A DNA stretch of 64,000 bases from Lentisphaerae bacterium GWF2_49_21 (lineage in GTDB: Bacteria > Verrucomicrobiota > Lentisphaeria > Victivallales > GWF2-50-93), in assembly GCA_001804805.1 (NCBI GenBank), contig MHBH01000026.1, positions 62,001 to 126,000 of the forward strand. Reading direction: 5' to 3'. Positions within the stretch are counted from its first letter, which is position 1. Every line of letters starts with the position of its first letter. The notes under the pieces are model-generated. The model was not told where the DNA came from. It did not search any database and saw nothing but the letters and a program-made list of their open reading frames with translations. A program made the translations under genes and the position numbers. Shown here in pieces: positions 1 to 64,000 of this stretch.

Positions 1-2
1 TG

Positions 3-764
3 AACTGCGAAGCTGAGACCTCGGCGGCCTTCAAGGCCTGCGGAGCGCTTCCGGAACAGATACATCTGAACGACCTCCTTTCAGGAAGCCGCAGGATGAA
101 TGAGTTCCACGTACTGGTCTTCATAGGAGGATTTTCGTTCGGAGACCATCTCGGATCAGGTACCGTCTTCGCGAACAAGATAAAGTTCCGCATGTCGGAA
201 CAGCTTCAGAAGTTCGTCTCCGACGGCAAGCTCGTGATAGGCATATGCAACGGATTCCAGACGCTTACCCGTCTCGGACTTGTTCCCGCCCTCGACGGCA
301 GATATTTCACACAGCAGGCCGCCCTGGCGCATAATGATATCGGCACCTTCAGGGACGACTGGATCTGTCTCAAGGCCAATCCGAAATGCAAATGCGTCTT
401 CACAAGAGGAATTGACAGGATATTCCTTCCGATAAGGCATGGAGAAGGCAAATTTGTCGCAGATGACAAAGTTCTCAAAAGGATAGAAAAGCAGAACCTT
501 GTAGCCCTGCGCTATTGCGATGAAAAAGGCAATGTGAAATGCAAGTTCCCGCATAATCCCAACGGTTCCCTCAACAGCATAGCGGGAATCTGCGACGAGA
601 CCGGTAGAGTTTTCGGACTGATGCCGCACCCCGAGGCATATCTTTCGCCGTTCAATTCGCCATATTGGACGACTGAAAAGCTAAATGGCAAACTTCCCAG
701 GGAAGGCCAAGGCATGGTGATATTCCGCAACGCAGTGGACTTCGCCGCCGAAAACCTGATCTGA
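3..764 (+). CDS. purQ: Phosphoribosylformylglycinamidine synthase, glutamine amidotransferase subunit (5' truncated)
   Basis: Class I glutamine amidotransferase of de novo purine synthesis: it supplies ammonia from glutamine to convert FGAR to FGAM. The reading frame is open from base 3, so the start lies outside the window; 253 residues are visible. The nucleophile elbow GICNGFQ (Cys about visible residue 82) and the distal His-Glu pair in PHPEAY (about residue 209) complete the catalytic triad. FIGGFSFGDHLGSG is the glycine-rich oxyanion segment typical of PurQ and of the PurL C-terminus. It could therefore be the C-terminal domain of a large fused PurL rather than a separate PurQ; the upstream sequence would decide. 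The stop at 762-764 is followed by a CACAGAG-type repeat. Confidence 0.9.
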   Translation, partial: NCEAETSAAFKACGALPEQIHLNDLLSGSRRMNEFHVLVFIGGFSFGDHLGSGTVFANKIKFRMSEQLQKFVSDGKLVIGICNGFQTLTRLGLVPALDGRYFTQQAALAHNDIGTFRDDWICLKANPKCKCVFTRGIDRIFLPIRHGEGKFVADDKVLKRIEKQNLVALRYCDEKGNVKCKFPHNPNGSLNSIAGICDETGRVFGLMPHPEAYLSPFNSPYWTTEKLNGKLPREGQGMVIFRNAVDFAAENLI

Positions 765-776
765 GAGTTTGTTTCT

Positions 777-885
777 CGCACAGAGCCACAAAGTCACAGA
801 GAGAATATGTTCTGAATAGTTTTAGTTTTTAAAATCCATATTATAAGAAAATTTAACTTAGTGGCGTTGTGCCTTTGTGAGAGAT
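777..885. repeat. CACAGAG-type intergenic repeat, two opposite-facing copies
   Basis: 777-803 is built of repeated CACAGAG/CACAAAG words. 860-885 reads the same kind of text on the other strand (GTGGCGTTGTGCCTTTGTG). The pair fills the gap between purQ and the orphan fragment at 902. It belongs to the same style of sequence as the copies at 44718, 51361, 51951 and 53811. Confidence 0.5.
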
Positions 886-901
886 ATTCTTTATTACTAT
901 T

Positions 902-1387
902 ATGGAACATCGGAAGACATCTGACTTCATCGACAGGCTTATTCATCTCGAGGGAATTGATTTTCCTGAGCTTGTGCTCCGTCCCGATTCGCTGGAATGC
1001 GAACTCGGAAATTCTAAAATTGAACTTCCAGCTGCGGAATTCGCAGTTCTCTGGATGTTGGCCATACGATGCAAGAACTCCCTGCCTCCGATAAAGGGGA
1101 TTCCATCCCTGCTTGAGGAGTTCAAGGCCTTTACAGATTCCATCTCCTCTTCCGTAATGCCGGGAATCAACAATTCTGCGAGATTCCCTGGCCGACCCGG
1201 GTCGTCTCGGGCAGGCGCAGATTTTACTGAAAAGGAATTGATGAAGGTGGTCGAATCCCTGTCGGAGAAGATCAAATCTGCCGTCACTTCCAAACAGGGG
1301 CTCGATTATATGATTCCTGAAAAAGGCAATTCTTCCTTCAGCATTATCATGCCCGCCTCGAAAATATTCTGTCCACGGAACTATTGA
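902..1387 (+). CDS. Orphan C-terminal fragment resembling CRISPR-associated Csm6-like/ring-nuclease family (TIGR02584)
   Basis: 161 codons. The patterns IELPAAEFAVLWMLAIR (about residues 40-56) and, near the C-terminus, SEKIKSAV...YMIPEKGNSSFSIIMP resemble the C-terminal winged-helix-like half of the TIGR02584/NE0113 family, where an N-terminal CARF-type domain of roughly 200 residues normally precedes it. That domain is absent: the same frame has a stop at 878-880, and the DNA just upstream is CACAGAG-type repeat. No cas gene or CRISPR array is in view. It is either a decayed remnant or a stand-alone domain. The family assignment rests on remembered motif similarity and is moderate; no ribosome-binding site is obvious before the ATG. 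Confidence 0.4.
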   Translation: MEHRKTSDFIDRLIHLEGIDFPELVLRPDSLECELGNSKIELPAAEFAVLWMLAIRCKNSLPPIKGIPSLLEEFKAFTDSISSSVMPGINNSARFPGRPGSSRAGADFTEKELMKVVESLSEKIKSAVTSKQGLDYMIPEKGNSSFSIIMPASKIFCPRNY

Positions 1388-1443
1388 TTTGAAAGGGATT
1401 GAAACATGAAATTGAAGATGAATCTCAAATTATAAATAGGGAG

Positions 1444-3033
1444 ATGAAGATGAGAATGAAAAGACTGCTGTTCGCGGCCGCAATGGTGATGGCAATCTGT
1501 TCCTATGCCGATGTCAAGGTTTCGAACCTCTTCAGCGACAATCTGGTCCTGCAGAGGGATGTTCCGGTCCCGGTATGGGGCACCGCTGATGCTGGAGAAA
1601 AGGTGACAGTGAAGATAGGAGAGACGGAAGCTTCCGCAGTTGCAGATGAAAAAGGGAAATGGATGGTAAAACTTCCGGCGATGAAGATGAATTCCGTTCC
1701 ACAGGAGATGATGATCGCAGGCAAGAATCCGATCACCTTGAAGAATGTGCTCATCGGCGATGTCTGGATCTGCTCTGGACAGTCGAACATGGAAATGGCT
1801 CTTGGCGGATGCAACGCGAAGGAAGACGTGGATTCGGCGAATTTTCCAAATATACGCAGGATTAAGTTCGACCACCGTACTGCATATCAGCCGGAAAACG
1901 ATGTTCCTAGAAAATGGGATGTCTGCACTCCGCAGAGTGCCCCGGGATTCACTGCGGTTGGATTCTATTTCGCGAGAAAGGTCCAGAAGGAGACAGGAGT
2001 TCCGATCGGACTTATCGACAACAACTGGGGCGGCACCCGAATTGAGCCATGGATTGCACCATGCGGATTCGAGATGGAAAAGTCGCTTTTGGGCATGTCT
2101 GATGAACTCAAGAAGGTCGAACAGTCTTACCGGGCTGATCTAGCAAAGTCCCTTGATAGTTTTGAAAAATGGATTCCCGAAGCCAGGAAGGCGCTTGCGT
2201 CAAATACCGCCGTTCCCGCACAGCCTCCAATGCCCGGAAATCCTAAGAGCAGCTCACCCTCGGCAATCTACAACGGCCAGATTTGCCCGATAGTTCCTTT
2301 TGCGATAAAGGGCGCACTATGGTACCAGGGAGAGTCGAATGGCGGCGAAGGCGATGAGTATTATGCAAAAACGCGCGCCCTGATAGGTGGATGGCGCAAG
2401 ATTTTTGAAGTCGGGGATTTCCCGTTCTATTTTGTCCAACTGGCCAATTTCCAGCAGCCCAATGATAATCCCCAGGGCGGAGATGGCTGGGCACGTCTGC
2501 GCATGGCGCAGCTGAAGAGCCTGCAGATACCAAATACCGGCATGGCAGTGGCGATCGAACTTGCCGATGCCAATAATCCTGGAGATATCCATCCGAAGAA
2601 CAAGTTCGATGTCGGAGAACGTCTTGCATTATGGGCCCTGGCAAAGGACTATGGCAAGAAGGATCTTGTATACAGCGGACCTCTCTACAAGTCCATGAAG
2701 GTTGAAGACAACAAGATCCGTTTGGAATTTGATTCGGTCGGAAGCGGCCTGATGGTTGGAAAGAAGGAAGGCAGGAAACCGACCGTAGAAGACAAGGATG
2801 GAAAACTCAAACGATTTGCCATCGCCGGTGAAGACAAGAAATGGGTGTGGGCCGACGCTGTCATAGAGCCTTCGACAAGCTCAGGCCAGGCGGCTAATAC
2901 TGTTGTGGTATCAAGCCCTGAAGTTCCCAAGCCGGTTGCAGTGCGCTACGCATTCACAATGAATCCAGCCGGCTGCAACCTCTACAACAAGGAAGGACTG
3001 CCGGCATCGCCGTTCAGGACGGATGACTGGTGA
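1444..3033 (+). CDS. Secreted sialate O-acetylesterase
   Basis: SGNH-type carbohydrate esterase predicted to remove O-acetyl groups from sialic acids or related glycans in the periplasm or outside the cell. A signal peptide (MKRLLFAAAMVMAICSYA) starts the protein. A beta-sandwich segment (SNLFSDNLVLQRDVPVPVWG) precedes the esterase domain with block I DVWICSGQSNMEM (Ser near residue 105) and GALWYQGESNGGEGDEYY. An AGGGAG stretch ends at 1443, so the ATGs at 1444, 1450 or 1456 are favoured over the one at 1399, which would bury the signal peptide. Near the C-terminus a REP-like sequence (2872-2895) is translated as PSTSSGQA, an apparent in-frame insertion. The enzyme fits with the sulfatases and glycosidases downstream. 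Confidence 0.88.
   Translation: MKMRMKRLLFAAAMVMAICSYADVKVSNLFSDNLVLQRDVPVPVWGTADAGEKVTVKIGETEASAVADEKGKWMVKLPAMKMNSVPQEMMIAGKNPITLKNVLIGDVWICSGQSNMEMALGGCNAKEDVDSANFPNIRRIKFDHRTAYQPENDVPRKWDVCTPQSAPGFTAVGFYFARKVQKETGVPIGLIDNNWGGTRIEPWIAPCGFEMEKSLLGMSDELKKVEQSYRADLAKSLDSFEKWIPEARKALASNTAVPAQPPMPGNPKSSSPSAIYNGQICPIVPFAIKGALWYQGESNGGEGDEYYAKTRALIGGWRKIFEVGDFPFYFVQLANFQQPNDNPQGGDGWARLRMAQLKSLQIPNTGMAVAIELADANNPGDIHPKNKFDVGERLALWALAKDYGKKDLVYSGPLYKSMKVEDNKIRLEFDSVGSGLMVGKKEGRKPTVEDKDGKLKRFAIAGEDKKWVWADAVIEPSTSSGQAANTVVVSSPEVPKPVAVRYAFTMNPAGCNLYNKEGLPASPFRTDDW
2872..2895. repeat. REP-like TTCGACAAGCTCAGG element inside a coding region
   Basis: The TTCGACAAGCTCAGG core lies within the sialate esterase gene and reads PSTSSGQA in frame; the reverse strand reads PELVEG. 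The same core is a widely dispersed, usually intergenic, repeat in many uncultured bacteria (from memory). Confidence 0.55.
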
Positions 3034-3036
3034 TAG

Positions 3037-3054
3037 ATTTTGCAGATGCAAAAT
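3037..3054. terminator. Hairpin between convergent esterase and metY genes
   Basis: ATTTTGCA and TGCAAAAT form a perfect 8-bp stem around GA. It lies directly after the esterase stop and just beyond the metY stop, so it could act as a bidirectional terminator. It also resembles the ATAAATTTT palindrome family seen elsewhere in the window. Confidence 0.5.
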
Positions 3055-3057
3055 TTA

Positions 3058-4353
3058 TTATTTCTGGGACTTCTCCAGAGCCTGGTCGAAGTCGGCGATA
3101 ATATCCTCGATATTCTCGATGCCGACGGATATGCGCACGAACTCCGGAGTGACTCCTGATGCCTTCTGGGCTTCAGGACTCATCTGCTGGTGGCTTGTCG
3201 AGGCCGGATGCAACACGAGTGTTTTTGCATCGCCAACGTTGGCCAGATGGCTTGCGAGCTTCACTGAATCGATGAACTTTACCGCTGCCTTGTGTCCGCC
3301 TTTGACTCCGAATCCGAATACGGAACCGAAACCGCCCTTGAGATATTTCGAGGCGACCTTGTGGTATGGATGTTCCGGAAGTCCGGTATAGCTGACCCAG
3401 TCGACAAGCTTGTGCTTCTTCAGATATTCCGCAAGGGCGATCGCATTCTCATTGTGGGCTTTCATCCTCAACGGAAGTGTTTCAATGCCCTGCAGGAACA
3501 TGAAGGAGTTGAACGGGCTCGGGCAGAATCCGATGTTCCTCATTCCCTGGATCCTCGCCTTGATTATGTAGGCGATGTTTCCGGCGCCGGGTACATTTTT
3601 CAATGCATCCCAGTAGACGATCCCGTGATAGCTGTCATCGGGAGTTGTGAACTCCGGGAAACGTCCTGAAGACCAGTCGAATTTTCCGCTGTCGATGATT
3701 ATCCCGCCGATTGAAGTGCCGTGTCCGCCAATCCATTTTGTGCATGAATGGACGACGACGTCAGCTCCGTGTTCAATAGGTTTGCACAGTATCGGCGCGA
3801 AGGTGTTGTCGATGAAGAGAGGAAGTCCTTCCGCATGTGCGGCTTTCGCAATTCCACCGATGTCAGGAACATCGCCCTTGGGATTGCCGATGGTCTCGGC
3901 ATACACGAGCTTTGTGTTCTTCTTGATCGCCTTCTTCACCTTTTCAGGATTGATGTCGTCAATGAAGGTCACTTCGATCCCGAATCTCGGCAGTGTGAAG
4001 CGGAAAAGAGTGTCCGTGCCTCCGTAGAGCGAGGCCGAACTGATGATATGGTCGCCTGCCTGGGCGATATTTGTGATAGCCAGGAAAATAGCAGCCATTC
4101 CGCTGGAGGTCCCGAGTGCGCCTGTACCGCCTTCAAGTGCTGCAAGGCGTTTCTCCCATACGTCCGTCGTCGGGTTCATCAGGCGTGTATAGATGTTGCC
4201 AAACTCCTTCAAGGCGAAAAGATTCGCCGCGTGTTCGGCGGACTTGAAGACATAGCTCGATGTCAGATACAATGGAACCGCCCTGGCCCCGGTCGTAGGA
4301 TCAGGAACCTGTCCAGCATGTAAAGTTATTGTTGAATCTCCGTGTTTTTTCAT
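3058..4353 (-). CDS. metY: O-acetylhomoserine sulfhydrylase
   Basis: PLP enzyme that makes homocysteine from O-acetylhomoserine and sulfide, in the cytoplasm. At 431 residues it matches the longer MetY branch of the Cys/Met metabolism PLP family rather than MetB/MetC at about 390. The N-terminal pattern TITLHAGQ..DPTTGARAVPLYLTSSYVF is characteristic, and the Schiff-base lysine is in HSCTKWIGGHGTSIGG (about residue 209). The C-terminus carries VRISVGIENIEDIIADFDQAL. A GAAAGGGA ribosome-binding site precedes the ATG. It lies downstream of cysK and an Rrf2 regulator on the same strand and probably belongs to one sulfur-assimilation regulon; a repeat-containing gap of about 180 bp separates it from cysK. 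Confidence 0.93.
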   Translation of the reverse strand: MKKHGDSTITLHAGQVPDPTTGARAVPLYLTSSYVFKSAEHAANLFALKEFGNIYTRLMNPTTDVWEKRLAALEGGTGALGTSSGMAAIFLAITNIAQAGDHIISSASLYGGTDTLFRFTLPRFGIEVTFIDDINPEKVKKAIKKNTKLVYAETIGNPKGDVPDIGGIAKAAHAEGLPLFIDNTFAPILCKPIEHGADVVVHSCTKWIGGHGTSIGGIIIDSGKFDWSSGRFPEFTTPDDSYHGIVYWDALKNVPGAGNIAYIIKARIQGMRNIGFCPSPFNSFMFLQGIETLPLRMKAHNENAIALAEYLKKHKLVDWVSYTGLPEHPYHKVASKYLKGGFGSVFGFGVKGGHKAAVKFIDSVKLASHLANVGDAKTLVLHPASTSHQQMSPEAQKASGVTPEFVRISVGIENIEDIIADFDQALEKSQK

Positions 4354-4410
4354 AGTATTGTTCCCTTTCTGTTATTTTTCAGTTAATTGATAAACTTTCG
4401 TTTTTAGATT

Positions 4411-4495
4411 CAGGTGTCGGGTGTCAGGTGTCAGAAAAAATCCTGGCAATCTGAATGCATATATCTTGCAGGTATTTCCTGAACACTGACACCTG
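4411..4495. repeat. GTGTCAG tandem words with distal inverted copy
   Basis: 4411-4434 repeats a 7-8 bp word (GTGTCGG, GTGTCAG, GTGTCAG). CAGGTGTCAG at 4425-4434 is matched by its exact reverse complement at 4486-4495. It occupies the cysK-metY gap and is one of the text-like intergenic repeats of this window. Confidence 0.55.
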
Positions 4496-4502
4496 AAAAC
4501 TT

Positions 4503-4526
4503 CCAATTGCTGACTTTTGCAATTGG
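4503..4526 (-). terminator. Hairpin downstream of cysK
   Basis: CCAATTGC and GCAATTGG form a perfect 8-bp stem with an 8-nt loop, six bases beyond the cysK stop codon. No strong U-tract follows, so its termination activity is uncertain. Confidence 0.4.
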
Positions 4527-4531
4527 CCCCG

Positions 4532-5452
4532 TCAATTGAAAAGAGCCGTCGTCAGATATCTTTCAGCGGTGTCGCAGATTATCACTACGACCTTTTTTCC
4601 TGCGTTTTCGGGACGTTCCGCCACTTTCAGGGCGCCCAGGACGTTCGCACCGGAGCTTATTCCACAGAAAATACCTTCTATCTTCGCAAGTTTCTTGGCC
4701 GTGTCAATTGCCTCCTCATCCTTTATTCTTATTATCTCGTCGATGATTTTCCTGTTCAGTATTTTTGGTATGAAACCGGCACCTATGCCTTGGATCGCGT
4801 GCTTTCCAGCCTTCTCCCCGGAAAGGATAGCCGAACTGTCGGGCTCCACCGCGATGATCTTCACGCCGGGCTTCCTCTCCTTGAGAACCTCTCCGACTCC
4901 GGTGATCGTCCCGCCCGTACCGACTCCTGCTACGAAGATGTCGACCTTGCCGTCAGTGTCCGCCCAGATCTCCTCGGCGGTAGTCTTCCTGTGGATCTCA
5001 GGATTGGCAGGATTCTCGAACTGCGAAGGCATGTAGGCCCCCGGATGTTCCTTCATGAGCTCCTGAGCCTTCTCGACGGCGCCTGTCATCCCCTTTGCTC
5101 CGGGGGTGAGGAAGATCTGCGCTCCGAGATATTCCATCATCATCCTTCTTTCAACGGACATGGTCTCCGGCATCGTTATGATGAGCTTGTAGCCTTTTGC
5201 GGCTGCGATCATCGCAAGACCGAGTCCTGTATTTCCGCTCGTAGGCTCGATCATCGTTCCTCCGGGTTTGAGTTTCCCGTCTTTCTCAGCTGTTTCAATC
5301 ATGCTCTTTGCGATTCTGTCCTTCACACTGGACATAGGATTGAAGAACTCCAGCTTTGCATAGATCTCTGCACCGTTTCCGGGCACCAGCCGGTTCAGCT
5401 TCACAAGCGGAGTGTTGCCTATCACCTTTGTTATGTCCTCATATATTTTCAT
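4532..5452 (-). CDS. cysK: Cysteine synthase A (O-acetylserine sulfhydrylase)
   Basis: PLP enzyme forming cysteine from O-acetylserine and sulfide. About 306 residues, normal for CysK. The PLP lysine is in NPMSSVKDRIAKSMI (about residue 42), the substrate-binding loop is PTSGNTGLG, and the phosphate-binding loop is GVGTGGTITG. The ATG at 5452 is chosen over an in-frame TTG at 5458 because AAGGAGA lies 7 bases upstream. The gene follows the Rrf2 regulator with a 26-base gap on the same strand, so the pair is likely an operon in which the regulator controls sulfur assimilation, as CymR does in Firmicutes. Confidence 0.95.
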   Translation of the reverse strand: MKIYEDITKVIGNTPLVKLNRLVPGNGAEIYAKLEFFNPMSSVKDRIAKSMIETAEKDGKLKPGGTMIEPTSGNTGLGLAMIAAAKGYKLIITMPETMSVERRMMMEYLGAQIFLTPGAKGMTGAVEKAQELMKEHPGAYMPSQFENPANPEIHRKTTAEEIWADTDGKVDIFVAGVGTGGTITGVGEVLKERKPGVKIIAVEPDSSAILSGEKAGKHAIQGIGAGFIPKILNRKIIDEIIRIKDEEAIDTAKKLAKIEGIFCGISSGANVLGALKVAERPENAGKKVVVIICDTAERYLTTALFN

Positions 5453-5478
5453 GCGCAATCTCCTTTTTTATGAAAAAA

Positions 5479-5913
5479 TCAAATTATATAATTTGCTGAA
5501 ATACCCTTGCTGTCCTCAAGAATCGACGCCAGCGTGATCTTGGAGGCCGTGCTCCTGATGGAATTTGCAATTTTCTTCCATACATTGATCATCTGGCAGT
5601 TCTTGCTCCTCGAACATGTCTTTGGGGCTGTCACACAGTCCACAAGACATAATTCCCCTTCAAAGAGCTCGATCACATCTAGCACTGTTATGTCTTCGGC
5701 TTTCTTGTTCAGGAAATAACCGCCGTTGCATCCGCGTGTCGTCCTTACAAGCCCTGCATTTTTCAGCGGGATCATGATCTGTTCCAGATAAGGTTCCGAA
5801 ATCTCCTGTTTTTTTGATATGGATTTGCCCTGCGAGGCCTTGCCTTCCTTGTTGTCAATTGCTATCTGCAGCAGTATCCTCAGCCCATATCTAGACTTTG
5901 TTGAAAGCTTCAT
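5479..5913 (-). CDS. Rrf2-family transcriptional regulator (CymR/IscR type)
   Basis: 144 residues starting MKLSTKSRYGLRILLQIA, the classic Rrf2 winged-helix N-terminus, with recognition segment ISEPYLEQIMIPLKNAGLV and wing RGCNGGYFL. A cysteine-rich stretch (about residues 92-109; Cys in CLVDC, KTC and KNC) matches the place where IscR binds its Fe-S cluster, although CymR-type proteins lack a cluster and sense cysteine synthase. Its position directly upstream of cysK argues for a CymR-like role; the four cysteines leave an Fe-S or redox sensor possible. A promoter is visible at 5944-5971 and an AAAGGA ribosome-binding site precedes the ATG. Confidence 0.9.
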   Translation of the reverse strand: MKLSTKSRYGLRILLQIAIDNKEGKASQGKSISKKQEISEPYLEQIMIPLKNAGLVRTTRGCNGGYFLNKKAEDITVLDVIELFEGELCLVDCVTAPKTCSRSKNCQMINVWKKIANSIRSTASKITLASILEDSKGISANYII

Positions 5914-5943
5914 TCAATGATATCCTTTAATGTTTATAAGGCT

Positions 5944-5971
5944 AGTATAGTATTGAGATAATTCTTTGCAA
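5944..5971 (-). promoter_or_regulatory. Sigma70-type promoter for the Rrf2-cysK operon
   Basis: On the minus strand TTGCAA (5971-5966) and TATACT (5949-5944) are separated by 16 bases, about 30 bases upstream of the Rrf2 start codon. Confidence 0.55.
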
Positions 5972-6000
5972 GGATGTTTTCATAGAAAAGTTGTTAGGCA

Positions 6001-6033
6001 TTGACAATAAATATATTATAATATATAATTGTC
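6001..6033 (+). promoter_or_regulatory. Consensus sigma70 promoter overlapping a palindromic operator candidate
   Basis: TTGACA (6001-6006), 17 bases, TATAAT (6024-6029): a perfect consensus upstream of the kinase gene. The spacer and -10 overlap a perfect 16-bp palindrome (6011-6026), and the outer GACAAT...ATTGTC arms (6003-6008, 6028-6033) extend the dyad. A dimeric repressor such as the divergent Rrf2 protein could bind here. Confidence 0.7.
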
Positions 6034-6088
6034 TTGAACAAGAGGAATTGGAATACTACAATACCTCTCAAATCCAAGGGCAATGGTC

Positions 6089-8128
6089 ATGTCGTCAATT
6101 TATTTCGTCTGTAAGGACTGCGGAGTCAGGATTGAAGCCGATGAAGACTTCAGCGGCGGTTCAGTGATATGCCCGAAATGCAGCTCCGAGCTGGAAGTGC
6201 CGTTGAAGGGGCTCATCAAGGGTCTTGATATTGGAGGATACATCCTTGAGGAAAGGATTGGAGCGGGCGGCATGGGCGAAGTCTGGCTGGCCCGACAGAT
6301 CTCCTTGGAACGCCATGTCGCACTCAAGATACTCTCCCCGAAACTCTGCAAGGACGGCGATTTCATAAACCGTTTCACAAAGGAAGCCAAGAATTCCGCA
6401 AAGCTTGTCCACCCGAACATTGTCACTGCGTATGACGGCGGTTTTGACAAGGGATTCCATTATCTGGCCGTCCAGTACATACAAGGAATTGAACTTGGCA
6501 TAAGATTGAAATTGGAGGGTGTCCTCTCCGAGAAGGAGGCCCTCCATGTCGTCAGGGGAATCGCCGAAGGCCTGTGCTATGCCTGGAACAAGTACAGGAT
6601 ACTCCACCGCGACATAAAACCTGCAAATATGATTGTTGACAAAGGAGGGATTCCGAAGCTTATGGACTTGGGAATCTCAAAGAGTCTCACTGAGGACATT
6701 TCACTCACCCTCACTGGATTCATCGTGGGAACACCAAGCTACATGAGCCCTGAACAGGCGAAAGGCGAGAAGGGCATAGATTGCAGGGCAGACATATATT
6801 CACTCGGAGTCACCCTCTACCAGCTTGTGACAGGCCGGCTGCCATATGAAGGGGAGAATACCATGGCAATATTGTCGAGCCAGATCTCAGACCCTTTCCC
6901 TCCTCCCAGGAAGAAAAATCCGGAGATTTCAGAACAGTGTTCTGTTCTCCTGGAAATAATGATGGCAAAGTCTCCGGACAAAAGACAGAAGGACTGGGAG
7001 GAAGTGATCAGGGACATTGATCTTTTACTCGAAGGTAAAATGCCGCAGTCCCGGAAACGTAATCAGAGCGTAGTTGCCGCCCTGGGCAATGTTTTCAGCA
7101 GGATTTCCGAAGCAGGATCGATTGTAATCAAAGGAACTGATTCTCCGGACATGAAAAAAAGACAGATGAAAATAATTTATACCGTAGGACTGACAACTCT
7201 CCTCATAATAGTTTTGTTCATTTCAGCAGCACTGATGAAAAAAGCCGGTAACTGCAGGAATGACAGGGCTGCGAAAATCGCAGACAAAGAAGAAATCGAA
7301 AAGAAGCAGAATAAGATCGAGCCGGAAAAGAAGATTGAAAAAGCTGCTGCGGTTCCAGTGAAGGTGGATCCGGCTCCTGGAAAACCGAAAATAAGCACTC
7401 CTGATCAGCTGAAGGAGGAGCTGGCAAGGAAAAATCCTAAAGTTTCCTTTGACAAAGGATTCATAAGGATTGAAGACGGGAAATGGACAATCAATCTGGA
7501 ATCCCCGGCCATCACGGATATTTCCCCTTTGGCAGACCTTCCAATCAAGGGACTGAGCCTGAATGGCACGAATGTCACCGATATAAATCCTCTGAAAGGA
7601 CTTCCAATCACCTACATCAACTTGAGCGGACTCAGGATCAGCGACTTTGGACCTTTAAAGGGGATGCCGCTTGATTCAGCCTGTTTTGTAAACTCTCAGA
7701 TCAAGGATCTTTCAGTTATTGACAATAAGAATATGCATTGCCTTATGATCATAAATGCTCCTGTAGAAGACATTTCCCCTCTTGCGGGCATGAAGCTTAC
7801 AAAGCTCTGGCTTGTGAACACAAAAGTTTCAGATCTGAGACCGTTGAAGGGAATGGATCTTCATGAACTCGCCATTGACAATACACAGGTGAAGGATCTT
7901 TCTCCACTAAAGGGAATGCCTCTTGAAATACTGGCTTTCACACCCGGCAATTTCGGTCCGAAGGACATGTCCTTGCTCCATGACGAGATGAAATCGCTCA
8001 AATATATTGGCTCCAGCCTGAGCGATGTAAGTCAGAACAAGCAGACGGCTGAAGAGTTCTGGAAGAAATTCCAAGAGAGAAACATGAAGAACAATGACAC
8101 ACAGCGTCCACCGCCACCGAGAAGATGA
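6089..8128 (+). CDS. Membrane-anchored Ser/Thr protein kinase with N-terminal zinc ribbon and LRR-like C-terminus
   Basis: Domain order: a zinc ribbon (CKDC...CPKC, residues 7-36), a PknB-type kinase domain with glycine loop GAGGMGEVW (about 57-66), VALK lysine, HRDIKPAN (about 176-183), MDLG in place of DFG, and SPEQAKG; one transmembrane helix (about 365-386); a Lys/Glu-rich linker; and six or so internalin-like repeats (pattern ISPLAG/LKGMPL, about 470-640). The cytoplasmic kinase would be coupled to an outer or periplasmic LRR sensor, a layout common in PVC bacteria. The ATG at 6089 has AAGGG 8 bases upstream; one at 6083 is too close. The DFG-to-DLG change is tolerated in active kinases. 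Partners cannot be told from the context. Confidence 0.9.
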   Translation: MSSIYFVCKDCGVRIEADEDFSGGSVICPKCSSELEVPLKGLIKGLDIGGYILEERIGAGGMGEVWLARQISLERHVALKILSPKLCKDGDFINRFTKEAKNSAKLVHPNIVTAYDGGFDKGFHYLAVQYIQGIELGIRLKLEGVLSEKEALHVVRGIAEGLCYAWNKYRILHRDIKPANMIVDKGGIPKLMDLGISKSLTEDISLTLTGFIVGTPSYMSPEQAKGEKGIDCRADIYSLGVTLYQLVTGRLPYEGENTMAILSSQISDPFPPPRKKNPEISEQCSVLLEIMMAKSPDKRQKDWEEVIRDIDLLLEGKMPQSRKRNQSVVAALGNVFSRISEAGSIVIKGTDSPDMKKRQMKIIYTVGLTTLLIIVLFISAALMKKAGNCRNDRAAKIADKEEIEKKQNKIEPEKKIEKAAAVPVKVDPAPGKPKISTPDQLKEELARKNPKVSFDKGFIRIEDGKWTINLESPAITDISPLADLPIKGLSLNGTNVTDINPLKGLPITYINLSGLRISDFGPLKGMPLDSACFVNSQIKDLSVIDNKNMHCLMIINAPVEDISPLAGMKLTKLWLVNTKVSDLRPLKGMDLHELAIDNTQVKDLSPLKGMPLEILAFTPGNFGPKDMSLLHDEMKSLKYIGSSLSDVSQNKQTAEEFWKKFQERNMKNNDTQRPPPPRR

Positions 8129-8131
8129 ATG

Positions 8132-8166
8132 CAGTATGAAATACTGACAATTGCAAGCTGCAATTG
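8132..8166. terminator. Paired hairpins between convergent kinase and AraC genes
   Basis: CAGTAT/ATACTG (8132-8146) is followed by CAATTGCA-AGC-TGCAATTG (8148-8166), a perfect 8-bp stem with a 3-nt loop. It lies between two convergent genes and is a probable shared terminator. Confidence 0.5.
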
Positions 8167-8172
8167 ACTCGA

Positions 8173-9099
8173 TTATTCCTCCCCTTTCCTGTAGCTTCTG
8201 GGAGAAGTCTTCATATGGTTTGCAAACGCCCGTGAAAAGTTGTGGACGTTGCTGTAGCCTAGAGCCTGCGCGATCTCGGAAACATTCATCTTGCTGTAGA
8301 TGAGAAGTTCGCATGCGGTGCGGATCTTGGTCTGCTTGTGGAGAGCCCTGGGGCTTATGCCGTGCACTTCACGGAAGAGTTTCCTGAAATGCGAGACGCT
8401 CAGCTTGTTCTCTCCGGCGAGTTTACCTATGTCGAGTTCCTTCTCGGCGGAAATCCTGATCTTGGACGCGCTCTTCTGCATGTCAAGCCATCTCACATCG
8501 GTCAGATCGCTCTTCCTCTCATATTCCGAAACTATCATCGATATGAGTTGCAGCATCATTCCGGAGAGGAGCAGGAAAGATTTTTCACCGCTCCTCCTGT
8601 GTTCGATGCAGATCTGCTTCATCAGCTGCTTCAGCTCGGGTTTGCTTGAACTCCGGATCAATCCTTCAAGGTTCATCAATATCGGATCATCGACCGGGGG
8701 ATGCATCAGCCTTCTCCAGGGCTCCAGATCGACTGTTCCGCTGGGAATGAATGCGTTCCAATGGCTCCTGCCAGGATCATATATGAGATCAAAATGAATG
8801 TAAATGCAGTTCATCCTCTCCGAAGTCCCGCGCATCTCATGGATGGTGTCAGGCGGAATCCAGACAATGTCATCCGCTCCGACCTTGAACGTCTTTTCTC
8901 CGACAGTGAATATGCCATATCCATCGCCTATGTATACGATCAGATAGTCTAGGAGCTTCCTGCCTTTCATGAACCAGGACCTGCGCTGGTCGTCACCGGT
9001 CTGCCGGACAAACGGCTTTAGAAGCGAAAGCCTCCTCTTCTCCTCCTCGGTCGGAGGATTGATCCGCTGTTCACCGGGAATTGGTGGAAATCGTGACAT
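8173..9099 (-). CDS. AraC-family transcriptional regulator with cupin-type sensor domain
   Basis: 308 residues. The N-terminal half has the cupin-like pattern YIGDGYGIFTVGEKTF...GADDIVWIPPDTIHEM typical of AraC ligand-binding domains. The C-terminal half has two helix-turn-helix motifs: DIGKLAGENKLSVSHFRKLF (about 227-246) and NVSEIAQALGYSNVHNFSRAF (about 275-295). Such regulators in Lentisphaerota commonly sit beside sugar-catabolic genes. Here it is convergent with the kinase and divergent from a UroD-family gene across a 379-bp repeat-rich gap, so the latter may be its target; the ligand is unknown. The ribosome-binding site is weak. Confidence 0.88.
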   Translation of the reverse strand: MSRFPPIPGEQRINPPTEEEKRRLSLLKPFVRQTGDDQRRSWFMKGRKLLDYLIVYIGDGYGIFTVGEKTFKVGADDIVWIPPDTIHEMRGTSERMNCIYIHFDLIYDPGRSHWNAFIPSGTVDLEPWRRLMHPPVDDPILMNLEGLIRSSSKPELKQLMKQICIEHRRSGEKSFLLLSGMMLQLISMIVSEYERKSDLTDVRWLDMQKSASKIRISAEKELDIGKLAGENKLSVSHFRKLFREVHGISPRALHKQTKIRTACELLIYSKMNVSEIAQALGYSNVHNFSRAFANHMKTSPRSYRKGEE

Positions 9100-9109
9100 G
9101 GTTGCGTGA

Positions 9110-9324
9110 AAAGTGGCAGAGAGTCCGAGCGACCAAGTGTCCGAGATTAAGTTATATACGAAGAATCAATCTTCTTGACAGGATAACCGGATTAACTGGA
9201 TGGATTTAATTCAAATAAATCATGAAAATCCTGTAATCCTGTCAATATATTTCTGACGTCCTATATTAATGTCTGCAGGGCTTGGCAGCTCGGTCACTGG
9301 GTCGCTTGGCCACTTCTCTTAATC
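9110..9324. repeat. Nested imperfect inverted repeats filling an intergenic gap
   Basis: The outer arms carry AAGTGGC...GCGACC...AGTG.CCGAG words at 9110-9151 and, inverted, at 9281-9324. The inner arms, TTGACAGGAT...CCGGATT (9176-9193) and AATCCTGTAATCCTGTCAA (9227-9245), are near-complementary. The remainder of the 9100-9478 gap is AT-rich with no open gene. Confidence 0.6.
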
Positions 9325-9338
9325 TCCTTTTTCCTGTA

Positions 9339-9364
9339 ATAAATTTGCCGTCCGGCAAATTTAT
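9339..9364. repeat. ATAAATTT-type palindrome
   Basis: ATAAATTTGCCG-TC-CGGCAAATTTAT is a perfect 12-bp stem with a 2-nt loop. Related palindromes lie at 10607-10633, 38768-38793 and 59221-59249. Confidence 0.7.
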
Positions 9365-9478
9365 AATCGTTTATGATACATATTAATCATCTTTGCTAAA
9401 GAAATCACCTATGTAAATATTATAATATAACGCATAAATATAATTAAAACAGATAAAGTTTTAATAAGGAGATATTCC

Positions 9479-10486
9479 ATGAGGGAACCAAATTTCGACA
9501 ATATGCTCAAAGTCCTCGAAAGAAAGAAACCTTCAAGGCCCACGCTCTTCGAGTTTTTCCTGAACGGCCCGCTCAATGAAAGGCTGACAGGCGAGAAGCT
9601 GACCGCTCCTTGGGGCAGCATTGGACAGAAAAAGCACAATATGATGGCCTATTACAAGGCAGGATATGACTATGTGACGATCCTGACGGGATTCGGCTTC
9701 AAGAGGGCAGATGTCCACCGCGAAAAATCCATCTCCCTAAATGAAGGTTGCATGATAAGCGACCGCAAAAGCTTCGAAGCGTATCCCTGGAAGAAGCCCG
9801 ACGACTTCGACTATTCCGAAATTGACATCCTCGCAAAGGATCTTCCGAAGGGGATGAAGTTCATAGCCTATGGGCCCGGCGGAGTACTCGAAAACCTGAT
9901 CTCCCTTAGTGGTTACGATAACCTCTGCTTCATGATCGCAGACGATCCGGGTCTCGTCCAGGAAGTCGTTGATGCAATCGGAAGCCGTCTCGTAAGGCAT
10001 TATGAGATCCTTGGACAATTCAAGTCCGTCGGTGCGATGATCTCCAACGACGACTGGGGATTCAAGACACAGCCCATGCTGAGCCCGGAAGACATGAGGA
10101 AATACATCGTCCCATGGCATAGGAAGATCGCCACGGCGATCCACAAGTCCGGACGCCCGGCCATCCTTCATTCCTGCGGGAACCTTGAGACTGTCATGGA
10201 CGACATCATTGATGATATCGGCTATGACGCCAAACATTCATACGAGGACACCATAATTACGGTAGAAGAAGCCTATGAGAAATGGGGCAGCCGTATCGCC
10301 ATTCTCGGCGGAATAGACGTCGACTTCATCTGCAGGAATCCGCCTGAAGCAGTACGTGAAAGATCCCGTAAAATGCTCAAGCGGACCGCCGACAGAGGAG
10401 GCTACGCGCTTGGTTCCGGCAACAGCATCCCGGAATACGTCCCGCAGGAAGGATATCTGGCGATGATATCAGCCGCATTGGAATAA
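9479..10486 (+). CDS. Uroporphyrinogen decarboxylase/MtaA-like family protein
   Basis: 335-residue TIM-barrel protein of the URO-D superfamily. The typical segments are present: LAYGPGGVLENL-like, DDWGFKTQPMLSPEDMRKYIVPWHRKI (about 185-211), HSCGNLETVMDDIID, and GGIDVDFI near residue 281. Family members in this group are usually not haem enzymes but methyltransferase-like or lyase-like proteins acting in catabolic clusters, and Lentisphaerota encode many beside AraC regulators and sulfatases. A strong AAGGAGA lies 6 bases before the ATG. It faces away from the AraC gene, its possible regulator. The substrate cannot be assigned from sequence alone. Confidence 0.82.
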   Translation: MREPNFDNMLKVLERKKPSRPTLFEFFLNGPLNERLTGEKLTAPWGSIGQKKHNMMAYYKAGYDYVTILTGFGFKRADVHREKSISLNEGCMISDRKSFEAYPWKKPDDFDYSEIDILAKDLPKGMKFIAYGPGGVLENLISLSGYDNLCFMIADDPGLVQEVVDAIGSRLVRHYEILGQFKSVGAMISNDDWGFKTQPMLSPEDMRKYIVPWHRKIATAIHKSGRPAILHSCGNLETVMDDIIDDIGYDAKHSYEDTIITVEEAYEKWGSRIAILGGIDVDFICRNPPEAVRERSRKMLKRTADRGGYALGSGNSIPEYVPQEGYLAMISAALE

Positions 10487-10606
10487 ACATCCTGTGTCGG
10501 AGCGATGGAATCCCCTCTCGGATAATCCCAAGCTCTTTCCCTCAGAATCCGGCCTACAAGAATATAGGCATTGACAACAAGGGAAATATCACCGGAATAT
10601 TCTGAT

Positions 10607-10633
10607 ATAAATTTTCCGCTCCTGAAAATTTAT
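10607..10633. repeat. ATAAATTTT-type palindrome
   Basis: ATAAATTTTC and GAAAATTTAT form a perfect 10-bp stem with a 7-nt loop, between the UroD-family gene and the mini-ORF upstream of the aldo/keto reductase. Confidence 0.6.
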
Positions 10634-10717
10634 TTTTCATGCCGATTTCATCTTTCCTTCACATGGACTTCATACTGCCCTCCTACTGTATCATCAGAAA
10701 ACAGGAAGGAGGGCTTT

Positions 10718-10801
10718 ATGAAAAGCTACAAAGACAACATTGAAAGGGATCTTAAGGCTTTTCCGCGCCGAGGACAACTGGTGGAAGGAGGAGGGGGATA
10801 A
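10718..10801 (+). CDS. 27-residue mini-ORF immediately upstream of aldo/keto reductase
   Basis: A short frame beginning MKSYKDNIERDLKAFPRRG and ending in a glycine run. It has a good AGGAAGGAGG site 5 bases before its ATG, and its TAA abuts the ATG of the next gene with no gap. The arrangement suggests translational coupling or a leader peptide. The last codons (GGAGGAGGGGG) are themselves the Shine-Dalgarno sequence of the downstream gene, which may explain the conserved frame. No homology recognised. Confidence 0.4.
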   Translation: MKSYKDNIERDLKAFPRRGQLVEGGGG

Positions 10802-11779
10802 ATGAAGATGAGTGCAGATCTGAATCGGCGTGATTTTCTTAAGTCTGTGGCGGCCGGAGTAGCCGGACTGGCAACCATCAACCTGACTGGGCGGGAGACG
10901 GTGTGGGCAGCCACGGACACCGGTGCCGAAGCGGCCATTCCACAGCGTGCGCTGGGGCAGACGGGCATCCAGGCGCCCATCCTGGGCCTGGGAGGCGATG
11001 GCATCGTCTCCGACAGCACCGACCAGGAACGGGTGCTTAAGTTCCTTACCGAGGCCCTGGACGCGGGCATCACGTACTTCGACACCGCCTACGTGTACGG
11101 CAAGGACGGCCAGTGCGAGAAGAACTTGGGACTCTTGATGGGCACGGCCAGGCGGAATGACTGCTTTCTTGCGACCAAGACCGGTGCCCGCACCTACAAC
11201 ACGGCCATGAAGCAGATCGAGACGAGTCTCACCCGGCTGCGGACCGACCACCTGGAGCTCGTTCAGCTCCATCACATCAATGACAAGGACGATGTGACCG
11301 CGCTGGGACGCAAGGACGGCGCGCTGACGGCGCTGCGAAAACTGCGCGACGAGAAGGTGGTCCGGTTCATCGGGTTCAGCGCCCACCCCGACGCGACGAA
11401 TGTCAAGCCGGTACTGGAGGCATTCGAGTGGGACACCCTCATGGCCTTCGTGAACCCGGCGCCCTTCAGCCGCCCCGCCTTGGAGCAGCAGATCCCGCTG
11501 GCCCGGAAGAAGAAGATGGGCGTCATCGCCATGAAGGTCTTCGGCGGTCGGCCGGGCAAACTCGTCGGCGCCGAGGCCGGGCAAACTGCCGCCGCGACGC
11601 TGCTCGATTATTCCTGGAGCCAGGACATCGACCTGGCCCTGATCGGCGTCCGCAGCCGCCAGGAACTGCTCGACAACCTCAAAACCGCGCGCAACTTCAA
11701 GCCCATGTCCGAGGAGGATCAGAAAGCCCTGGTCGCGCTCTTCGCCAAGAGCGATTGGAAGTTCCAGAGTAAAGCGTAA
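10802..11779 (+). CDS. Tat-exported aldo/keto reductase
   Basis: NADPH-dependent oxidoreductase fold. The N-terminus carries a twin-arginine signal (NRRDFLKSVAAGVAG, residues 6-20), so it is exported folded. The core has FDTAYVYGKDG (catalytic Asp and Tyr), LATKTG (Lys) and LVQLHHIND (His), and the cofactor end has LIGVRSRQELLDNL. Length 325. Codon use is strikingly GC-rich compared with all neighbours, and the reverse strand is open for over 400 codons as a side effect, pointing to recent acquisition. A hairpin with a T-run follows at 11832-11867. The substrate is unknown; periplasmic sugar or steroid-like carbonyl reduction is only a guess. Confidence 0.88.
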   Translation: MKMSADLNRRDFLKSVAAGVAGLATINLTGRETVWAATDTGAEAAIPQRALGQTGIQAPILGLGGDGIVSDSTDQERVLKFLTEALDAGITYFDTAYVYGKDGQCEKNLGLLMGTARRNDCFLATKTGARTYNTAMKQIETSLTRLRTDHLELVQLHHINDKDDVTALGRKDGALTALRKLRDEKVVRFIGFSAHPDATNVKPVLEAFEWDTLMAFVNPAPFSRPALEQQIPLARKKKMGVIAMKVFGGRPGKLVGAEAGQTAAATLLDYSWSQDIDLALIGVRSRQELLDNLKTARNFKPMSEEDQKALVALFAKSDWKFQSKA

Positions 11780-11792
11780 AGACTTATTATCT

Positions 11793-11818
11793 ACTGTCCA
11801 GCGTCTCAAGCATATACG
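11793..11818. repeat. 26-bp dispersed repeat, copy 1
   Basis: Begins ACTGTCCAG and contains GTCTCAAGCATATA. It matches 33491-33516 with two mismatches. Both copies are intergenic. Confidence 0.65.
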
Positions 11819-11831
11819 AGTTAAAAAGCGG

Positions 11832-11867
11832 TAAAAAGGGTCGTTAAAAAGGGCCTGACCCTTTTTA
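11832..11867 (+). terminator. Rho-independent-type terminator after aldo/keto reductase
   Basis: TAAAAAGGGTC and GACCCTTTTTA form a perfect 11-bp stem, with the descending arm ending in five Ts. It lies about 50 bases after the stop codon. Confidence 0.6.
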
Positions 11868-11875
11868 AATAGCTT

Positions 11876-12056
11876 ATATATGTAAGCGTTTAGCTGGTCG
11901 TTTTGCCTCATGAGTAAGGTGGGTTTTAACCCGCCTATTTAAGAATTGTCGGGCTTCCGACTTCCCAGGGAAACTACGCCGGACACAGAAAGCCCAACAT
12001 ACTTTCAAGGATAAATAGCCTCATTTTACCCAGCTTAACGGTTACTTATATATTGC
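11876..12056. repeat. About 180-bp element with terminal inverted repeats (MITE-like)
   Basis: The left end (TATATGTAAGCGTTTAGCTGG, 11877-11897) is repeated inverted at the right end (CCCAGCTTAACGGTTACTTATATAT, read in two parts at 12039-12063). Inside are a hairpin (GGTGGGTTTTAACCCGCC region) and CGGGCTTCCGAC/AGCCCAACATACTTT text. 45761-45870 carries a related copy. No coding frame is visible; together with the terminator it fills the 11780-12097 gap. Confidence 0.55.
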
Positions 12057-12097
12057 TCCTAAGACCCTGTTTTAGCATTCAAATCACGTGCCCAGGT

Positions 12098-13492
12098 TCA
12101 TTTATCGGACAATATCTCAATGATCACGGGGTGATCGCTCAGCGACAACGCGACCAAGTTGACGTTGTTCAATATCTTGACAGCCTCTGTCCCTGTCGTA
12201 GGATCATAAATTTTTACCGTTGCATAATCGCCACCCAGGTTCACTGTAACATCATCCGAACCGCCTAAGGCAAAACGTTCATTCCAAACTACCAGCTCGA
12301 ACTTGCCATCGCTCTTCTGCAGGAGCAGATCATGGACGGTTGCCGGTTGGTTTGGAATGGAATAATTGAGCTGTCCGGGAGTTGGTATGGATCCGGTATC
12401 AGCCAGAATCGCTGTCAGATTATGGAGATACAAGGCGGCTTTCCGCAGAGTATAGTCAGCCCGGTAGAAACCCCACTGCTGGTTGCCTCCTTCATCCGAA
12501 CGGTCTCTCAGCAGATAGATTGCGGTGTAGCTCCAGCCCCTCTTGAACTGGGCCAGATAGAAATCCAAGTTAAGCTTCGCCTGCTGTTCTTCCGTCGTAT
12601 CACCTTTCAATATGAGCCGGCCAGCTTCAGTGGTGACTCTCGGCAGCTTCAAAAGTTCGGCTTCAGAATATCCCTGGAATTTCTTCATCCAGGTTTTGCC
12701 GTAGTTCCCATATAGTCCGTCCACCTTGCAGGCCGAGGTGGGATCGGCGGCGATCCACGCCTGGTTGTCGTGCAGCTTGGGCCAGGTCGGATGGCCAATA
12801 TAGTTATGGCAGTTCGCGTAGTCGGCAAACTTCGTACCCTCGGGCATCAGGGTTCCTGCGCCGCTTGGGATGGTCAGGAACTGCAGGCCGGCATTGTCGG
12901 TCTGTGCACCACCTTCGCTAAGAGACCAGACAGGATAAATTTTCAGCACCGGATCTCCTTTGACGGCGCTGTATAAATCCCTCTGGAGTTTCGCCACCGG
13001 CAGCCATGAGTTGCGCTGGCCTCCAGCTTCCCCCTGATATTTCACTCCCCAGTTGTTAGGTTCGTTGTTTCCTTCAAACGCCAGCAGAGCTCCTGCGGCG
13101 GCAAGCTGCTTGCCGTCGTTGATGAGCTTTGCAATGTCCGCGCCTCCGCTCCCAAGGCCGGTGCAGAATCGGACTCCTGTCTGTTTTTGGATCTCAAGCA
13201 GATCCGGGACATTTCCCCCGCGTCCAATCCTGAACCAACGGACACCAAGGTATTTGGCGCACTTGATTGTATCCTCCACGGTTTCGCCGCGGGAGTTGAT
13301 TGAGGAGTTCACACCGATGGAATTAAGGAAATCATCGGCACTTGCGGCTGTTTCCGCATATGTGCTGTTTCCAGTTAAGAAAAACAGCACGGCAATCAAC
13401 GTCGCGAAAAGAAGGACTGGTGAGTTTCCTGCAGCTGAATTCCGGGTCAGCGGTTTGTTGCATGCAATCTGATTTTTAAAAGCATCATTCAT
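12098..13492 (-). CDS. Secreted clan GH-A-type glycoside hydrolase
   Basis: 464 residues with an N-terminal hydrophobic signal (LLFATLIAVLFFLTGNSTYA, about 27-46). A TIM-barrel follows: VRWFRIGRGGNVPDLLEIQ, the acid/base motif FEGNNEPNNW (Glu about residue 142), and VTTEAGRLIL (about 290), where the Glu matches the nucleophile strand of clan GH-A enzymes. A C-terminal beta-sandwich (ELVVWNERF...TVNLGGDYATVKIYDPTTG, about 385-440) is the usual accessory domain. The exact GH family is not recognised; GH5/GH39-like relatives are possible. CAGGAG precedes the ATG by 8 bases. The next genes on the same strand are prepilins and a GntR regulator, suggesting a glycan-use cluster. Confidence 0.75.
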   Translation of the reverse strand: MNDAFKNQIACNKPLTRNSAAGNSPVLLFATLIAVLFFLTGNSTYAETAASADDFLNSIGVNSSINSRGETVEDTIKCAKYLGVRWFRIGRGGNVPDLLEIQKQTGVRFCTGLGSGGADIAKLINDGKQLAAAGALLAFEGNNEPNNWGVKYQGEAGGQRNSWLPVAKLQRDLYSAVKGDPVLKIYPVWSLSEGGAQTDNAGLQFLTIPSGAGTLMPEGTKFADYANCHNYIGHPTWPKLHDNQAWIAADPTSACKVDGLYGNYGKTWMKKFQGYSEAELLKLPRVTTEAGRLILKGDTTEEQQAKLNLDFYLAQFKRGWSYTAIYLLRDRSDEGGNQQWGFYRADYTLRKAALYLHNLTAILADTGSIPTPGQLNYSIPNQPATVHDLLLQKSDGKFELVVWNERFALGGSDDVTVNLGGDYATVKIYDPTTGTEAVKILNNVNLVALSLSDHPVIIEILSDK

Positions 13493-13527
13493 GTTTCATA
13501 CTCCTGCTTTAACTTGGAATTCACATG

Positions 13528-14262
13528 TCAATAATTGAACGTCTCAAGATCATACGTGAAAAAATACCTGCATTTGGTCGCAGTATCGTTGTAGAGTCCT
13601 TGGGCGGTCATTGAATCCGTATGGCCATCGTAATAAGTATGAACTGCAATCCTCTTGTTGTGGATCAGCTGGATACGTCCGTTCCAGTTCGATGCCCCCT
13701 TTGCCTTGAAATTACCAATTATGTGGCCGGTACCGCTGTAGAAGGAACCATGGTTAGATGCCGAGTCAGCAAGCATTACCAGGGAAGAGGGGGTTTTGAT
13801 CTTTGGGAAAGCAATTGCATGGTATCCGTTTCCGGGAGATCCTATACTATGCCAGGCCTGGAATCCAAGACTCTGATCGTCCAAGTACATTCCATATCCC
13901 CGGTTGTCAAAGTTCCAGTTGGAAAAGTCGCTTTCGTAATGCTTGTTCGAAGGGCATCCGAAGACCCGTGGATTGCTTATATACCTTGGCCCATTTGCCG
14001 CCTTGGCAGTTCCAGAGATGAACTGGGGCCAGAGATCGATGTGGCCGCCTACGACCCAGTCCACCGTCAACCTGTTGTCATAGTCCTCAGTATATCCTTG
14101 CGTACCAAGATAGCACTGCTTCTGGTTGCTTACGCAGAGGATTTCCTTGGCCTTCTCCTTTGCCCCCTGAAGTGCAGGGAGGAGCAATGCCGCAAGTATT
14201 GCGATTATCGCAATCACTATCAGAAGTTCAATGAGAGTGAAATGGATTTCCGTTTTTTTCAT
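13528..14262 (-). CDS. Prepilin-like protein with N-terminal methylation motif (type II secretion/pseudopilin family)
   Basis: 244 residues. A short leader (MKKTEIH) is followed directly by [21 protein letters not shown], then [12 protein letters not shown], the classic class III/IV prepilin N-terminal helix, without the usual Gly before Phe. The C-terminal half is the Lentisphaerota-type globular domain with [11 protein letters not shown] and YYDGHTDSM (a DUF1559-like H-x-D-G-H segment). Such proteins are highly multiplied in this phylum and are probably surface or secretion-associated pseudopilins. It starts exactly where the next prepilin gene (14263) ends, and the two are about 40% alike by eye, suggesting tandem duplication and one transcript. 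Confidence 0.85.
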
Positions 14263-15192
14263 TTAGTAGTTTATTTCCTTCAGGTTTTCGCTCAACAGCC
14301 GTCTGCACTTTGTCGCGGTGTCGTTGTACAGCTGGACACCCGTATATATGTTCGCGTGCCCGTCGAAATAGACATGCGCGGCCCTGTTCCTGTGTATGAG
14401 ATGTATCCTCCCCCACCAGTTCGCCTCGCTGTTCGCCTTGAAATTACCGATCATATAGCCGCTGCCATATACCCTGGGATTGCTGGCGGTGTCGGAAAGC
14501 ATTATTATGTTTCCTGGATCAGGGACATTGGCAAGGAAAAGAGGCAGGTAATAGACTGATGAAGCCAGCTGAAAACTCTTCCAGAATTTCCATTCCGGAT
14601 GTTCTCCTGAACTAGGAAGGTATAATCCATAGCCCTGGTTGTCTATGTTGGCTATCTTTGAAAACTGGCTCAAGTAGTTCTTTGACTCCGGACATCCGAA
14701 CACTGCTGCCGTACGGATATATTTCTCACCGCTGTCCGCCTGCCCGTTGCCAGCTATGAACTGTGGCCACAGATCGATGTGCGCCTGATCGATCAGTGCA
14801 CCATCCTTCCCGCTCCACGATGCAATGATCTCCCCATTATAATCACCTGCATACCCCATGAGCCCCTGGAAGCACTGCCGCTGGTTGCTCAGGCAATTCA
14901 CCTGTCTGGCCGTCTTTTTCGCTCCTTGAAGCGCCGGAAGAAGCAATGCTATAAGTATCGCGATGATCGCAATTACCACGAGAAGCTCGATTAAGGTAAA
15001 TCGTGCTACTCTCGCCGTCCCCCGTCGCCAATGAGCTATGGGGGACACAGTCGCTCCACGCAAACGCGTGGCAGCTTCCGCCTTCGCTAAGATGCTACGG
15101 CGCGACAAGATGGCGGGCACAGCGACCAACAGTTCGATAAGCGTGAAATATTTTTCACTTATAGAACAGCCCGGCGTTTTTGAAGATTTCAT
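14263..15192 (-). CDS. Chimeric prepilin-like protein with two FTLIELL motifs
   Basis: Counting from the ATG at 15192, a first motif [13 protein letters not shown] (residues 16-28) breaks off and is followed by an arginine-rich insert. A second, complete motif [16 protein letters not shown] begins at residue 65, then [12 protein letters not shown]. The insert is encoded partly by a dispersed element (15074-15104, CGCCGTAGC...GCGAAGG) and contains two hairpins. The mature domain ([20 protein letters not shown]) resembles the product of 13528-14262. The longer frame to 15324 would overlap the GntR gene; ATGs at 15225 and 15210 are alternatives. If translation began at an internal site before the second motif, the product would be ordinary. 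The DNA of the two motifs differs in codon choice, so this is not a recent local duplication. Confidence 0.78.
15018..15104. repeat. Insert with hairpins and dispersed CGCCGTAGC/GCGAAGG element inside prepilin gene
   Basis: GTCCCCC...GGGGGAC (15018-15047), CCACGC-AAAC-GCGTGG (15056-15071) and the element GCTTCCGCCTTCGCTAAGAT onward to 15104. On the coding strand the last reads CGCCGTAGCATCTTAGCGAAGG. Related elements lie at 22549-22566, 26715-26741 and 55536-55560. Confidence 0.6.
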
Positions 15193-15286
15193 AAATTTCC
15201 ACCATCCCATGAAAAAACCTGACATTTCTCCCACGTGTAATGCATTTTGTTCGAAAATACCGTTTTTACAAATCGCGGACGATTTT

Positions 15287-16426
15287 TCAGACGCATATCG
15301 GAAGACCAGCGGCCTTGCTGGCATTCAGGCTGTAGCGCATGCGTTCTGGAATTTGAACCTTGTCAATATCTGGAACTGTGGACTCCCTGACAACAGCATT
15401 CATGTCGGATGGCTGGAGAAGCATTGAGCCTTCCCATTTTTTCTCTCCACCCTGAAGCCAGCTGATGCAGGAAGCAAGATGAGGGAGAAAATCAGACTTT
15501 GACACCGAGGTCAGGCTCGGGGTCGAATATTCATGGATATCCGAATAGTCAACACTGCAGACAGCTGCATCTGTGCCTGGCCGTATCCCATGATCAAGCA
15601 TTGCCCGTATGGTCCCCACCGCAACTGGAGTCGTAGTGCATACGATTGCCTTGCAGTCAAACTTCCCCTTCCGGATCATTCCCTCGACAAGATTGTAGGC
15701 TGCAGGCGCGGCATGCTCATATAATTGAATAGGTTCGTTGTACAGCTTGCCGCCCAGTCCGTGCAAATTGAGCCAGGCTCTCCACTGTGCAATTCTCTCG
15801 GATATCGCCTTGAATTCCGGCTGGACGTTGAGACAGTCAATCCTCATGTGACCCAGGGATGCTAGATGATCCATCATTTTCTGCACATACAGGGAATTGT
15901 TCTGCATTATTGAAGGAATTCCATAACTGCTCCAGTCATCGCTGAGAATGAATATCGGCTTCCCGATTCCTTTGATCTTTGAAGCCACGGCTTCTGTCAT
16001 TTCGGGATTGGGTATCATGAAGGTGCAGTCGAAACGGCTTATCGTATTATATATCACAGGATCATCCCAATGGTGATATTGCACAAGCCTTAAAATAAAG
16101 TCTGAACTGACCGAGAGCTGGGAAAGAGGATTCTGGAAGTCCCTGTATTCCGGTGAATTCCATTCAGGCGTCAGAAATGCTATCTGCTTTTGAATTCCTC
16201 CTTTTTCAGACCATTTCTTATTATTTACCTTCAAGCGTCCATTTGGCAGCCGCAGGACAATGTCCTTGTTGATCAGTTCCTGTACAGCCTTTCTGAGAGT
16301 CATATAACTGACATCAAACTCTTCTGCCAGATGTTCTTCACCGGGAATGCCATGGATATTATAACCACCGCACTGGATCCTATTTGACAACCTCTCGGCA
16401 ACAGAAATATATTTGCTCCTAGCCAT
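15287..16426 (-). CDS. GntR/LacI-type transcriptional regulator
   Basis: 379 residues. Residues 1-70 are a GntR winged helix ([12 protein letters not shown]...[39 protein letters not shown]). The rest is a periplasmic-binding-protein-like sensor ([51 protein letters not shown]). The combination is the AraR-like architecture common in Lentisphaerota and used to sense sugars. It heads a minus-strand run toward the prepilins and the glycosidase at 12098. An AT-rich upstream region holds a palindrome (16452-16470) that may be its own operator. The ligand is unknown. Confidence 0.88.
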
Positions 16427-16451
16427 GTGACTCCTAGATTTTATGAGTATA

Positions 16452-16470
16452 TTATAGAATAAATCTATAA
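16452..16470. promoter_or_regulatory. Candidate operator palindrome upstream of GntR-type gene
   Basis: TTATAGA-ATAAA-TCTATAA is a 7-bp dyad with a 5-bp spacer, 25 bases upstream of the regulator start. Half-sites (AAATCTAT) recur at about 16524 in the same AT-rich stretch. Confidence 0.45.
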
Positions 16471-16896
16471 GTAATACAAGTGATTATATAAAATATCTAT
16501 AATAAAGTTGTAACTATTACATAATAAATCTATTACAATACTGCTAATATTAAAAATACTATGATTTATTTAGTCTTTTATGCTTAAAAAATAGGAATAT
16601 TTACTTTCTGACTGCACACACAAAGAAGAACGGAATCAACCTAGATATTGAGATATTGCGTTTGATTGTTGAGTTCAGTAATATTTACATCTAATAAATC
16701 ATAAAAAGAGTGATTTTGCATTTATTTTTAGTACGGATTAAGTAAACGACATATTTTACTTAATACGTACGTCTGGTCGGCAGTTTGGATTTGAATATCC
16801 AGCACATTGAAAAATCCATTCCGCCGGTTTTAACAGAAATAGGCTGCCAATTTTCAGGGGAATTCCCATGTCTTCCCTCCTGGCTTCCACGAGCTT

Positions 16897-16940
16897 GCCT
16901 TTTTCCGGTTCCGGAGCCGCCTCCGGAACCGGAAAAAGGC
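16897..16940. repeat. Perfect 20-bp stem hairpin
   Basis: GCCTTTTTCCGGTTCCGGA (16897-16915) is exactly complementary to 16922-16940. The inner G-C pair extends it to 20 bp around a 4-nt CCGC loop. No gene flanks it closely, and no T-run follows on either side beyond the stem's own T5. Confidence 0.75.
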
Positions 16941-17437
16941 CTGAAGCCGTCCAGCAAGCCTTGATTCACCTCTGATTCCAGATTATCTTACCCGCATCAT
17001 GAAATCAAAAATCCTATCAGTAGGATTTCACCCTTTCAGAGAGTTTGCGGTATGGTTGCGGGAATTAACGAGTGCTTGGAATGCCGAGGAGATGAAGTGG
17101 TTGATGCCGCCGCGGACAATCCCTGTCCATTCCTCTGGCAATGGGATATCATCGGCTCTCATTTTAAGCCTTTTCCATGTTTATTTTCAGGGCAGGTAAT
17201 TTAGCACTCCGACACCTGGGCGAAATCACCCTGATGTTAATAAACTTCTGGGATGTCAAGGCAATGTGCGAGAAATCCGGCGGATTGGACAGTGCTGGGA
17301 AAATCACCTTGAAATCGACCTCAGTTTGGAAACAACTCAAGACCTGATCTGGCAAATCATCATGGAAAAACGTCAGTGTCTGGATCTGTTTTGAGGCGGC
17401 TGAATTCGCTGGACACATCAGCAGCTTTGATGGATGA

Positions 17438-18307
17438 CTAGGAATCCTTTTTCCGGGCATACCAGTTGGAAAACGCAGACGGGCAGGAAAATCCGAGTTC
17501 ACCGGATATCTCCTTCCTGAGGAATCCGTCTTTGAGCATTTCCTTGGCCTTTCTCATCCTTGACGCATTGATGCAGTCATGGACATTCTGTCCTGTGTAT
17601 TTCTTGAAAAGCCGGAAGAAATGGAACTTGCTGTATCCCGCAAGCCTCGCAAGTTTTTCAACTGTCATGGCTTTGCCGGAAGTACTGCATATGTGCTGAT
17701 GGATTGCGCGTATGATCTGGGCCTGATGGTTTCCATCGCCAGATCCAGCCGTATCACCGGCCATATCCTGTTCGATCATTTCAAGGAAAAGCAATGACAG
17801 CAGCCAGAGTATCTTCCTCCTTTTCAGATCTGCATCAAGAACGGAGTCTTTCATGCGAATCCATTCCTCATCGACCACGTCGTAGATTTTGCTGTTTACC
17901 AGGATCAATTCTTTTCTTGCATTGGAAATTTTTCCTCTGTTCACTTGCAGAATGCGGGCAAGCATCCGATGCTTCAGGAAAAAAATCCATAGAAGCGTGA
18001 CATTATTTGTTGCAGGGTGATAGTATCTGTCGTGCTCCTCATATGAATCGAAGAGGAATATTGTCCCGGGAGTCGCCGGATATATCAGCCTGTTCAAGCT
18101 GTTGAGGGAGTTACCCTCCAAGACTGCCAGTATCTCCCTTATCGGATGATGGTCGCTGTTTTTCCAAAGCCATCGCCTGTGCGCACCGTTCTCGACCGGT
18201 TCATGGTCGGGCTGGAAAAGCGAAGACACGATATGCCATTTTTCCGCAGAGCAAAGCATTCTCCGGTGCCTTCTGCAGAGGAAATCCTGTTTTCCAGTTT
18301 TTTCCAT
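17438..18307 (-). CDS. AraC-family transcriptional regulator
   Basis: 289 residues. The N-terminal half has degenerate cupin features (EILAVLEGNSL, IYPATPGTIFLFDSYEEHD, about 58-93). The C-terminal half has paired helix-turn-helix motifs (MTVEKLARLAGYSKFHFFRLF, about 215-235, then KEISGELGFSCPSAFSNWY near the end). It is divergent from the beta-helix lipoprotein at 18435, whose promoter lies in the shared gap, so local regulation is plausible. The first helix-turn-helix follows the family pattern closely. It is distinct from the 8173 regulator in length and sensor. Confidence 0.88.
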   Translation of the reverse strand: MEKTGKQDFLCRRHRRMLCSAEKWHIVSSLFQPDHEPVENGAHRRWLWKNSDHHPIREILAVLEGNSLNSLNRLIYPATPGTIFLFDSYEEHDRYYHPATNNVTLLWIFFLKHRMLARILQVNRGKISNARKELILVNSKIYDVVDEEWIRMKDSVLDADLKRRKILWLLSLLFLEMIEQDMAGDTAGSGDGNHQAQIIRAIHQHICSTSGKAMTVEKLARLAGYSKFHFFRLFKKYTGQNVHDCINASRMRKAKEMLKDGFLRKEISGELGFSCPSAFSNWYARKKDS

Positions 18308-18360
18308 TTCCGTTGTCCCGCAGTTGTATAATCTTCACATAATAGCAATATCCGTCAACT

Positions 18361-18403
18361 TTTAGCAATTTACATTAATTGACCCGGAGCGCAAATACAA
18401 TTA
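18361..18403. repeat. 43-bp direct repeat, copy 1 (promoter-bearing)
   Basis: Starts TTTAGCAATTTACATTAATT and ends CGCAAATACAATTA. It is identical at all 43 positions to 25233-25275. The sequences diverge on both sides, so the repeat is a discrete unit. Confidence 0.9.
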
Positions 18404-18407
18404 TAAT
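18379..18407 (+). promoter_or_regulatory. Sigma70-type promoter within and beyond the 43-bp repeat
   Basis: TTGACC (18379-18384), 17 bases, TATAAT (18402-18407). The -35 and spacer belong to the repeat, while the -10 is completed by unique DNA. It drives the lipoprotein gene 28 bases downstream. In copy 2 the -10 position reads TAATGA instead. Confidence 0.7.
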
Positions 18408-18434
18408 GCGATAAAGAAAAGAAAGGGAACCAAC

Positions 18435-19448
18435 ATGATGAGCAGGAACTCTCTTTTTTGTATGGCGATAGGGCTTTCAGTTTTGATGTTTCTAATGTCG
18501 GGATGTGTTGAAAAATCAGAAGTGCCCAAAGCAACTCAGGCACTGCCGACGGTGCCGGTGCCACCCACATCGGAACAGTCGATAAAAACGGATCAGAAAT
18601 TGCGCTGGGCGCCACCGAAAATTGAAAATCCGATTACTATTGAACTTGGTGAAGGTTTTACACAGAACCGTCTGGATGTCGACAAGGACTATATACTGAA
18701 ACTACCTGCAAAACGCAAGACTGGCGCCACCGTTGTAGTTGGAGGCCGTAACATAGTGATCATGGGCGGCTATATAACCATACCCGTGATGTCGGATCAG
18801 AAGGACGACGCGTACCGCCGCGCCCTCTATTTTGCGAAAACCGTCGGAACCGTGCATGTCGAAGGGGTACTGATCGACAACAGCGGGAATTCCGACTTCG
18901 ACGGCATCTGCATAAACGCTCCCGAAGCCATAGTCCAGATCCAGAACTGCAGAATCATCGGTTTGACAGGATTTTATACAGGCTTCCATTCCGACATCGT
19001 ACAGCCGTGGGGCGGCGTCAAGGAACTGCGCATCGACCGGCTGACCGGCTCCACCAACTATCAAGGGCTTCAGCTCGAACCGGGTCTGGGACCAATCGGT
19101 TCAGCAGAGATTTCCCACGCGGATTTCAAGTTCCTGCCCAACTCCCACCAAAAGACGTCATATATGATTTGGTTGACCAAAAAGGATGGAAGCTTGGCCT
19201 ATCCGGTCTCTTTTGAGGATGTTTACGTAATACCACGCGAGGGTCAGACTGCCGGTCAGACTGTGTGGCCCCATGTGGAAATGCCACAGGCCGTGGCGGC
19301 AGTGCAAAACGGCAAGGAAGTTTCCTGGCCCGCTTTGAAGATAATCAAGGGCCTGGTCACAGAAGGGACACCTCCTGGAGGCGAGTTTGTCCCCGAGGGA
19401 GTCGCAGGCTTGAATTATCATTCCCCTGGCTATACGTCAACCAAATAA
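18435..19448 (+). CDS. Beta-helix lipoprotein
   Basis: 337 residues with a lipoprotein signal peptide (lipobox LMSGC, Cys about residue 24), so it is predicted to be anchored in a membrane facing the periplasm or surface. The body has parallel beta-helix repeats (VVVGGRNIVIMGGYITIP, VHVEGVLIDNSGNSDFDGICINAPEAI, IQNCRIIGLTG, IDRLTGSTNYQGLQLEP), like pectate-lyase or surface beta-helix proteins. No catalytic residues can be named. It is driven by the promoter in the 43-bp repeat and followed by a ceramidase-like gene. A role in polysaccharide binding or cleavage is inferred only from the fold. Confidence 0.75.
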   Translation: MMSRNSLFCMAIGLSVLMFLMSGCVEKSEVPKATQALPTVPVPPTSEQSIKTDQKLRWAPPKIENPITIELGEGFTQNRLDVDKDYILKLPAKRKTGATVVVGGRNIVIMGGYITIPVMSDQKDDAYRRALYFAKTVGTVHVEGVLIDNSGNSDFDGICINAPEAIVQIQNCRIIGLTGFYTGFHSDIVQPWGGVKELRIDRLTGSTNYQGLQLEPGLGPIGSAEISHADFKFLPNSHQKTSYMIWLTKKDGSLAYPVSFEDVYVIPREGQTAGQTVWPHVEMPQAVAAVQNGKEVSWPALKIIKGLVTEGTPPGGEFVPEGVAGLNYHSPGYTSTK

Positions 19449-19473
19449 AGAATTTATGTTAAATCCGTCCCAA

Positions 19474-19507
19474 ATCTAAATCGGAAGTTTTTTTAGGACA
19501 GCAATGA
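19474..19507. repeat. 34-bp near-direct repeat, copy 1
   Basis: Contains ATCTAAATC and GAAGTTT. It matches 26895-26928 with about six mismatches over 34 bases. Both copies sit just before the second gene following a 43-bp repeat. Confidence 0.6.
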
Positions 19508-19557
19508 AAACAAATAAAAAAGCATTTATTGCACACATTAGGGCAAGGGAGGATAAA

Positions 19558-20886
19558 ATGATAAGATTTGGATTTTCAAAGACAGATATTACTCCGAGGG
19601 TAGGGGTGGAGCTGTCAGGCTTCGGTCCATACTGGCACAGGCAGTCGATTGCAGTGCGCGACAGGCTTTCGGCAAAAGCCATGGCATTGACCAATGGAAA
19701 GAGGACGGTGGTACTGTTAAGCCTTGATCTTCTCCTCATCAGCCGCGAAATAACTGACAAGACCAGGAAACTGGTTGCTGATAAATATTCAGAGCCGTGC
19801 GATGTGATCATACATTGCACGCATACACACAGCGGGCCGGCCGTCTATGGGATTGAAGGCTGGGGAGAAATTGATGTCCCATACTGCGAACTTCTCCCGA
19901 ACCGTCTGGCAGAAGCATGTCTTGAGGCGATACAGAATATGAAGGAAGCGACAGTCTCCCATGCTGAAGTTCCGTGCGTCGGCATAGGATTTAACAGGGA
20001 ATATGACAAGGTCGAACAGCCAATTGAAACTGTCATCCGGGATGATTGGCGTCCGGCGAAACCTGAACTTACGGAAACAACCTGCCATGTCCTTAAATTT
20101 GAATCAGATGGGAAGATGATCGGTTTTATCAGCCATTTCGGATGTCATCCGGTCGTGTGCTGTAGGCAGACACGATATATACATGGCGACTACTGTGGCG
20201 TTGCTACAAACATTCTCGAGTCGGAGAATCCCGGAGCGGTTGGACTTTTCCTACAGGGAGCATTGGGGGATGTCGACAGCTGTTTTGTACACAAGCCTGA
20301 AAAGGAGTCGCTTGAGGCCTTGGATGTGATAGCCGCAAGATATGTGAAGGCCGTGCGTGAAGGTCTCAAGCAGGCAAAGCCTGTCACAATAGATAAGATT
20401 TCTTCAGCCGCGTCACGTGTGAATTTCAGCAGAAAGAATCTTGATGTTGAAACACTGAAGAAACTGCTGGCTGAAAAGGAGAATCTCTTTGCGCAAAAAG
20501 GTGCCAGCGACGAGGACCGGAACGTCCGGATGTCCGGAGTTTATGTCACCAATCTTAGGAAACTCATAGCCAGGATGGAGAAGGACGGATTCAAGAACGA
20601 CACTGCGGAGCTCAATGCCCTGCACATGGGGCCGATAGCAATTTTGACAACTCCGTTCGAAGTTTTCCAAGCGATCAAGAATGACGTCAGGAAACAGAGC
20701 AAATTTAAAAACACATGGGTGCTGAGCGTAACTAACGAGTGTAAAGGTTATGCTCCCGACGATACGACGGCTAAACGCGGAGGTTATGCCGCAGAACAGG
20801 TTCCGATGATGATCGGCGAACCTCCTTATGCGGATATCCACGGAGAACTTGTGAAGGCGTTGATTGAACTTGAAAAGAAATTATAA
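19558..20886 (+). CDS. Neutral/alkaline ceramidase N-terminal-like hydrolase
   Basis: About 442 residues of the neutral/alkaline non-lysosomal ceramidase-like family that is frequent in PVC genomes. FGFSKTDITPRVGVELSGFG opens the domain, CTHTHSGPAV carries the zinc-binding histidines (about residue 83), and HFGCHPVVCC, FLQGALGDV and the late TNECKGYAPDD follow the family order. No signal peptide is seen from the chosen start. The ATG at 19558 has GGAGG 5 bases upstream; a longer start at 19504 would lie in the 34-bp repeat. True substrates of bacterial members are mostly unknown, so ceramide amidase activity is only inferred. Confidence 0.82.
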   Translation: MIRFGFSKTDITPRVGVELSGFGPYWHRQSIAVRDRLSAKAMALTNGKRTVVLLSLDLLLISREITDKTRKLVADKYSEPCDVIIHCTHTHSGPAVYGIEGWGEIDVPYCELLPNRLAEACLEAIQNMKEATVSHAEVPCVGIGFNREYDKVEQPIETVIRDDWRPAKPELTETTCHVLKFESDGKMIGFISHFGCHPVVCCRQTRYIHGDYCGVATNILESENPGAVGLFLQGALGDVDSCFVHKPEKESLEALDVIAARYVKAVREGLKQAKPVTIDKISSAASRVNFSRKNLDVETLKKLLAEKENLFAQKGASDEDRNVRMSGVYVTNLRKLIARMEKDGFKNDTAELNALHMGPIAILTTPFEVFQAIKNDVRKQSKFKNTWVLSVTNECKGYAPDDTTAKRGGYAAEQVPMMIGEPPYADIHGELVKALIELEKKL

Positions 20887-20915
20887 GGAGATTTCTAAAT
20901 TTGATTTTTGAATTC

Positions 20916-21050
20916 GTTTGTAGTCAATGTCGTAAGACATGTTCTTAAGTAGGTACGTGCTTTAGCATGTACCATCTTTAAGAAAGGGACAGCCTAAAGG
21001 CCGTCCCTACTTTTAAAACAACAGCCCTTACGATGGGTTTAACTACGAAC
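20916..21050. repeat. Intergenic element with inverted ends and internal hairpins, copy 1
   Basis: GTTTGTAGTCAATGTCGTAAG (read in two parts, 20916-20936) and CTTACGATGGGTTTAACTACGAAC (21027-21050) are inverted relatives. In between lie TTCTTAA...TTAAGAA enclosing GGTACGTGC/GCATGTACC (20943-20984) and GGGACAGCCT/AGGCCGTCCC (20987-21007). A rearranged copy is at 38681-38760. Confidence 0.6.
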
Positions 21051-21110
21051 AAAATCCAAAATAAAATTTGCTTATTGGTTTTGTCCTAACATAAGAAAGG
21101 AAGATGTGTC

Positions 21111-22352
21111 ATGAAAGATATCAAAATGGAAAAACTCGCGATTGCCGGAGGGAAACCCGTGTCAGCAGAACAGCTCAAGCCCATGGCTTGGCCCCCGAGG
21201 GATAAGGCTACGGCAAAGAGGCTGAATGAAGTTTATATGAGTGGAAAATGGTCGTTCAATGGGCCCGAAGAACAGGCTTTTACAAAAGAATTTGCAGCGT
21301 ATCACGGCGCGAAATATGGAGTGTTCATGTTCAACGGGACCGTGACCCTCCGATGCGCGCTGGCTTCATGCGGGGTCGGTCCGGGAGATGAAGTCATTGT
21401 TCCGGCACTGACATTTCTGGCGACGTCCACTGCCGTCAATCAGATTGGCGCAAAAACCGTATTTGCGGATATTGATCCTCTGACGCTCTGCATGGATCCA
21501 CAGAAGTTTAAGGAAGCGATCACCTCAAAGACAAAAGCAGTCATCCCTGTCCATCTCTATGGTTCGAACGCGGATCTTGATGCGATTATTTCTATTGCAA
21601 GGAAACGCGGAATATTTGTCATTGAAGACTGCGCCCACGCGCAGGGCGGTAAATGGAAAGGACGCGGCCTTGGAAGCTGGGGCGATGTCGGCTCGTTCAG
21701 TTTCCAGCAGTCAAAAACCCTTTCCTGCGGCGAAGGCGGAATCTGCCTGACCAATGATGAAAAACTGGCGGGATTTCTTTATCGTCTGAAACATATCGGA
21801 TATGCAGCCAACACGGCTCAGGGAAAAGCGGCGAGCGGACCGCCGGCTGGACTGATCTGCAACAACTTCAGGGCCACTGAATTCCAGGCGGTAGTCCTGC
21901 GCGGACAGCTCAAAAAGCTTGACAAGCTGATCGGCCTTTACAACAGGAATGCCCTGCGTCTTGAAAAACAGCTTGCGGGCGTTCCCGGACTCCGCATCCA
22001 GACACGCGGAAGGCTTTCAGGACCCCAGAGCTATTATGGATGGGCGATGGCGTTTGAAGATGAAGTTTTTGCCGGTGTCCCGTTCAACCGGATCCAAGAG
22101 GCGGCAAAAGCTGAAGGTCTGCCAGTTGGGGGCACTTACGGTCCAGTGTATAAGCACATGCTGTGGAACCTGCCCAAATCCACATATAGGATTGCGAATG
22201 GGAAATGTCCGGTGGCGGAAGGACTGGCTTCAACAAAGACGGCAGTTCTTGCTCATCAGTGGCTCGGTTCGGACATCGCGACAATCGATTCGATCGCAAG
22301 AATTTTTGCGAAGATCGCAGCCAACGCGGACGCGCTGAGGAAGATGAAGTGA
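21111..22352 (+). CDS. DegT/DnrJ/EryC1/StrS-family sugar aminotransferase
   Basis: 413 residues, PLP-dependent. KLAIAGGKPV at the N-terminus, GDEVIVPALTFLATSTAV, FVIEDCAHAQGG and the PLP-lysine motif SFQQSKTLSCGEGG (Lys about residue 204) define the family, whose members aminate keto sugars or scyllo-inosose-type substrates. In Lentisphaerota and Planctomycetes many copies lie beside sulfatases and secreted glycan genes rather than LPS genes. A second member lies at 25401. AAGGAAGATG lies shortly before the ATG; MEKLAIAGGKP at 21126 is an alternative start. The substrate is unknown. Confidence 0.9.
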   Translation: MKDIKMEKLAIAGGKPVSAEQLKPMAWPPRDKATAKRLNEVYMSGKWSFNGPEEQAFTKEFAAYHGAKYGVFMFNGTVTLRCALASCGVGPGDEVIVPALTFLATSTAVNQIGAKTVFADIDPLTLCMDPQKFKEAITSKTKAVIPVHLYGSNADLDAIISIARKRGIFVIEDCAHAQGGKWKGRGLGSWGDVGSFSFQQSKTLSCGEGGICLTNDEKLAGFLYRLKHIGYAANTAQGKAASGPPAGLICNNFRATEFQAVVLRGQLKKLDKLIGLYNRNALRLEKQLAGVPGLRIQTRGRLSGPQSYYGWAMAFEDEVFAGVPFNRIQEAAKAEGLPVGGTYGPVYKHMLWNLPKSTYRIANGKCPVAEGLASTKTAVLAHQWLGSDIATIDSIARIFAKIAANADALRKMK

Positions 22353-22483
22353 TTTTCCGGCATGTCGCCGCAGAAATATAAAAATGGAATGCAAGATAAT
22401 AAGAATAGGCAACAATCGTGGACAAACAGCATATTTCAAGTTCAGGGAGAGCTCGCAAAAAATTTCGGCGTGGCAGGGCCACA

Positions 22484-23368
22484 ATGGGTGAAACAACCTT
22501 TGCCCAAGTTTTAAAAGATAGAAATATCTTGTCACACCATAGCTTCTTCTTAGCGAAGGCGGAAGCCCGTAGGACGACCGAGTCCGGCATAGTCCTTGGG
22601 CGGAGCCGGAAGGCAAGCTCAAGAGCGTTTACTCTGATTGAGCTCCTGGTCGTGATTGCGATTATCGCAATCCTAGCGTCACTGCTTCTTCCTGCACTTA
22701 AACAGGCAAAGCTCATGGCGATTTCAATCACATGCAACAGCAATCTCAAGCAGATAGGCACTTGGGGCATGATGTATGCGGGTGACTGCGATGAGATTCT
22801 CCCCACCGACGGATGCGCTGATTCTGTCAGGGGAACATCTAGCGACTATGGCGGATGTGGTGCAAATTATTCATATCCTTTCTCGTCGACAAAATGGTAT
22901 GACTCCTCGAAATGCGAATTGAGAAACAGCAATAATTCAACTTTGCAGTGTGCCCAGGCAATATCATCAATTACGCCTCAGGACACGTCCTACTTTTTCC
23001 AGACCACCTATGGACTGAACTTCTTCATGGGTTCACAATTTAAGACACCTCAAGGGGCTTGGAATTGGACTAATCCGTTGCCAAAGGTGAAACATCTGAC
23101 AGCAAAAGCATATTGGTTTACTGACGGGAGGATTGGAAGCTGGAATGGATTATATCGGATGGATTCGAGTGGTGTGAATGTGTCATATGAGCCTCATATG
23201 CCGTGGATATGGTATAAGCTTGAATTCCAGGGACATCCGGGCAGGACTGCGAATTTCGTCTTTGGAGACTGTCATACCGAGGCAATTTCAAAAAAATCTT
23301 ATCTGAATGAAAAGGGAAGCACTACAGCCAATTACATGGCCTTTACCGGTTCTCCTAACGGCCCATAA
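22484..23368 (+). CDS. Prepilin-like protein with extended, element-derived leader
   Basis: The mature part is typical: [21 protein letters not shown] then [22 protein letters not shown] and a C-terminal [16 protein letters not shown] segment of the DUF1559-like prepilin group. The leader is abnormal: instead of 5-15 residues, about 49 or more basic, low-complexity residues precede the Phe (from ATG 22484; a GTG at 22418 would add 22). The leader contains [13 protein letters not shown], encoded by TTAGCGAAGGCGGAAGC (22550-22566), a piece also found in the chimeric prepilin at 14263-15192 ([12 protein letters not shown]). Whether a peptidase can process such a leader, or whether translation starts internally, is not visible. 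Confidence 0.75.
22549..22566. repeat. GCGAAGGCGGAAGC element upstream of FTLIELL motif
   Basis: CTTAGCGAAGGCGGAAGC is identical to the coding-strand sequence at 15074-15091 in the other chimeric prepilin. In both genes it lies about 75-80 bases before a full FTLIELL-coding segment. Confidence 0.65.
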
Positions 23369-23428
23369 ATAGTATGAAGAGAGGATAAAAGATACAGCAG
23401 TAATCTGTAAATTCAGGAGGAAAGATCC

Positions 23429-25237
23429 ATGAGGCAAAAACGTATTGTTTTATTAAAGTTGCTGAGTTTGTTAATAATACTGGATTTTATTTGTGTTGTT
23501 GGAGTAACTGCGACTGAATATTACGTTGCAGTTACCGGCAATGACAGCTGGCCCGGTACAATTTCACAGCCCTGGCTGACAATTGGAAAAGCAGCAAGCA
23601 CGTTGAATGCAGGAGATACCTGTCATGTATTGGCTGGGACGTATAGTGGAAAACCAACAATTTCTATAGCAGGCACTGCAAGTTCTCCTGTTGTATTCAT
23701 AGCTTCGAAAAACGTGGTCGTTGGCGGATTTTCTTTAAGCGGCAGCTATATTCAACTGATTGGATTTGAAGTTGTAGGCCAAAATATAGGTGTCAGCGGA
23801 AGTAACTGTCAGGTACTAAATAATTACGTGCATGGCAGCACCACTAAGGGCGGTATAGATATTACGGGTAATAATAATCTCATTAAAGGGAATACGGTTG
23901 TTAGGGCAGTAGTAAGTGGAATTTACGTTAATGGACAAAATAATATTATTGAAAGTAATGAGATAAGCCATACGATGGATCATACGCCCGACCGCTCTTT
24001 TATCGAAGATGCGGATGGCCTGAGATTCCTTGGCAGCGGCCATATTATACGCAAGAATTATATTCATCACATCATGCATTCTGAAGCACCGGGGACGGAC
24101 CCGCATATAGATGGCTTCCAGACCTGGGGGCCTGCAACAAATATTCTTTTTGAGCAAAATTATTACCTGAGCGTTGATACATCCGGGAGCAATCAGATAG
24201 CGATGGCTGAAGACAAACTCGGGCCTGTCAGCGACCTTATATTTAGAAATAATATTTTTATAATGAGTGACACCGACCCGCGCTGGGACAGGGCGTATTG
24301 TCCTATAATGGTTTGTGACGATACGTATGCAGGTATTCCACAGAACATAACGATGGTAAATAATACGTTTATACATTTGGCCACCTTTTCATACACCGGT
24401 AATGGCGAAAGTGCGGTAACCTTGAGACTGGTAAATAATGCCGTGATTAAGAATAATATATTCGTTAATTGGGGGGGTGGGGTGGGAAGGGCAAGTTATA
24501 TTTCTTTAACGAATTGCAAGAATGTTGATGTAGGGAACAACTGCACATATAATAGCAACGGGACGGTTCCAGGAACGCCTTATCCCGGAGACATTTGGAT
24601 GCAGGATCCTAAATTTGTGGATTTTAATGGTAAGAATTTTAGTTTACAGTCAAACTCGCCTTGTATAGACACAGGATTAACATTGTCAATGGTGGCAGAT
24701 GACTATAACGGAACTTCTCGTCCCGTGGGAAGTGGATATGATATAGGAGCCTATGAGTACGTAGCAGGTGCGCTGCAGTTCAGCGCGGCGTCATACAGCG
24801 TGAATGAGAACGGGACGGGCGCGATGATAACGGTGACGAGGTACGGTGGCGGCATCGGGCCGTGCGGGGTGAGTTACGCGGCGAGCAACGGAACGGCGCA
24901 GACGGGCACGGACTACACAGCGGCATCGGGCACGTTGTCGTGGGCAGATGGAGATGCGGCAAACAAGACGTTTACGGTCAGTATCATAGACAACAGCGTG
25001 TATGGCGGGAACAAGACGGTGAACCTTGCGCTGAGCAACGCGACAGGCGGTGCAGCGGTGGGCAGCCCGTCAAGCGCGGTGCTGACGATTGTTGACAACG
25101 AGGTCGCAGGGTCAACGCCACCGGTATTCCAGTCGTTAAGTAAAATGATAGGAATTTTGTTTTTCATGATGATAGGAATTTTGTTTTTCATATTGCGTGG
25201 AAAGATAGCCGGAGGTGGAAAACAAATCATAATTTAG
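23429..25237 (+). CDS. Secreted parallel beta-helix/Calx-beta protein with C-terminal membrane anchor
   Basis: 602 residues: an N-terminal signal (LLSLLIILDFICVVGVTA), a DUF1565-like start (YYVAVTGNDSWPGTISQPW), and a right-handed beta-helix with many N-N-x-I/F turns (NNYVHG, NNIIESNEIS, RNNIFI, NNTFIH; about 100-440). A Calx-beta domain (FSAASYSVNENGTG...TGTDYTAASGTLSWADGD, about 450-560) and a hydrophobic C-terminus ending in basic residues follow. The Calx-beta part is much richer in GC than the AT-rich beta-helix part, so the gene is a domain mosaic. The anchor is encoded by a 24-bp tandem duplication. CAGGAGG precedes the ATG. Probably a cell-surface glycan-binding or lyase-like protein; no catalytic site is identified. 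Confidence 0.82.
   Translation: MRQKRIVLLKLLSLLIILDFICVVGVTATEYYVAVTGNDSWPGTISQPWLTIGKAASTLNAGDTCHVLAGTYSGKPTISIAGTASSPVVFIASKNVVVGGFSLSGSYIQLIGFEVVGQNIGVSGSNCQVLNNYVHGSTTKGGIDITGNNNLIKGNTVVRAVVSGIYVNGQNNIIESNEISHTMDHTPDRSFIEDADGLRFLGSGHIIRKNYIHHIMHSEAPGTDPHIDGFQTWGPATNILFEQNYYLSVDTSGSNQIAMAEDKLGPVSDLIFRNNIFIMSDTDPRWDRAYCPIMVCDDTYAGIPQNITMVNNTFIHLATFSYTGNGESAVTLRLVNNAVIKNNIFVNWGGGVGRASYISLTNCKNVDVGNNCTYNSNGTVPGTPYPGDIWMQDPKFVDFNGKNFSLQSNSPCIDTGLTLSMVADDYNGTSRPVGSGYDIGAYEYVAGALQFSAASYSVNENGTGAMITVTRYGGGIGPCGVSYAASNGTAQTGTDYTAASGTLSWADGDAANKTFTVSIIDNSVYGGNKTVNLALSNATGGAAVGSPSSAVLTIVDNEVAGSTPPVFQSLSKMIGILFFMMIGILFFILRGKIAGGGKQIII
25145..25192. repeat. 24-bp tandem duplication encoding the C-terminal anchor
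   Basis: The unit ATGATAGGAATTTTGTTTTT plus CATG occurs twice (25145-25168, 25169-25192) with one terminal mismatch, coding for MIGILFFM twice. Confidence 0.85.
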
Positions 25238-25305
25238 CAATTTACATTAATTGACCCGGAGCGCAAATACAATTAATGAACTACCTCGACGCAAGCATCG
25301 AGGTA
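25233..25305. repeat. 43-bp direct repeat, copy 2, followed by a hairpin
   Basis: 25233-25275 equals 18361-18403 exactly. Immediately after lies TACCTCGA-(8)-TCGAGGTA (25282-25305), a perfect 8-bp stem, and a further CCGACC/GGTCGG hairpin at 25348-25363. Translated, this stretch mimics an N-terminal extension of the next gene but looks like repeat DNA. Confidence 0.85.
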
Positions 25306-25400
25306 TCAAAAATAAAACAGGAACGAATCCAAGAAAAGAAATCAAAGCCGACCCAAAGGTCGGGGAATTTGACCCAACTAAGATTAAATGTGGGGTAAAT

Positions 25401-26654
25401 ATGGAAAAATTAGCAATTAACGGAGGCAAGCCTGTCAGAACAAAACCGTTCCCGCGTCCAGCGGGAAAAAGGTTCGGCAAGGAAGAGAAGAAGCAACTGA
25501 AGGAGGCAATTGATTCTGGGGTGCTCTTCGGGCCCGGTGGAACGAAAGTAAAAGAATTTGAGAAGAGATTCGCAAAGTACTATGGGAAAAAGTACTGCGT
25601 TACAACAAATTCAGGCACCGCGGCGATTCACACGGCTCTTGGAGCGCTCAAGATAAAGCCCGGGGATGAGATAATAACTTCATGTGTCACGGATATGGGC
25701 ACGATAGCGCCGATATTCCTGGCGAACGCAATTCCCGTTCTGTGCGATATTGACGAGCAGACCTACAACATGGATCCTTCTAAAATTGAACAACTCATCA
25801 CTCCTCGCACGCGCGCAATAATAGTAGTTCATTTGTGCGGACAGTCCTGCGACATGGACCCGATAAGGGAGTTAGCAAAAAAACACAGTTTATTTCTGAT
25901 TGAAGACTGCGCTCAGAGCTACATGTCAGTCTACAAAGGGAAAATAAACGGGACAATGACTGATATCGGATGTTTCAGTCTCAATGACTGCAAGCATATA
26001 TCGTGCGGCGAAGGCGGGATACTCCTGACAGATGACCCTGAGATAGCGAAAAGGGCAGCTCTTTTCAGGGACAAGTGCTATTACCGCGACGGTTCAAGCA
26101 GGAATCCAAAATTCATGGCGCCGAATTACCGAATGAGCGAATTGCAGGGCGCTGTCGCAATAGCTCAGCTGGGGAAACTCAAGAGCATAATACAAAGACG
26201 CAGGAAACTCTGCCGCGCGCTTACCAAGATGCTCTCAAACATTCCGGGCATAGAGCCGCCCAAAGAGATGAGCTGCGGGGAACATTCATATTTTGCCTAC
26301 TTTGTCAGGGTTGATGAAAATACGCTGGGAGTTTCAACACAAGAGTTCTCTGATGCGCTCAGCAAAGAAGGCATACCTCAGAACTGCCAGTATCTTGACG
26401 CACCGATATACCTCTACGAAGTATTCCAGGAAAAGAACATCCATGGAGAGACAAGCTGCCCGTATGGATGTATTAGCTATAAAGCAAGAGATATAAGTTA
26501 TCCGAAAGGGCTCTGCCCTGTTGCCGAGAGGATAATGAAGCTTAAGCTTATATTTAACATAAAAGAATATTTTACAATGGACGATGTGAAGGATATAGCG
26601 GAAGGAATCAAAAAAGTGACGGATTGTTTTTATTCAAAGAAACAAGGAAAGTAG
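25401..26654 (+). CDS. DegT/DnrJ/EryC1/StrS-family aminotransferase, second copy
   Basis: 417 residues from MEKLAINGGKPVR; the upstream in-frame extension to 25251 is repeat DNA and is excluded. GTAAIHTALGALKIKPGDEIITSCVTDMGTI, FLIEDCAQSY and the lysine segment SLNDCKHISCGEGG (Lys about 203) fit the family. It is not a close duplicate of the 21111 gene: key segments differ and codon use is more AT-rich. The next gene is a sulfatase, a neighbourhood often seen in Lentisphaerota. The substrate is probably an activated keto sugar or cyclitol but cannot be assigned. Confidence 0.88.
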   Translation: MEKLAINGGKPVRTKPFPRPAGKRFGKEEKKQLKEAIDSGVLFGPGGTKVKEFEKRFAKYYGKKYCVTTNSGTAAIHTALGALKIKPGDEIITSCVTDMGTIAPIFLANAIPVLCDIDEQTYNMDPSKIEQLITPRTRAIIVVHLCGQSCDMDPIRELAKKHSLFLIEDCAQSYMSVYKGKINGTMTDIGCFSLNDCKHISCGEGGILLTDDPEIAKRAALFRDKCYYRDGSSRNPKFMAPNYRMSELQGAVAIAQLGKLKSIIQRRRKLCRALTKMLSNIPGIEPPKEMSCGEHSYFAYFVRVDENTLGVSTQEFSDALSKEGIPQNCQYLDAPIYLYEVFQEKNIHGETSCPYGCISYKARDISYPKGLCPVAERIMKLKLIFNIKEYFTMDDVKDIAEGIKKVTDCFYSKKQGK

Positions 26655-26928
26655 GTCAAGCCGCAGATGGACGCTATCCCGAGATATTTGCGGCAAGATA
26701 CGGCTTCCTTGGCACGCCGTAGCCGCTCAGAGCGAAGGCGGCTGGCGTTCGGTAATAAACGTTGCCACTGAAAGGTTCATCAAGTGCGGTGATCTCAGTA
26801 GAATTGAGCGATTAATATCCTATGCTGGTGTGATAGGTTTGGGAATCTATCTAGACGGTGTTGTGTCAATCGTAAAGTATCTGGTAAAGACAGGATCTAA
26901 ATCCGAAGTTTATTTAGAAGAGCAGTGA
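26617..26928 (+). pseudogene. Orphan open frame ending in TGATG overlap with sulfatase; probable gene remnant
   Basis: The frame is open for 103 codons, with no ATG, from the stop at 26614 to a TGA at 26926-26928 that overlaps the sulfatase ATG. The last 57 codons read like protein (RFIKCGDLSRIERLISYAGV, then IGLGIYLDGVVSIVKYLV). The first part contains a dispersed CGCCGTAGC...GCGAAGGCGG element (26715-26741). Another frame shows YPEIFAARYGFLGTP before a stop, so a frameshifted remnant is likely. No family recognised. Confidence 0.35.
26895..26928. repeat. 34-bp near-direct repeat, copy 2
   Basis: The counterpart of 19474-19507, ending at the sulfatase start codon. Both copies read SKSEV in one frame. 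Confidence 0.6.
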
Positions 26929-28364
26929 TGAGTAATATTAAACCCAATATTCTTATAATTATTTCTGACCAGCTTTCTGCTCAGGCACTTCCTGCTTATG
27001 GCAATAAATTCGCTGTAACGCATAATATCAGCCAAATAATGGAGATGGGGGCAAGATTTAAAACAGCATATACAAATTACCCGCTTTGCCTGCCCGCACG
27101 AGCCTCTTTCTGGACTAGCCGCTATCCCCATCAAACAAAAATTATTTCTAATGGAGGTTCACTTACCGAGCCAGTGCTGGATGAATCCGTGCCCACCCTG
27201 GGAAGTATTTTTACAGAGGCAGGATACAGGGCGTTCAATTTCGGCAAAAAACATGACGCCGGGTCTCTTAGAGGGTTTGAATGCGCCGTTAATGTTCCTG
27301 ATATGGAAATGGAAGACAATGAGCCTGTTTTCCCTATATCTGTAGACACAAGGAGAGACAGGAACACTCGGAAACTGGTAGTTGATTTTCTGAAGAATTA
27401 TAAAGAAGATAAACCATATGTTGCGATTGCCAGCTTCAACAATCCTCATGATATATGCAATTGGACAGGTGTCTTTCAAGGGGATAGAGAACTGCCACCC
27501 TTTGATGGCAAGGTTCCGGATTTACCGGATAATCTATATATTGACAATAAGGAATTTAAAAACCGACCGCTGCCTGTGCAGTATATGTGCTGTGCTCATA
27601 ACCGTCAAGCGCAGATAGCCGAATGGAGCGAGGATAAAATAAGAAGGTATCTCGCTGCTTATCACAGATTTATTGAAAGAGTGGATGAAGAGATCGGACT
27701 TGTTTTGAATGCGCTACGTTCCAGAAAGGACGCGGGCAATACGCTTGTGGTTTTCTTTGCAGATCACGGTGATTCCATGTGCGGCAGATGGATGGCGACA
27801 AAGCACACCACATTTTATGATGAAACAATCCATGTCCCCCTGGTTTTTTACGGTCCTGGAATTGAAGGTAGAAACAAGTCCCTCAATGGTCTTGTTTCAC
27901 TGCTTGATCTTACACCTACATTGTGCGATTATGCGGGCATAGATATTTCCGGATATGAATTTGAAGGAAAATCCCTTTTACCGTGGTTGAAAGGAGAAAA
28001 AGAAAACGAATCGCCACATGAATATTTAGCGGGACAGTGGTACTCCGAATATTGTTTTACAATCGAACCAGGAAGGATGATACGCACAGCCAGATATAAA
28101 TATACACATTATCTGGAAGAAAATGGAGAAGAGCTATATGATATGGAAAATGACCCGGGCGAGGTAAGAAATCGTGCGGGGAGGGAGGAGTTTAAATCTA
28201 TTCTTGAAGAACACAGAAAAATATTAAGGGGATATGTAGAAAACACAAATGATCCCTATTTTAATACATTCTGGAAAGCGGATAATATGTGGAGATCGCA
28301 TAAACCCGGATACAGGAACCACCGAGGCCTAGCTGTATCGGCTTATTATAGAAAGAATAAATAA
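26928..28364 (+). CDS. Sulfatase (formylglycine-dependent, Cys type)
   Basis: Hydrolyses sulfate esters, probably on glycans. PNILIIISDQ supplies metal ligands, and CLPARASFWTSRYP (Cys about residue 52) is the C-x-P-x-R sulfatase signature requiring conversion of Cys to formylglycine by a maturase not in this window. FFADHGDSMCGRWMATKHT is the second metal/sulfate site, and LYDMENDPGEVRN the usual C-terminal element. No signal peptide is visible, so it may be cytoplasmic. The TGATG overlap with an upstream open frame suggests coupling. It is followed by a second sulfatase of different subtype after 71 bases. Confidence 0.92.
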   Translation: MSNIKPNILIIISDQLSAQALPAYGNKFAVTHNISQIMEMGARFKTAYTNYPLCLPARASFWTSRYPHQTKIISNGGSLTEPVLDESVPTLGSIFTEAGYRAFNFGKKHDAGSLRGFECAVNVPDMEMEDNEPVFPISVDTRRDRNTRKLVVDFLKNYKEDKPYVAIASFNNPHDICNWTGVFQGDRELPPFDGKVPDLPDNLYIDNKEFKNRPLPVQYMCCAHNRQAQIAEWSEDKIRRYLAAYHRFIERVDEEIGLVLNALRSRKDAGNTLVVFFADHGDSMCGRWMATKHTTFYDETIHVPLVFYGPGIEGRNKSLNGLVSLLDLTPTLCDYAGIDISGYEFEGKSLLPWLKGEKENESPHEYLAGQWYSEYCFTIEPGRMIRTARYKYTHYLEENGEELYDMENDPGEVRNRAGREEFKSILEEHRKILRGYVENTNDPYFNTFWKADNMWRSHKPGYRNHRGLAVSAYYRKNK

Positions 28365-28435
28365 TATTGTGCAATACGGGCTTAAAATGATCAGCATAAA
28401 AGTTTTTCATGAAACCTTAACTTAAGTAGAAATCC

Positions 28436-29857
28436 ATGAAAAGACCCAATATCATATTTATCCTGATTGACGACATGGGCTGGAAGGATCTCAGCTGCTA
28501 TGGAAGTACATTTTACGAGACCCCCAATCTCGACCGGCTTTTCAAAAGTGGAATCCATTTCACCGATGCCTATGCTTCCTGTCCGGTTTGCTCGCCCACA
28601 CGGGCAAGCATCCTCACAGGCAAGTATCCGGCGACAGTAGGCATCACAGACTGGATAGACACTACAGGATATCATCCTCTGCGCGGAAAACTCGTTGATG
28701 TCCCGTATCTCAAACAGCTTCCCCTGAGCGAATATTCCATTGCGAACGCCTTGAGAGACAACGGATATGCAACATGGCATGTCGGCAAATGGCATCTTGG
28801 CGGCGAGAATTTCTGTCCTGAGAAGCATGGCTTTGAGATAAATGTCGGAGGATGCGAAGCTAGCAGTCCGGGCAAAGGGGGATATTTCAGCCCTTGGTCG
28901 ATTCCAGCCTTGAAAAATGCCGATGTTCCCGCGGGAACCTGTCTTACAGGCTATCTCACGGACAAGGCCATTGAACTCATAAGAAACAGGGACGGCAGGT
29001 CTTTCTTCCTGAATCTCTGGCATTATGCCGTACACACTCCCATCCAGGCTGAAGAGGAATGTGCGAACAAATATCTTTTGAAAGCCGAGAAAATGGGGCT
29101 GACAAAGATAAAGATCTTTGAGGAAGGCGAATATTTCCATACGGAAGACAAGAAAGGCAAAAGAATAATGCGCCGTCTAGTTCAGTCCAATCACACCTAT
29201 GCGGCAATGATCGAAAATCTCGACGAGAACATAGGAAGATTGCTACGCGCTGTCGATGAGGCCGGTGAAACAGACAACACCGTCATCTTCTTCACCTCCG
29301 ACAATGGCGGCCTTGCCACCGCGGAAACTTCTCCCACGTGTAATTCTCCTCTCGCCGAAGGGAAAGGTTGGATGTATGAAGGCGGCACCAGGGAACCCCT
29401 GATAATCAGCTGGCCGGGGAAAATAAAGGCCGGCTCGAAATGTACGGAACCCGTCACAAGCACAGACTTCTATCCGACAATTCTCGAGATGGCGGGAATC
29501 AAGCTCATTCCTGAACAGCATTCCGACGGTGTCAGCATCATGCCATATCTGACAGGTGAAGGGGAGGTCGAGCGAGAAGCGATATACTGGCATTATCCGC
29601 ATTACGGAAACCAGGGTGGAACTCCGGGTTCTTCCATAAGGATGGGCGATTACAAGCTGATTGAATTTTTCGAGGCCGGAAGGCTTGAACTCTACAATCT
29701 GCGCGATGACATAGGCGAAGAAAGGAATCTTGCCGGAGAAAAACCTGAACTCGCCAGGATCCTGCACGATAAACTCGAGTGCTGGAGGAAAAAGGTGGAG
29801 GCCAAAACACCTATGCCCAATCCAGATCCGAATTTCAAACCCTGGTGTTGCCAATGA
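28436..29857 (+). CDS. Sulfatase (formylglycine-dependent, Cys type)
   Basis: 473 residues. NIIFILIDDMGWKDLSCYGS (metal site), CSPTRASILTGKYP (signature; Cys about residue 52), HVGKWHLGG, VIFFTSDNGGLAT and LYNLRDDIGEERNLA follow arylsulfatase A-type order. It has no signal peptide, like its neighbour. The two sulfatases belong to different subfamilies (short metal loop versus DDMGW type) and may act on different positions of one glycan. Its stop overlaps the start of the glutamate dehydrogenase gene (ATGA), an unexpected pairing that may be incidental. Confidence 0.93.
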   Translation: MKRPNIIFILIDDMGWKDLSCYGSTFYETPNLDRLFKSGIHFTDAYASCPVCSPTRASILTGKYPATVGITDWIDTTGYHPLRGKLVDVPYLKQLPLSEYSIANALRDNGYATWHVGKWHLGGENFCPEKHGFEINVGGCEASSPGKGGYFSPWSIPALKNADVPAGTCLTGYLTDKAIELIRNRDGRSFFLNLWHYAVHTPIQAEEECANKYLLKAEKMGLTKIKIFEEGEYFHTEDKKGKRIMRRLVQSNHTYAAMIENLDENIGRLLRAVDEAGETDNTVIFFTSDNGGLATAETSPTCNSPLAEGKGWMYEGGTREPLIISWPGKIKAGSKCTEPVTSTDFYPTILEMAGIKLIPEQHSDGVSIMPYLTGEGEVEREAIYWHYPHYGNQGGTPGSSIRMGDYKLIEFFEAGRLELYNLRDDIGEERNLAGEKPELARILHDKLECWRKKVEAKTPMPNPDPNFKPWCCQ

Positions 29858-32800
29858 AACAACGTTTGCCTTCCGCAGAAACCTTGAAAGGCATGTTTGA
29901 AGATCCCGTTTCCAAACTTTCATCTGATTCCGGGCTTTCCAGGGAAGTCATCTGGAAGATATTCACTGGTGCCTACGAAGGCTCTACATTCGAGGCGAAC
30001 ATTGTTCTGGCAAGGTTGCGCTGGCTCCTTTCCACTGCAAGAGGAGGGATTAATCTCATTGCTGAGTTCGGGGAAAAAACACCGGAGGAGCTTGCCCATA
30101 GGATTATGTATCCCAAGCAATCGGTTTTGGATTTTATCCAGAAGCGGTCCTCTTTTACCAGAACCGACCTGGAAAAGATTTACAGCTCAGTTCAAAGCGG
30201 TAAAACGGACGACACGCTGGATTCTTCAATGCCCGACTTTTCGGAGGAGCGGATACTCCAGGAAATGAAGTGGTGGCTCGTGGATCTTGATTTTCCCGAC
30301 TACTATTTTGAGACTACTCCTCCAGAGGAGATCGGCAACCAGATCCGGATCAACCGGTTCCATGAAATGTACGGTATCGGCTCTGAATCCTACGCCAATC
30401 TGAAAATCTCCTACAAGTCTCCATCGGGCACGTCCATCCACTGGGTTCACAAGTCAAGGTTCCTTGAAGTCGAAAGCGAGATAGAGCGTGAATGCCGGGA
30501 AAATGGCGGGCTACTTGATGTTTCGGTATATTCCCATTTGGATCTTTTCCTGTATATAGCTTCCATTACCAAGGTGGCTGAAACATCGGTAGGCAGCGGT
30601 GATTTCGAGTCGTCCAAGACTCCGGCGTTCACAAAAATGTCAGCCACCGAGGTTGTGAAACGCTACAAGTCCCTCTGGGGCAGAGTGGTCGCTGGCGAGG
30701 AGATCACCATGGAGTGTTCGACAAAAGAGGGAACCAGGGAGCAACGGCTGATGCTCGGGTTTTCCCTGCCATTCATAAACCATTTCCTTGCCAACGTTTC
30801 GAGACTCATGTGCAGGGCCGGCATAAAAGTCGGACGCAAGTATTGCCATATGTTCGCTGGGAAACGGCCGATTGTGATTTGTTCTTTTTACTCAAACCAG
30901 CCGTTTCCGGAAGACCTTGTGGAACGCCTTGTGGATGTGAGCCTGTATCCGGAAAACAGGATCGCCAGGCTGGTGGAGCGCGACTTGATCACCGCACGGG
31001 AGGCGAATTTCATCAACAGCGTCGTCGAATTCGTCCATCAGTTCATCCGCTTCAAGGATGCCAACCTGCAGCTTCTCAAGGAACGGCTTGGCGAAACTTC
31101 GGACCTCGGTGAAATCCTGCGTAACATCCAACGGCGGACGGACAAGGACAACTTTCCATTTGACTCCGTAATTGCCACATATGCGGAGAGACCGGACATC
31201 ATCAAGGCGCTTTATGCCTACTTCACCGGGAAGTTCGCACCAGACTGCCCACCAGGCGATTCGGAGGGGGAAAAATCCCTGGCGAAACTGGAGGGGGTTT
31301 TAAAGTCAGTACCGGCTGCCGCCTCGGAACATGAAATGTTCCTATGGGGGAAGATTTTTGTGGATTCGGTTTTGCGCACAAATTTCTTCTTGCCGGTCAA
31401 ATCCGCACTGGCCTTCCGTCTTGACGGTGATTTCCTCGGGGGCGGAGACTACGAAGCGAAGCCCTGCGGCGTTTTCTTAATCAAAGGCAGAGATTTTTTT
31501 GGATTCCACATCAGGTTCAAGGACATCGCGCGGGGAGGCATACGGATTGTCAAATCCTTCACTCCAGACGATTATCGCCTCAACTCCGACTATGCGTTCG
31601 AGGAATGCTACAATCTTGCCAACACCCAGAATAGGAAGAACAAAGACATTCCGGAAGGCGGAGCCAAGGGCGTAATTGTACTTGGTGCGGAAAAGGCCTG
31701 CAGAGCCGAGGAGTCATTCATGCAGTATGTGGACAGTCTTCTGGATCTCCTGTTGCCGAGCAATGAAAAATTCATTAAGAACTTCTCGGCGGAGATCCTG
31801 TTTCTCGGACCGGACGAGGGCACAGCCGAACTTATGGACTGGGCCTGCGAACGCGCTAGGAACCGGGGATATGAGTATTGGAAATGCTTTACGACCGGCA
31901 AGAGCGCAAGGCTCGGGGGTGTCTCTCATATCAACTTTGGAATGACCACCGCCGGAATCCATCAGTATGTCCTGGGCCTTTTGCGCAAGTTCGGAATTGC
32001 TGAGGAGACAATCAGCAAAGCCCAGACCGGCGGTCCGGATGGCGACCTGGGCGGAAACGAGATTCTCATTTCCAAGGATAAGACTATTGTTGTAGTAGAT
32101 GGTGGCGGAGTCGTTTTCGATCCGAATGGGCTCGACCGGCGGGAACTGGTGCGTCTGGCGAGACAGAAGCTCGACACCTCCCATTTTGACGAATCAAAGC
32201 TCGGACCGTCAGGATTCAAGGTGAGAACATCCGACCGCGACGTGCGGCTTCCAGACGGCTCTGTAATTGCCTCCGGACTTGCCTTCCGCAACAGCTTCCA
32301 TCTAGATCCACGCATGAAAGCCGATCTGTTCATTCCCTGTGGTGGCCGCCCTAAATCCATTCACGCAGCGAACTGGAAGTCCCTGCTCGATGCGGACGGC
32401 AAACCGATTTTCAAATGGATTGTCGAGGGTGCCAACCTGTTCCTTACGCAGGATGCCCGGATCAAGCTTGAGGAGAAAGGAGTTCTGGTTTTCAAAGACA
32501 GCTCGACGAACAAGGGCGGTGTCACGTCGTCGTCTCTCGAAGTTCTTGCCGGATTGGCCCTTGACGACGAAACATTCGAGCGGGAAATGGTCTCCACCGG
32601 CGACGATCCCGAATTCCGGAAGAAATACATCCGTGAAATACTGGATCTGATCCGCTCCAAGGCGGATGCCGAATTTGAGATCCTCTGGTCATTGCACAAC
32701 CGGACCGGACGGACTATCAGCGAACTCTCTGACGACCTGAGCGAAAAAATAAACGAGATAACATCTGCGATAGAGACGTCCGATTTGTTCGAGGAAAAGA

Positions 32801-33003
32801 AATTGCGCTTGTCCGTATTGCTTTTGCATATCCCTGCGAGCCTTGTCGGAATAGCCGGCGTGGAGGCATTGCTCGCACGCATACCGTTGAGATACCAGAA
32901 GGCCATTTTCGCCCGAACTCTTGCCAGCGGGTTTGTCTACAAGCACGGAATTGACGCGGGTTATGAGGAGTACCGGCGCTACATAAACGAATGTCAGGGC
33001 TGA
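29854..33003 (+). CDS. Large NAD-glutamate dehydrogenase
   Basis: 1049 residues, the size class of the about 115-kDa NAD-GDH rather than the 450-residue hexameric or 1600-residue forms. It interconverts glutamate and 2-oxoglutarate plus ammonia. The catalytic core lies in the C-terminal half: FKDIARGGIRIV, the lysine motif PEGGAKGVIVLG (Lys about 607), FLGPDEGTAELMDW, GMTTAGIHQYVL, and the dinucleotide region QTGGPDGDLGGNEI, then WIVEGANLFLT and SSTNKGGVTSSSLEVLAG. The N-terminal half is regulatory. The ATG at 29854 overlaps the sulfatase stop; an earlier in-frame ATG lies inside the sulfatase gene and is unlikely. Confidence 0.92.
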   Translation: MKQRLPSAETLKGMFEDPVSKLSSDSGLSREVIWKIFTGAYEGSTFEANIVLARLRWLLSTARGGINLIAEFGEKTPEELAHRIMYPKQSVLDFIQKRSSFTRTDLEKIYSSVQSGKTDDTLDSSMPDFSEERILQEMKWWLVDLDFPDYYFETTPPEEIGNQIRINRFHEMYGIGSESYANLKISYKSPSGTSIHWVHKSRFLEVESEIERECRENGGLLDVSVYSHLDLFLYIASITKVAETSVGSGDFESSKTPAFTKMSATEVVKRYKSLWGRVVAGEEITMECSTKEGTREQRLMLGFSLPFINHFLANVSRLMCRAGIKVGRKYCHMFAGKRPIVICSFYSNQPFPEDLVERLVDVSLYPENRIARLVERDLITAREANFINSVVEFVHQFIRFKDANLQLLKERLGETSDLGEILRNIQRRTDKDNFPFDSVIATYAERPDIIKALYAYFTGKFAPDCPPGDSEGEKSLAKLEGVLKSVPAAASEHEMFLWGKIFVDSVLRTNFFLPVKSALAFRLDGDFLGGGDYEAKPCGVFLIKGRDFFGFHIRFKDIARGGIRIVKSFTPDDYRLNSDYAFEECYNLANTQNRKNKDIPEGGAKGVIVLGAEKACRAEESFMQYVDSLLDLLLPSNEKFIKNFSAEILFLGPDEGTAELMDWACERARNRGYEYWKCFTTGKSARLGGVSHINFGMTTAGIHQYVLGLLRKFGIAEETISKAQTGGPDGDLGGNEILISKDKTIVVVDGGGVVFDPNGLDRRELVRLARQKLDTSHFDESKLGPSGFKVRTSDRDVRLPDGSVIASGLAFRNSFHLDPRMKADLFIPCGGRPKSIHAANWKSLLDADGKPIFKWIVEGANLFLTQDARIKLEEKGVLVFKDSSTNKGGVTSSSLEVLAGLALDDETFEREMVSTGDDPEFRKKYIREILDLIRSKADAEFEILWSLHNRTGRTISELSDDLSEKINEITSAIETSDLFEEKKLRLSVLLLHIPASLVGIAGVEALLARIPLRYQKAIFARTLASGFVYKHGIDAGYEEYRRYINECQG

Positions 33004-33563
33004 CATTATGGGGATTAGAATTTCCAGCAGTCAGCAAAAGGTGGAAATCAATTTTCCATCGGCAACCCCGTGATGTCAGACCAACCAGTTTATATTGAAC
33101 ACTCCTCCGGATTTCATGATTCTGATATATCCCACTGTGAGTGTCCGCCGTCTTCAGCAACCTCAAAACCAGGATAAAAAATAAAGTTTTTCCCGGTGGT
33201 GGTATAGACCGTGGACTTCAACATCGGGTAGATTTCACCCCGAGGTTAATTGACTTCTGCCAAGAAAAAGACAGAAGTCAGGGGCAGGGCAGGTCAACTT
33301 CAGGGCATTGGTGCCATGCTGGGGAAGTGACTGATGTGGAATTAGTAAGAATCACCATTTGTGTTATGGAATCTTTTTTTAACTGGAAAGACTCTCAACC
33401 TCGACGGATTTATCTTTGCCAAGGTTCAATAATTACGACAGGTTCCTATGGAAATAGCTTTGCCGATAAAAAGTTCCAGCTTCACATGAAACTGTCCAGT
33501 GTCTCAAGCATATATGCGGGAAGATTTATATAGAATAGGCCAATATTATATAAAATTCGAGTA
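33004..33563. other. 560-bp intergenic region with dispersed repeats, no gene
   Basis: Lies between convergent genes. 33228-33262 shares words (TTCACCC.GAGGTTAAT..ACTTCTG) with 17217-17249, and 33491-33516 is copy 2 of the 26-bp repeat at 11793. Short open frames have no homology or ribosome-binding site. I see no RNA gene. Confidence 0.5.
33491..33516. repeat. 26-bp dispersed repeat, copy 2
   Basis: ACTGTCCAGTGTCTCAAGCA followed by TATATG. It differs from 11793-11818 at two positions. Confidence 0.65.
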
Positions 33564-35987
33564 TTAAATGGTAGGAACATTGGAGATTTCCAGATCATTG
33601 GATATGCCGTCTACGACCACTGATCTTATCTGCCAGGGGCTGAACGACAATGGCATTTGAGCAACGCCTTGCTCCCTACCAAGCATGTCAACTATCTGAA
33701 GCTCCTTTGGACCAGAAGACAGATTCATGTCAACGATGCCTGATTCCCCTTTGTATTCGTAGAATCGGGCGATGATTTTTCCGTTCTGAGGGTACATTGC
33801 AGACAGAACGACATTGCTGGATCTTATCTGGACTGGATTGAATACTCTTCCTAACGAACAGTTCCCGGGTCTGGTGGTCAACACTTCTGCGGAATATGCG
33901 TATTCAAGAGCTCTACGGTGGATGTCCGAATTCCTCCATTTTTCCGCGGTGGCATATACGGCGAACTTGTAGGTATATGTCCCGCTGACGTGCTTTGGTC
34001 CCCATTTGTATTTTCCAGAATATAGAAATGGGATAGAGAATGATCCGTCCGTCTCCCTGGCGGACCCCATGGCACCGCTGTTGAAGAACGCCAGACCGAC
34101 TTTGTTGTCGGTGAGCATTGTCCAGTAATTGCCTTCAACCCATCTGTCTGGAGTTTCAGATATGGTGAAAGGCAGATCCCTCACTCCAATTGCCGGGCCG
34201 GTGATGTCCGGGAAGATCTTGAATCTCACCTTGGAGTCATGTTCAAAATAATCGGTACCTATCTGCTGGGACTGGCATGATATTGTCAGGACACTGTCGA
34301 TCCTCGGATTGTCATTGTAGAACATCAGCTGCCAGTCGTAGGGCAAGGGGCCGAGTTTTCCAATCTGTCTTGCGACAGCGACACCGCCATTTCTTTCCAA
34401 AGTCCAGCTACCATTCGAAGTATAAGCCATGCCGTCAACAACACCTGTCAGAAAGCCGTCATGTGCAAGCAAATTAGAACTTTTCCTGTCTGTAATCGAT
34501 GCAATGCCGCCTGAATCGGCAAGCTGGACCAGATAATCCGGTGTTTCAATGGTGAGTTTTCCGGCATCCATCGTAATGCCTGGCGTTCCTCTGGGCAGTT
34601 CCTTGGCAGGCTTTACGGAAAATGCCGATACCGACAGCCCCGGCAGCGTGGTCTTGAACCTGATGCGCGCCTTGTCGACGGTTCCATCTCCGTGCTTTGA
34701 CAATGAAAGGATATCGTAGGGCACAGGAATGCTGTTGTCCGTCAATTCGAGATTTTCCGCCTGTCCCTGTGGCAAGGCGATATCGGCTTCAATCCATTGC
34801 CCCCTTTTCCAGGAAAGCGGATTGAACACATTTATCTGGGCCAGTCCTTCGCCGTGCAACTTTGATGCGATGAATCCGAGGGATGCATTTTTGACATGGG
34901 TGGACACCTGAAGCGAAGCCGGAATGAATTTACGGGATTCGTGCAGGCGTCCAGTTATCTGTATGTCATGATGCTGGGCCACAAGCAGGTTTTTCCAGGC
35001 CGAATCAAGATCCTGCTCGCGGCTGGTTCCTCCAAGGAGCAGTTCAAGGGAGGCCAGACGTTCCGCGGTCAGCACTGCAATTTCAGCCTTTCGGCATCCG
35101 TCCCATATCTCGTTGCCGCAATATCCCCATGGCATCCGCGGCTTGAAGTCGTTGGGGGAAGGGGTGAATTCCACTTCAGGTTTTGGATAAAGCACCATCA
35201 GATCCTCAAGCAGCACCCATTGGAAATCCGGATCGGCTTCAACCTGTCCTATCTGCTCCTCATAGCGCCTGTTGGCATCGTCGTAGCGCGAAGCGAGCAG
35301 AGGCTGGTACTGCTTGAACTCCTCCCTGAAATCCAGAAGAGAATAGTCAGTTTCATGGGGAAACCTTGTCAGTGCATTGTTGTCCTTTGTAACATTATCG
35401 AAGCCATTTGGCCCCCATGCCCTGTCCTCGCCATCGTAGGTTGGTATTGTCGGTATTCTTGAGCCGTCAGTGCCTACCCACCAGCCAAACGCGCTCTTGT
35501 AGGAAGGATTATACCCGTACATGCTGAAGTGGGTCCGCATGACGGCCCCTTTGAATCCCGTGCCTATAAGTAATTGCGGGAGCTGGCAGTGCATGGCATG
35601 TTCGCTCATGGCATAGACTGTAGGAGTGCAACTGAAATATTTCAGGTTGCTACGTATGGCATAAATAAGCTGGCGGATATTGGATTCCTCATTTATGAAT
35701 GCCGAAAGCGGCTGGCCATAGGTGCACGCACCTATGCCGAACCTGCCAGGATACCGTTCCAGCATGTCCTGTACCTTGCGGAGAAGCTGCGGATTCTCTT
35801 CGGCGAAGGCGTCGTAGGTGTAGGATTCGGCGTCCTCTCCAATCTTGAACTTCGGATACTTGTCGAGCATCTCCGATGCAGTGATCAGGTGCTTCGTGAA
35901 TCTTTCCTCCCCCCACAGGATTTTCCCTGCATGATCGTATGAAAGCAGGTAGGTAGGTCTTCTTGGAGATGGTTTTTCTGTCTTCAT
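33564..35987 (-). CDS. GH38-like alpha-mannosidase family protein
   Basis: About 807 residues. A family 38-like N-terminal catalytic region (YDAFAEENPQLLRKVQDML; INEESNIRQLIYAI; MSEHAMHCQLPQLL) is followed by the helical segment WKNLLVAQHHDIQITGRL (about 340), the equivalent of the conserved NQFHD motif, and large beta domains (NVFNPLSWKRGQWIE; AKIRFKTTLPGLSV; LGRVFNPVQI). The usual HxHxD metal motif at the extreme N-terminus reads LLSYDHAGKILWG instead, so metal binding or activity may be altered. No signal peptide. The in-frame GTG at 35993 is an alternative to the ATG at 35987. It is isolated, convergent with the GDH gene. Confidence 0.72.
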   Translation of the reverse strand: MKTEKPSPRRPTYLLSYDHAGKILWGEERFTKHLITASEMLDKYPKFKIGEDAESYTYDAFAEENPQLLRKVQDMLERYPGRFGIGACTYGQPLSAFINEESNIRQLIYAIRSNLKYFSCTPTVYAMSEHAMHCQLPQLLIGTGFKGAVMRTHFSMYGYNPSYKSAFGWWVGTDGSRIPTIPTYDGEDRAWGPNGFDNVTKDNNALTRFPHETDYSLLDFREEFKQYQPLLASRYDDANRRYEEQIGQVEADPDFQWVLLEDLMVLYPKPEVEFTPSPNDFKPRMPWGYCGNEIWDGCRKAEIAVLTAERLASLELLLGGTSREQDLDSAWKNLLVAQHHDIQITGRLHESRKFIPASLQVSTHVKNASLGFIASKLHGEGLAQINVFNPLSWKRGQWIEADIALPQGQAENLELTDNSIPVPYDILSLSKHGDGTVDKARIRFKTTLPGLSVSAFSVKPAKELPRGTPGITMDAGKLTIETPDYLVQLADSGGIASITDRKSSNLLAHDGFLTGVVDGMAYTSNGSWTLERNGGVAVARQIGKLGPLPYDWQLMFYNDNPRIDSVLTISCQSQQIGTDYFEHDSKVRFKIFPDITGPAIGVRDLPFTISETPDRWVEGNYWTMLTDNKVGLAFFNSGAMGSARETDGSFSIPFLYSGKYKWGPKHVSGTYTYKFAVYATAEKWRNSDIHRRALEYAYSAEVLTTRPGNCSLGRVFNPVQIRSSNVVLSAMYPQNGKIIARFYEYKGESGIVDMNLSSGPKELQIVDMLGREQGVAQMPLSFSPWQIRSVVVDGISNDLEISNVPTI

Positions 35988-36090
35988 TTTCACGTAAAAT
36001 ATACTGTTATTATTGAAGAATCAATGACTTGTTGATGTCCTGAAGCCCCTTGGGAATCATGATTCCTCGGAAACGAGCATACTATTCGTA

Positions 36091-36119
36091 TTGAAAAATC
36101 CCTTCCGGAACATTAAATT
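36091..36119 (+). promoter_or_regulatory. Possible sigma70 promoter for the methyltransferase/MTHFR fusion
   Basis: TTGAAA (36091-36096), 17 bases, TAAATT (36114-36119), 34 bases upstream of the start codon. No SAM or other known methionine riboswitch is recognised in this leader. Confidence 0.4.
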
Positions 36120-36152
36120 TGCACCTTGATATAACTATAACGGTGCTATTAA

Positions 36153-37979
36153 ATGAAACAGTCATTGGAAAAGACACTTGCGTCCCGGATCTCCATCTTC
36201 GACGGTGCGATGGGTACGGAGATATATAAGAGGAATTTTTTCGTCAATACATGCTTTGACGAGCTCTGTCTAAGCGCCCCGAAGATCATCGGGCAGATAC
36301 ACAAGGAATACTCCGATGCCGGTGCGGACGTCCTGACCACCAATACCTTCGGTGCCAACTTCAACAAGCTGTCCCATTTCGGACTTGGCGACAAGGTCAG
36401 GGAGATAAACAAGGTGGCAGTAAAGCTCGCTCGGGAGAACGGGAAAGATGACACCCTCGTCGCAGGTTCAGTTGGACCTATCGGAAAAATCCATCATCAC
36501 GAAAAGAATTCTGCTGAACAGGTTGTTGAAATGCTGGCGGAACAGATTTCAGCCCTTGAGGAGGCTGGTGCCGATTTCATAATCTTTGAAACTCTTCCCA
36601 CGGTAGCCGATGCGGAATTCGCATTCCGTGCGGTTAACAAGAATTCCAAGATCCCATACGTCCTCAGCTTCACTCTTGATGATAATTCTGAAACAGTCAA
36701 GGGTGAACCGGTACAGAGCCTCATAAATGTATTCAAGGACGGAACAAGGAAGCCGGCGGCCGTCGGTTTGAACTGCGGTGCAGGCCCGGAAGGAATGCTC
36801 TCATCCGTTGAAAAGCTTGTACAGCAGACAAATCTACCGATAATCGTACAGCCCAATGCCGGAATGCCCAAGAATGTCGGCGGACGCCTGATCTACATGG
36901 CAAGCCCGGAATATTTCACGACTTATGCGATAAGGTTCGTCAATATGGGCGTCCGCGGAGTTGGCGGCTGCTGTGGAACAGGCCCCGACCATATCAGGGA
37001 CATAGCCCGGAGCATACGCCCGCTTGCCAAAACTGCGGCGCTGGAGAAAATAATCGTAAAGACCCTTGAAGAGCATCTCCAGGCACCGGTGCCGATGGAG
37101 AAAAAATCCCGTCTCGCTGCGAAGTTCGCAAAGGGCGAATGGATCGCGACCGTTGAGATCGTCCCTCCTAAAGGATATGACCTCGAGCAGACGATTCAAA
37201 AATCAAAGCAGTGCAAGGACGCCGGAATAGATGCGATAAACATTCCCGACGGCCCGCGTGCAAGTTCAAGGATGTCACCTATCGTTACCGCCGCCAAGAT
37301 CCAGCAGGAGGCCGGAATAGAGACAATCCTCCATTTCTGCTGCCGAGATCGCAATCTGATCGGCATGCAGTCAGACTTGCTCGGATGTGCCGCCTTGAAC
37401 ATCAATAACATCCTTTTCATAACCGGAGATCCTCCAAAACTCGGTGATTATCCTTTCGCGTCAGCTGTTTTCGATGTCGATTCAATAGGCATGGCGAAGA
37501 TCCAGAGCAGGCTCAACCGCGGAGTAGATATCGGAGGCAATTCAATCAAGGAACCGACAAAGGCGCTTATCGGCGTAGGAGCCGATCCCAATGCGATCGA
37601 TATGGAACGCGAAATCCGCAGGACCCGTGAAAAGATCGCAGCAGGAGCGGAATTCATAATCACACAGCCGGTTTTCGCCGTCGAACCGCTGATCAAGTTC
37701 ATTGAGAAGATCAGTGACTTGAAAATCCCGGTCATAGCCGGCATCTGGCCCCTCGCAAGCTTCCGCAACGCCGAATTCATGAAGAACGAAGTTCCCGGCG
37801 TCGTCGTGCCGGACTCAATAATGGACCGCATGGCGAAGGCAAAGACGAAAGAAGAACAGCGCCTCGAAGGAATCCGCATTGCCAAGGAATCAATCGAGAA
37901 GATTCGCAGCCATATCCGTGGCATCCAGGTAAGCGCACCCTTCGGCAACGTTCAGACCGCGCTTGAGGTAATTAAGTAA
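36153..37979 (+). CDS. Bifunctional homocysteine S-methyltransferase/5,10-methylenetetrahydrofolate reductase
   Basis: 608 residues combining two methionine-pathway enzymes, as in Bacillus YitJ. Residues 1-300 are a homocysteine-binding barrel (FDGAMGTEIYKRN) with zinc cysteines in GLNCGAGPEG and GVGGCCGTGPDHI (about 206 and 271-272). Residues 320-608 are a MetF-like flavin barrel (TVEIVPPKGYDLEQT, FITGDPPKLGDYP, FIITQPVFAVE, GIWPLAS). Together they would make methyl-THF and transfer the methyl group to homocysteine produced by MetY. Whether the methyl donor is methyl-THF or S-methylmethionine is open; there is no B12 domain. A strong hairpin follows the stop. Confidence 0.93.
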   Translation: MKQSLEKTLASRISIFDGAMGTEIYKRNFFVNTCFDELCLSAPKIIGQIHKEYSDAGADVLTTNTFGANFNKLSHFGLGDKVREINKVAVKLARENGKDDTLVAGSVGPIGKIHHHEKNSAEQVVEMLAEQISALEEAGADFIIFETLPTVADAEFAFRAVNKNSKIPYVLSFTLDDNSETVKGEPVQSLINVFKDGTRKPAAVGLNCGAGPEGMLSSVEKLVQQTNLPIIVQPNAGMPKNVGGRLIYMASPEYFTTYAIRFVNMGVRGVGGCCGTGPDHIRDIARSIRPLAKTAALEKIIVKTLEEHLQAPVPMEKKSRLAAKFAKGEWIATVEIVPPKGYDLEQTIQKSKQCKDAGIDAINIPDGPRASSRMSPIVTAAKIQQEAGIETILHFCCRDRNLIGMQSDLLGCAALNINNILFITGDPPKLGDYPFASAVFDVDSIGMAKIQSRLNRGVDIGGNSIKEPTKALIGVGADPNAIDMEREIRRTREKIAAGAEFIITQPVFAVEPLIKFIEKISDLKIPVIAGIWPLASFRNAEFMKNEVPGVVVPDSIMDRMAKAKTKEEQRLEGIRIAKESIEKIRSHIRGIQVSAPFGNVQTALEVIK

Positions 37980-38028
37980 GGCAGGCTTTCCAGCCTGCCT
38001 GTTGAATTGACAGGCTGGAAAGCCTGCC
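37980..38028 (+). terminator. Perfect 18-bp hairpin directly after the stop codon
   Basis: GGCAGGCTTTCCAGCCTG (37980-37997) is exactly complementary to 38011-38028 across a 13-nt loop. It begins one base after the TAA. There is no T-run, so it may be a REP-type element or an mRNA 3'-end stabiliser rather than an intrinsic terminator. Confidence 0.65.
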
Positions 38029-38067
38029 TCACTCAAGACAATCGAAAATCAAAAATAGGAAATGCAT

Positions 38068-38652
38068 ATGAATCTTTCAGACTCAATCAAATCCCGCCGT
38101 TCCATCCGCAGATACAAACAAAAGCAAGTAGATGACAAGCTCCTGACCGATCTCGTGGATTCTGCGAGATTCGCACCGTCCGGCGGAAACATGCAGCATC
38201 TCCGCTATGTCGTGGTCAGGACTCCTGAAAATGTGAAGAAAGTCTTTGAACTTACCGGTTGGGGCGGACATGTCAGGCCAAAGAGAAGTCCAGTTTGGGG
38301 AAAAGATGCTCCAGCAGCGTTCATAGCTGTAATAGCTCCAGCTGAAGTTGCGAAAAGCCTAAGACACCTCCACGGCGATGCCGGTGCCGCCATCCAGAAT
38401 ATTCTTCTGAAAGCTGTCGAACTCGGACTCGGAACCTGCTGGATCGGAAACTTCAAGGAGGAGAATGTCTCTCCTGTAATCGGACTCGGTGCCGATATGA
38501 AGACTCTCTATCTTGTAGCCGTCGGATATCCTGACGAATCACCTGTCCAGGAAAATATCGGTTCCAGCGATTCCACAAAATATTTCTTGGACGAAAAGGA
38601 TGTCCTTCACGTCCCGAAATTCAAAGTGGATGCAATTGTAACTTGGAAATGA
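38068..38652 (+). CDS. Nitroreductase-family FMN protein
   Basis: About 194 residues. SIKSRRSIRRYKQKQVDD (FMN phosphate site), LVDSARFAPSGGNMQHLRYVVV and GLGTCWIGNFKEENV are nitroreductase-family hallmarks. The family reduces nitro compounds, quinones or other acceptors with NAD(P)H and is not more specific than that. The ATG at 38068 has AGGA 7 bases upstream; one at 38062 is too close. Downstream lies a repeat-filled gap. Confidence 0.9.
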   Translation: MNLSDSIKSRRSIRRYKQKQVDDKLLTDLVDSARFAPSGGNMQHLRYVVVRTPENVKKVFELTGWGGHVRPKRSPVWGKDAPAAFIAVIAPAEVAKSLRHLHGDAGAAIQNILLKAVELGLGTCWIGNFKEENVSPVIGLGADMKTLYLVAVGYPDESPVQENIGSSDSTKYFLDEKDVLHVPKFKVDAIVTWK

Positions 38653-38680
38653 TATTTGACCACAGAATGTGCAGGAAAGA

Positions 38681-38760
38681 ACAGCCCTTGCGGGCTTGAC
38701 TACGAACATATTCAAGTTTTGGAATAAGTTGGTAGTTAATGCCGTAAGGCATGTTCTTTA
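38681..38760. repeat. Intergenic element with swapped ends, copy 2
   Basis: ACAGCCCTTGCGGGCTTGAC plus TACGAAC (38681-38707) and GTTGGTAGTTAATGCCGTAAG onward (38728-38760) correspond to the right and left ends of the 20916-21050 element, but in the opposite order and facing outward. Confidence 0.6.
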
Positions 38761-38767
38761 ATCAGAA

Positions 38768-38793
38768 ATAAATTTTGCGTCCGCAAAATTTAT
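38768..38793. repeat. ATAAATTTT-type palindrome at the SDR stop
   Basis: ATAAATTTTGCG-TC-CGCAAAATTTAT is a perfect 12-bp stem with a 2-nt loop. It overlaps the stop codon of the minus-strand SDR gene and could terminate both convergent transcripts. Confidence 0.7.
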
Positions 38794-39557
38794 ACGTAGA
38801 TCATCCGCTTTGTCATTCCGCCGTCTACTACGAAATTCTGGGCGGTTATGAAACCAGCCTTTTCGGAGATAAGAAATGCGGCCATTTCGGCGATGTCTTC
38901 GGGGTTTCCGACACGACCTGCCAGATGCTGTTCATGGTCAGCCTGGGTTAGGACAGTCTTCTTCCTGTGTTTCCTCTTGTGCCAGCCTTCGGCGATGATC
39001 CATCCCGGACTTATGCAGTTCACACGGACTTTGCCGCTGAGACTGTTCGCGAGAGCATGGGTGAGGGCTACAATTCCGCCTTTGGAGGAGGAGTAGGCCT
39101 CGTTGCATGCCTCTGACTGCAGTGCGCGCGTAGAAGAAATATTTACTATTGAGCCTTTTGTCTTTTTCAGATGTGGAATCGAATGCTTGGCCATTATGAA
39201 TGTGCCGGTGAGATTGACTCCTATTACCCTGTTCCAGCTTTCAAGACTTAGTTCTTCAGGAGGTACTGTGCCGGGGTAGGGGATTCCTGCGTTATTGATC
39301 AGCGCATAAAGACTGCCGAAATATTCAATTGTCCTGTCAACGGCATTTTTGCCTTCGTCCTCAACGGAGATGTCAGTCTTGACAAATTTCAGTTCACCCA
39401 GATCCTTGTATTCATCCAGCGTTTCATGTCCTGCCTCCTCGTCCAATTCGGCGATGACGACCTTCATCCCGAGACCGAGGAAATGCTTTGTGATGCCCTT
39501 TCCAATTCCCTGGGCCCCGCCTGTGATTATCGCAACTTTGTCCTTGAGATCGTTCAT
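38790..39557 (-). CDS. Short-chain dehydrogenase/reductase
   Basis: 255-residue Rossmann oxidoreductase. GGAQGIGKG (NAD(P)-binding glycines, about 13-21), NNAGIPYPG, ISSTRA (catalytic Ser region) and AYSSSKGG (Tyr-x3-Lys, about 153-157) are present, with SPGWIIAEG after them. Asp/Glu after strand 2 (VVIAELDEEAG) suggests NAD preference. Its ATG overlaps the stop of a ParE-type toxin gene (ATGA), so the three genes antitoxin-toxin-SDR form one transcript. The substrate is unknown. Confidence 0.9.
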   Translation of the reverse strand: MNDLKDKVAIITGGAQGIGKGITKHFLGLGMKVVIAELDEEAGHETLDEYKDLGELKFVKTDISVEDEGKNAVDRTIEYFGSLYALINNAGIPYPGTVPPEELSLESWNRVIGVNLTGTFIMAKHSIPHLKKTKGSIVNISSTRALQSEACNEAYSSSKGGIVALTHALANSLSGKVRVNCISPGWIIAEGWHKRKHRKKTVLTQADHEQHLAGRVGNPEDIAEMAAFLISEKAGFITAQNFVVDGGMTKRMIYV

Positions 39558-39937
39558 AATTTATTTCTTTTGCCTTTTCTAATCTCTTTTACAGCAGTAT
39601 GGAAAGGAACAGGAGCTGATTTTTCCTTCTTAGCCTCATCATAAGCTTTTATATCATCCATAAAGATATTTTGGGCTCCATGGATTACAGCGAGAATATC
39701 TATTTGGTCAGGTTTGATATAATAGATAATACGGTAGGGAATTTCTATTATTTCCCTGATTTGCTCAATTTCATATTCAGGGACGGTATGTCCGGACAAT
39801 GGGAAAGCGGCAATCTGTTGGGATCTTCGAGTAATGCGATCAACCATTCGAAGGGCATATTCCGGAGAGTCCTGGGCTATATAATCATAAATGGCGTCAA
39901 GATGTCCTTCTGCAGTGTTTGTCCAATGGACCTTCAT
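39554..39937 (-). CDS. ParE/RelE-superfamily toxin
   Basis: 127 residues. VHWTNTAEGHLDAIYDYIAQDSP (first helices), SGHTVPEYE and IREIIEIPYRIIYYIKPDQIDILAVIHGAQ (terminal beta-sheet) fit the ParE branch, which usually poisons gyrase. A C-terminal extension of about 25 basic residues (KEKSAPVPFHTAVKEIRKG) is longer than typical. It overlaps the antitoxin gene upstream (ATGA) and the SDR gene downstream (ATGA). Confidence 0.85.
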   Translation of the reverse strand: MKVHWTNTAEGHLDAIYDYIAQDSPEYALRMVDRITRRSQQIAAFPLSGHTVPEYEIEQIREIIEIPYRIIYYIKPDQIDILAVIHGAQNIFMDDIKAYDEAKKEKSAPVPFHTAVKEIRKGKRNKL

Positions 39938-40122
39938 TTTGATAAGCCATATTTTTTCCGGATCTCTGCAACATCCTTTGTTTTTCCGGTTTTACTGTCT
40001 GCAAGACCACGTTCAATAGCTTCACGTACATATATTTCATGCATGAGATCATCCCAGGTCGCCGTTTCCGGCAATTTGTCAACAAGCTCATGAGCTTTTT
40101 CTCTAATCATGGTCGCAGGCAT
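39934..40122 (-). CDS. Antitoxin of ParE-type module
   Basis: 62 residues (TMIREKAHELVDKLPETATWDDLMHEIYVREAIERGLAD in outline). This is the short helical antitoxin type that usually precedes ParE toxins and has a partner-binding C-terminal tail (DVAEIRKKYGLSK). The gene order antitoxin then toxin with a 4-base overlap is standard. Autoregulation is expected; no clear operator palindrome is seen in the 80-bp upstream gap. Confidence 0.8.
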   Translation of the reverse strand: MPATMIREKAHELVDKLPETATWDDLMHEIYVREAIERGLADSKTGKTKDVAEIRKKYGLSK

Positions 40123-40204
40123 TGTAAGAACTCCAATTGGTTACTGAAACAAAGTAATTTAACATTGTTGTCATCATGTTCAAATCTGAAATTACACAGA
40201 ATTA

Positions 40205-41116
40205 TTACAGCTTCATATCCTTGGACACGATTTCGCCGGGCTTTGTTGACATGTCAGGCCATATCTTGCGTCCGGGATAGATGCTGGTGTGGATTCCGGT
40301 ATGGACGTCGTCTCCAGTGATCACGCCTAGTTTCCTGCGTCCGGTGTCGACAAGTTCATCCTTGAGCATTGAACGCTGGTTCTTGCCGTCATGGCGCAAA
40401 TTGGCGGTGATTGTCCCAGCACCGAGATTTGTTCCCGCGCCGATGATCGAGTCGCCGATATAGCTGAGATGGCCGACACTGACCCTGTCCATCAGGATGG
40501 AATTCTTTATTTCAACGGCCTGGCCGACATGGCACTTGTTCCCGATGAGGGTATTTCCGCGGAAATAGCAGTTGGGACCGATCTTGCAGTTTTCTCCGAA
40601 AACAACATTCCCTTCAATGTAGACTCCAGGAAGGATGACAGTCCCTTTGCCGACAATGATCTCCCCGTCGACCGTGACTCCATCTCTTACTTCACCATGC
40701 ACCACGGTCTTCTTAATTGAGCCGATGATGTCCTCGTTTATAGTGAGGAGATGCCACGGAGCCCTGATCAGCAGTGATTTCGAATCGGCGGCGATCCATT
40801 CACCTTCCTCGGGAACATCGGAACTCCTGGAAACCCACATGACTATTTCCTTCTTGTCGCCGTAATAGACAATGACGTCCTTTTTGGAAGCGCAGATTTC
40901 CTCGACGATCTCCTCCGAAGGCCAGAAATCCTCGAGGACAGAGAGAACCTTTCCGTCACTCTTGCCATCAGGTTTCAGTTTCAACGCCTTTGAAAGCCGT
41001 TTTCCGAGTTCGGAGCCAAGTGTTGAAGTGCCGACCTGGCAGCCGAAGATCTTCCGGGTGCAGGTTATCGGATAAAGAAGTTCAGTTTTTCCTGAAAGTA
41101 TGATGTTGAGTTTCAT
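40205..41116 (-). CDS. Left-handed beta-helix protein resembling the GlmU C-terminal domain
   Basis: About 303 residues. The last 160 are hexapeptide repeats (VTVDGEIIVGKGTVILPGVYIEG, IGPNCYFRGNTLIGNKCHVGQAVEIKNS, LSYIGDSIIGAGTNLGAGTITANLRHDG) ending GDDVHTGIHTSIYPG, as in the GlmU acetyltransferase. The N-terminal 130 residues (LNIILSGKTELLYPITCTRKIFG) are not a recognisable pyrophosphorylase: the GxGTRM loop is missing. It lies 4 bases after glmM, so a role in UDP-GlcNAc or another sugar-phosphate acetylation is likely. AAGGAG lies 13 bases before the ATG; an in-frame TTG at 41140 would overlap glmM. Confidence 0.78.
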   Translation of the reverse strand: MKLNIILSGKTELLYPITCTRKIFGCQVGTSTLGSELGKRLSKALKLKPDGKSDGKVLSVLEDFWPSEEIVEEICASKKDVIVYYGDKKEIVMWVSRSSDVPEEGEWIAADSKSLLIRAPWHLLTINEDIIGSIKKTVVHGEVRDGVTVDGEIIVGKGTVILPGVYIEGNVVFGENCKIGPNCYFRGNTLIGNKCHVGQAVEIKNSILMDRVSVGHLSYIGDSIIGAGTNLGAGTITANLRHDGKNQRSMLKDELVDTGRRKLGVITGDDVHTGIHTSIYPGRKIWPDMSTKPGEIVSKDMKL

Positions 41117-41120
41117 TTTT

Positions 41121-42470
41121 TCAGCAGAGCTCCTTTTCAATTACTTTATTTAGTTTGGCGGTCCAGTTGTCGACATCCTTCCTGTCATGGGCCTCGAGCA
41201 GGACGCGGATCTTGTTCTCAGTACCGGAATAGCGGACGACCAGGCGTCCAGTCTTTCCGAGGGATTTCTCGCAGTCCGCGATTGTCTTCTTCAGGGAAGG
41301 AATATTTTCAACCGGGATCTTCTTCTTCACCTTGATGCTTGTGAGCAGCTGGGGATAATCCTCCATGAAGCCGGCTAGTTCGGTTATGGACTTGTTCTTG
41401 TCCATCATGAGCTTCAGGACATGGAGCGCGGTGATTATTCCGTCGCCTGTGGTCACATAGTCCATGAAGATGACGTGTCCGGACTGTTCTCCTCCGATAT
41501 TGTATCCTTCGCCTCTCATCCTTTCGACGACATACCTGTCGCCGACATCGGTGACTACGACGTTGATTCCTGCTTTTTCCATTGCCTTGATCAATCCGAG
41601 ATTGCTCATGGACGTTAAGACAACTGTGTTCTTAGCGAGCCTACCTCTTTCCTTGAAATCAAGAGCGCAGAGGCCGATGATGCGGTCGCCATTGATGACC
41701 TTGCCCTTGGAATCGCAGAAGATGACCCTGTCGCCGTCACCATCTAGTGCAATTCCGAGATCCGCCTTGTTCTGGACTACGAGGTTTGAAATGAATTCGG
41801 TGTGAGTGGCGCCACATTCCCTGTTGATATTGTAGCCGTCGGGATCTGTTCCGACCTTTATGACCTCCGCACCAAGCTCTCTGAAGATGATGGGGGCGAT
41901 GAAGTAACCGGCGCCGTTCGCGCAGTCGAGGACTATCTTGAGACCTTTGAGGCTGTGGTTCTTGATGGAACTTTTTGCAAACTCGATGTAACGGCCTCTT
42001 GCATCCTCGATCCTGTGGGCTTTTCCGAGGAGCTCTGTGCCTATGTGCTCGCTGTTGATCTCTCCATGAAGCACCTGTTTTTCAATCTCATCCTCTACAG
42101 TGTCGGGAAGCTTGAATCCAGAAGAGTCGAAGATCTTGATGCCGTTGTCGTCTGAAGGATTGTGCGATGCAGTGATCATTATGCCGCATGTCGCACAGAA
42201 TGATTTTGTAAGGTGCGCAACGGCGGGAGTAGGCATCGGACCTACCAGGTAGACATCCATCCCCATGCTGACTATTCCACTCGTCAGGGCCGACTCAAGC
42301 ATGTAGCCGGAAAGCCTGGTGTCCTTTCCCACGACAGCCTTTGAAAAACCATGCCCCTTTGCCTTGAAGACATGTGCAAGCGCCTTGCCGACCTGCAATG
42401 CTATTTCAGGAGTAATCGGATAGGTATTCGCTTTCCCACGGATTCCGTCGGTACCAAATAATTCTCTCAT
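41121..42470 (-). CDS. glmM: Phosphoglucosamine mutase
   Basis: 449 residues. Interconverts glucosamine-6-phosphate and glucosamine-1-phosphate for cell-wall precursors. RELFGTDGIRGKAN opens the protein, the phosphoserine is in MITASHNPSDDNGIK (about residue 101), the metal loop is DGDGDR (about 239-244), and GGEQSGHVI plus RYSGTENKIRV close the active site. It is followed by the GlmU-C-terminal-like gene, consistent with amino-sugar activation. The upstream 246-bp gap has an inverted repeat. Confidence 0.95.
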   Translation of the reverse strand: MRELFGTDGIRGKANTYPITPEIALQVGKALAHVFKAKGHGFSKAVVGKDTRLSGYMLESALTSGIVSMGMDVYLVGPMPTPAVAHLTKSFCATCGIMITASHNPSDDNGIKIFDSSGFKLPDTVEDEIEKQVLHGEINSEHIGTELLGKAHRIEDARGRYIEFAKSSIKNHSLKGLKIVLDCANGAGYFIAPIIFRELGAEVIKVGTDPDGYNINRECGATHTEFISNLVVQNKADLGIALDGDGDRVIFCDSKGKVINGDRIIGLCALDFKERGRLAKNTVVLTSMSNLGLIKAMEKAGINVVVTDVGDRYVVERMRGEGYNIGGEQSGHVIFMDYVTTGDGIITALHVLKLMMDKNKSITELAGFMEDYPQLLTSIKVKKKIPVENIPSLKKTIADCEKSLGKTGRLVVRYSGTENKIRVLLEAHDRKDVDNWTAKLNKVIEKELC

Positions 42471-42531
42471 GTTGTTTCTCCAGATTTGACAGGCTGATAA
42501 AATAGCATTTTAAGGAGGAAATTTCACCACG

Positions 42532-42628
42532 CAGTCAAAATTTTCTTTAAACCTTCGGTTCTTATTGAATAATTGGCCTTTTCCAACCGCCTTTCATGCA
42601 AAATGATAATTGATGGAAATTTTGACTG
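42532..42628. repeat. Inverted repeat in the glmM-DUF167 gap
   Basis: CAGTCAAAATTT (42532-42543) and AAATTTTGACTG (42617-42628) are exact complements, 73 bases apart. CCAAAATCCAATTTCCAAAC text follows at about 42643-42662. Confidence 0.55.
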
Positions 42629-42716
42629 ATCTCCAACCACCAAAATCCAATTTCCAAACAAAATATTAGGATTCAAATAAGATTCCCATAAGCTTTGTTT
42701 GTATTTGGAACGTGTA

Positions 42717-43016
42717 TTAAACCAGAGACAGCAATTTTTCCCTAGCTGCTCCATGGCAGAAAATGATTTTCCTACGCGAAGAGGCGCCGGATCTTATTTG
42801 TACGGAAGATTTGGATATACCGAGATTCTTGGCGAGGAATGCGCAGAGCTCCTCGTTGGCCTTTCCATCCTCCGGCGGCGCCGCTATCTTGATCTTTAGG
42901 GATTCCCCGTGGATGCCGGCGAAGGCCGACTTCGAGGACTTCGGCTGTATCCAGCAGTCGATGGAAATGCCGTCCTGTGATATTCTGATTGTTTTTTCGA
43001 GATTGTTTGATTCCAT
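42717..43016 (-). CDS. DUF167/YggU-family protein
   Basis: About 99 residues: ISIDCWIQPKSSKSAFAGI, LKIKIAAPPEDGKANEELCAFLAKNLGI and SSVQIRSGASSRRKIIF are the DUF167 (YggU/C15orf40) pattern, a small conserved fold of unclear function. The ATG at 43016 is preferred; the frame is open to 43052 but there enters an inverted-repeat element. No strong ribosome-binding site. It lies in a minus-strand run with glmM and sixA. Confidence 0.85.
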   Translation of the reverse strand: MESNNLEKTIRISQDGISIDCWIQPKSSKSAFAGIHGESLKIKIAAPPEDGKANEELCAFLAKNLGISKSSVQIRSGASSRRKIIFCHGAAREKLLSLV

Positions 43017-43021
43017 AATTT

Positions 43022-43126
43022 CAATATCCAATATCGAACAAGGAATTACCAATGATGAAGTAAATCAGGAAAGGAATTCGAGATTAATTGGAAATTGGAC
43101 ATTCCTTGTTGGTTATTGGATATTCG
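43022..43126. repeat. Inverted CAATATCCAATA/ACAAGGAAT text repeat
   Basis: The left arm (43022-43053: CAATATCCAATATCGAACAAGG...) and the right arm (43094-43126, reverse: CGAATATCCAATAACCAACA...) match at about 27 of 32 positions. The intervening loop has TGATGAAGTAAATCAGGA. It resembles a widely dispersed intergenic sequence of uncultured bacteria (from memory). Confidence 0.65.
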
Positions 43127-43137
43127 CATTTTGATAT

Positions 43138-43689
43138 TCAGAACATTCCCTTGATCAGTTTCGGGACGACGAACCAGTATATTGCGCAATCCCCGGGGTA
43201 GAGCTCGGACCATGATTCGATCTCGGCAACTACGCAGACGATCGCGGCGGTAGGGAACTTTATTCCGTTCTCCAGGGACTTGAGCTCCCTGAAACAGAGC
43301 TTTTTCGTGGCCTCTTCGATTGCAGGATTGTGTCCGACCACCATTACGGCGTCGAGCTTGTCGTCAAGCTTCTGCAGAACCTTGATGATCTCCCCCGAGC
43401 TGTTTTCATAGATGGCATCGCTGTATTCGATGTCTTTCTTATATCCGCATGCCCTGGCGATAAGCTCGGACGTCTCCTTTGCGCGCTTTGCCGGAGATGA
43501 AATTATGACAGAGGGGACTCTTTTGGTCTTGCGGAGGAATCTGCCGATCAGCGGGACGTCCCCCTTTCCCCTCTTGGCCAATGGCCTGTCGAAGTCAGGT
43601 ACGTCCTCATCCCAGTCAGACTTGCCATGCCGCATGAGCAGGATTGTCTTGACAGGTTTTTCCCCTTTAATTTTCTTCTTTCTCCTCAT
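43138..43689 (-). CDS. sixA: SixA-like phosphohistidine phosphatase
   Basis: 183 residues of the histidine phosphatase superfamily: LLMRHGKSDWDEDVPDFDRPLAKRG (RHG catalytic core about 20-22), VIISSPAKRAKETSELIA and VMVVGHNPAIEEATKKL match SixA, which dephosphorylates HPt domains. A 13-residue basic N-terminal extension precedes the core; the start overlaps the flavin reductase stop by 23 bases, suggesting coupling. The true target is unknown. Confidence 0.87.
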   Translation of the reverse strand: MRRKKKIKGEKPVKTILLMRHGKSDWDEDVPDFDRPLAKRGKGDVPLIGRFLRKTKRVPSVIISSPAKRAKETSELIARACGYKKDIEYSDAIYENSSGEIIKVLQKLDDKLDAVMVVGHNPAIEEATKKLCFRELKSLENGIKFPTAAIVCVVAEIESWSELYPGDCAIYWFVVPKLIKGMF

Positions 43690-44212
43690 GGATATATTTA
43701 TCCACCCCGTTGATTGATAGGATTTCCCCGAAATAGACGCTGTGGTAGTCCTTGTCGGGATAATTCCCCTCTATGGAAGCATCAATGAAATTTTTCGGAT
43801 TGAATACGTCGCGATATATCTTTTGGCATTCGATTATAAGTTCGGCCTCCTTGAATCCGGGAGCCTCGACCTTCTCTGAGGCGATCGGCGTCAGCCCTGT
43901 CTCCTTGACTTTGTCGACATCCCTGCCTGATTTCGTGCCGCAGTAGTTGAGGGCTTTCCTGTATTCGGGCGGAAACGCGCAGAGGGTGAAGGTGTCGAAC
44001 TTCTCAATGAAGGCGTGGGTGTGGCGGCCCGGCCTCACGACGACCATCGCGAACGGCTTCTGCCACATTATGCCGAAACTGCCCCACGCGACAGTCATCG
44101 TATTGAACTTGCCGGGCTTGAACCTGCCGGCTGTAAGGAGGAACCATTCGCTGCCCCAGGACTTGAAGACCTGCGAGGAGAACTTCTCAAATGGGATTTC
44201 CGAGCGATTCAT
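43667..44212 (-). CDS. Flavin reductase-like (FMN-binding) domain protein
   Basis: 181 residues: WFLLTAGRFKPGKFNTMTVAWGSFGIMWQKPFAMVVVRPGRHTH is the FMN-binding split-barrel pattern of the flavin reductase-like/DIM6 family, followed by FTLCAFPPEYRKALNYCGTKSGRDVDKVKETGL. It probably uses or reduces FMN. AGGAAATG precedes the ATG. The frame overlaps sixA downstream. A more distant relative lies at 51420. Confidence 0.88.
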   Translation of the reverse strand: MNRSEIPFEKFSSQVFKSWGSEWFLLTAGRFKPGKFNTMTVAWGSFGIMWQKPFAMVVVRPGRHTHAFIEKFDTFTLCAFPPEYRKALNYCGTKSGRDVDKVKETGLTPIASEKVEAPGFKEAELIIECQKIYRDVFNPKNFIDASIEGNYPDKDYHSVYFGEILSINGVDKYIHEEKEEN

Positions 44213-44274
44213 TTTTCATTTCCTGTTTGTTTGATGAAAATATAATTTGTATAAAAATCTTTTACATCTCAATT

Positions 44275-44299
44275 ATAAAAATTTAGGATAAATTTTTAT
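44275..44299 (+). promoter_or_regulatory. Hairpin sequestering the ruvX ribosome-binding site and start codon
   Basis: ATAAAAATTT-AGGAT-AAATTTTTAT is a perfect 10-bp stem. The AGGA Shine-Dalgarno lies in the loop and the first two bases of the ATG in the descending arm. It could act as a translational switch or AT-rich thermosensor; equally it may be chance in AT-rich DNA. Confidence 0.45.
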
Positions 44300-44714
44300 G
44301 CGCGTCATCGGAATAGATTTCGGAACTGTCAGGACAGGGATTGCAATAAGCGATCCCACGGCGACTTTCGCCCAGCCTGCAGGAATCGTGAAGTGCGCCG
44401 GTCTTCCGATCAGCGAGCTTGCCACCCTGCTGGAACAGAAGATCAGGGAGATCAAGGCTGAAAAGATTGTGATGGGCCTCCCCAAGCACATGAGCGGCGA
44501 CGAAGGAACTCATGCGGCGAAAGTCAGGGAGCTCGCGGGTATTATCGAGCAGAAGACAGGAATCAAGGTGAATCTCCTTGACGAACGCCTAACAAGCGTC
44601 TCCGCCGAGAAGCTGCTCATCGAGGGCAACGTCTCCCGCGAAAAGCGCAAAGGCAAGATTGATGCTGTTGCCGCATGCATCATCCTCCAAAATTTCCTCG
44701 ACAGCCAGAACTGA
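44298..44714 (+). CDS. ruvX: RuvX/YqgF putative pre-16S rRNA nuclease
   Basis: 138 residues. RVIGIDFGTVRTGIAISDP (RNase H-fold Asp, about residue 6), IVMGLPKHMSGDEG and NLLDERLTSVSAEKLL (DERLTS) with KGKIDAVAACIILQNFL at the C-terminus match YqgF. The family processes the 5' end of 16S rRNA and was formerly annotated as a Holliday-junction resolvase. A GCCACAGACT-type repeat follows 4 bases after the stop. Confidence 0.93.
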   Translation: MRVIGIDFGTVRTGIAISDPTATFAQPAGIVKCAGLPISELATLLEQKIREIKAEKIVMGLPKHMSGDEGTHAAKVRELAGIIEQKTGIKVNLLDERLTSVSAEKLLIEGNVSREKRKGKIDAVAACIILQNFLDSQN

Positions 44715-44717
44715 TTT

Positions 44718-44737
44718 GCCACAGACTCACACAGACT
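44718..44737. repeat. GCCACAGACT repeat, copy 1, just after ruvX stop
   Basis: GCCACAGACTCACACAGACT. Copies with two mismatches or fewer within the shared words lie at 51361 and 51951, all within 10 bases downstream of a plus-strand stop codon. Confidence 0.7.
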
Positions 44738-44861
44738 TTAGGATGACTGTATAAAAATGAATTTGATTATCCTGTCAAAAATATTTAATTTATTATGATT
44801 TCCTGTCCGAGGGAAATCCCTGTGGCGGCTCTTGAATTCCCCATGCTGGGTTATATCTTTA

Positions 44862-44951
44862 TAGAACCTTTCCACCCGGCAAGTATTATCCGGGTAAAAA
44901 AACGTATGCTTCCGTTCAGTCGAGGACGGGAGGTCGTGAGGAAAGGTTCTA
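44862..44951 (+). ncRNA. Candidate structured leader RNA (three-way junction) upstream of PIG-L deacetylase
   Basis: P1 is a perfect 12-bp helix, TAGAACCTTTCC (44862-44873) with GGAAAGGTTCTA (44940-44951). It encloses P2, ACCCGG/CCGGGT (44874-44879, 44890-44895), and P3, CTTCCGT/ACGGGAG with one G-U pair (44909-44915, 44926-44932), joined by an A7 linker. The Shine-Dalgarno AAGGAAAGG begins right after P1, so pairing of P1 could influence translation. It matches no riboswitch family I recognise. The stretch is also an open frame by chance, but it shows no protein-family signal. Confidence 0.5.
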
Positions 44952-44968
44952 AGGAAAGGATTCACCAT

Positions 44969-45703
44969 ATGCAGGCATATAAGGAAGTGTCGGAGGAATT
45001 CCTGTCGAAACAGCGTCTTCTCGTGGTCTCCCCTCATGCCGACGACGAATCTTTCGGATGCGCCGGCACGATGGCCAAGGTAAAAAAGCTCGGTGGGGAG
45101 GTCTATGTCCTCGTGATGAGCGTCGGTGACCTGAAGCTCTACGACGGGAAGAAGGATGTCGTCAAGGGGACCACCCGCGAGGAGGAGTTCGCGGCTGTCG
45201 CAAAATTCCTCAAGCTGGACGGCTATGATATCTGGTACAAGGATCCCGAGACCCATCTCCGCCTTGACAAGATACCGCAGAGGGATCTCATCAACGTCAT
45301 AGAAAAAGAAAGCAAGGTTTCACTCGACAATATCAATCCGACCATGGTCGCCCTGCCGGCGATATCCTACAACCAGGACCATGTCGCGACGTTCAAGGCT
45401 GGATTCACCGCCTGCAGGCCGCACGACCCGAAGGTCAAGGCTTTTCCGAGAGTGGTGGTGAGCTATGACAACCAGACGCTTTTCTGGAATGTCGACTACG
45501 ACAAGTTCCATCCAAACCTCTATGTCGACATCAGTGATTTTCTGGACGTAAAACTCAAGGCACTGAGCCTGCATAAGTCCCAGCTGAGGCATTCCCCTCA
45601 TCACTGCAGCATAGAGAACATGGAATATCTGGCTAGGACAAGAGGACATGAAATTTCAGTCAAGGCCGCCGAGGCGTATGTCTGCCACAGGATGGTGCTT
45701 TGA
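44969..45703 (+). CDS. PIG-L/LmbE-family deacetylase
   Basis: 244 residues. SPHADDESFGCAGTMAKVK is the zinc-binding PHxDDE core (about residues 21-26), with HHC.IENMEYL near the end. The family removes N-acetyl groups from GlcNAc-containing molecules such as glycolipid or bacillithiol-type precursors. The ATG at 44969 has AAGGAAAGG shortly before it; the frame is open further upstream to 44795, but that part overlaps a candidate RNA structure. A Gfo/Idh oxidoreductase follows after a repeat element. Confidence 0.88.
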   Translation: MQAYKEVSEEFLSKQRLLVVSPHADDESFGCAGTMAKVKKLGGEVYVLVMSVGDLKLYDGKKDVVKGTTREEEFAAVAKFLKLDGYDIWYKDPETHLRLDKIPQRDLINVIEKESKVSLDNINPTMVALPAISYNQDHVATFKAGFTACRPHDPKVKAFPRVVVSYDNQTLFWNVDYDKFHPNLYVDISDFLDVKLKALSLHKSQLRHSPHHCSIENMEYLARTRGHEISVKAAEAYVCHRMVL

Positions 45704-45760
45704 GATAGGGAAAAAGTGGCAAAGTGACCGATTAGCCAAGATGAGGAGACAGGAAAGGGA

Positions 45761-45870
45761 GTAAGCGTTAAGCTGGAATTTTAGCCTCATAAGTAGGGCG
45801 GTTTTAAAACCGCCAACCCGGTGTCGGGTTGAAACCCGACATACTTTAGGACAAACAAAGTTATCCTCAT
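45761..45870. repeat. Hairpin-rich intergenic element related to 11876-12056
   Basis: GTAAGCGTTAAGCTGG (45761-45776) and GCCTCATAAGTAGGG match the left end of the other copy. Two perfect hairpins follow, GGCGGTTTTAAAACCGCC (45797-45814) and TGTCGGGTTGAAACCCGACA (45822-45841), then ATACTTT.</thinking>. Confidence 0.6.
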
Positions 45871-45894
45871 AACATCAGTGAAAAGGAGTTGGAC

Positions 45895-46959
45895 GTGAGC
45901 GTGAATAAAAGCAGAAAGATCAGGAGTGCGATCATCGGCTGCGGAGTCATCGCACCGTCGCATGCCGACGGATATGCCAAGGCGGATGAAGTTGAAATCA
46001 CATGGGCCTGCGATATCGTCAAGGAAAAGGCCGAAAAACTGGCTGGAAAATTCAAGATTCCAAAGGTCAGCACGGATTTCAGGGAGGTGCTGGCGGATCC
46101 TGAACTGAACTGCATTTCCATCTGCACGGACCATGCGAGCCATTCAATGATCGCAGTTGAAGCCTTCAAGAGGGGGAAACATGTGATCTGTGAAAAGGCG
46201 CTTTCATCCACCCATCAGGGGCTTGAGAACATGATGGATGCACACAGGAAACACAAGGATCTGGTTTTCTCAGGCATCTTCCAGAACAGGTACAACAAGG
46301 TCTATCAGCTGGCCAGAAAGCTGATTTCGGAAAATACTCTTGGGACACTGCTGAAAGCCGACCTGCATGTGCACTGCATCCGGACCGACGCATATTATGA
46401 GGCGGACGAGTGGAGGGGCACCTGGGCCAAGGAGGGCGGTTCCCTCATGATAAACCAGGCGATCCACTTCGTTGACATCCTTGGATGGATTACTGGAGGG
46501 GTGAAGTATGTTTCCGGAACCTATGCAAACCTGACACATCAGAATTCCATTGAGACGGAGGATACCGCAGTGGCCTTTCTCAGGTTTTCAAACGGGGCGC
46601 TTGGCACGATATCAGCGACATCGTCAAGCCTTCTCAACTGGGACCAGTCAATTTATCTGAACGGCACAAAAGGCTCGCTGGAGCTTCGTGACGGGAAAAT
46701 CCTGAGGATTGAGCTTGAGAAGAAGGAACTTGCCGACGCGATAAGTTCGGACATCCAGAAGATCAACGATGAGGCGAAGGTCGCCGGTCCCGGAAAGACC
46801 TACTACGGCCCCAGCCACAGCTGTCAGATAGCAGACTTCATCGACAGCATCCGTTCCGGCAAGGAGCCTTTCATAACTGGTGAGTCCGCAAGACACGCAG
46901 TTGACATCGTGCTGGGAATCTACGAGTCCCACCGTGATAAGAAATGGGTCAAAATATAA
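45895..46959 (+). CDS. Gfo/Idh/MocA-family oxidoreductase
   Basis: About 354 residues. An N-terminal Rossmann fold (RSAIIGCGVIAPSHADGYAK) is followed by CEKALSSTHQGLENMMDAH (the E-K-P/A motif, Lys about residue 95) and a C-terminal alpha/beta domain with GGSLMINQAIHFVDILGWITGG, where the conserved His lies. These enzymes oxidise or rearrange sugars and inositols with NAD(P). A GTG start at 45895 is chosen because AAAGGAG lies 6 bases upstream; the in-frame TTG at 45889 overlaps that site. The radical SAM gene begins 21 bases downstream. The substrate is unknown. Confidence 0.9.
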   Translation: MSVNKSRKIRSAIIGCGVIAPSHADGYAKADEVEITWACDIVKEKAEKLAGKFKIPKVSTDFREVLADPELNCISICTDHASHSMIAVEAFKRGKHVICEKALSSTHQGLENMMDAHRKHKDLVFSGIFQNRYNKVYQLARKLISENTLGTLLKADLHVHCIRTDAYYEADEWRGTWAKEGGSLMINQAIHFVDILGWITGGVKYVSGTYANLTHQNSIETEDTAVAFLRFSNGALGTISATSSSLLNWDQSIYLNGTKGSLELRDGKILRIELEKKELADAISSDIQKINDEAKVAGPGKTYYGPSHSCQIADFIDSIRSGKEPFITGESARHAVDIVLGIYESHRDKKWVKI

Positions 46960-46980
46960 AAATACGGTTCTGGTAGTAAA

Positions 46981-48354
46981 ATGCTCCTAATCGTCCCCCG
47001 TTTTAAATTATGGCTGTCTTTTCCTTCTCTTGGGGCTCTTTATATTGCAGCCCAGCTCCGGAAGAACAACTGCAAAGTTTCACTTGTCGATGCAAACTTC
47101 TTTTCAAAAGAGGCGTTCTACAGGAAGCTGGATGAAGAAATAAAGGAGCATGATACAGTCGGCATTACGGCAAATATTTCCCATGCCGCCTCCGGAATGG
47201 AGATTGCAGGATATATAAGGAAAAGATTCCCTGACAGGAAAATAATATGGGGAGGTCCTTATCCGAGCGCAGAATATGCGAAATTGCTTCCTGGACTTGC
47301 TGATATTGCCGTCATAGGAGAAGGCGAAAAGCAGATTTCACTTATCTCAGAGGGTAAAGAATACTGCGATATCCCCGGTATTGCCTACTTTGCAGACGGC
47401 AGGATCAAAGTCAATGAAAGGATTTCATTCATTGAGAATCTCGACGATCTTCCTTTCCCGGCCTGGGATCTGGTCAAGAACAACAGATATAATTTTCCCG
47501 GAAGAAAACCCGCCTTTATGCTGATTACCCAGAGGGGATGTCCTTTCAAGTGCATAAACTGTTCAACCTTCATGCATGGCAACATGTATCGATCAAGGAG
47601 CCCGGAGAATATTATAGAAGAGATGGAATTCCTTGTTCAGAATCATGGATGCCGTGAAATCCATATCTGGGACGATAATTTCACGCTCAATCCAGAAAGG
47701 GTGAAGAAGATCTGCAATGGAATCTTGAAAAAAGGACTGGAGAAGAAACTTCGTTTTGTACTCCCGAACGGGATAAGAGCTGACATTTATGACAATGAGA
47801 TGTTTGACATGATGAAAAGAGCCGGATTCTACCTTGTAGGCGTGGCCGTGGAATCAGGGGATCAGCAGGTGATAGACAAGATAGGAAAAGGTCTCAACTT
47901 GGGGAAGGTGCCGGAATTTGTCAGGAAACTCGATGAAAAAGGATTCAGGATAGCTCTGTTCTTCATGATGGGATTTCCTTTCGAGACTTTAGCTTCGATT
48001 AGGAAGACAATCGAATTCGCATCTTCACTTCCGGGACACCATGTCTATTTCTTCATCGTAACCCCGCTTCCTGGAACAGAACTATTTGAGATGGTCAAGG
48101 AGAAGCATGGTCTTGCAAGGAAATATGAGATTCAGACTGTTGACTATGAGGAAGATGTAAAAAGGTTTGACGTGCCTGAAATAAGCAATGAGGAACTCAC
48201 CAGCCTGCACAGGCTCGCATACCGGAAATTCTACCTGGATCCGAAGAGAATCTTAAGTATTTCCAAAGCCCTCATCAGGGACGGGGGATGGTTTTACGAC
48301 ACCTCTTTTATAATAAAGAACTTCTTCAATATGATATTCAGCGGACACCGATGA
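46981..48354 (+). CDS. B12-binding-domain radical SAM protein
   Basis: 457 residues. The N-terminal part is a cobalamin-binding-like Rossmann domain (FPSLGALYIAAQLRKNNCKV; IIWGGPYPS; ADIAVIGEGE), and the radical SAM cluster motif is RGCPFKCINCS (about 185-194, C-x3-C-x2-C). VESGDQQVIDKIGKGL and FFMMGFPFETLASIRKTIEFA follow in the barrel. Such enzymes perform methylations, ring changes or C-C bond formation. Its stop overlaps the start of a UbiA-like gene (ATGA), and a reductase of the geranylgeranyl type follows, so it probably modifies an isoprenoid or lipid. It lacks the canonical DxHxxG cobalamin motif, so B12 use is uncertain. Confidence 0.87.
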   Translation: MLLIVPRFKLWLSFPSLGALYIAAQLRKNNCKVSLVDANFFSKEAFYRKLDEEIKEHDTVGITANISHAASGMEIAGYIRKRFPDRKIIWGGPYPSAEYAKLLPGLADIAVIGEGEKQISLISEGKEYCDIPGIAYFADGRIKVNERISFIENLDDLPFPAWDLVKNNRYNFPGRKPAFMLITQRGCPFKCINCSTFMHGNMYRSRSPENIIEEMEFLVQNHGCREIHIWDDNFTLNPERVKKICNGILKKGLEKKLRFVLPNGIRADIYDNEMFDMMKRAGFYLVGVAVESGDQQVIDKIGKGLNLGKVPEFVRKLDEKGFRIALFFMMGFPFETLASIRKTIEFASSLPGHHVYFFIVTPLPGTELFEMVKEKHGLARKYEIQTVDYEEDVKRFDVPEISNEELTSLHRLAYRKFYLDPKRILSISKALIRDGGWFYDTSFIIKNFFNMIFSGHR

Positions 48355-49136
48355 TAAAATCACTTATGAAATCAAGGATTGTCGAGCTCTTGTTTGGAAC
48401 TGGAATCCCGCTGGTTGGATTCGCATGCGCAACCAAAGGCATTGAAAATCTGGCAGACCTATACTGGTTCTACGCCTTTCTGCTTCTGACAGGATGGCAT
48501 GTCCTTGCGGTGAATGACATCTGCTTTGACAGGAAAAGCTTCAGGTTTTCCATAAAATATTTTCCGCCTCTTGTCATGGCTCCTGCAATCCTGCTTTATT
48601 TTTCCACACAGAAACCTGTCTTTGTGCTGATCCTGTTCCTCATAATAATAAATTGGAATATTTATTCCGTCTACGGGAAATACAACTGGCTTACAGGGAT
48701 GTTCCATAACTTCTCTGGAGGAGTACTGCATTTCCTGGCAGGGGTGGCGGCCGCAGGATGCACTGACATGTATCAATATTCCGCGCAGGCGCTGTTTTTC
48801 GGATTCGCAATGCTCTCAGGGGCGATGCATCACGATGCCTGCCACAGTTCGGAAGATATGGAACGGGATTACAGGACGGGAGCAGTTGTTTTCGGCAAAC
48901 GCATCTGGTGGAGGCTCGGCATCATGCCGATGATTGCCGGAATAGTATTCCTCCTGTGCACAAAAGATATGCCGTTCATGTTCTGTTTTTGCTTCTCTTC
49001 CTCCTTGTATCTTATCATGTATTCGGCCGTGAACACATGGAAATTAAATAACGGCATGCTTTATTTCAGAATACTTTGCCGCCTTGCGTTCGCAACCGGT
49101 GCGGTGGCGTATATAGCCTTGAGACTATTAAAATGA
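48351..49136 (+). CDS. UbiA-like prenyltransferase family membrane protein
   Basis: 261 residues with about eight hydrophobic segments. The second Asp-rich motif is recognisable (SEDMERDYRTGAVVFGKR, about 166-183, D-x3-D-x3-G), but the first reads NDICFDRKSF (about 55), one residue out of step with the usual NDxxDxxxD. Fold and length fit UbiA enzymes, which attach prenyl chains to aromatic rings, porphyrins or glycerol phosphate. The start overlaps the radical SAM stop, and the FAD reductase begins 9 bases after its stop. The degenerate first motif makes activity uncertain. Confidence 0.7.
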   Translation: MIKSLMKSRIVELLFGTGIPLVGFACATKGIENLADLYWFYAFLLLTGWHVLAVNDICFDRKSFRFSIKYFPPLVMAPAILLYFSTQKPVFVLILFLIIINWNIYSVYGKYNWLTGMFHNFSGGVLHFLAGVAAAGCTDMYQYSAQALFFGFAMLSGAMHHDACHSSEDMERDYRTGAVVFGKRIWWRLGIMPMIAGIVFLLCTKDMPFMFCFCFSSSLYLIMYSAVNTWKLNNGMLYFRILCRLAFATGAVAYIALRLLK

Positions 49137-49145
49137 GTTGATCAA

Positions 49146-50153
49146 ATGCCTGATTATAAAAACATTCTTCCGGAAAGCGATTTCACCGTCGTCGGCGCCT
49201 CTTTTGCAGGAAGCCTTCTTGCGTCAAAACTCGCCCCATATGGAAAAGTCCTTCTGATTGACAGGATCCAGCCTGGGACGAGGCTTAAGTGCGGAGGCGG
49301 TGTCCGCGCGAAGGAGTTTGAAAGACTAGGACTTGATATTCCACATGTGAAAGTTGACAGGATTCTGATGGTCGAGAAGGACAAGAGTTGTAGATTCAAT
49401 TCCAAGTATGTCGTCGTGGACAGACGGGAGCTTGATGCGGCAGTTTTAAAGAAGGCACTTGCTGCGGGAGCGGTTTTCCACAAGGCCGGATATTTTTCGC
49501 ATCAGACTGCGGAAAATATAATGAATGTCAATATTGGAGCGGAGACGGTTGAGTATAAATATAAGAAACTAATTCTCGCGAATGGCTTCAATCCCTGTAC
49601 TGGGGGAAAATTCTACGGGTCCAGCTATGTTGAAATAGTGGAAAGCAGGAGCAGGCATGAAGATGCCCTGTATTTCAAGCTTCTCGATAACACTGTCGGT
49701 TACTGCTGGATGTTCCCATTGCCTGATGGGCGGGTGAACATCGGTATTGGCTCTCTTTCAGGAGAACCATTCTCCAGGGATGATTTCAGAAGGTTCAAGG
49801 AGGAGCAGGGCATAACCGGCAAAGTCGTCTGCAGAGGAGGAGGAATGATTCCACTTCTCCCGTCAACATCTGTCATGAAAGGGAATGTCTATTTTTTCGG
49901 AGATTCGGCCGGAATGGTCTTTTCCGCAAACGGAGAGGGGCTTAGGAACATTATCAAAATGAGCGATATCTGGACCGATTGCATTGTAAAAGGGAAGAAT
50001 CTGAATATTAGGTGGATGACAAACAGGACTTTTATTCGGCTGTTAATCAGCGCCATGGTGGTTAAAACAATATCTTCAACAGGGAAATCCGGCAGCAAGA
50101 TTTATAATCTTCTCAGCCGGACTGCCGCATTTGCAAGGAGTTGCCTACAATGA
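49146..50153 (+). CDS. Geranylgeranyl reductase-like FAD oxidoreductase
   Basis: 335 residues. FTVVGASFAGSLLASKLAPYGKVLLIDR is the FAD-binding Rossmann start (a slightly altered GxGxxG: GASFAG). KCGGGVRAKEFERLG and VDRRELDAAVLKKA are typical of the geranylgeranyl reductase family, and VYFFGDSAGMVFSANGEGLRNIIKMS is the GD motif with a GGR-like G-E-G. It may saturate an isoprenoid chain made or attached by the UbiA-like protein. Tryptophan halogenase-type or other group A flavoenzymes are alternatives. It overlaps the next gene by 4 bases. Confidence 0.8.
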   Translation: MPDYKNILPESDFTVVGASFAGSLLASKLAPYGKVLLIDRIQPGTRLKCGGGVRAKEFERLGLDIPHVKVDRILMVEKDKSCRFNSKYVVVDRRELDAAVLKKALAAGAVFHKAGYFSHQTAENIMNVNIGAETVEYKYKKLILANGFNPCTGGKFYGSSYVEIVESRSRHEDALYFKLLDNTVGYCWMFPLPDGRVNIGIGSLSGEPFSRDDFRRFKEEQGITGKVVCRGGGMIPLLPSTSVMKGNVYFFGDSAGMVFSANGEGLRNIIKMSDIWTDCIVKGKNLNIRWMTNRTFIRLLISAMVVKTISSTGKSGSKIYNLLSRTAAFARSCLQ

Positions 50154-51361
50154 TGGAAAATACTTTTGAACTGGAAATTACCGATATCGCCTTTGGCGGA
50201 AACGGACTCGGCAGGAAGGACGGCTTCGTCTATTTTGTCCCTGGTACTCTGCCAGGCGAACTTGTCCTTGTAGAGGAAACACTCAGGAAAAAGAACTTTG
50301 GAACCGCGAGGCTCCTCGAAATCCTGCGAAGTTCGCAGAACAGGATCCCTCCGGCCTGCCCTCTGGCTTATGCTCCGATCAAAAATAATAAAAGCACCCT
50401 TGGGTGCCCCGGGTGCAGTTACCAGCATGTGAAATATGAGGAGGAAGTCCAGATCAAGAACACGCATCTGGCGAATTTCATCAAGCACAATCTCAAACTG
50501 GATCCGGCCACAGTCATGGATGCACCTGTGCCTTCACCGAAGGATTTGAACTACAGGAACAAGATAGTCCTGCATTTATTGGAGGATAAGCTTGGATATT
50601 TTGCCGATGACAATATAAGCATCGTCGAAGTCGAAAACTGTCCATTGGCTGCATCTGAAATAAACCTGAAGCTTCCAGAGATCAGAAGGAACCTCGAAAA
50701 ATATTCCGCATGCTCCGACATTACCTTCAGATACACCGCGAAAAGCAAAGTTCAGTTCTGGGGCGACAACAGGTCGGAGGGAACGGTTCTGGAGGAGGGG
50801 ACATTCTTTGGCGTGCTTGAAGTCCCGAGAGGGAGCTTTTTCCAGGTGAACATGAAATGCGCGGATCTTCTTGCCGAGGAAGCCGTGAAGATGATCAAAG
50901 GTTCAAAGGCATGCAAGCTTGCAGATCTCTACTGCGGATGCGGATTCTTCAGCATTACCGCAGCAAAGTCCGGACTTGAATCCGTTGTCGGCGTCGACAG
51001 CGACCATAAGACCATTGAATCTGCCGTAAAGAACGCTGCAAAGCATGGACTTGAAAGTAAATGCAGTTTCTCCGCAAAAAGCGCAGAAGCTTTCATAACA
51101 GAAAATTCGCGCAAACTGAAGACAGATGAAACTGTCCTTCTTCTTGATCCTCCGCGTGGCGGGCTCAGCCAGAAGCTGAAGAACCAGCTGATTTCGACCG
51201 GAGCCAAGAAGATAATCTATATTTCCTGTGCTCCAGACATGATGGTGCGTGACATGAAACTGCTATGCGAATGCGGATTCAAGCTAAAAAAGGCCCGTCT
51301 CTTCGACATGTTCCCGCGGACTTCGCACTTCGAGACGATTGCCTATCTGGAGAAAATTTAG
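50150..51361 (+). CDS. TrmA/RlmD-family RNA (uracil-5-)-methyltransferase
   Basis: About 403 residues. An N-terminal TRAM-like domain (ELEITDIAFGGNGLGRKDGF) is followed by a cysteine cluster segment (CPGCSYQHVKYEEE, about 86-99) and a SAM-binding domain (LADLYCGCGFFSIT). DPPRGG (about 333) precedes the catalytic nucleophile IYISCAPDM (Cys about 359), and MFPRTSHFE ends the protein. It methylates U54 of tRNA or uracils of 23S rRNA; the subfamily is not decidable by eye. AAGGAG lies 9 bases before the ATG. It overlaps the reductase upstream, probably coincidental to the isoprenoid genes. Confidence 0.93.
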   Translation: MMENTFELEITDIAFGGNGLGRKDGFVYFVPGTLPGELVLVEETLRKKNFGTARLLEILRSSQNRIPPACPLAYAPIKNNKSTLGCPGCSYQHVKYEEEVQIKNTHLANFIKHNLKLDPATVMDAPVPSPKDLNYRNKIVLHLLEDKLGYFADDNISIVEVENCPLAASEINLKLPEIRRNLEKYSACSDITFRYTAKSKVQFWGDNRSEGTVLEEGTFFGVLEVPRGSFFQVNMKCADLLAEEAVKMIKGSKACKLADLYCGCGFFSITAAKSGLESVVGVDSDHKTIESAVKNAAKHGLESKCSFSAKSAEAFITENSRKLKTDETVLLLDPPRGGLSQKLKNQLISTGAKKIIYISCAPDMMVRDMKLLCECGFKLKKARLFDMFPRTSHFETIAYLEKI

Positions 51362-51380
51362 CCACAGACTCGCACAGACT
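51361..51380. repeat. GCCACAGACT repeat, copy 2, overlapping methyltransferase stop
   Basis: GCCACAGACTCGCACAGACT. Its first base is the last base of the TAG stop codon. Confidence 0.7.
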
Positions 51381-51419
51381 GAAGTTGACGACAATTTATA
51401 ATAGGGAGAAGATGAGAAT

Positions 51420-51941
51420 ATGGAAGAAAAACATGAAAAAACACCGCTGACTTCGGCAGGAATTCTCCCGCTGCTGCCGCCATATCCGATAGTGCTTGTC
51501 AGCACGAAGACAAATATCATCACGATCAACCAGATCCATTATTTCACGCTGAATCCGCTGAGGATAGGAATTGCGGTAGCTCCATCCCGGTATACATTCG
51601 ATCTGCTGGTGAAGGAACGCGAATTCGTAGTCAATGTGCCGACCGCCGAAAATCTCGAGGCTGTCAAGACATGTGGCAGGATCTCCGGACGCAAGGGCGA
51701 CAAGTTTGCAGCGGCAGGTCTCACAAAAGTGAAGTCATCAGCTGTATCAGCCTCAAGCATCGGCGAATGTTCCGCCCGTATTGAATGCAAGGTGGAGAAG
51801 ATAATCGGATTTAAGGAAAGAAGCTGGTTCATAGGACTCGTAGTTGCCGCGAATACCTGTGAGGGCCATGACGGGACAAAGGCTCTCCTCTGCGGCAGGA
51901 CGGACTATCTGCTGCCAGGAGAAAGCATCTCGGAAAGATGA
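51420..51941 (+). CDS. Flavin reductase-like domain protein
   Basis: 173 residues. PYPIVLVSTKTN, NPLRIGIAVAPSRYTFDLLVKEREFVVNVPT and KTCGRISGRKGDKFAAAGLT are the FMN-binding split-barrel pattern of the flavin reductase-like family (iron-sulfur flavoprotein or DIM6 type). It may supply reduced flavin or bind FMN; it has only the general fold in common with the 43667 protein. A GCCACAGACT-type repeat begins ten bases after the stop. The ribosome-binding site is weak. Confidence 0.87.
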   Translation: MEEKHEKTPLTSAGILPLLPPYPIVLVSTKTNIITINQIHYFTLNPLRIGIAVAPSRYTFDLLVKEREFVVNVPTAENLEAVKTCGRISGRKGDKFAAAGLTKVKSSAVSASSIGECSARIECKVEKIIGFKERSWFIGLVVAANTCEGHDGTKALLCGRTDYLLPGESISER

Positions 51942-51950
51942 AGAGATTTC

Positions 51951-51970
51951 GCCACAGACTTTCACAGACT
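51951..51970. repeat. GCCACAGACT repeat, copy 3, after flavin reductase stop
   Basis: GCCACAGACTTTCACAGACT, starting ten bases past the TGA and followed by further CTTACAGA words. Confidence 0.7.
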
Positions 51971-52017
51971 CTTACAGAACATCAATAACATGAGCAACAA
52001 ATGATGCAGGGATCCAC

Positions 52018-53082
52018 ATGAAATTCAACAAGAAGAAAATCGTATATGCAATCATGGCTCTTCTTGTCTTTATCCCGGCACTTCTCGTCCTGTTTTTCCT
52101 CCTCTACACACCCAGCCCGTCTGAAATAACGCTTTCTGGCGATAGTGCCAGGATGGGCGAAACGTTTGGCAGAGAGACAGGATTCAGGACGAAGCTCATC
52201 TTGAGATACTACATAAAGAGCTTCATCTGCCAAGGCAGTGATAAGCTCTACGATCTGCGCAAGCAGAAGGCGCTGGAAAAGACAAGGTTCCTTACTGCTG
52301 AATTTCAGGAAGAGATGAAGGCTATAAGCAAACGCAGTGGAATTGATCCTGGCGCAATTGCATATGGGAATTCCTTCCTTGACATGGGAAACTATTCCGG
52401 GGGATGCAGGAGCGTAGTTGTTTCAGAAAAAGACAGTTTTCTGCACAGCCATAATCTTGACTGGGACAACATAGCTGGTTTGGCAGGCTGGACAACCATG
52501 ATTGTCAGGAGGAATCCTTCTGACGGCAGATGTCGGACAGTTTCAATAGGCTTTTCCGGTATGATAGGCGCTCTTGATGTCATTAATGAAAAAGGGATAG
52601 CAATGTCATTCAACCAGCTGGGATTTGGTAATGGAAATTATACGGAACCGGTCTTCATTATGCTCAGAAGGATTTGCGAGAATTCCTGTAGTTTCAATGA
52701 AGCCAGGGAGAAAATATTAAAAGCATCAGAGGGGATGCCTTTCATTATAACATTATCTGATGCAAATTCCGGAGAGGCGTCTGTCTTTGAAAGGACTAGG
52801 GGAGGGAATGAGATAGCGGAAAGAAAAATGAAAGGAAGATGCATTGGAGCCATGAATCTTGCACAAGCGGACAGTTCAAAGGAGAGCGTCCTTGATCAGT
52901 CATTGTCAGGAGCTGTCCCAAACGGTGTTGAAGGTTTGAAAAGGATATTGTCGGAGAAGAAAGTCATGATGGACTCAAACATCTACAGCGTAATATTTGA
53001 TTTCAAAAGCAACAGTCTTTATCTTGCCTCTGGCGAAGTTCCTGCAGCAAAAGGGACTTACAGGAAGTATAAATTGTTCTGA
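52018..53082 (+). CDS. Membrane-anchored C45/NTN-hydrolase-like protein
   Basis: 354 residues. An N-terminal membrane anchor (IVYAIMALLVFIPALLVLFFLLY) is followed by a C45 acyl-CoA:6-APA acyltransferase/acid ceramidase-like region. YSGGCRSVVVSEKD (about 124-137) carries the presumed N-terminal nucleophile Cys, LHSHNLDWDN the conserved NxDW element, and IGFSGMIGALDVINEKGIAMSFNQL the next strand pair. GGC as autocleavage site is inferred. Such enzymes hydrolyse amide bonds or lactams. It faces the periplasm if the anchor is correct. The substrate is unknown. Confidence 0.75.
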   Translation: MKFNKKKIVYAIMALLVFIPALLVLFFLLYTPSPSEITLSGDSARMGETFGRETGFRTKLILRYYIKSFICQGSDKLYDLRKQKALEKTRFLTAEFQEEMKAISKRSGIDPGAIAYGNSFLDMGNYSGGCRSVVVSEKDSFLHSHNLDWDNIAGLAGWTTMIVRRNPSDGRCRTVSIGFSGMIGALDVINEKGIAMSFNQLGFGNGNYTEPVFIMLRRICENSCSFNEAREKILKASEGMPFIITLSDANSGEASVFERTRGGNEIAERKMKGRCIGAMNLAQADSSKESVLDQSLSGAVPNGVEGLKRILSEKKVMMDSNIYSVIFDFKSNSLYLASGEVPAAKGTYRKYKLF

Positions 53083-53123
53083 TTCATTGGAACTCCGATA
53101 CTCCGTTACACCGTTTCTCCAGT

Positions 53124-53801
53124 TCAGCCTGAATACAGCGTCGGATCCTTGATGCCAGCCTCGGTAAAACCTTTCCTGCGCAGGCGGCAGCTGTCGCATT
53201 TTCCGCAGGCGCGGCCTTTGGAGTCGGGATCATAGCAGCTGTTGGTCAGGGAGTAATCGACACCGAGTTTTGTGCCAAGTCTGATTATCTGTGCCTTGGT
53301 GAGTTTTTGCAGGGGAGTGTGTATCTTGAACTTCCATCCTTCGTCACCAGCCTTGGTACCGAGATTTGCGCATTTCGCAAATGCTTTGATGAACTGCGGC
53401 CGGCAGTCGGGATAACCTGAATAGTCGAGTGAATTGACACCGATAAAGATGTCTTTTGCTCCAATTGTTTCGGCCCAGGCGACGGCAAATGAAAGGAAGA
53501 TCGTGTTTCTCGCCGGGACATATGTCACTGGTATCCCTCGATGGATGCCTGACTTGGGAACTTTTATTTTAGATGATGTCAGGGCGGATCCTCCCCATTT
53601 CCTGAGGTCGATTTTCACTGTGAAATGGTGTGCTGCATGGAAATGCCTGGCAACTCGTCCGGCAGCCCTGAGTTCAAGCCTGTGGCGCTGACCGTAGTCG
53701 AAGCTTATGGCGTAGCATTCGAATCCCTTCTTGACGGCATACGCGAGAATGGTGGCCGAATCGAGACCACCGCTGAGAAGGACTACTGCTTTCTTTTTCA
53801 T
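53124..53801 (-). CDS. queC: 7-cyano-7-deazaguanine synthase
   Basis: 225 residues. ATP-dependent conversion of 7-carboxy-7-deazaguanine to preQ0 for queuosine. The PP-loop is [15 protein letters not shown] (about 8-22), [12 protein letters not shown] follows, and [13 protein letters not shown] is conserved. The zinc cysteines are in NSCYDP and ACGKCDSC (about 188-206). No other queuosine gene is in the window. Upstream lies the near-perfect inverted repeat at 53811-53918. Confidence 0.96.
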
Positions 53802-53810
53802 GAAGATAAT

Positions 53811-53918
53811 TTAACCACAGAACACACAGAATACACAGAAAGTATAAAATATTTGAATCAAAACTCAATATATGTGGGATTTATGAATTCTGTGTAGTCT
53901 GTGTGTTCTGTGGTTGAA
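53811..53918. repeat. Long inverted repeat built of CACAGAA words
   Basis: The left arm (53811-53840, CCACAGAACACACAGAATAC then ACAGAA) pairs with the right arm (53888-53918) over 26 bp with one mismatch across a 47-bp loop. It lies between queC and larB, both minus strand. Confidence 0.75.
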
Positions 53919-53926
53919 CTCTTGAG

Positions 53927-54685
53927 CTATTTATTTAAGATCCTTGCGGCGGCGCATGCGGCCCCGAACCCATTGTTGATGTTCGTTACCACTACTCCGT
54001 TCGCACAGCTGTTCAACATTGCGAACATCGCAGTAAGTCCATGGAGCGAAGCGCCATACCCGGCGCTTGTGGGGACGGCTATTACCGGGCAGGACACGAG
54101 TCCGGCGACGACACTCGGAAGGGCTCCTTCCATCCCGGCAACAACAATAATTACATCTGCGCCATGAAGGATCTTGAGCCTTGACAGAAGCCTGTGGATG
54201 CCGGCGACTCCGACATCTGTCACAATCTCCGCATTGCAGCCGCAGGCCTGGGCCGTATATTTCGCCTCGAGGGCGACAGGCAGATCCACGGTTCCGGCGG
54301 TGACTATCAGGATTTTGCCTTTCAATTTCTTCCGGGAACCGGGAAAAATAGTAAGGACTCTGGCGTTTTCATCATAAGAAGCCTTTGGGTACTTATCAAG
54401 GACTATCTTTGCTGCATCCTTGCACACACGTGTTGCCAGAGCATTATGTCCCCTCTTGCTTATCTCATGGATGATTCTGATGATCTGCTCAGGAGTTTTA
54501 CCTTCGCCATATATGAATTCCGGAAAACCGCAGCGGTTTTTCCTGGCATGATCCAGCTTTGCAAAGTCGAGTTTCTCAGGACTGTGGATAGCTCCGAGCT
54601 CATGGAGGGCAGTCAAAGGATCCATGTATCCCTTTTCTATTTTCTCGACGAGTTTGGAAAGTTTGATATTAGATTTGTTTTTCAC
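53927..54685 (-). CDS. larB: Nickel pincer cofactor biosynthesis protein LarB
   Basis: 252 residues. It carboxylates and hydrolyses nicotinate adenine dinucleotide in the first step of the nickel pincer cofactor of lactate racemase. The C-terminal half is the AIR carboxylase-like domain (VTAGTVDLPVALEAKYTAQACGC, VTDVGVAGIHRLL, VVAGMEGALPSVVAGL, VPTSAGYGASLHGL). No larC, larE or larA is present here, so partners must be elsewhere or absent. It lies between queC and fabI on one strand; the gap to queC is filled by the inverted repeat. Confidence 0.93.
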   Translation of the reverse strand: MKNKSNIKLSKLVEKIEKGYMDPLTALHELGAIHSPEKLDFAKLDHARKNRCGFPEFIYGEGKTPEQIIRIIHEISKRGHNALATRVCKDAAKIVLDKYPKASYDENARVLTIFPGSRKKLKGKILIVTAGTVDLPVALEAKYTAQACGCNAEIVTDVGVAGIHRLLSRLKILHGADVIIVVAGMEGALPSVVAGLVSCPVIAVPTSAGYGASLHGLTAMFAMLNSCANGVVVTNINNGFGAACAAARILNK

Positions 54686-54712
54686 TTTAACGCTATGAAC
54701 CCCAACATGTTT

Positions 54713-55513
54713 TTATTTTCCTGAAACAGCGGCTTTTACTATTGCCTTGTCGAAATAGTTTACGGACATTCCTGCATCGACAATTACAGTCTGGGCGTTG
54801 ATTCCGCTCGATTTCGGGCTGAGCAGGAAAGCTGCGACATTCGCAACTTCTTCAGTCTTGAGAGAGGCCTTTCTCAAGGTTGCCTTTTCCGCGAAGAGAT
54901 AAGGTTCAACATAACCGGGTATGCCGGCGGAAGAAGATGTCTTGAGGAGCGAGGCTCCTACGCCATTTACTCTGATTTTCGTATCTTCACTGAGTGATTT
55001 CGCAAGGAAACAGATGCTTGAATCGAGAGCTGCCTTAACTGGAGCCATGTAACCGTAGTTCTCTGCGGCCATGCGGGTGGTCGAGATTGAAATTGTGACC
55101 ATTGAACCTTCGGGATCCATGTATGGCTTGAAAAGACCGGCTATCTGGATGAAAGAGAAGCAGGAGACATCCATTGTTTTGAGAAAGTCATCCTTTCTGG
55201 TCTGGTGGAACGGCTTGAATCCGTCGGTGTAGCTGGCAAAGGCTATGGAATGGACGATTCCATAAATTTTTCCCTGAGAACCGATTTTAGCAGCCAGCGC
55301 CTGAATCTGCTTTTCATCGCCCACATCGCATATATGGGCAGTGCATCCGGGGAAAATTTTATTTACGAAATCAGCCTGTTCCTGTCCGAGTACTGAGAAA
55401 ATAAGTTCTGCACCGGCCTCCTTCAGGACTTCAGCGATGTGGAAAGCCACGCTCTTGCGGTTGGCTATTCCGAATATGAGAATCTTCTTTCCTTCAAGAC
55501 CGAGAAAATCCAT
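54713..55513 (-). CDS. fabI: Enoyl-ACP reductase (NADH)
   Basis: 266 residues. Last reductive step of fatty-acid elongation. LIFGIANRKSVAFHIAEVL is the FabI N-terminal signature (GIAN), IVHSIAFAS lies in the central strand, and the catalytic Y-x6-K is in NYGYMAPVKAALDSS (about 150-165). KTSSSAGIPGY precedes the substrate flap, and INAQTVIVDAGMS ends the fold. The sequence around position 95 to 110 is normal, so no obvious resistance change. Fatty-acid genes are otherwise represented by fabG at 58483. Confidence 0.93.
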   Translation of the reverse strand: MDFLGLEGKKILIFGIANRKSVAFHIAEVLKEAGAELIFSVLGQEQADFVNKIFPGCTAHICDVGDEKQIQALAAKIGSQGKIYGIVHSIAFASYTDGFKPFHQTRKDDFLKTMDVSCFSFIQIAGLFKPYMDPEGSMVTISISTTRMAAENYGYMAPVKAALDSSICFLAKSLSEDTKIRVNGVGASLLKTSSSAGIPGYVEPYLFAEKATLRKASLKTEEVANVAAFLLSPKSSGINAQTVIVDAGMSVNYFDKAIVKAAVSGK

Positions 55514-55535
55514 TGAAACTCCATTTTTTAACCAT

Positions 55536-55560
55536 CCACCTTCGCAAAGATGCTACGGCG
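55536..55560. repeat. Dispersed CGCCGTAGC...GCGAAGG element, intergenic copy
   Basis: CCACCTTCGCAAAGATGCTA followed by CGGCG, the reverse complement of the element in the chimeric prepilin at 15074-15104 with two changes. It is followed by CAGAACACGCAGAATACACA text and ATCCTGTTATCCTGTC words in the 55514-55743 gap. Confidence 0.6.
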
Positions 55561-55743
55561 GACAGGCAGAACACGCAGAATACACATATAATATAACCAC
55601 GAAACATATGAATTACACGAAAAACTTTAAATCATCTTGTCAATCCTGTTATCCTGTCTAATATTTACAGTGTTTGTTAATATGGATGGAGTCAATTTGA
55701 CTTTTTTTAAAGTGAAACTTATCTTTCATAATGAGGTCGGCAG

Positions 55744-57834
55744 TTGAATATGCTGTCCAATCGCCATGTGCCCAAGTTGCTCTACGCATCCACCATCTTT
55801 GTTTCCAGTTTCCTGCTGTTTCTGGTCCAGCCCATCATCGCCAAGCAGATCCTTCCCTGGTTTGGTGGCTCAGTGGCGGTATGGACCACGTGTCTGCTGT
55901 TCTTCCAACTGGCATTGCTGGGCGGTTACGCGTATTCGGATCTTTCCTCGCGTCTGAAACCGCAGGTGCAGTCAACGCTGCATATCGCTCTTTTGATAGC
56001 AAGCCTGGCATCGCTGCCCATCATTGCTGGCATGGGATGGAAGCCGGAAGGCGAAGAAGAGCCGATCCTACGTATTCTAGGACTGCTGGCTATAACTATA
56101 GGATTGCCTTATTTCATGCTCTCGACTACCGGACCACTGGTGCAAAGCTGGTTCGCACGCGAGCACGTCAATGATTCAACAGCGAAACGCGTATATCGTT
56201 TTTTTGCACTATCGAACTTTGGTTCAATGCTGGGCCTGCTTTCCTACCCGTTTGCAATCGAGATGTTTGTCTCGACGCGTATACAGGCCTGGGTCTGGAG
56301 CGTTTCCTATGCAGTATTCGTGGTCCTCTGCGTGGCTTCAGCGCTATGTTCGCTGAGTAGCGGATTGACCAATAGTCCTGTGATTGAAGAGAAGGATGCT
56401 TCGACATGCACCACTCCGGTTTCCGGCAAAGCGCCGGCCTTGGGTGATTACCTGCTGTGGTTGTCGCTTGCGGCATTGGGCTCCCTGTTGCTGATGGCTA
56501 TCTCCACCCATATTACTCAGAACATCGCGTCCGTCCCATTGCTCTGGGTGCTGCCTCTCACTCTCTATCTGCTTAGTTTCGTGCTATGTTTCGGGGGGAG
56601 GGAAGGACACGGTTTGTACGAGCGCTGCTTCTTGCTCCTGCCGATGCTATTTGTCCTGGGAGTGATGGCATTGCTACTTAACGCCAACGACGGTATAATG
56701 AGTATCGATGCGGTGTCACTTTATTGCGGAGGGCTGTTCCTCTGCTGCATGTTCTGTCACGGCGAACTGGCTCATGCGAAGCCGGCACCAAAATACTTGA
56801 CCCGCTTCTACCTGATGATTTCGGCGGGAGGAGCTATTGGAGGCCTTTTCGTCTGCCTGCTTGCCTCCAGGCTGTTCAACAACTATTGGGAATTACCGCT
56901 GGGATTTACCGCCTGCGCACTGATGGCGGTATTTGTAACAATCAAGATGCAGAACCGCCCACTCGACGTCATCTTCCCGATTGCCGCCCTCGCAGCTACC
57001 GGTGTATGCAGCTATTGCTTCTATTCATATGGCAATTTCAGGAATGATGAAACTATTCTCGCCAGCCGCAACTTTTATGGAGTACTGTGTGTCAGGCAGA
57101 TCATGCCGGGAAACTATAGTGAGACGAAACGCCAGCTGATGCACGGAGTAATAATGCATGGCGAGCAATACACTTCACCGAATTCCCACAAGATAATTAC
57201 CAGCTATTATGGAAGAAGCTCAGGCATTGGAATGGTGCTTTCGAGCATCCGCCCAGTTGAACAGAATGTCGGGGTGGTCGGACTGGGTACGGGCACCTTG
57301 GCCGGATACGGTGAGACAGGAGACAGAATACGATTCTATGAGATCAATCCACAGGTTGTTGATATTGCCAGGAAATATTTCTACTACCTGAAGGAGAGCC
57401 GTGCCAAGATAGAGATTGCATTAGGAGACGCGCGCCTCGTCCTGGAACGGGAGCCCTCGCAGAGGTTCGACGTACTGGCAGTCGATGCCTTTTCCAGCGA
57501 TGCGATTCCTGTGCACCTGATTACCCGCGAGGCTCTCAAGGTTTACCTTAGGCACATCAAGCCCGATGGAGCTGTGGCTTTCCATGTCACCAACCGTTAC
57601 CTGAATCTGGCACCGGTAGTGAAGTTGCTGGCCGACGAGGTTGGAATGGAGGCGGTACTGATCTCCGATAGTCCCGCCACGCCCTTTGCGCATACCGACT
57701 GGGTGATCGTGACCCAGAACCGCAGCTTCCTGTCCGATCCTGACGTGATGAAAAAACGTGGAAAGATTGAAACGATTCCCGGACTCACCCCATGGACCGA
57801 TGATTTCAACAATCTGTTCAGGATCCTGAAATAG
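55744..57834 (+). CDS. Membrane protein fused to spermidine synthase-like domain
   Basis: 696 residues. The first about 460 form a polytopic membrane region (SSFLLFLVQPIIAKQILPWFGGSVAVW, LLMAISTHITQNIASVPLLWVLPLTLYLLSF). The last about 230 are a spermidine synthase-like Rossmann methyltransferase fold (VGVVGLGTGTLAGYG, about 517-531; FYEINPQVVDIA; DVLAVDAFSSDAIPVHLIT). The fused architecture is widespread in Planctomycetes and Proteobacteria and its function is not established; a polyamine synthase role is doubtful because the membrane part dominates. The TTG at 55744 has GAGG 7 bases upstream; the ATG at 55750 is an alternative. GC is slightly higher than in the neighbours. Confidence 0.83.
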   Translation: MNMLSNRHVPKLLYASTIFVSSFLLFLVQPIIAKQILPWFGGSVAVWTTCLLFFQLALLGGYAYSDLSSRLKPQVQSTLHIALLIASLASLPIIAGMGWKPEGEEEPILRILGLLAITIGLPYFMLSTTGPLVQSWFAREHVNDSTAKRVYRFFALSNFGSMLGLLSYPFAIEMFVSTRIQAWVWSVSYAVFVVLCVASALCSLSSGLTNSPVIEEKDASTCTTPVSGKAPALGDYLLWLSLAALGSLLLMAISTHITQNIASVPLLWVLPLTLYLLSFVLCFGGREGHGLYERCFLLLPMLFVLGVMALLLNANDGIMSIDAVSLYCGGLFLCCMFCHGELAHAKPAPKYLTRFYLMISAGGAIGGLFVCLLASRLFNNYWELPLGFTACALMAVFVTIKMQNRPLDVIFPIAALAATGVCSYCFYSYGNFRNDETILASRNFYGVLCVRQIMPGNYSETKRQLMHGVIMHGEQYTSPNSHKIITSYYGRSSGIGMVLSSIRPVEQNVGVVGLGTGTLAGYGETGDRIRFYEINPQVVDIARKYFYYLKESRAKIEIALGDARLVLEREPSQRFDVLAVDAFSSDAIPVHLITREALKVYLRHIKPDGAVAFHVTNRYLNLAPVVKLLADEVGMEAVLISDSPATPFAHTDWVIVTQNRSFLSDPDVMKKRGKIETIPGLTPWTDDFNNLFRILK

Positions 57835-57837
57835 AGC

Positions 57838-57866
57838 CCGTCCGTAAAATGCATTTTTGCGGACGG
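57838..57866 (+). terminator. Hairpin directly after the spermidine synthase-like gene
   Basis: CCGTCCGTAAAA and TTTTGCGGACGG pair over 12 bp, including one G-U, around TGCAT, four bases after the TAG. No T-run follows. Confidence 0.5.
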
Positions 57867-57903
57867 ACTCTATATTATGATTTAACAGACAAGGAGGATA
57901 ATC

Positions 57904-58449
57904 ATGGAAATGACGGTAAATACGAACCAGCAGGTCCAGAGGAAGGAATATGAAAGGATAGAGGCGGAAGTCACTGCGGAAGTCGAGAATGCGCTTCTCC
58001 GATATCTTGAAATCCAGAAGATATCCAAGGAGCTTGAGGAAGAGAAGGCCCGGCTTCAGGAAAAGGTTTCCGCACATCTTTCGGACAAGAAAGGCGGATT
58101 CTGGTATCCGGTGGTCAAAGGGATTCCGCTGAAAGTCAGATATTTCCGGGAAACGGAAGTCGAATACGATGAGACTGCCCTGCGTTTCCGCCTCGGAGAA
58201 AAATACAGGAAGATACTCAAGCCTGACCTGAAAAAAATACGATTGAACCTGCGGGAGCTTGAAAAGATCCTTGAACCAGTGATTGACAAGATAGGTTCGC
58301 CCGACAGGGACATGGTTAAAAACGCTATCGAAATCGGGGCCCTGCGTCCGGAAGATTTTGCCGGTGCCTTTAAAAAACAGACAAGGACACGTCTGGCCGT
58401 GATGCGGTTCCAGCAGGACGGGGGAGGTCCCGTATCGGAGAGTCGGTGA
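57904..58449 (+). CDS. Conserved-looking protein of unknown function with coiled coil
   Basis: 181 residues with no family recognised. Residues 10-60 are a charged coiled coil (YERIEAEVTAEVENALLRYL, then KELEEEKARLQEKVSAHL). The rest has a basic, mixed fold (KGIPLKVRYFRETEVEYDE; RFRLGEKYRKILKPDLKKI; DMVKNAIEIGALRPEDFAGA). A very strong AAGGAGG lies 6 bases before the ATG, so it is probably well expressed. The sequence style resembles some phage accessory proteins, but I cannot name one. It is flanked by a hairpin upstream and the convergent fabG downstream. Confidence 0.75.
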   Translation: MEMTVNTNQQVQRKEYERIEAEVTAEVENALLRYLEIQKISKELEEEKARLQEKVSAHLSDKKGGFWYPVVKGIPLKVRYFRETEVEYDETALRFRLGEKYRKILKPDLKKIRLNLRELEKILEPVIDKIGSPDRDMVKNAIEIGALRPEDFAGAFKKQTRTRLAVMRFQQDGGGPVSESR

Positions 58450-58482
58450 GACGGGGTTTATATTTTTTAAGGCTACTTAATT

Positions 58483-59220
58483 TCACAGACCGCCGGTAAC
58501 CTCTAGTACTGAGCCGGTGACGTAGGAAGACTCCTTAGATGCCAGAAAAAGTATTGCATTGGCGACTTCTTCTGGCCTGCCGAAGCGTTTCAGAGGTATC
58601 TGCTGAATAAATGCCTTCTTTGCTTCTTCCGGCAGATCTCCTATGAATTCAGTATCGATGAAGCCCGGGGAAACTGCATTTACAGTTATCCCCCGTCGCG
58701 CCGTTTCTTTTGCAAGAGACATTGTAAGAGCGACCTGTCCGGCCTTTGCGGCCGCATAGTTTGACTGTCCGGCAAAACCGAATTTCCCGGAAGGGGAAGT
58801 GATGTTGATGATCCTTCCAAACTTGTTCTGCATCATCTTCTGGACAGCAAATTTACTCATGTTGAAGGTGCCGGTGAGATTGGTGGCGATCACGGCATTC
58901 CAGTCCTGCGGAGGCATCATTCCCAGGACATTGTCCTTGCGGATGCCGGCATTGTTCACGAGGACTTCGAGGGATTTGTGTTTGGCGTCATACTCCTTGT
59001 AGAAGGATTCAGCCTGTGAGTAGTCGGAAATATCGAACTTTACTATTTCAAGGGGATGTCCTGCCCATGCCTGTTTCAGCTGGTCTGCCGCAGCTTGGTT
59101 CCCATGGAAGATGGCGGTCACGGAGGCTCCGGCCTTGAGAAAAGCTTCAGTAACGGCCTTGCCTATGCCGCGAGTGCCGCCGGTGACGACGACATTGTAT
59201 TCCTTGAAGTCGAATTTCAT
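58483..59220 (-). CDS. fabG: 3-oxoacyl-ACP reductase
   Basis: 245-residue NADPH-dependent SDR of fatty-acid synthesis. VVVTGGTRGIGKAVTEAFL (about 10-28), NNAGIRKDNVLGMM, NITSPSGKFGFAGQSNYAAAKAG (Ser-Tyr-Lys triad, about 138-155) and SPGFIDTEF are FabG-like, with VTGSVLEVTGGL at the end. It stands alone here without other fab genes, so a different ketoacyl or acetoacetyl substrate is possible. The start region is folded into an AT-rich hairpin with the AGGAG in its loop (59221-59249). Confidence 0.87.
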   Translation of the reverse strand: MKFDFKEYNVVVTGGTRGIGKAVTEAFLKAGASVTAIFHGNQAAADQLKQAWAGHPLEIVKFDISDYSQAESFYKEYDAKHKSLEVLVNNAGIRKDNVLGMMPPQDWNAVIATNLTGTFNMSKFAVQKMMQNKFGRIINITSPSGKFGFAGQSNYAAAKAGQVALTMSLAKETARRGITVNAVSPGFIDTEFIGDLPEEAKKAFIQQIPLKRFGRPEEVANAILFLASKESSYVTGSVLEVTGGL

Positions 59221-59249
59221 ATAAATTTTCTCCTACGGATAAAATTTAT
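59221..59249 (-). promoter_or_regulatory. Hairpin with fabG ribosome-binding site in its loop
   Basis: ATAAATTTT (59221-59229) and AAAATTTAT (59241-59249) form a 9-bp stem. On the minus strand the loop reads ATCCGTAGGAG and the ATG follows the stem at once. It is a member of the ATAAATTTT palindrome family. Confidence 0.45.
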
Positions 59250-59274
59250 CATGCCAAATCTAATTTAAAATAAA

Positions 59275-59299
59275 AAACCCCGGAGATTTTCCGGGGTTT
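59275..59299 (-). terminator. Intrinsic terminator of the alpha ribosomal operon
   Basis: AAACCCCGGA and TCCGGGGTTT form a 10-bp stem with a 5-nt loop. On the minus strand it is followed by a T6 run (59277-59272), 23 bases beyond the rplQ stop. Confidence 0.88.
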
Positions 59300-59321
59300 T
59301 AATCATGCAAATTGCATGGAC

Positions 59322-59792
59322 TTATTTCTTTTCTTCGGCTTTTGCTTCAGCCTTAAGCTCTGTCTTCTTGCCTTCTGCCTTCTTATCGGCCTTTTTCGCC
59401 GGACTCTTCTTCTTCTTTGCCGGCTTGGCTTCGGCTTCTTCTCCGACAAACTGGAGAATGCACATTTCAGCTGCATCGCCCAATCTCTGTCCGAGACGCA
59501 TTATCCTGGTATATCCGCCTTTGCGGTCGGTATATTTCTTTACGAGTTCGTCGAAAAGTTTCTTTACGGCTTCCTTGTCACGGAGCTTTGAAAGTGCGAG
59601 CTGCCTGTGATGGATGTCGCCTTTCTTTGCATAAGTGATCATTTTTTCGGCAAGACGGCGCGACTGCTTGGCTTTCACAACAGTTGTGCGGACTTCACCG
59701 AGCATGATGAGCGAACTCACCTGGTTGGCAAGCATCGCCTGACGATGGGCGCTTGTGCGGCCTATTTTAAATGTGAACTTGCGATGGCGCAT
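59322..59792 (-). CDS. rplQ: 50S ribosomal protein L17, with C-terminal extension
   Basis: 156 residues against about 120 in typical bacteria. MRHRKFTFKIGRTSAHRQAMLANQ and the core to about residue 118 are standard L17, binding 23S rRNA near the exit tunnel. The final about 38 residues are a Lys/Ala/Glu-rich low-complexity tail (KPAKKKKSPAKKADKKAEG). It is the last gene of the alpha operon, followed by a strong terminator, and its ATG lies 2 bases after the rpoA stop. Confidence 0.97.
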   Translation of the reverse strand: MRHRKFTFKIGRTSAHRQAMLANQVSSLIMLGEVRTTVVKAKQSRRLAEKMITYAKKGDIHHRQLALSKLRDKEAVKKLFDELVKKYTDRKGGYTRIMRLGQRLGDAAEMCILQFVGEEAEAKPAKKKKSPAKKADKKAEGKKTELKAEAKAEEKK

Positions 59793-59794
59793 TA

Positions 59795-60820
59795 TTATTC
59801 CTCCTCCTGGGTCTTGGCCTTGAGTTTTTCAGCTTCGGCCTGGAGCAGGGTGACCATTTCCTCGCTGAATGTCATGCCGAGAGAAAGGTTGAGAGCAGAA
59901 AGCTTCTGCTTGATTTCCTCAAGGGATTTTCTTCCGAAGTTCCTGAACTTGAGCATCTTGGACTCCGACTTCAAGCAGAGTTCGCCGATGAGCTTGATGT
60001 TTGCATTGTTCAAGCAGTTCTGAGCCCTTACTGAAAGTTCGATATTGTCAACAGGCTGAACAAGTGTCTTGTAAAGCTTCTGTTCTTCTTCGCTGATTGC
60101 AGCCAGTGAGCCTTCTTCTCCGGCAAGTGAGCCGAGGAAGGGCCTGAGATGATCCTGGAGGATCTTCGCGGCCTTTTCAAGTGCGTCCCTAGGAGTGATC
60201 CTGCCGTCGGACCAGATCTCAAGGATGAGGCTGTCCATTTCGGTCTCCTCGCCGACTCGGGCGGTACCGACATTGTATCTGACATGGGTCACCGGGCTGA
60301 AAAGTGAATCAATTGGAATGGTTCCAAGGGGATGATCCGCCTTTTTATTCTTCTCTGCAGGAAAATAACCACGGCCCTTGATGATCTCGACCTCGGCATG
60401 GAAGCTGCCTTTTTTGTCGAGAGTGCAGATCAGCTGGTCGGGGTTGAGGATTTCAACCGTGCCGTCCGTGACGATGTCTGCGGCAGTAACCTGTCCGGGC
60501 TTGTCCTTCTTGATCTCAAGCGTCTTCGGAAGGTCGCCGGTGCAGTTGATGCGGATTCTTTTGAGGTTGAGCACGATGTCAGTGACATCTTCAATGATGT
60601 TCGGGAGAGTTGTGAACTCATGGGAAGCACCGTCAATCCTGATTGCAGATATTGCAGATCCCTCAAGAGACGAGAGCAGTATTCTGCGGAGTGAATTCCC
60701 GATACTGTGGGCGAATCCCCTCTGGAGAGGAGCGGCTGTGAATTTCCCGTAAGTAGGAGTCGCTGTCGATTCGTCTAACTCCACTGAACGAGGCATTGGA
60801 AAGGCATTTGAAGCTGGCAT
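59795..60820 (-). CDS. rpoA: DNA-directed RNA polymerase subunit alpha
   Basis: 341 residues. The N-terminal assembly domain (FTAAPLQRGFAHSIGNSLRRILLSSLEGSAI, about 27-57) and the C-terminal domain (NLKLIGELCLKSESKMLKF, then FGRKSLEEIKQKL) are complete; the latter contacts UP elements and activators. It follows rpsK directly, with no rpsD between (52-base gap), unlike the order rpsM-rpsK-rpsD-rpoA of E. coli and B. subtilis. A GGAGG-type site precedes the ATG. Confidence 0.98.
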   Translation of the reverse strand: MPASNAFPMPRSVELDESTATPTYGKFTAAPLQRGFAHSIGNSLRRILLSSLEGSAISAIRIDGASHEFTTLPNIIEDVTDIVLNLKRIRINCTGDLPKTLEIKKDKPGQVTAADIVTDGTVEILNPDQLICTLDKKGSFHAEVEIIKGRGYFPAEKNKKADHPLGTIPIDSLFSPVTHVRYNVGTARVGEETEMDSLILEIWSDGRITPRDALEKAAKILQDHLRPFLGSLAGEEGSLAAISEEEQKLYKTLVQPVDNIELSVRAQNCLNNANIKLIGELCLKSESKMLKFRNFGRKSLEEIKQKLSALNLSLGMTFSEEMVTLLQAEAEKLKAKTQEEE

Positions 60821-60872
60821 TGATTTACCTCCAAGGATTATTACAAATGTTTTTGTTTAGTTGATTTTAAAT

Positions 60873-61412
60873 TTAGACACGACGTCTTTTTGCAGGACGG
60901 CACCCGTTGTGGGGAACAGGAGTGATGTCCTGAAGAGCAAGAATTTCGATTCCTGACGCCGCTATGCCGCGGACAGCGGACTCACGTCCGGCTCCCGGGC
61001 CCTTGATCCTAACTTCCGCTTCCTTCATTCCTATCGCCTGTGCCTTCTTGGCTGTTTCCGTGGCCACGAGCTGGGCGACGTAGGCGGTACTTTTCTTCGA
61101 ACCCTTGAATCCTGATTTTCCGGCGCTTCCCCAGCAGAGGACATTGCCATGCAGATCAGTGACAGTCACCTTGGTATTGTTGAAAGTGGAATGGACGTAT
61201 ATGATTCCAGTCGGGACAATTCGCGTTACCTTCGCCTTGCGCTTTTCCTCGCCTGCACCTCCTGCGCCTTCAGCTGCAGGAGCCTGAGCCGCATCGGCAT
61301 TCTTCTGTTTATCAGTATTCTCAGCTTTTTTATCGCCCTTGTTTTCGGGCTTATCTGTCTTCTTAGGTTTTTCCTTGGAGTCTTTATCTTCTTTTTTTGG
61401 TTCTTCAGCCAT
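60873..61412 (-). CDS. rpsK: 30S ribosomal protein S11, with N-terminal extension
   Basis: 179 residues against about 129. The S11 core runs from about residue 60 (VTRIVPTGIIYVHSTFNNTKVTVTD) to NGCRPAKRRRV, complete and binding 16S rRNA at the platform. The first about 58 residues are a charged Lys/Glu/Asp-rich then Ala-rich extension (EEPKKEDKDSKEKPKKTDKP; AQAPAAEGAGGAGEEK). The start is supported by a GGTAG-like site only, so a shorter internal start is possible, but no internal Met lies before the core. Confidence 0.96.
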   Translation of the reverse strand: MAEEPKKEDKDSKEKPKKTDKPENKGDKKAENTDKQKNADAAQAPAAEGAGGAGEEKRKAKVTRIVPTGIIYVHSTFNNTKVTVTDLHGNVLCWGSAGKSGFKGSKKSTAYVAQLVATETAKKAQAIGMKEAEVRIKGPGAGRESAVRGIAASGIEILALQDITPVPHNGCRPAKRRRV

Positions 61413-61441
61413 AAACTACCTTCCGTGATTATAATAAACGA

Positions 61442-62008
61442 TTATTTCTTCTTAGGAGCAGCCGGGGCCTTGGCAGCCGGAGCGCCTGCTTTCGGGGCAG
61501 CAGCCGGAGCGCCTGGTTTTGCACCCGCAGCCGGAGCGCCTGGTTTTGCGCCTGCGGCAGGAGCGGCAGCGGCAGGGGCGGCACCGGGTTTGACCTCTCC
61601 AGCCTTGCCGTCAGTCGAAGCGACGATCCTTCTTTCAGTCTTGTCGCGGATTGCTCCGACGGTCTTCCTCTTGCCTTTTCTCGTCCTTGCGTTGGTCTTG
61701 GTCCTTTGGCCTCTGACAGGAAGTCCTCTGCGATGCCTGTGTCCACGGTAGGTACCGATTGCGACAAGGCGTCTGATATCTCCGGCGATCAATCTGCGGA
61801 GGTCTCCTTCGACGACATAGTCGTTCTGGAGGATGGTGGTTATCTTTGCGATGTGCTCGTTGCTGAGGTTGTCTGCTTTCGTACCGAGCGGGATGTTCGC
61901 CTTCTTAATGATTTCAAGGGCTCTCGCCTGTCCTATCCCATAGATGTAGGGGAGGGCGAATTCAATACGTTTCTTACCGGGTATATCAACACCAAGAATT
62001 CGGGGCAT
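61442..62008 (-). CDS. rpsM: 30S ribosomal protein S13, with Ala/Pro-rich C-terminal extension
   Basis: 188 residues against about 120. PRILGVDIPGKKRIEFALPYIYGIG opens the S13 core, which ends near GQRTKTNARTRKGKRKTVG (about residue 118). The remaining about 70 residues start with a charged segment and end in a tail of Ala, Pro, Gly and Lys with a 9-residue period (AGAKPGAPA). S13 sits in the 30S head and contacts tRNA and the B1 bridges, so the tail lies near an inter-subunit face. A 27-bp tandem DNA repeat encodes it. Confidence 0.97.
   Translation of the reverse strand: MPRILGVDIPGKKRIEFALPYIYGIGQARALEIIKKANIPLGTKADNLSNEHIAKITTILQNDYVVEGDLRRLIAGDIRRLVAIGTYRGHRHRRGLPVRGQRTKTNARTRKGKRKTVGAIRDKTERRIVASTDGKAGEVKPGAAPAAAAPAAGAKPGAPAAGAKPGAPAAAPKAGAPAAKAPAAPKKK
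61501..61554. repeat. 27-bp tandem repeat in the rpsM tail
   Basis: A 27-bp unit beginning CAGCCGGAGCGCCTGGTTTT is repeated at 61501 and 61528 with near identity, encoding the 9-residue AGAKPGAPA period. A third, degenerate unit lies on each side. Confidence 0.75.
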
Positions 62009-62031
62009 ATGCTTCTTCCTTCCTTAAGGTA

Positions 62032-62148
62032 TCAACCTTGTCTTTGTTTATGGCGGGCATTGCGCGGACACTGCACTCTGACCACGCCTTTTCTTTTAAT
62101 TATCTGACAGAATTCACAACGGCGTTTTACTGAAGCTCTTACTTTCAT
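62032..62148 (-). CDS. rpmJ: 50S ribosomal protein L36
   Basis: 38 residues: [20 protein letters not shown], then [18 protein letters not shown]. The zinc ribbon C-x2-C-x12-C-x4-H is intact. It is too short for most ORF filters but unmistakable, and it opens the alpha operon 23 bases upstream of rpsM, the normal position. AGGGAG lies 8 bases before the ATG. No infA or secY is seen further upstream within 220 bases. Confidence 0.96.
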
Positions 62149-62165
62149 ATGCAAAATCTCCCTAG

Positions 62166-62179
62166 GGCCTCCGGAGGCC
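62166..62179. promoter_or_regulatory. 14-bp perfect palindrome in the alpha-operon leader
   Basis: GGCCTCCGGAGGCC lies 18 bases upstream of the rpmJ start and next to its Shine-Dalgarno. It could form a leader hairpin involved in autoregulation; S4, the usual regulator of this operon, is not encoded in it here. Confidence 0.4.
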
Positions 62180-62310
62180 GATATTTCACGCACATTTCTC
62201 CGGAAAAGCCAAATAGTGTAAAAAAATTAAGTAAATTTAACAGAGCCGCATAAAATAGGTGCAGGTTTTTAACATTCAAGCAGGATTTTCAATTATTTTT
62301 AAAAATAAAT

Positions 62311-62345
62311 AATCTCCGTAACGTCCTTTGGCCGGACCGGAGATT
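62311..62345 (-). terminator. Terminator-like hairpin after the zinc-ribbon gene
   Basis: AATCTCCG (62311-62318) and CGGAGATT (62338-62345) pair, enclosing GTCC/GGAC. On the minus strand an ATTTATTTTT stretch follows, 26 bases beyond the stop codon of the zinc-ribbon gene. Confidence 0.6.
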
Positions 62346-62371
62346 CTTTATATTATAAGGTTCCCAAAATA

Positions 62372-62617
62372 TCAGTTTTCAGGAGGCGTTATATCTAGGC
62401 CGGCGCGGTTCTGGTTGGATATCCAGTTGTCCACAAAGGGCTTGAGCAGGAAATCTTCAAGTTCGTCATTCACCTCTATCCTGGCATTGCAGTATGGGCA
62501 TGACGAAAAATGCTCTATGTCGTCCCTGAAGAGCATTTCAAAGCAGTTCGGGCAAATGAGGATCTTGTCGGAAGAATTCCTCAGATTCCTGAATTCATAT
62601 TTTTTCGCCGAATCCAT
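62372..62617 (-). CDS. Small zinc-ribbon protein
   Basis: 81 residues from MDSAKKYEFRNLRN, or 86 from the upstream ATG at 62632. Two CxxC pairs (ILICPNCFEMLF, about 21-32, and HFSSCPYCNARIEV) form a zinc ribbon; an acidic segment and an Asn-rich C-terminus follow. Such proteins bind nucleic acid or act as small regulators, but no function can be assigned. The start at 62617 has GAAGG 9 bases upstream. A promoter at 62647-62675 and a terminator at 62311-62345 suggest a single-gene unit. Confidence 0.72.
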   Translation of the reverse strand: MDSAKKYEFRNLRNSSDKILICPNCFEMLFRDDIEHFSSCPYCNARIEVNDELEDFLLKPFVDNWISNQNRAGLDITPPEN

Positions 62618-62646
62618 AGTCTTAACCTTCATTAATTATACTACAT

Positions 62647-62675
62647 ATTATATATAAAAACTTAGACAAACACAA
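62647..62675 (-). promoter_or_regulatory. Sigma70-type promoter of the zinc-ribbon gene
   Basis: On the minus strand TTGTGT (62675-62670), 17 bases, TATAAT (62652-62647), about 30 bases upstream of the start at 62617. Confidence 0.6.
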
Positions 62676-62775
62676 TACCTGAATGTTCCTTTATGAAGAA
62701 AAAAAGAGCTTTTTTTATGCCAGAATGCCTGAGCTCAAAGTTGAGGCTGGCGAAAAATGCGGATTTCGCAGACTT

Positions 62776-64000
62776 TCATGGATTCCTATGGATTTCAGGC
62801 TTAAGAAAAATCATCTGGCTCCGAAAAAGAGGAACAACAAAAGATTTATCCCCTTTGCTGCCATTTCGCGGCAGAAGATCGGCCCCCTTGAACTCCTTTG
62901 ATTCAGCACCATGAGTCTCACGGATGTATACCTTGTAGTCATTGTCACGGAAGTTTTCGGATACAAATGACAGCGCTGCCGTTGAGTCCTTTACTATATA
63001 AGGAACAGAGTCGGCAGGCACTTTCGCTGAATCGGTTGCCGATATGTAGTTGTAAGCCCCCAGCAGTTCCGTGACGCCACCATCCCTTGTTTCAATGAAC
63101 GGAGCAGGGCCCTCTGTTTTGAATCCGAGTATCCAGAGCTTACTACCGATATTTAAAACCTGAGCATAGCTGCCGTCGCCGTTGTTGTTCTCGGGATTGA
63201 GCTGGCGCGCCCATACGCTCTGCCGCCTGAACTCCCATCCCGGCAGGTAGGCATCCTCAATGAAAAGTTTTCCAGTTCCGTTCTCGGTGTTCCGGTATGA
63301 ATGGCGGTGCCCGCCGTCGCCACCAACCCAGCCCGCGCAGTGCCTGATCACGACTGTCTTCGGACTGTTGTTCTCGAATATGACCTCGCCCGGATACTGC
63401 GCATTGAAAAACATGTTCTCGAAAAAGATGGCATCCGACTTTGTCTCATCAATCCTGATCAGCGGACGCGGATTCTTTATATTACTGAAAGGTTCCTTCG
63501 CCGCGCCGAGATTGATCTCGGCACCCATTCCAAGGATTTGTTTAAGGGAACCCCGGACGATTAACGTGTCAGAAAGGAAATAAATCCTGTTGTTCGGGAA
63601 ATATATCGTGGATTTACCAGAATCTATCGCCCTTTGGATCGCAGCGGTATCATCCTTCTCTCCATCCTTGCGCGCCCCGACTGCAATCCAGTCTGCGAGA
63701 TCCGCATTCCAGTATTCCGGAGTTTCCTCGACCGCAATCAAAGAGTTCTGCAGGATTTTAGTATCACCAATGATGGATGGTCTTGTGAGCTCATTGTTCT
63801 GGATTGCAGATATGTCCACGCCATGATATTTGATAGGTTGTGGACGGTAGCCATCGACTGACAAGTTGTATAAGAACATGCTTCCTTCACAGATTACCGC
63901 AGGCTGATCAGCGAATCCGCCGGTGAGCTTGGAATCTATCAGGGTCAGCATGCCATTGCGCTTGGTGACAATTATCGCCGGAACCTTGTTCACGCTCGTC
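62776..64000 (-). CDS. Pectate-lyase-superfamily (parallel beta-helix) protein, N-terminus outside window
   Basis: The frame is open to the window edge; about 408 residues of the C-terminal part are visible. DWIAVGARKDGEKDDTAAIQRAIDSGKSTIYFP is the hallmark of the pectate lyase superfamily/GH55-like domain, where a WN/DxxAxGxxxDxTxAIQxAI segment starts the beta-helix. IFFENMFFNAQYPGEVIFENNS, VVIRHCAGW and FIEDAYLPGWEFRRQSVW follow as coils. Since this hallmark starts about residue 103 of the visible part, an N-terminal beta-helix repeat or another domain precedes it. Catalytic residues cannot be named. It is likely a secreted glycan-active protein. Confidence 0.8.
   Translation of the reverse strand, partial: TSVNKVPAIIVTKRNGMLTLIDSKLTGGFADQPAVICEGSMFLYNLSVDGYRPQPIKYHGVDISAIQNNELTRPSIIGDTKILQNSLIAVEETPEYWNADLADWIAVGARKDGEKDDTAAIQRAIDSGKSTIYFPNNRIYFLSDTLIVRGSLKQILGMGAEINLGAAKEPFSNIKNPRPLIRIDETKSDAIFFENMFFNAQYPGEVIFENNSPKTVVIRHCAGWVGGDGGHRHSYRNTENGTGKLFIEDAYLPGWEFRRQSVWARQLNPENNNGDGSYAQVLNIGSKLWILGFKTEGPAPFIETRDGGVTELLGAYNYISATDSAKVPADSVPYIVKDSTAALSFVSENFRDNDYKVYIRETHGAESKEFKGADLLPRNGSKGDKSFVVPLFRSQMIFLKPEIHRNP

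Follow-up and report, generated by a model that had tools for sequence, protein, structure and literature searches.

A radical SAM, UbiA, and GGR-like gene trio in a Lentisphaerae genome is probably a fragment of a larger, dispersed gene set that may act on lipid-linked sugars

The window, which is the whole stretch of 64,000 nucleotides analyzed here (G000:C26:62001-126000, within a 5.9-Mb assembly), contains a trio of intact genes on the same strand (+) that code for a B12-binding radical SAM enzyme, a divergent UbiA-type membrane protein, and a flavoprotein of the geranylgeranyl reductase (GGR) superfamily (Table 1). The open reading frames at 46981-50153 were confirmed, as were the predicted junctions: the radical SAM and UbiA genes share an ATGA overlap at 48351, a 9-bp gap (49137-49145) separates the UbiA and GGR-like genes, and the GGR-like gene shares an ATGA overlap at 50150 with a gene for an RlmD-like protein, which, although overlapping, is probably outside the pathway discussed below. 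The assignment of the trio to these enzyme families was likewise correct. The gene set extended upstream of the trio to the genes for a PIG-L family protein and a Gfo/Idh/MocA oxidoreductase.

Table 1. Genes of the trio and its flanks, in window coordinates
Product	Position	Strand	Remarks
PIG-L family de-N-acetylase	44795..45703	+	Pfam PIG-L 58.6 bits, cut-off 28.2
Gfo/Idh/MocA sugar-type oxidoreductase	45889..46959	+	Pfam GFO_IDH_MocA
B12-binding radical SAM enzyme	46981..48354	+	457 aa; motif CxxxCxxC (CPFKCINC)
Divergent UbiA-type integral membrane enzyme	48351..49136	+	261 aa; profile and fold match, motif analysis
GGR-superfamily flavoprotein	49146..50153	+	335 aa; GYCWMFP and KCGGG motifs
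RlmD-like 23S rRNA methyltransferase	50150..51361	+	NCBIfam rumA 224 bits, cut-off 183.6 exceeded

All 6 genes were present in identical order (PIG-L, Gfo/Idh, radical SAM, UbiA, GGR, RlmD), with the overlap retained, in a second genome of the same genus (G001), which is apparently that of Lentisphaerae bacterium GWF2_50_93. The protein identities between the two genomes were 60%, 70%, and 76% for the trio and ranged from 60% to 93% across the whole six-gene stretch, and the nucleotide differences were mostly located in third codon positions. Since the order and the overlap have been kept and the differences concentrate in third codon positions, the locus is more than a chance arrangement, and its genes are, as judged from these sequences, under purifying selection.

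The UbiA protein scored 31.8 bits (E = 1.1e-7) against the Pfam profile PF01040, slightly under the gathering cut-off of 34.2 bits, which was exceeded by its distant relatives in G241 (92.7 bits) and G206 (65.4 bits). A structural model, as suggested in the original prediction, had a pLDDT of 90.2 and gave 7bpu as the top PDB match (TM 0.70, E = 4.8e-4); according to this model, the protein has a UbiA fold. The closest solved relatives were archaeal (7bpu and 4tq3), and the match to the phosphoribosyl-type enzyme 8j8j had a TM value of 0.60. The window protein matched no prenyltransferase model in NCBIfam, and a role as a menaquinone, haem, or ubiquinone enzyme was rejected for want of such a match. 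The first Asp motif (NDxxDxxxD) had been described as atypical, and this was found to be real and family-wide: only N55-D56 was invariant, while the Asp residues at +4 and +8 were not kept in the group. In the region of the second motif (DxxxD), the pattern (H/D)xxED...TGAV.F was kept and the second Asp, D169, was invariant, with Asp in some members and His in others at the first position. Furthermore, K110 was conserved across the group.

Among 149 relatives searched, the UbiA protein was identified in 10 genomes. When about 85,000 species were scanned with two peptide patterns, which very divergent members would escape, only 9 loci were obtained, all in metagenome-assembled genomes of Lentisphaerae, Kiritimatiellota, or Verrucomicrobia. 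One additional member (G149) was found in a search at the class level and three remote relatives in a search at the phylum level, and plasmid searches with the UbiA and GGR proteins gave no matches. The genes for the remote relatives adjoined or were located near genes for large multi-pass membrane proteins (L136:7956-13175 in G206, L137:6977-10710 in G241, and L138:2554-6197 in G342), and the locus in G206 also contained a Caroten_synth gene. A profile comparison gave no support for homology of these membrane proteins to the GT-C glycosyltransferase that accompanies UbiA (see below), and they were therefore not used as evidence. It was also noted that the only other UbiA gene found in the genome (L066:4544-10407, G000:C10) coded for an EboC/SCO3242-like protein with the motif NDIADYATD and was located near another PMT_2 GT-C gene.

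A recurrent neighbor of the UbiA gene was a gene for a GT-C glycosyltransferase of about 600 amino acids, which was located directly upstream in 7 of the 10 other carriers (G004, G005, G006, G012, G142, G147, and G149), usually with an overlapping and otherwise with an abutting junction. The gene order was radical SAM, GT-C, UbiA in G006 and PHP-like protein, PIG-L, GT-C, UbiA in G149; in G007 it was PIG-L, radical SAM, GT-C, with the UbiA gene at the start of another contig. The radical SAM gene overlapped the GT-C gene in both G006 and G007 and was linked to the gene set in four genomes. In the window genome, the genes for the GT-C and PHP-like proteins lie outside the window, at a distance of 88 kb in the downstream direction on that contig (C26:198120-201658). 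The GT-C protein encoded there scored 30.8 bits against PMT_2, exceeding the cut-off of 26.1 bits, and the Asp of the first outer loop was invariant among the GT-C proteins. A model of moderate confidence (pLDDT 69) had a fold that matched oligosaccharyl- and mannosyltransferases and a C-terminal domain that was beta-rich and OB-like. GT-C enzymes of the PMT/ArnT type use polyprenyl-linked sugars.

Orthologs of the PIG-L protein with identities of 66% to 95% were present in 10 of the 149 relatives, after which the identity fell sharply to 35%. Homologs begin at the position corresponding to 44969, which is probably the true start. In the window, the PIG-L gene precedes the radical SAM gene with one gene in between, and it adjoins the radical SAM and GT-C genes in G007 and the PHP-like, GT-C, and UbiA genes in G149; in most carriers it stands by itself. 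The PHP-like membrane protein had a similar distribution to PIG-L and weakly resembled the CehA/McbA metallohydrolases. As read from the sequence, the usual metal-binding His residues appear to have been lost in these proteins (L134:9988-11493 and L112:10112-11659), which have internal transmembrane segments and are possibly non-catalytic. The best NCBIfam match of the Gfo/Idh/MocA protein was inositol 2-dehydrogenase (139.9 bits, under the cut-off of 355 bits); its gene was kept in place in G001 and seen only in the genus of the window, and whether it belongs to the pathway is uncertain.

Co-occurrence was strongest for the UbiA, PIG-L, and PHP-like proteins. Across the 149 relatives, and with presence counts that ignore phylogeny and include several genomes that are 72% to 90% complete, UbiA and PIG-L shared 9 genomes (Jaccard 0.75), UbiA and the PHP-like protein 9 (0.69), and PIG-L and the PHP-like protein 10 (0.77), and the values for UbiA were 0.55 with the radical SAM enzyme and 0.43 with GGR. 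A control gene of the window for an acyl-CoA:6-APA acyltransferase-like protein (AAT, 52018-53082), which was present in 14 of the 149 relatives in a patchy distribution unlike that of the UbiA set, gave values of 0.17 to 0.25. It is likely that the real unit is larger than three genes and only partly inside the window, and the trio is probably one piece of a more extensive set of genes that is restricted to the lineage and dispersed in the genome.

The GGR-like protein matched Lycopene_cycl (26.5 bits) and GGR_cat (19.6 bits) in Pfam and GG-red-SF (TIGR02032) in NCBIfam, the latter at 95.3 bits and under the cut-off of 158.8 bits. The motifs G-Y-x-W-x-F-P and C49-x-G-G (near FAD) were invariant in 10 sequences. 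Close orthologs were found in 10 of the 149 relatives, including four without the UbiA protein (G002, G019, G030, and G103), and four UbiA carriers had no close GGR (G004, G005, G142, and G147). No other member of the set was present in G002 and G103, and only the GT-C and PHP-like proteins were present in G030. As judged from this distribution, GGR is the loosest partner of the gene set. Its gene was linked to the UbiA and radical SAM genes only in the genus of the window (G000 and G001).

Such a pattern could mean that three functionally separate enzymes are chance neighbors in one genus, with GGR as a stand-alone polyprenyl phosphate or quinone reductase, and it agrees with this that G002 has retained GGR alone at the equivalent syntenic position and that the GGR gene is located beside recA, grpE/dnaJ, or aroE in G006, G007, and G019. 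We consider this explanation unlikely, since the UbiA-GT-C and radical SAM-GT-C links recur in several genera and the radical SAM, UbiA, and GGR proteins pairwise share 6 genomes. The original prediction had also named an outcome in which the three proteins belong to separate pathways, such as menaquinone or haem synthesis, with no conserved linkage. This outcome was not obtained. What we observed was a conserved linkage of UbiA, but to GT-C and PIG-L and not to GGR.

The closest solved relatives of the GGR-like protein were the archaeal GGRs 3oz2 and 3atq, and together with the archaeal relatives of the UbiA protein they would fit the synthesis of archaeal-type or other di-prenyl ether lipids, with UbiA as a DGGGP-synthase-like enzyme and GGR saturating the chains. 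Like the archaeal ether lipid pathway (GGGPS, DGGGPS, and GGR) and its proposed counterpart in bacteria of the FCB group, the locus encodes members of the UbiA and GGR superfamilies. However, none of 15 genomes contained a GGGP synthase (PF01884) that scored over the cut-off, although 7 of 14 control genomes were positive, and an archaeal ether lipid cluster was rejected on this basis. With the non-canonical first motif of UbiA and no steady UbiA-GGR linkage, di-prenyl ether lipids are a very unlikely product, and the archaeal-type lipid logic originally read into the trio, which is adjacent in G000 and G001 only, was not supported. A study of archaeal-lipid genes in FCB bacteria makes no mention of the bacterial groups of the window.

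The radical SAM protein contained a Radical_SAM domain (81.5 bits) and a B12-binding domain (46.7 bits), both over the Pfam cut-offs, and the presence of both domains and of the CxxxCxxC motif places it among the B12-binding radical SAM enzymes. Membership in a named family is claimed only for this superfamily, for the UbiA fold, and for the GGR superfamily. Close orthologs were identified in 7 of the 149 genomes and not, at the set threshold, in G005, G012, G142, and G147. In three genomes, a paralogous B12 radical SAM gene was directly followed by a PMT_2-type GT-C gene (L116:8841-11524 in G000:C73, L117:8071-11094 in G001:C92, and L118:7341-10000 in G007:C15), and the locus in G007, where the pair lies beside nucleotide-sugar genes, also contained genes for a C-methyltransferase, a GDP-mannose-dehydratase-type protein, and a GT4 protein. 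These pairs show that radical SAM genes of this type are found in association with genes for GT-C enzymes and for sugar metabolism.

In NCBIfam, the radical SAM protein matched HpnJ (TIGR03471) best, which brings to mind the HpnI/HpnJ/HpnK pathway to the bacteriohopanetetrol cyclitol ether, where a glycosyltransferase, a B12-type radical SAM enzyme, and a sugar de-N-acetylase are encoded in a single operon and the order of the reactions has been published (PMC12583986). By this logic, UbiA and GGR would make a prenyl lipid to which an amino sugar is added, PIG-L would deacetylate it, and the radical SAM enzyme would contract the ring to a cyclitol ether; the linkage of the PIG-L and radical SAM genes in three genomes is consistent with this. 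However, the score of 182.6 bits is far under the HpnJ cut-off of 577.6 bits, and in a tree of radical SAM proteins the 7 orthologs formed a clade of their own with support values of 100/100, apart from HpnJ and BchE. Orthology to HpnJ was rejected on the score and the separate clade. PIG-L belongs to another family than HpnK, a UbiA protein is involved here, and several carriers of PIG-L and UbiA had no detected radical SAM ortholog, and we regard a hopanoid-like route as quite unlikely. The only candidate obtained in a search for hopanoid cyclases was a divergent squalene-cyclase-like protein, present in 6 of the 12 genomes. This squalene-hopene-cyclase-like protein of about 600 amino acids (L189:3726-9314 in G000:C9, also L190-L194) contained DxDDT in 5 of 6 cases. 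Its gene in G000:C9 was located near a further radical SAM gene and a gene for a polyprenyl-synthase-like protein that is considerably extended at its N terminus; in G025 its neighbors were a methyltransferase and a GT4 gene, the homologs of which flank the PHP-like and GT-C genes in G000.

There is documented precedent for a UbiA-GT-C pair that makes and uses a lipid-linked pentofuranose (PMC11127046), and for hopanoids it is documented that lipid-bound glucosamine is acted on in succession by a de-N-acetylase and by a radical SAM enzyme (PMC12583986). From these precedents and the type of the GT-C enzyme we therefore infer a pathway for a lipid-linked (amino)sugar. Our preferred reading, which we hold tentatively and at a little under an even chance, is that this pathway is lineage-restricted, dispersed in the genome, acts at the cell surface, and serves a GT-C enzyme. 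Its core would be the variant UbiA, the PMT/ArnT-type GT-C, the PIG-L deacetylase, and the PHP-like membrane protein. The GGR-like reductase would provide lineage-specific tailoring, as would the radical SAM enzyme. The present data show the identity, conservation, linkage, and co-occurrence of the genes and the loss of motif residues, and all of the reactions, the substrates, and their order are inferred and may be as follows. At the cytoplasmic face, UbiA would couple a sugar or a similar head group to a polyprenyl (phosphate), PIG-L would take off an N-acetyl group, the carbon skeleton of the sugar or lipid would be changed by the B12 radical SAM enzyme, and the GGR-like enzyme would saturate part of the prenyl chain, after which the product would be flipped and used by the GT-C enzyme to glycosylate an extracytoplasmic acceptor.

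In its mode of operation, the lipid-linked sugar pathway would best be compared to a three-component GT-C glycosylation system to which further tailoring enzymes have been added. In the extracytoplasmic pentofuranose systems (Citrobacter youngae ORF12/14/15; mycobacterial DPPRS with Emb/Aft), as here, a UbiA-fold enzyme is encoded with a GT-C that has a C-terminal soluble domain (PMC11127046), and the gene set could on this resemblance be a true member, with UbiA as a polyprenyl-phosphate phosphoribosyltransferase (DPPRS/PPPRS). However, replacement of the N, D, D, and D residues of the first motif impairs the function of C. youngae ORF15 (PMC11127046), and the window UbiA keeps 2 of these 4 residues; the Asp residues at +4 and +8, equivalent to D251 and D255, which are important in PPPRS, are not conserved. 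There was no match to DPPRS models among those listed, nor to the sequence of 8j8j, and a DPPRS assignment was rejected on the first motif and the profile comparison. True membership is thus highly improbable. Furthermore, the Lentisphaerae set adds PIG-L, the PHP-like protein, the B12 radical SAM enzyme, and GGR, and neither a flippase nor a phosphatase was identified for it.

Several observations argue against the lipid-linked (amino)sugar pathway. The UbiA protein is structurally nearer to archaeal DGGGP synthase (TM 0.70) than to 8j8j (TM 0.60) and lacks the two Asp residues needed by the phosphoribosyl type, PIG-L stands alone in most carriers, the radical SAM enzyme was absent at the set threshold from the four genomes named above, GGR has housekeeping neighbors elsewhere, and the presence counts ignore phylogeny and include many incomplete genomes. 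For the UbiA substrate, fold and profile lean toward the archaeal prenyltransferases, whereas the gene context leans toward a sugar donor.

A more specific form of the lipid-linked sugar reading is possible but doubtful. The UbiA proteins would form a new subfamily in which the first Asp motif is replaced by a single N-D, and their product would be a polyprenyl-linked amino sugar or cyclitol. It would be tailored by PIG-L, a polyprenyl reductase, and the B12 radical SAM enzyme and delivered by a dedicated GT-C, in an undescribed surface glycolipid pathway specific to Lentisphaeria-related Verrucomicrobiota. If the lipid-linked sugar reading is right, UbiA chemistry would extend to enzymes that lack the classic first Asp motif, and a little-studied phylum would have a lineage-specific envelope lipid or glycan. 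The genes for UbiA, GT-C, PIG-L, the PHP-like protein, the radical SAM enzyme, and GGR would then be the set to seek beside lipidomes of Lentisphaerae and Kiritimatiellota.
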